From: Candidatus Omnitrophota bacterium
Lineage (GTDB): Bacteria; Omnitrophota; Gorgyraeia; Duberdicusellales; 4484-171
DNA length: 11,314 nucleotides
Direction: 5' to 3'
NCBI GenBank assembly: GCA_030601015.1
Contig: JAUVUO010000023.1
Location: forward strand, 1 to 11,314
Part shown: positions 1 to 11,314 of the stretch, in pieces
Layout of the letters: each line of letters starts with the position of its first letter
Position numbering within the stretch: position 1 is the stretch's first letter
Notes under the pieces: generated by a model
What the model saw: the letters and a program-made list of their open reading frames with translations, nothing else
What the model was told of the DNA's origin: nothing
The model's database searches: none
Made by a program: the position numbers and the translations under genes

Positions 1-1
1 T

Positions 2-2860
2 CTATGCTCCGCAACACTTTTTGTATTTTTTGCCGCTGCCGCAAGGACAGGGTTCATTTCTTCCTATCTTTTTACCATCTGTTTTCACAGTCGTTACTTT
101 GTCCTTTTTAATTTCTCCTTTTTTCAAGGATGAATATTCCGAATGTATAAAATTTTTAGGTGCATCATTAAAAACACCAACTTCTTTTTCTTGAGTTTTT
201 AACTTTGCCCTGAAAATCATCTCACAGATACCTTCCTTTATCGAATCTATCATTTCCTGAAAAGCAAAATATGACTCTTTTTGATAAGCAACTAAAGGAT
301 CTATCTGAGCATGAGCTCTTAAATGTATACCTTCACGTAAATGGTCCATAGTTAATAAATGTTCCTTCCAACGAGAATCGACTATCCATAAAGCAACCAT
401 TTTTTCCATATGACGCATATTTTCCGTGCCTACATCCGCTTCTTTTTCTTGGTAACTTTCACTAATTTTTTCTTTCAAGAAATTCACACAATCCTGCATA
501 CTAAAATCCTGCAATTCTTCTATCGGAACATCTAAATCAAATTTTGATTTAAACCAATGTACCAGCCCCAATAAATCTTTCTCCTCCTGAAAATAAATAG
601 GAATGTTTTTATCGAGAACATCATTGAGCATAGTAAAAATATGCTCATTTATATTATCGTTTTCTAAAATTTCTCTTCTCTGCGTATAAATCACATCCCT
701 TTGTTTATTCATAATATCATCATATTGAAGAAGTTGTTTCCGTATCTCAAAATTGTGATTTTCAACTCGTTTTTGAGCCACTGCTATAGAGTGGCTTATA
801 ATCATATGCTCAATGGGCTCATCTTCAGGAAACTTTAAAGTCTCCATCACACTAGTAATCTTATCTGAACCAAAAAGCCGCATCAGATCATCTTGCAATG
901 ATATATAAAATCGAGATGACCCGGGGTCCCCTTGTCTTCCGGATCGCCCCCTTAGCTGATTATCTATTCTTCTAGACTCATGTCTTTGAGTACCGATAAT
1001 ATGAACACCGCTTAAATTTATAACTTTATCGTGGAATTCTTCAAACTTGCCCCTATGTTTTTGATATAAACTCTCATACTCCTGTTTATAAACCGGATCT
1101 CCTGATAAAATATTATTTGCACTTAATATACCTTTAATATAATAGTCAAGATTTCCTCCTAAAACTATATCAGTACCTCTACCTGCCATGTTTGTCGCAA
1201 TGGTAACTTGTCCTAACCTGCCGGCTTGCGCTATTATAGAAGCCTCTTTCTCATGATATTTAGCGTTTAATATATTATGAGGGACTCCTTTTTTACTAAG
1301 CAAAAAAGAAAGCGTTTCTGAATCTTCTATAGATGTAGTACCCACCAAGACAGGCCTCTTTAACTCATAAAGCTCTTCAATTTCTTTAATTACAGCATTA
1401 AACTTGGCTTTTTTATTCTTATAAATCCTGTCAGCATGGTTCAATCTTATTAAAGGTTTATTTGTTGATAGGACAACAACATCTAATTTATATATATGAT
1501 GAAACTCATTAGATTCCGTATAAGCTGTTCCAGTCATACCTGCTAATTTAGCATACATCCTAAAATAATTCTGCAAAGTTATTGTTGCCAAAGTTTGACT
1601 TTCTTCCTGTATTCTTAGTCCTTCTTTAGCTTCTACCGCCTGATGAAGGCCGTCGGACCAACGTCTTCCCGGCATTAGCCTCCCGGTAAAATCATCAACA
1701 ATAATAACCTTCCCATCTTTTACGATATATTGCTGATCACAACGATAAAGATCATAAGCTGTTAAACTCTTAGTAAGATAATGAATCCAGGGATTAGAAA
1801 AGTTATCAGGACAATCATCTGAAATACTATTAATTCCTAAAAGCTGTTCACATTTTTTTTCTCCCTTAGATGTAAAATAAGAATTATGAGTTTTTTCCTC
1901 AACAATAGCCTCATATTTTTCGTCTAATTCTTGAGGTTCCATTGTAGTCTCATTACCGTTTCTATCCTTAATAGTAACAGTACCGTCTTTGTTGTCGAAG
2001 CTCTGAATAATAATTTTTCTTTTTATCTGTCTAACTACTTTATCCGCAATATAATACTTTTCTATATAACTTTCAGCCGGCCCGGATATAATTAACGGAG
2101 TCCTTGCTTCATCTATCAAGATAGAATCAACTTCATCCACAACGGCGAAATAATGGTCTCGCTGAACCATTTCTTCCCGGGTGTTAACCATATTATCTCT
2201 TAAATAATCAAAACCAAACTCATTGTTAGTCCCATAAGTAATATCGCAATTATATGCTAATACTCTTTTTTCTTTATAAACATCCTGCCGGATTACATCG
2301 CAAGTCAAACCTAGAAAATCATAAATTGGAAACATCCATTCCATATCACGTTTAGCTAAATAATCATTAACAGTAATAACGTGAACTCCTCTACCTGTTA
2401 ACGCGTTTAAAGAAACAGCCAACGTCGCGACCAATGTTTTACCTTCTCCTGTGACCATTTCAGCAATTTTATTTCTATGTAATAGGATGCCTGCCAAAAT
2501 CTGAACATCAAAATGACGCATTTTAAGAGTTCTTTTTGCGGCTTCTCTTACCATAGCAAAATAAAAAGGCAATATTTCTTCAAGGATTTTATCTGTAATT
2601 TCTTTATGCTTTTCCGAAGAAATATTTTCAAGCTGCTTATTTATTTGAACTTTAAATGCTTGAGTTTTCTCTTTAAAGAAAGAATCCGGCTGTCCTTCAA
2701 TGTCTTTTTCTAAAGATTTAATTTTACTTACAAGTGGTGATAAATTTGTTATTTCTTTTATAGAAGGGGTAGGCATCTCATTATTCATAATAATATCTAC
2801 ATTCGGGATAATCTTACTAATCTTTTTTTGACATTTTTTAAGAATAAATTTTTTTAACAT
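2..2860 (-). CDS. secA: SecA, preprotein translocase ATPase
   Basis: SecA is the cytoplasmic motor that uses ATP to push unfolded preproteins through SecYEG. The 952-residue product has family motifs in order: Walker A GEGKT at about 138-142, the DEAD-like DEVDSILIDEART starting at 242, MPGRRWSDGLHQA in the NBD1/PPXD region, the AGMTGTA motif, NMAGRGTDI, and QLRGRSGRQGDPG in NBD2. It ends with the zinc-binding SEC-C tail, PCPCGSGKKYKKCC, with C938, C940, C949 and C950 as ligands. It is somewhat longer than the roughly 900-residue enterobacterial form. Part of the excess is an apparent insertion of about 35 residues around 283-317, before the segment EEKTHNSYFTSKG. The ATG at 2860 follows an AAGGAAGG ribosome binding site (2867-2874) with 6-base spacing. 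The stop codon lies at bases 2-4, so the gene is complete. It is downstream of prfB in the same direction, 103 bases away. Confidence 0.98.
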   Translation of the reverse strand: MLKKFILKKCQKKISKIIPNVDIIMNNEMPTPSIKEITNLSPLVSKIKSLEKDIEGQPDSFFKEKTQAFKVQINKQLENISSEKHKEITDKILEEILPFYFAMVREAAKRTLKMRHFDVQILAGILLHRNKIAEMVTGEGKTLVATLAVSLNALTGRGVHVITVNDYLAKRDMEWMFPIYDFLGLTCDVIRQDVYKEKRVLAYNCDITYGTNNEFGFDYLRDNMVNTREEMVQRDHYFAVVDEVDSILIDEARTPLIISGPAESYIEKYYIADKVVRQIKRKIIIQSFDNKDGTVTIKDRNGNETTMEPQELDEKYEAIVEEKTHNSYFTSKGEKKCEQLLGINSISDDCPDNFSNPWIHYLTKSLTAYDLYRCDQQYIVKDGKVIIVDDFTGRLMPGRRWSDGLHQAVEAKEGLRIQEESQTLATITLQNYFRMYAKLAGMTGTAYTESNEFHHIYKLDVVVLSTNKPLIRLNHADRIYKNKKAKFNAVIKEIEELYELKRPVLVGTTSIEDSETLSFLLSKKGVPHNILNAKYHEKEASIIAQAGRLGQVTIATNMAGRGTDIVLGGNLDYYIKGILSANNILSGDPVYKQEYESLYQKHRGKFEEFHDKVINLSGVHIIGTQRHESRRIDNQLRGRSGRQGDPGSSRFYISLQDDLMRLFGSDKITSVMETLKFPEDEPIEHMIISHSIAVAQKRVENHNFEIRKQLLQYDDIMNKQRDVIYTQRREILENDNINEHIFTMLNDVLDKNIPIYFQEEKDLLGLVHWFKSKFDLDVPIEELQDFSMQDCVNFLKEKISESYQEKEADVGTENMRHMEKMVALWIVDSRWKEHLLTMDHLREGIHLRAHAQIDPLVAYQKESYFAFQEMIDSIKEGICEMIFRAKLKTQEKEVGVFNDAPKNFIHSEYSSLKKGEIKKDKVTTVKTDGKKIGRNEPCPCGSGKKYKKCCGA

Positions 2861-2963
2861 AACAATCCTTCCTTTTAATTATTTTTAATTAGCAAAACAA
2901 TATTGATCTTAATTAACACTGTCCTTAAAGTTTTCACAAAAAAATTCTATAAAAACAAAAAAC

Positions 2964-4052
2964 TTAAACTGAAACAATTTGTTTTAAATACGCATATATA
3001 AAATCATCTATTTTCCCATCCAATACCGACCAAGCATTATGATTTTCCATATTTGTCCTGTGGTCTTTCACTAAGAGATAAGGATGTAAAATATATGAAC
3101 GAATTTGAGAACCCCACTCAACCCGCTGCTTCTGCCCTGATATATCGCCCAACTCCTTACGTTCTTCCTCTTCTTTAAGTTTATACAACTTTGCTTTTAA
3201 AATATTAAAAGCTGTCAATTTGTTCTGATGCTGAGACCTCTCATTCTGACAGCAGACCACAATACCTGTTGATAAATGAGTAATACGTACAGCGGAATCA
3301 GTAACATTTACATGCTGCCCCCCGGCACCTGAAGAACGATAAGTATCAATCCTTACATCATCAGGCTTTATTTCAATTTCAATATCCCCCTTTACTTCAG
3401 GAATAACATCAACTGAAGCAAAAGAAGTATGACGGCGTTTATTGGAATCAAACGGAGATATTCTTACTAACCTATGAACTCCAATTTCAGTCTTAAGCAG
3501 CCCAAACGCGCGTCTGCCTTCTACAAAAAAGGCAATATTCTTTATGCCGGCATCTTCTCCTCTAACTTCACTTAAAATTTTAAATTTAAACCCTTTATTT
3601 TCCGACCATTTGAAATACATTCTGAAAAGCATACTAACCCAATCACAAGCTTCCGTACCTCCGGCTCCGGAATTTATTTCCACAATAGCATTTGCTTTAT
3701 CGAACTTACCGGGAAAAAGTATTCTCAATTTTAAAGCTTCCGAATCCATTCTTAACTTATTTATTTCCTTCACAATATCCGAAATCATTGATTCATCGCA
3801 AATAGAAAAAAGATCTTTTAAATCTTTCAACGCATTATTTAAACTGTCCCAATCATCTACATCACCTTTGGAATCCTTAAGTTCATTAACAACTTCTGAC
3901 GCGGTTTTTGAATTATTCCAAAACCCTTTTTCAGACATTTTTAGTTGTAAAACTTGTATAGTCTCCTTCTTATCCTTAATTTTTAAAATATTTTCTAAAT
4001 TATAAATTTCTTTTTCTAACTCTTCAACTTGCTTATTTATATCACTTATCAT
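2964..4052 (-). CDS. prfB: Peptide chain release factor 2 (RF2)
   Basis: RF2 recognises UGA and UAA stop codons in the ribosomal A site and triggers peptidyl-tRNA hydrolysis. The 362-residue protein has the SPF tripeptide (199-201, in RISPFDSNKRRHTSF), which distinguishes RF2 from RF1. The catalytic GGQ is at 244-246 (SSGAGGQHVNVTDSAVRITH). The N-terminal part is the usual helical domain 1 with the GFWN motif near 43-46. Many RF2 genes carry an in-frame UGA near codon 26 that needs a +1 frameshift. Here the frame is continuous from the ATG through that region, so this autoregulation is absent. The only nearby ribosome binding site candidate is AGAGGG, about 11 bases before the ATG, which is long spacing. 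It sits 53 bases after the pilus ATPase gene and 103 bases before secA. A prfB-secA neighbourhood is common in bacteria. Confidence 0.97.
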   Translation of the reverse strand: MISDINKQVEELEKEIYNLENILKIKDKKETIQVLQLKMSEKGFWNNSKTASEVVNELKDSKGDVDDWDSLNNALKDLKDLFSICDESMISDIVKEINKLRMDSEALKLRILFPGKFDKANAIVEINSGAGGTEACDWVSMLFRMYFKWSENKGFKFKILSEVRGEDAGIKNIAFFVEGRRAFGLLKTEIGVHRLVRISPFDSNKRRHTSFASVDVIPEVKGDIEIEIKPDDVRIDTYRSSGAGGQHVNVTDSAVRITHLSTGIVVCCQNERSQHQNKLTAFNILKAKLYKLKEEEERKELGDISGQKQRVEWGSQIRSYILHPYLLVKDHRTNMENHNAWSVLDGKIDDFIYAYLKQIVSV

Positions 4053-4105
4053 TACTAAACTAACCCTCTTAATTTTGCCGATTATTTTTTATCTGACGCT
4101 TTAAC

Positions 4106-5191
4106 CTATATTTCTTTATTATTATTCAACCCTCGATTACGCAGCTCCATCTTTAGTTCTTCCTTTTTATCAGCATATTCCAATGCGTCATTAGGTGTTA
4201 TTTGTTCCGAAATTACGAGATCCAATAAACAGCTATTAAAACTTTTCATCCCATAAAGATCACCTGTAGCTATATATTTAGGTATTTCCCAAAACTTTTT
4301 TTCTCTTATTAAACGGGATATCGTAGGGCTTGCTATCATAGCCTCATAAGCGGGGATAAGTCCCATTTTATCAGAACAAGGTATCAATCTTTGAGAAAGT
4401 ACCCCTTTTAATAAATAAGATAACTGATCGATAACAGTTTTTTGCTGATGAGGAGGAAAAAAATTTAAAATTCTTTCTACTGTAGACGCCGCGTTTACAG
4501 TATGCATTGTAGAAACCACAAAAACTCCGGTTTCAGCCGCGGTCAAAGCAGCTCTACATGTTTCAGTGTCTCGAATACAACCGATATAAATAACATCAGG
4601 CGAATGCAGCGCGAATTGCCTTAAAGCATCTTGATAAGTCTCCACATCTCTCCCAAGTTCTCTTTGACTTATAACAGATAAGTTATCCTTAAACGTAAAC
4701 TCTATAGGTTCTTCTATAGTCAATATATGTCTGCCGAAATTATTATTAATATATTGAATCATACTGGCAATTGTTGTAGACTTACCGCTTCCGGTTATAC
4801 CTGTAAGAATCACCATACCTCTTCTTTTTTTACAAAAATCCTCTAACACCTGATTCGGAAGCTTTAACTCTTCAAAAGTAGGGATACGCAAATCTATTTT
4901 CCTTATAACTAATGAAGGCGCATTTCTCTGATAAAAAATACTCACACGAAAACGCCAAAATTCTTTATAACATAAAGCAAATTCACAAGCTTTATCTATT
5001 CTTAGTTTATCTTTATTTTTTTCAGTTAATAAATGCTCAATAATCTCATTTATATCTTCCGTAGTTAAAACTTGCTCAGAAATAGATTTAACTTCTGTAA
5101 ATATACGAGCTCTAATATCGCTATTTCCCCTAATAAACACGTCTGAACTCTTTTTCTCTATCATTAAATCTAAAATACTTTCTAATTTCAT
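4106..5191 (-). CDS. PilT/PilU-family type IV pilus ATPase, variant Walker B
   Basis: This is a hexameric secretion-type ATPase of the PilT/PilU group, which normally powers type IV pilus retraction at the inner membrane. In its 361 residues I see an N-terminal PAS-like region, Walker A GITGSGKST (131-139), the Asp box TIEEPIEF (158-165) and the His box STMHTVNAAS (227-236). The C-terminal helix LIREKKFWEI and the motif GMKSFNSCLLDL also fit the group. The Walker B segment reads IYIGCIRDTET, with Cys205 where nearly all relatives have Glu in GE(M/L/I)RD. Length and domain order are normal. The start follows an AAGGAG ribosome binding site with about 5 bases of spacing. GMKSF and the variant Walker B make an accessory PilU-like role as likely as PilT itself, so I give no symbol. 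No other pilus genes are in the window. The family is certain; the activity and substrate are not. Confidence 0.93.
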   Translation of the reverse strand: MKLESILDLMIEKKSSDVFIRGNSDIRARIFTEVKSISEQVLTTEDINEIIEHLLTEKNKDKLRIDKACEFALCYKEFWRFRVSIFYQRNAPSLVIRKIDLRIPTFEELKLPNQVLEDFCKKRRGMVILTGITGSGKSTTIASMIQYINNNFGRHILTIEEPIEFTFKDNLSVISQRELGRDVETYQDALRQFALHSPDVIYIGCIRDTETCRAALTAAETGVFVVSTMHTVNAASTVERILNFFPPHQQKTVIDQLSYLLKGVLSQRLIPCSDKMGLIPAYEAMIASPTISRLIREKKFWEIPKYIATGDLYGMKSFNSCLLDLVISEQITPNDALEYADKKEELKMELRNRGLNNNKEI

Positions 5192-5318
5192 ATTTACTCC
5201 TTATAAAAGTATTAGTATTGTCAAAAATAATTACTTAATTCTTATCTATCCGCACTAAATACAGAGCGTTTAATTAAAAATACGAGCCTCCCCCTTAAAA
5301 ACATAAACAACTAGAATA

Positions 5319-5368
5319 TTCACCACACCTGCCTGCCGGTAGGCGGGGAGAGCACAGAGTTCACAGAG
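5319..5368 (+). repeat. Left inverted terminal repeat, interrupted by a palindrome
   Basis: Read on the plus strand, TTCACCACA (5319-5327) resumes as GAG at 5348, followed by AG, CACAGAG (5353-5359), TT and CACAGAG (5362-5368). Removing 5328-5347 restores a 30-base repeat. It matches the right copy at every position except the four bases in the two 2-base spacers. The two copies face each other. Confidence 0.85.
5328..5347. repeat. 20-base GC-rich palindrome inserted in the left terminal repeat
   Basis: CCTGCCTGCCGGTAGGCGGG can fold on itself over its full length, with eight Watson-Crick pairs and two G-T pairs. It is strikingly GC-rich in an AT-rich gap. It splits the left terminal repeat exactly between TTCACCACA and GAG, with no loss of repeat bases. 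It resembles the short CCTGCCTGCC-type extragenic palindromes I recall from environmental bacterial genomes, but its family cannot be confirmed here. Confidence 0.8.
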
Positions 5369-5385
5369 AAAAACTAAAGCATAAA

Positions 5386-5519
5386 TCATTCTATTTTATT
5401 TTTCAATAATTTCACATTAAAATTAATAAGTAAACCGTTTTTTATCTTAGCTAATTCCATATAAGTTAGAAGCTGGGCTCCTCTATTATAACTTTTTCCG
5501 TTAATTCATTGATCTTCAC
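5386..5519 (-). pseudogene. GxxExxY-family protein remnant, internally deleted
   Basis: Reading the minus strand from a GTG at 5519, the frame gives VKINELTEKVI. This matches the typical start of GxxExxY-family proteins (about 125 residues; TIGR04256, related to the PDDEXK_3 group, function unsettled). That frame soon stops. From 5478 another frame reads AQLLTYMELAKIKNG and then LLINFNVKLLKNKIE, ending in TGA at 5388-5386. This is the typical C-terminal stretch of the family, usually EAQLL...YL...GLLINF. About 85 middle codons, including the GxxExxY motif itself, are gone. The two remaining pieces are in different frames, with the junction near 5478-5487. Both pieces are short, so the assignment rests on their order, spacing and the flanking repeats. 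It cannot make a working protein. Confidence 0.75.
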
Positions 5520-5548
5520 TCTGTGCCCTCTGTGAGCTCTGTGGTGAA
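5519..5548 (-). repeat. Right inverted terminal repeat
   Basis: On the minus strand this reads TTCACCACAGAG, CT, CACAGAG, GG, CACAGAG. It is the uninterrupted 30-base partner of the left repeat in inverted orientation. It touches the GTG at which the GxxExxY remnant begins, so the repeat directly borders the gene's 5' end. Confidence 0.85.
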
Positions 5549-5721
5549 TTCTTTCATTTTACCTTCATTTTACTTTTGACACTGCCGCTATTTATTTACT
5601 TTGTTCTAAAATAATACCATTTAATAGTATCACATAATCTTATTTTATTACCATATTTTTTGAGTTATTCTAACAGCTTATACCCCAAAAACCAAATATA
5701 TATTTAATTTTTTTATTATAA

Positions 5722-7065
5722 TCAATAGTTCTGCTTTTTAAACTCTTTCATTTTTTTATCGCGCAGTAATAAATGATATTTCCTCGCGAACCGATGAGCT
5801 TCATCTCTTAATCTTTGAATCAAATGCAAACAAGGGTTGTCTTTTGGAATAATCAAAGGTTTAAATGAGTCGGGAAACCAGATCTCTTCATTTTTTTTTG
5901 CTATACCTATTAAATCAATCTTTACACCTAAAAGCTCTAACTCTTCTTTGGCTCTATGAACATGCCCTTTCCCGCCATCAATAACAACTAAATTCGGTAA
6001 AGGTTTTTTCTCTTTTTTAAGGCGGCCGTATCGTCTTTTTACAATTTCAGCAATCATAGAATAATCATCTATTTTCTTAACAGTTTTTATTAAAAACCGG
6101 CGATAACTTCTTTTATCCGGGACAGCATCCTTAAATACAACAACTGAACCTGCCGAATCATACTCACCGAAAGAAGAAATGTCTATAGCTTCTATAGTCA
6201 ACGGCAAACTGGAAAGTTTTAAAATATTTTTCAATGCGAGGATTTCATGAACTTTAGGCCTGCCTGTATACAATACATCTATTGCCAATAGTTTATCCCT
6301 TAACACCGCAGCCTCTTCAAAATATTTTTTATCTGCCAACTTCTTCATATTATTAGTTAAATCCTCTATAAGATTTTTCCTCTCTCCTTTTAATATTTTA
6401 CATATATTTTCAATTCCGGACAGATACTCCGAACTACTAATTTTTTGAACACAAGGGGCCGGACAAAGTTTTAAATGAAAGAACAAACAAGCTTTTTGCG
6501 GTAAAACACTGCAAGTCCTATAAGGAAATATTTTTCTTATTGAATTTAAAGCATCTTTTAAAATTTTGACTCCGGGATAAGGCCCAAAATAAACATTACC
6601 CTTTACTTTTTTCGCGCGCGTAATAACAATACGCGGATATTTCTCTTTATTTATTTCAATATAAGGATAACTTTTACTATCCCTAAGGGCAATGTTATAT
6701 TTAGGCTTTTTTTCCTTAATCAATGCTGCCTCTAAAATTAAAGCCTGCTCCGGAGACTCGCATTCAATACAATCTATACTAGATACTTTTTCCATAAGAG
6801 AAGCAGTCTTAAAGGATTTATTAGCCCTATAATAGCTTGACAGCCTCTTCTTTAAAGAAGAGGCTTTTCCTACATAAAGAATATCTCCTTTTTTTGACTT
6901 CATTATATAAATACCCGATGTTTTGGGTAAACCTTTAAGGGCACTTTTAGTAAACTCACGGGTTTCATTAAAATTTATTCTTTTCCTATAATTTTTCCCG
7001 CGTCCGGACTTATCCTGATTTGCCGATGTCTCTACTTTTTGTTGCAATCTTACTTTTTTACCCAT
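5722..7065 (-). CDS. uvrC: UvrC-type excinuclease subunit, short form without HhH domain
   Basis: UvrC makes both incisions around a DNA lesion after UvrA/UvrB loading. The N-terminal GIY-YIG nuclease is visible: GIY (51-53), YVG (64-66), R74 and E112. Four cysteines (C185, C193, C201, C205) follow, spaced as expected for the iron-sulfur site reported in UvrC. Next are a UVR-type UvrB-binding helix pair (about 230-265) and the RNase H-like nuclease, with D295 (EAIDIS), D363 (VIDGGKGH) and H424 (RDEAH). It ends right after KYHLLLRDKKM, where the family continues into tandem helix-hairpin-helix motifs. It also lacks about 100 residues normally found between the UVR and RNase H parts. At 447 residues it is well short of the usual 600 or so. 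The only upstream ATG gives a basic leader of about 45 residues, has no clear ribosome binding site and overlaps murJ by 16 bases, suggesting translational coupling. All visible catalytic residues are present. Confidence 0.93.
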   Translation of the reverse strand: MGKKVRLQQKVETSANQDKSGRGKNYRKRINFNETREFTKSALKGLPKTSGIYIMKSKKGDILYVGKASSLKKRLSSYYRANKSFKTASLMEKVSSIDCIECESPEQALILEAALIKEKKPKYNIALRDSKSYPYIEINKEKYPRIVITRAKKVKGNVYFGPYPGVKILKDALNSIRKIFPYRTCSVLPQKACLFFHLKLCPAPCVQKISSSEYLSGIENICKILKGERKNLIEDLTNNMKKLADKKYFEEAAVLRDKLLAIDVLYTGRPKVHEILALKNILKLSSLPLTIEAIDISSFGEYDSAGSVVVFKDAVPDKRSYRRFLIKTVKKIDDYSMIAEIVKRRYGRLKKEKKPLPNLVVIDGGKGHVHRAKEELELLGVKIDLIGIAKKNEEIWFPDSFKPLIIPKDNPCLHLIQRLRDEAHRFARKYHLLLRDKKMKEFKKQNY

Positions 7066-8585
7066 ATTTTTTTTGTTATATACCTAATTTGCTTTAGCCT
7101 TAAAAAATACCCCACAGCAAAAAAAACGAGAAAAAAACTTAATAGGCTAAGAAATAAATTAAAATATTTATTAAAATTAAGAACACTCAATAAAAACCGG
7201 CTTCCAATACCCAAAGATAAACTTAAAAAGAATACCTTATAAAATTGTGATTTAGTATCCTTCCAATCAATATTGCCTACCTTTTTAATAAAAAAATGAT
7301 AAAGAAACAAAAAATTGCCTACAGCGGCTAAACTGCTGCCTAAAGCTACTCCTCCAATTTTTAAAGGGAACATTAAAATAGAACTTAAAATAACATTTAT
7401 GACTAATGCTATACCCGCGGCTTTAGCCGGAGTTGAAGCGTCTTTCAAAGAATAGAATGAATTAACCAACAATTTAATGCCGCAGAAAAAAAACAACCCG
7501 AAAGAATAAAAAAACAAAACAGATGATGTCATAATTAAAGAATTGTTATCAAACTCTCCTCTGGCAAAAATAACCCTAATTAAATATTTCGGAATAAAAA
7601 TAAAAATTATTGATATAGGAATAATAAAAAAAATAATATTTTGAAAAGAAAAAACAAAAAGATTTTTAAAATCACTTTCTTTATTTTTTTTATGGTAAGC
7701 GGATAAATCAACTATAGCGACTTTAGATACCGCAATCGCAATTAAAGCAAACGGTAACTGAGTTAGTCTATTAGCATAATATACCGAAGCCAAAGCTCCT
7801 TCTCCTACAATATGAACCAAAGAAGAAAAAATAGTATCGATAAATACACTTAAATTATAAATAACACTAGATAAAAGACGAGGCCCAAAAAGTTTAATCA
7901 TCCTAATAACATTATTATCTTTTAATGCTCTTACTAAATTAAATTTAAAACTAAATCCTTCTTTTTTTAATACTATTACCGGCACCATAAATTGTAATAG
8001 CCCCGCGGCCAATACGCACACAACAAGAATATACTCTTTGGCATACTCTCTAAAAAAAATAATACCGACAATAAACGAAATATTTAAAAAAATAGGATTT
8101 ATTGCTGAAATAAAAAACTTTTTAAGGGAATACAATATAGCCAAACAATTAGAAGCAAAACTTATAAAAAAAAGATAAATAAAAGTTATCCTGGTAAAAG
8201 AGACTGTCATATCAAACTTAATAGTTTCTTTTATAAACCCGGGGGCAATCATAGCTACTAGATATTTAGAAAAAATTACTCCAGCTACAGTAAATATAAA
8301 CAATACGACGGCACTAAGAGACAACATATTTTTACCTATATTGAATAATTTTGATTTATCATCATGATGTTCTGATAGTATGGGAGCAGCTACCGAGTCC
8401 GAAAACCCTTCAGCAAATATGCTTCTAAAGATATTAGGGAGTCTGAAAGATATAATAAACGCCTCTAACAGCCCTGATGTTCCAAAAAACTTAGCCAACA
8501 GCAAATCCCTAATAAAGCCAAGAATCCTTGAAGCTAATGTTCCTAAACTTAAAATATAAGTATTTTTTATTACTTTTTTAAACAT
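7050..8585 (-). CDS. murJ: Lipid II flippase MurJ (MviN family)
   Basis: MurJ is an inner-membrane flippase of the MOP superfamily that moves lipid II to the periplasmic face for peptidoglycan synthesis. The 511-residue protein is hydrophobic throughout, with enough membrane segments for the family's 14. It begins with the signature SRILGFIRDLLLAKFFG, then FRLPNIFRSIFAEGF (47-61). Residues matching the functionally important E. coli arginines are visible as R20, R26, R54 and R273 (in YYANRL). E41 stands near the position of the E. coli Asp39. MIAPGF (112-117) is also typical. Only a weak AAAGA-like ribosome binding site precedes the ATG. The gene diverges from rpsT across 76 bases and overlaps uvrC by 16 bases, so the two are probably co-transcribed. 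Confidence 0.95.
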   Translation of the reverse strand: MFKKVIKNTYILSLGTLASRILGFIRDLLLAKFFGTSGLLEAFIISFRLPNIFRSIFAEGFSDSVAAPILSEHHDDKSKLFNIGKNMLSLSAVVLFIFTVAGVIFSKYLVAMIAPGFIKETIKFDMTVSFTRITFIYLFFISFASNCLAILYSLKKFFISAINPIFLNISFIVGIIFFREYAKEYILVVCVLAAGLLQFMVPVIVLKKEGFSFKFNLVRALKDNNVIRMIKLFGPRLLSSVIYNLSVFIDTIFSSLVHIVGEGALASVYYANRLTQLPFALIAIAVSKVAIVDLSAYHKKNKESDFKNLFVFSFQNIIFFIIPISIIFIFIPKYLIRVIFARGEFDNNSLIMTSSVLFFYSFGLFFFCGIKLLVNSFYSLKDASTPAKAAGIALVINVILSSILMFPLKIGGVALGSSLAAVGNFLFLYHFFIKKVGNIDWKDTKSQFYKVFFLSLSLGIGSRFLLSVLNFNKYFNLFLSLLSFFLVFFAVGYFLRLKQIRYITKKIWVKK

Positions 8586-8608
8586 TATATCTTTTTATAA
8601 AAAAACTC

Positions 8609-8637
8609 TTGACATTATCGCACTATTCCTATAAAAT
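8609..8637 (+). promoter_or_regulatory. Sigma70-type promoter of rpsT
   Basis: A perfect -35 TTGACA (8609-8614) and a -10 TAAAAT (8632-8637, five of six consensus bases) are separated by 17 bases. TATAAA at 8630-8635 is an overlapping alternative. Transcription would start near 8644, about 18 bases before the rpsT ATG, leaving room for the AAGGAG ribosome binding site at 8651-8656. The site lies in the intergenic space shared with the divergent murJ. Confidence 0.75.
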
Positions 8638-8661
8638 TCTTCACAAAAGTAAGGAGAATTT

Positions 8662-8940
8662 ATGCCACAAAGAAGAACAGCTAAAAAAGATTTAAGACAG
8701 AGCCAAAAAAGGCACAAACTAAACTTGTTGGTAAAAAGACAACTAAAAACTACGGTAAAACTATACAAAAAAGCTGTAGCAAATAATGATGATACCTCCG
8801 GCAAAAAAGCCTTGGGAGACGTTTACAAAGCACTTGATAAAGCAGCTACCAAAAAAGTAATACACCCAAACAAGGCCGCAAGAAAAAAAAGCCGGTTTTC
8901 AAAATTATTAAAAGCAAAAACATCCAAACCTACTGAATAA
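8662..8940 (+). CDS. rpsT: Small ribosomal subunit protein bS20
   Basis: bS20 binds 16S rRNA early in 30S assembly. The 92-residue, very Lys/Arg-rich protein has the family start (MPQRRTAKKDLRQSQKRH) and the closing stretch KALDKAATKKVIHPNKAARKKSR, both typical of S20. Length is normal. An AAGGAG ribosome binding site lies 5 bases before the ATG, and a strong promoter lies just upstream. It is the only complete plus-strand gene here: it diverges from murJ and converges on holA, with 66 bases between the two stop codons. Proximity of rpsT to holA is common in bacteria, though here the two face each other. Confidence 0.97.
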   Translation: MPQRRTAKKDLRQSQKRHKLNLLVKRQLKTTVKLYKKAVANNDDTSGKKALGDVYKALDKAATKKVIHPNKAARKKSRFSKLLKAKTSKPTE

Positions 8941-8959
8941 TTCATCTCGAGAAATATCT

Positions 8960-9010
8960 TTAACCGGCCACACTCAGGATAGTATATCATAATAATAAAT
9001 AGCCGGTTAA
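8960..9010. terminator. Inverted repeat between convergent rpsT and holA, possible shared terminator
   Basis: TTAACCGGC (8960-8968) and GCCGGTTAA (9002-9010) form a perfect 9-base stem with a 33-base AT-rich loop. The right arm covers the holA stop codon. The position between convergent genes suits a two-way terminator. However, the loop is long and neither side is followed by a T-run, so an intrinsic terminator is not shown. A protective 3' stem or a protein site is equally possible. Confidence 0.4.
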
Positions 9011-9717
9011 TTGGATAATGCTGATGCTGATGTAAATAGTTTTATTAAAAGAGTTTCTATAATAAGACGCGCGTCATGGCCTTTTGTCTTAATAGCCCTA
9101 TCTGCCTCCCACAAATACTCAAAACATTTTTCTTTATTAAAAGCGTTTAAATCGGGGTAAGAAAATTTTTTAACAAGAATACCAATAATTAGCGGGGCTA
9201 TAGATTTATCCTTTGAAGTACCTTCAAAAATATTTTCTAAAACATATAAAGAAGAATCAAGATCATTCTTCCTTAAAGCAGCCATAAAATCTTCTATAGA
9301 AACTTTTTTTTCAGATGAAGAAACTCTGAAAACTTGAGAATTTTTAAAAATCAAGCTAAAAAACTTATCGGAAGCTATCTTTTTATTTCCTTGTAAAAAG
9401 CGGTATTCTTTATCTGATTCAAAAATAATATAATTATTAGTCCATAATTTATTAAAATTATTTAAAAGATAAATTCTGACAGGCGGCGGGAGTTCACTAA
9501 AATTTTTAATAATTAATATTTTTATCCCATCGAAAGACGATGTCAAAATCTTTTCTTGTAAATCCTTAAGTTTAACTTCTTTCCCGTAAAATATTAATGT
9601 ATTTATTGAAGCAGCTTTTTTCTTTAAAATTCTATGTTTAAGGGTTTCTATTATTTTCTGCCTTTGACTAAAGTTTGACCCAAAAACTAAAAAAACTCTA
9701 TCTCTAATACTTACCAT
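9007..9717 (-). CDS. holA: DNA polymerase III delta subunit-like protein (HolA)
   Basis: HolA (delta) opens the beta sliding clamp within the clamp-loader complex. The 236-residue protein is divergent. It has an N-terminal segment VFLVFGSNFSQRQKII, the pattern SSFDGIKILIIKNFSEL (60-76) that corresponds to the clamp-contacting region, and a C-terminal collar-like stretch. In that stretch ALRKNDLDSSLYVLENIF is followed by ADRAIKTKGHDARLIIETLL (205-224), which resembles the family's D..lK.g...l.le.l motif. Family members run about 330-345 residues. The missing part appears to be the middle domain, since the N-terminal part passes to the collar-like helices within a few residues of about 135-141. 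Context supports the call: lptE-holA adjacency with a 7-base overlap is widespread, and rpsT is a frequent neighbour. The assignment rests on context plus weak motif similarity. Confidence 0.72.
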   Translation of the reverse strand: MVSIRDRVFLVFGSNFSQRQKIIETLKHRILKKKAASINTLIFYGKEVKLKDLQEKILTSSFDGIKILIIKNFSELPPPVRIYLLNNFNKLWTNNYIIFESDKEYRFLQGNKKIASDKFFSLIFKNSQVFRVSSSEKKVSIEDFMAALRKNDLDSSLYVLENIFEGTSKDKSIAPLIIGILVKKFSYPDLNAFNKEKCFEYLWEADRAIKTKGHDARLIIETLLIKLFTSASALSN

Positions 9718-10226
9718 GCTTCAACAACTGATTCTAACACCCTTCGGGCAGTATCCTTAATTAAATCCTCCTGAGCCGCTGTTTCACTGCCGGAAAGAAA
9801 ATATGTGGTCTCACCTATAATTGTTTTGTTTTTTAAAATCTTACCTGAAACATCCATAAGTTTAGTATTCACATGAAGCCTTAACCTTTGTTCAGAAACC
9901 TGATCTCTATTATCTTTACTATATCGTAAAGCTTCTTTTGTATAATCAGTAATTTCACAAATCAGCTTAAGCGAGTCATTATCATTATTAACTACTTTAA
10001 GATTTCCATCTATATTAAATTTATTAACGATTTCATTCGTCAATCTATTTTCAATTAAAATAGGATACGTAGTGTACCCTGAATATCTTCTATCCTCCGA
10101 TGTGATATCTATTTTATTAACTATAGGTTCAATTAATATTTTACTTGTTTGATAAATGAAACCTCTTGTAGTATATCCACAACCCATAAAAATAAATAGT
10201 AACCCTAAAAGTATATTTTTTTTCAC
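9711..10226 (-). CDS. lptE: LPS-assembly lipoprotein LptE-like
   Basis: LptE is an outer-membrane lipoprotein that plugs LptD and helps place LPS in the outer leaflet. I start it at the GTG at 10226 because GGAGGGG (10230-10236) sits at ideal distance and the product then begins with a clean lipoprotein signal, KKNILLGLLFIFMGC, with Cys16 to be lipidated. An ATG at 10253 would add nine residues before it. The mature part begins CGYTTRG and shows the family pattern: PI.N rather than P.f.N, ILIENRLTNEIVNKF, a DSLKLICEITDY strand, SEQRLRLHVNTKLMDVSGKIL, and a C-terminal helix ending in W. The length (171 residues) is usual. The lipobox is slightly off consensus (Phe-Met-Gly-Cys). The gene overlaps holA by 7 bases and follows the Lys/Glu-rich gene by 38 bases, so the three probably share a transcript. 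Confidence 0.85.
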   Translation of the reverse strand: MKKNILLGLLFIFMGCGYTTRGFIYQTSKILIEPIVNKIDITSEDRRYSGYTTYPILIENRLTNEIVNKFNIDGNLKVVNNDNDSLKLICEITDYTKEALRYSKDNRDQVSEQRLRLHVNTKLMDVSGKILKNKTIIGETTYFLSGSETAAQEDLIKDTARRVLESVVEAW

Positions 10227-10229
10227 TTT

Positions 10230-10236
10230 CCCCTCC
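10230..10236 (-). promoter_or_regulatory. Ribosome binding site deciding the lptE start
   Basis: On the minus strand GGAGGGG stands just before the GTG at 10226, with 5 bases between the GGAGG core and the start codon. It is among the strongest Shine-Dalgarno matches in the window. The alternative ATG at 10253 has nothing comparable, and this site would lie inside the longer frame. Confidence 0.75.
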
Positions 10237-10264
10237 AAAGCATTAAAATACAAATAAATCTTAT

Positions 10265-10906
10265 CTATTTCACTCGGGATTCATTATAGGCTTTTAAAGA
10301 TTGTTCCATTTCACTAATATCTATTTTACTATTTTTTATATTCTGTTCCTTAATTTCTTTTTCCTCTATCTTCTCCTGTTTAATTTTTGATTTCTCAGCC
10401 TTTTTTCGGTTTTGTTTTAATTTATCTTCTAAAGCAAGTTTTTTTTCTTCTTCCCCCAGTATTATTTTTATCTTTTTATTATGTATCCCTTGAATATCCT
10501 TCATTTTCTTTGTTTGATAAAGATCTTGCTCAATTACATCTAATTTATTACTTATTTTATCAAGCTTTGTTACATCCCCATTTTTTATTTCATCTTTTAA
10601 TCCCGAATTTTTATCTAATTTTTCATTTATTAAATTTTCCTTCCCCTGATTACTTTCTATCCCCCTTTTATTTTTTTGCTCTTTATATACCTTTGCCCCT
10701 TTTCTCTTCTCTTTCTTTATCCTTAATTTTTCTGTTTTTCTTTTCCTATCCTTTTGTAATTTTTTTTCTCTAGCTTTTTTTTTCTTTTCTAACAGTTCTT
10801 CCTTTAACTTAATCTTCCTTTCTTTTTTATTTCTTTTTGCCAGTTCTTCCCTTGTCATTTTATTCTTTAACAACCACTCTAAATCATCTTGACCTTGTGG
10901 CAGCAT
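10265..10906 (-). CDS. Lys/Glu-rich low-complexity protein of unknown function
   Basis: I do not recognise this gene. The open frame encodes 213 residues made mostly of Lys, Glu, Arg, Ile and Leu, in heptad-like runs typical of charged helices or coiled coils (for example ELAKRNKKERKIKLKEELLE). I see no signal peptide, no membrane segment and no cysteines. The 5' end is uncertain. The ATG at 10906 lies inside sequence that reads as aconitase on the other strand, so the first six or so residues (MLPQGQ) are probably not native. The next ATG, at 10858 (MTREELAKRN), has only a weak AAAGAA upstream. The piece between them, DDLEWLLKNK, looks protein-like, so the true gene may be cut at its 5' end. 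It lies 38 bases upstream of the lptE start in the same direction. Its DNA is very AT-rich, with long T-runs on the plus strand. Confidence 0.6.
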   Translation of the reverse strand: MLPQGQDDLEWLLKNKMTREELAKRNKKERKIKLKEELLEKKKKAREKKLQKDRKRKTEKLRIKKEKRKGAKVYKEQKNKRGIESNQGKENLINEKLDKNSGLKDEIKNGDVTKLDKISNKLDVIEQDLYQTKKMKDIQGIHNKKIKIILGEEEKKLALEDKLKQNRKKAEKSKIKQEKIEEKEIKEQNIKNSKIDISEMEQSLKAYNESRVK

Positions 10907-11314
10907 CTGTTGTCAGCGGCAACCGCAATTTTGAAGGAAGAATTTCTCCTCTTACCAGAGCCAATTTCCTTGCTTCACCGGCATTAGTTATTGCTTTTGC
11001 AATTTCCGGAAAGGTTGCTATTGATTTTGACAAGGAACCAATCGCATTGGATAATAACGGCAAGCCCGTATATCTTCGTGAAATCTGGCCATCAACGGAA
11101 GAAATCAAAAACACCGTGAAAAGAGTTATTCGTCCTGTAATGTACAAAAAAGCCTATGAAAATGCCTTTGAAGAATCAAATCAACGAAAAACGCTTCACG
11201 TTCCTGAAGGAATGCTTTTTAATTGGGACCCAAAATCCACATACATCAAAGAACCCCTTTTTTTAAAAGACATAAACAAAACAATTCCTGAACTTCAGGA
11301 TATAAAAGGAGCCA
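10891..11314 (+). CDS. Aconitate hydratase, C-terminal fragment (5' part missing, runs off window)
   Basis: The plus-strand frame from 10891 is open to the window edge and reads as the swivelling-domain side of an AcnA/IRP-type aconitase. It starts with DLVAASVVSGNRNFEGRI, then LTRANFLASPALVIAFAISG, KPVYLREIWPSTEEI and FNWDPKSTYIKEPLFL. Aconitase interconverts citrate and isocitrate in the TCA cycle using a 4Fe-4S cluster. SGNRNFEGR is a conserved substrate-side segment. The cluster cysteines and several hundred N-terminal residues should lie upstream, but the upstream sequence in this frame (YSLTTTLNHL) does not match, so homology begins abruptly near 10885-10895. No start codon fits. The 3' end is outside the window. 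GC content is about 40% over four hand-counted lines, against about 30% in the adjacent Lys/Glu-rich gene. It is either a truncated gene or the far side of an assembly join. Confidence 0.88.

Follow-up and report, generated by a model that had tools for sequence, protein, structure and literature searches.

Inverted heptamer arrays around GxxExxY genes: a degraded copy inside a MITE-like element of an Omnitrophota bacterium and related units in many phyla

Between a gene for a PilT-family ATPase (4106-5191, minus strand) and the uvrC gene (5722-7065, minus strand), the 11,314-nucleotide stretch of DNA from a Candidatus Omnitrophota bacterium analysed here (the window) carries two facing arrays of the heptamer CACAGAG with remains of a GxxExxY gene between them, which raises the question of whether such arrays are the ends of a mobile unit and what moves it. 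The right arm (the 5' arm of the gene unit, 5519-5548, minus strand) is built of three CACAGAG heptamers spaced 9 bp apart, together with TTCACC. Read on the plus strand, CTCTGTG is found at 5519, 5528 and 5537 and the arm terminates in CTCTGTGGTGAA at 5548; on the minus strand it corresponds to TTCACCACAGAG plus two CACAGAG, exactly as the original prediction had drawn it. The left arm (the 3' arm of the gene unit, 5319-5368, plus strand) is a CACAGAG array in which TTCACCACA (5319-5327) is followed by an insert (5328-5349) and then by the remainder, in which CACAGAG is preserved at 5353 and at 5362. The insert is a strandless near-palindrome of 22 bp, CCTGCCTGCCGGTAGGCGGGGA, which lies within the outermost heptamer of this arm and splits it. 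The left arm is thus not the intact 30-base repeat that had been described, and because it holds the insert the two arms do not differ solely at four spacer bases. CACAGAGNNCACAGAG was matched three times in the window as compared to no match in 200 dinucleotide shuffles. The C151 copy (L018, about 1160-1182) carries a similar insert, also in its outermost heptamer; in these two element copies (window and L018) the near-palindromes, of the CCTGCCTGCCGGTAGGCGGG type, interrupt the outermost heptamer of opposite arms.

Two gene fragments were recognized between the arms. The C-terminal fragment (5401-5481, minus strand) covers 27 positions (85-111) of the TIGR04256 profile and scores 26.6 bits, which is below the family cut-off of 35; a 30-amino-acid piece of it gave 29.6 bits (E 7e-7). 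The N-terminal fragment NELTEKVI (about 5484-5510, minus strand) was identified by eye by comparison with the full copies C36 and G001:C63 and is without a family score of its own. The proposal that both ends of the gene lie between the arms is therefore backed by a sub-cut-off score for the C-terminal end and by eye only for the N-terminal end. By eye, a likely GTG start and the innermost heptamer overlap at the last base of the latter, in agreement with the contact between repeat and start codon that had been noticed earlier. The middle of the gene is deleted and the catalytic PD-(D/E)XK residues are gone with it. Judged by its sequence, this copy of an array-bounded GxxExxY unit is dead and has lost its interior. 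An Rfam scan of the window gave no match to known RNA families, and the unit lies between the pilT-family and uvrC genes, so it is not an insertion in 23S rRNA.

Homology to other copies covers positions 5214-5586, a MITE-like outer element of 373 bp that carries the cassette (minus strand, gene-forward), so the span 5319-5548 given in the original prediction is too narrow. From sequence comparison, outer terminal inverted repeats are placed at 5214-5229 (AGTATTGTCAAAAATA, 3' end of the element, plus strand) and 5573-5586 (CTTTTGACACTGCC, 5' end of the element, plus strand). The inverted repeats reached beyond the arms read GGTAGTGTCAAAAG at the 5' terminus of the element and TTTTTGACAATAC at its 3' terminus, and in the window copy the arms lie 38 and 105 bp inside the element. 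Homologous copies of the element are present on C1, C36, C96, C128, C192, C183 and G001:C63. Exact 8-bp target duplications were found by eye at three of nine copies (C36, CGGCATAT; C128, ACGATGTA; G001:C63, AAGATTAT) and were not seen by eye at C1, C75, C96, C105, C183 and C192. The borders of the window copy, AATACTTT and TAAATAGC, display no recognizable target duplication (by eye). In G001, a genome of the same genus, the element is missing, and the gap between pilT and uvrC (G001:C77:14223-14308) measures 86 bp between aligned flanks versus 449 bp in the window, which provides the empty site that had been expected in a relative. The exact junction in G001 is not placeable because the intergenic sequence has diverged. 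As both homology and duplications extend beyond the arms, the arms were rejected as the termini of the element that moved in the window genome. Since homology and the 8-bp duplications are located at the outer repeats, the MITE-like element is the moving thing in this lineage. Both checks proposed with the original prediction came out largely in its favour, but the arms are not the borders of the element that spread here, which ends in the outer inverted repeats.

The array pattern was matched 22 times on 9 contigs of the window genome, and the reversed control gave no match. All six inverted CACAGAG pairs (C1, C36, C96, C105, C128, C192) surround a TIGR04256 match, one above and five below the cut-off (E at most 4e-5), as had been predicted for inverted pairs of the repeat. 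A single arm was detected on C103, C151 and C183; C103 and C128, which share a terminal flank, probably represent the same locus. Altogether nine TIGR04256 matches were obtained in this genome, three of them without CACAGAG arrays (one on C2, cut by a contig end, and an overlapping pair on C16). In C36 the gene is almost complete but contains one stop, and the remaining copies are internal deletions of varied size, with C75 reduced to just the outer ends plus a single heptamer. The full-length copies score far above the cut-off of 35, with 132 bits for C36 and 143.9 bits for G001:C63. By eye, the 3' terminus of this MITE, AGAAGATATTTTTGACA, is often located just upstream of a gene start (L047, L051, L054 and 5214-5229 in the window), and it includes TTGACA, which may be an outward-directed -35 box.

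For the window copy taken alone, one might propose a plain non-autonomous MITE in which the GxxExxY fragment is chance cargo and the arrays are functionless. The outer inverted repeats, the three exact 8-bp duplications at other copies and the empty G001 site are consistent with this, and the internal-deletion variants are a further likeness to bacterial MITEs. The CACAGAG arms, however, are internal to the element, and the same arrangement of gene and arrays recurs in genomes and at loci without the outer repeat, and we consider chance cargo a very improbable explanation. That the window copy itself originated as part of a MITE is much surer than any reading in which a nuclease drives a mobile unit. 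In the Omnitrophota lineage, an array-bounded unit would have been captured within a MITE with the end sequence GGTAGTGTCAAAAG, and the window copy would have been spread by a transposase acting in trans and making 8-bp duplications, not by its arms.

Beyond this lineage, contigs of named genomes were scanned with three close GxxExxY proteins and the best 80 of at least 537 confirmed matches were analysed; these loci derive from one subfamily query, are a non-random sample and include two of the query sequences (L160, L161). They belong to Omnitrophota, KSB1, Planctomycetes, Verrucomicrobia, Lentisphaerae, Bacteroidetes, Proteobacteria and others. When a permissive pattern (C[AG][CT]N[AG]AG, spacing 8-10, within 150 bp) was used, 51 of these 80 loci had inward arrays flanking the gene on both sides, 16 on one side and 13 on neither side, whereas random frames in the same loci had two-sided arrays in 3 and one-sided arrays in 87 of 2743 cases. 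Outward arrays flanked both sides in 8 of the 80 loci. Usually the border consists of ACCACGAAGNNCACGAAGNNCACGAAG directly before the start and its mirror image directly past the stop, and often both codons are touched. When the upstream flank was compared with the reversed downstream flank irrespective of any word, a score of at least 16 was reached in 70% of the 80 loci and in none of 150 control ORFs (sampled from 377), and the flank repeats of GxxExxY loci peaked at 9 bp. Flank pairs passed this score in 27% of cross-locus and 21% of same-strand comparisons, high values that are due to shared words and to some loci with hairpins on each side. From these comparisons, co-occurrence of gene and arrays in many phyla is evident.

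Among genomes searched around that of the window, 31 of 147 contain GxxExxY genes. Two-sided exact tandem heptamers C[AG]CAGAG were present only in L057 and L060 of the 29 loci returned from relatives. Of a hand-listed set of 26 full-length loci (27 given) from Omnitrophota relatives and the genus of the window, 21 pass the word-free test (cross-locus 12%), many of them with other words such as GATTACACAGATT, ACGCAGAT or CACGAAG. Carriage by phages or plasmids was rejected, as none of 600 pattern stretches from viral contigs was confirmed as a relative and 8 of 72,556 plasmid records had a match; a paper on an algal virus, in the part available, lists a GxxExxY protein.

The word used in the arrays follows the clade of the nuclease (CACAGAG, CACGAAG, CATGAAG and others). 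This is evident from a quick tree of the 80 proteins (117 columns), in which 41 of 76 inner branches were drawn open, and for which 69 of the 80 loci were labelled, L212 and L236 from outward arrays, with near-copies favouring clustering. The CACRGAG label required 4 changes on this tree as compared to a shuffled mean of 20.1 (none of 500 shuffles as low), all word labels together required 12 changes versus 33.3 (none of 200 as low), and array-less loci were unclustered (9 changes versus 10.4). A single Planctomycetaceae genome bin harbours the paralogues L165, which has CACGAAG arrays, and L182, which has CACAGAG arrays, and either one groups with its own clade. Within a locus, the two arms, about 350 bp apart, belong to the same word class in 49 of 51 loci, and the two mismatches (L199, L203) are one repeated locus. 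Outside the heptamers, spacers matched within loci in 26 of 62 cases versus a cross-locus mean of 19% (40 loci; none of 2000 shuffles as high). Seven loci were dropped by hand as near-repeats, five of them among the 40, and the match was then 22 of 55 cells versus 18% (35 loci; none of 5000 shuffles as high). The agreement between word and clade could follow from linkage alone, whereas the match between the two arms of a locus speaks for pairing, conversion or selection.

To our knowledge, no function has been established for GxxExxY genes. One open paper (PMC9756366) reportedly contains a single mention of PF13366, and an array word is said to occur in unrelated sequences of two open papers (PMC6143590, PMC8438044), as judged by title. 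The GxxExxY protein has a length of about 117 amino acids and is a stand-alone domain; for the G001:C63 protein PF13366 (PDDEXK_3) was the sole Pfam family reported (E 2e-41). In 55 aligned proteins E23, D63, E73, K75 and Q87 are invariant, forming the motif E-D-ExK-QxxxY. A structure predicted with a pLDDT of 98.0 gave no Foldseek match at an E value of 0.001 or better, the best matches being SSO0001 (E 1.1e-3, probability 0.99), which we take to be a Cas4, and lambda exonuclease (E 0.02). A sequence search of the PDB returned no solved relatives. The conserved residues, the model and these modest Foldseek matches suggest that GxxExxY is a RecB/Cas4-like PD-(D/E)XK nuclease, which differs from Cas4, lambda exonuclease and RecB-like enzymes in being a small stand-alone protein with array borders. 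A known defence protein was considered and rejected, as PADLOC matches to Cas4 were weak (E 0.003-0.02). Among the open papers searched, the GxxExxY name turns up in just two, with a single passing mention in either (neighbouring literature: PMC8934634, PMC12085832).

Genome comparison places units at a site in one species and finds them missing at the matching site in another. In Methylobacter sp. C15 a unit (L225) is located between the genes for the c and b subunits of ATP synthase F0, and the same site is occupied in Methylococcales STB_122 (L178, placed by flank homology). L238 has the downstream flank in common with this site, its upstream flank being lost at the contig end. Methylobacter marinus A45 is empty at the L225 site, with 31 bases between the aligned flanks versus 552. 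Conversely, the unit of M. marinus (L167), between an ApeP-like and a FabG-like gene, is missing at the matching site of Methylobacter C15 (G158), where 191 bases align unclearly. In two Verrucomicrobia genomes, units L209 and L231 occupy a homologous site in opposite orientations, with flank identities of 82.5% (606 bp) and 82.2% (1725 bp) and genes that are 89% identical; this may reflect either a flip or a double insertion. The genome of L231 contains a further unit, L220, with a gene 73% identical and no flank match near the units.

Orientation was scored for 35 of the 51 both-armed units, taking as neighbour on each side the longest open frame within 500 bp, without annotation. Most scored units lie in sense orientation between co-directional genes: 26 had both neighbours sense, 1 had both antisense and 8 were mixed, and when three repeated sites were dropped by hand the numbers were 23 versus 1 (p = 3e-6). 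L204 and L239 have matching flanks yet were scored differently, so the strand scoring is noisy. The sense bias suggests that selection favours units expressed from the host operon.

Such a placement also brings RNA into consideration. The units might be selfish insertions at the RNA level, in which the transcribed arms would pair, the resulting hairpin would be opened or removed by RNase III and an insertion in an operon would in this way be tolerated, with GxxExxY as a passenger or helper and the DNA moved by host recombination or other elements. In an RNA fold of the G001 unit the arms pair around the entire gene (MFE -114.5, no shuffled baseline), and the matching of spacers within loci, the sense placement between co-directional genes and the insertion in the ATP synthase operon are all compatible with this proposal. 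It has a precedent in the intervening sequence of Coxiella 23S rRNA, for which the available part of PMC4990558 describes a 28-bp terminal stem, an S23 gene preceded by tandem GACAGAT heptamers, and excision by RNase III. GxxExxY units resemble this intervening sequence in their terminal inverted repeats, the single small ORF, the heptamers and the tolerance in a vital transcript, and differ from it, as far as described there, in carrying GxxExxY instead of S23, in the period of 9 instead of 7 bp and in lying between protein genes. An RNA stem, however, forms either way round and alone cannot explain the sense bias, the tie between word and clade is explained by linkage only, and gene-less palindromes in MITEs (see below) are left unexplained. 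We therefore think it unlikely that the units spread in this manner.

The S23 family (S23/23S_rRNA_IVP) was rejected as a negative control, as it turned out to have inverted arrays of its own with a 7-bp period. GxxExxY words were present at one of 30 S23 loci, one-sided. From these 30 loci (of 42 places), five split or partial matches were dropped by hand, and an inverted-flank score of at least 16 was reached by 40% of the remaining 25 versus 3% in cross-locus comparisons, with 24% for same-strand pairs. The 25 stretches, from 12 genomes, contained no rRNA match and one tRNA match, and S23 genes that bear inverted period-7 arrays away from rRNA are in line with the RNA-level proposal. S23 array words (L320-L349) include GTGATTA, GTTCAAG and GTGTTTG. 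On G157:C13, an S23 and a GxxExxY gene are separated by about 320 bp and have different array words.

Arrays also occur as palindromes without a gene, which are numerous in some genomes. Matches to the array pattern, in which a three-heptamer array is counted twice, were obtained in all 12 named genomes searched, the reversed control being matched twice in total. Array versus gene matches amounted to 170 versus 1 in M. marinus A45, 207 versus 1 in Methylobacter C15 and 105 versus 2 in a Desulfobacterales genome, and Rhodopirellula, Stieleria, Mariprofundus and a Lentisphaerae genome had 5-9 array and 4-6 gene matches; array and gene numbers showed no joint trend in the 12 genomes. In M. marinus, 27 facing pairs 42-75 bp apart were counted by hand. 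High-copy arrays are centred in larger MITE-like repeats in the window genome (G000), G147, G157 and G022 (the last by eye), so their abundance may be due to other transposases. At five palindromes of Desulfobacterales (G157) without an outer repeat, no target duplication was seen by eye at the array borders. In M. marinus (L290-L318), the array-bearing MITE with GAGACTGTGAAAG ends seems to be nested in dispersed palindromes of the GGTTCCCACGG and GGGTACGC types, and the arrays of G022 (L134-L141) enclose several nested hairpins (by eye).

These data bear on a further alternative, according to which the palindromes are ordinary dispersed repeats amplified by MITE transposases and slippage, and GxxExxY, perhaps a defence gene, was caught between them and has no role in their spread. 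It accounts for the central position of high-copy arrays in larger repeats with other termini and for the uncoupled numbers of arrays and genes in the 12 genomes. Among the 147 relatives, moreover, 6 of 17 array-bearing genomes (incomplete assemblies) are without a gene match, including G022, which has 28 array matches and no TIGR04256 match. The repeat, which the original prediction had tied to GxxExxY genes, does in part occur apart from them, as G022 and the M. marinus palindromes demonstrate, and exclusiveness of the arrays to GxxExxY was rejected because of G022 and viral contigs. Against mere capture, a gene match was found in 11 of the 17 relatives with CACAGAG arrays versus 20 of the 130 without (Fisher p = 4e-5, kinship ignored). 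Capture also fits poorly with the arrays that closely flank the gene on either side at 51 of the 80 loci, across many phyla and often in contact with start and stop, with the lack of inverted flanks in 150 control ORFs and with the presence of these words at one of 30 S23 loci. We judge it improbable that GxxExxY is just a bystander.

By a slight leaning, we favour instead, as a whole statement, an array-bounded mobile unit of the REPtron type with a nuclease that acts on its own arms. REPtrons, as outlined in the available part of PMC8266576, consist of a TnpA-REP/RAYT gene with REP palindromes. The likeness to what is described there is one small nuclease gene between inverted palindrome-forming repeats together with dispersed gene-less palindromes of the same word. 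The enzyme there is an HUH tyrosine enzyme, whereas GxxExxY is a predicted PD-(D/E)XK nuclease and its arms are tandem with a period of about 9 bp; because the enzyme class differs, the GxxExxY unit is not a REPtron member. In the favoured reading the arms would fold, as a hairpin in single-stranded DNA or as a stem in RNA, the nuclease would act on arms of its own word and thereby copy or place the unit, and the unit would depend on the host operon for expression. That the nuclease moves the unit, and each step from nuclease to movement, we infer. A much wider claim would make GxxExxY the founding enzyme of a class of mobile elements found across bacterial phyla, in which this Cas4/lambda-exonuclease-like nuclease would recognize inverted tandem-heptamer arrays as ends, with one word per nuclease clade, and would send out, per genome, gene-bearing units plus dozens of gene-less palindromes, with S23 and its 7-bp-period arrays, including rRNA intervening sequences, as a sister system; this is a tentative proposal, and we rather doubt it in this full form.

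A nuclease linked to clade-specific arrays would provide a first testable role for the GxxExxY family. The link joins three puzzles, namely high-copy palindromes for which no mover is known, how rRNA intervening sequences arose and why small nucleases are scattered in operons. Should the nuclease read the arrays, the words found in nature would offer a ready series of specificity variants. To the best of our knowledge, and judged from open papers only, the link between GxxExxY and the arrays is new. The main text of PMC3733652, which deals with REP families, contains neither CACAGAG nor CACGAAG. Primers for an invertible promoter of Bacteroides fragilis with ON and OFF forms, as given in the accessible part of PMC3090145, are CACAGAG-array sequences, so there the arrays may border an invertible region.

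Three-heptamer arrays of both words were also encountered in IMG/VR viral contigs (at least 120 stretches and 91 stretches; L377-L456 and L497-L576), where they form palindromes or frame small ORFs other than GxxExxY (L442, L523, L556). Near the array units L186, L210, L194, L198, L206 and L215, attC-like direct repeats were seen by eye. Some Planctomycetes and Psychromonas units lie between such repeated sequences, as integron gene cassettes do, which suggests that these units may be integron cassettes.
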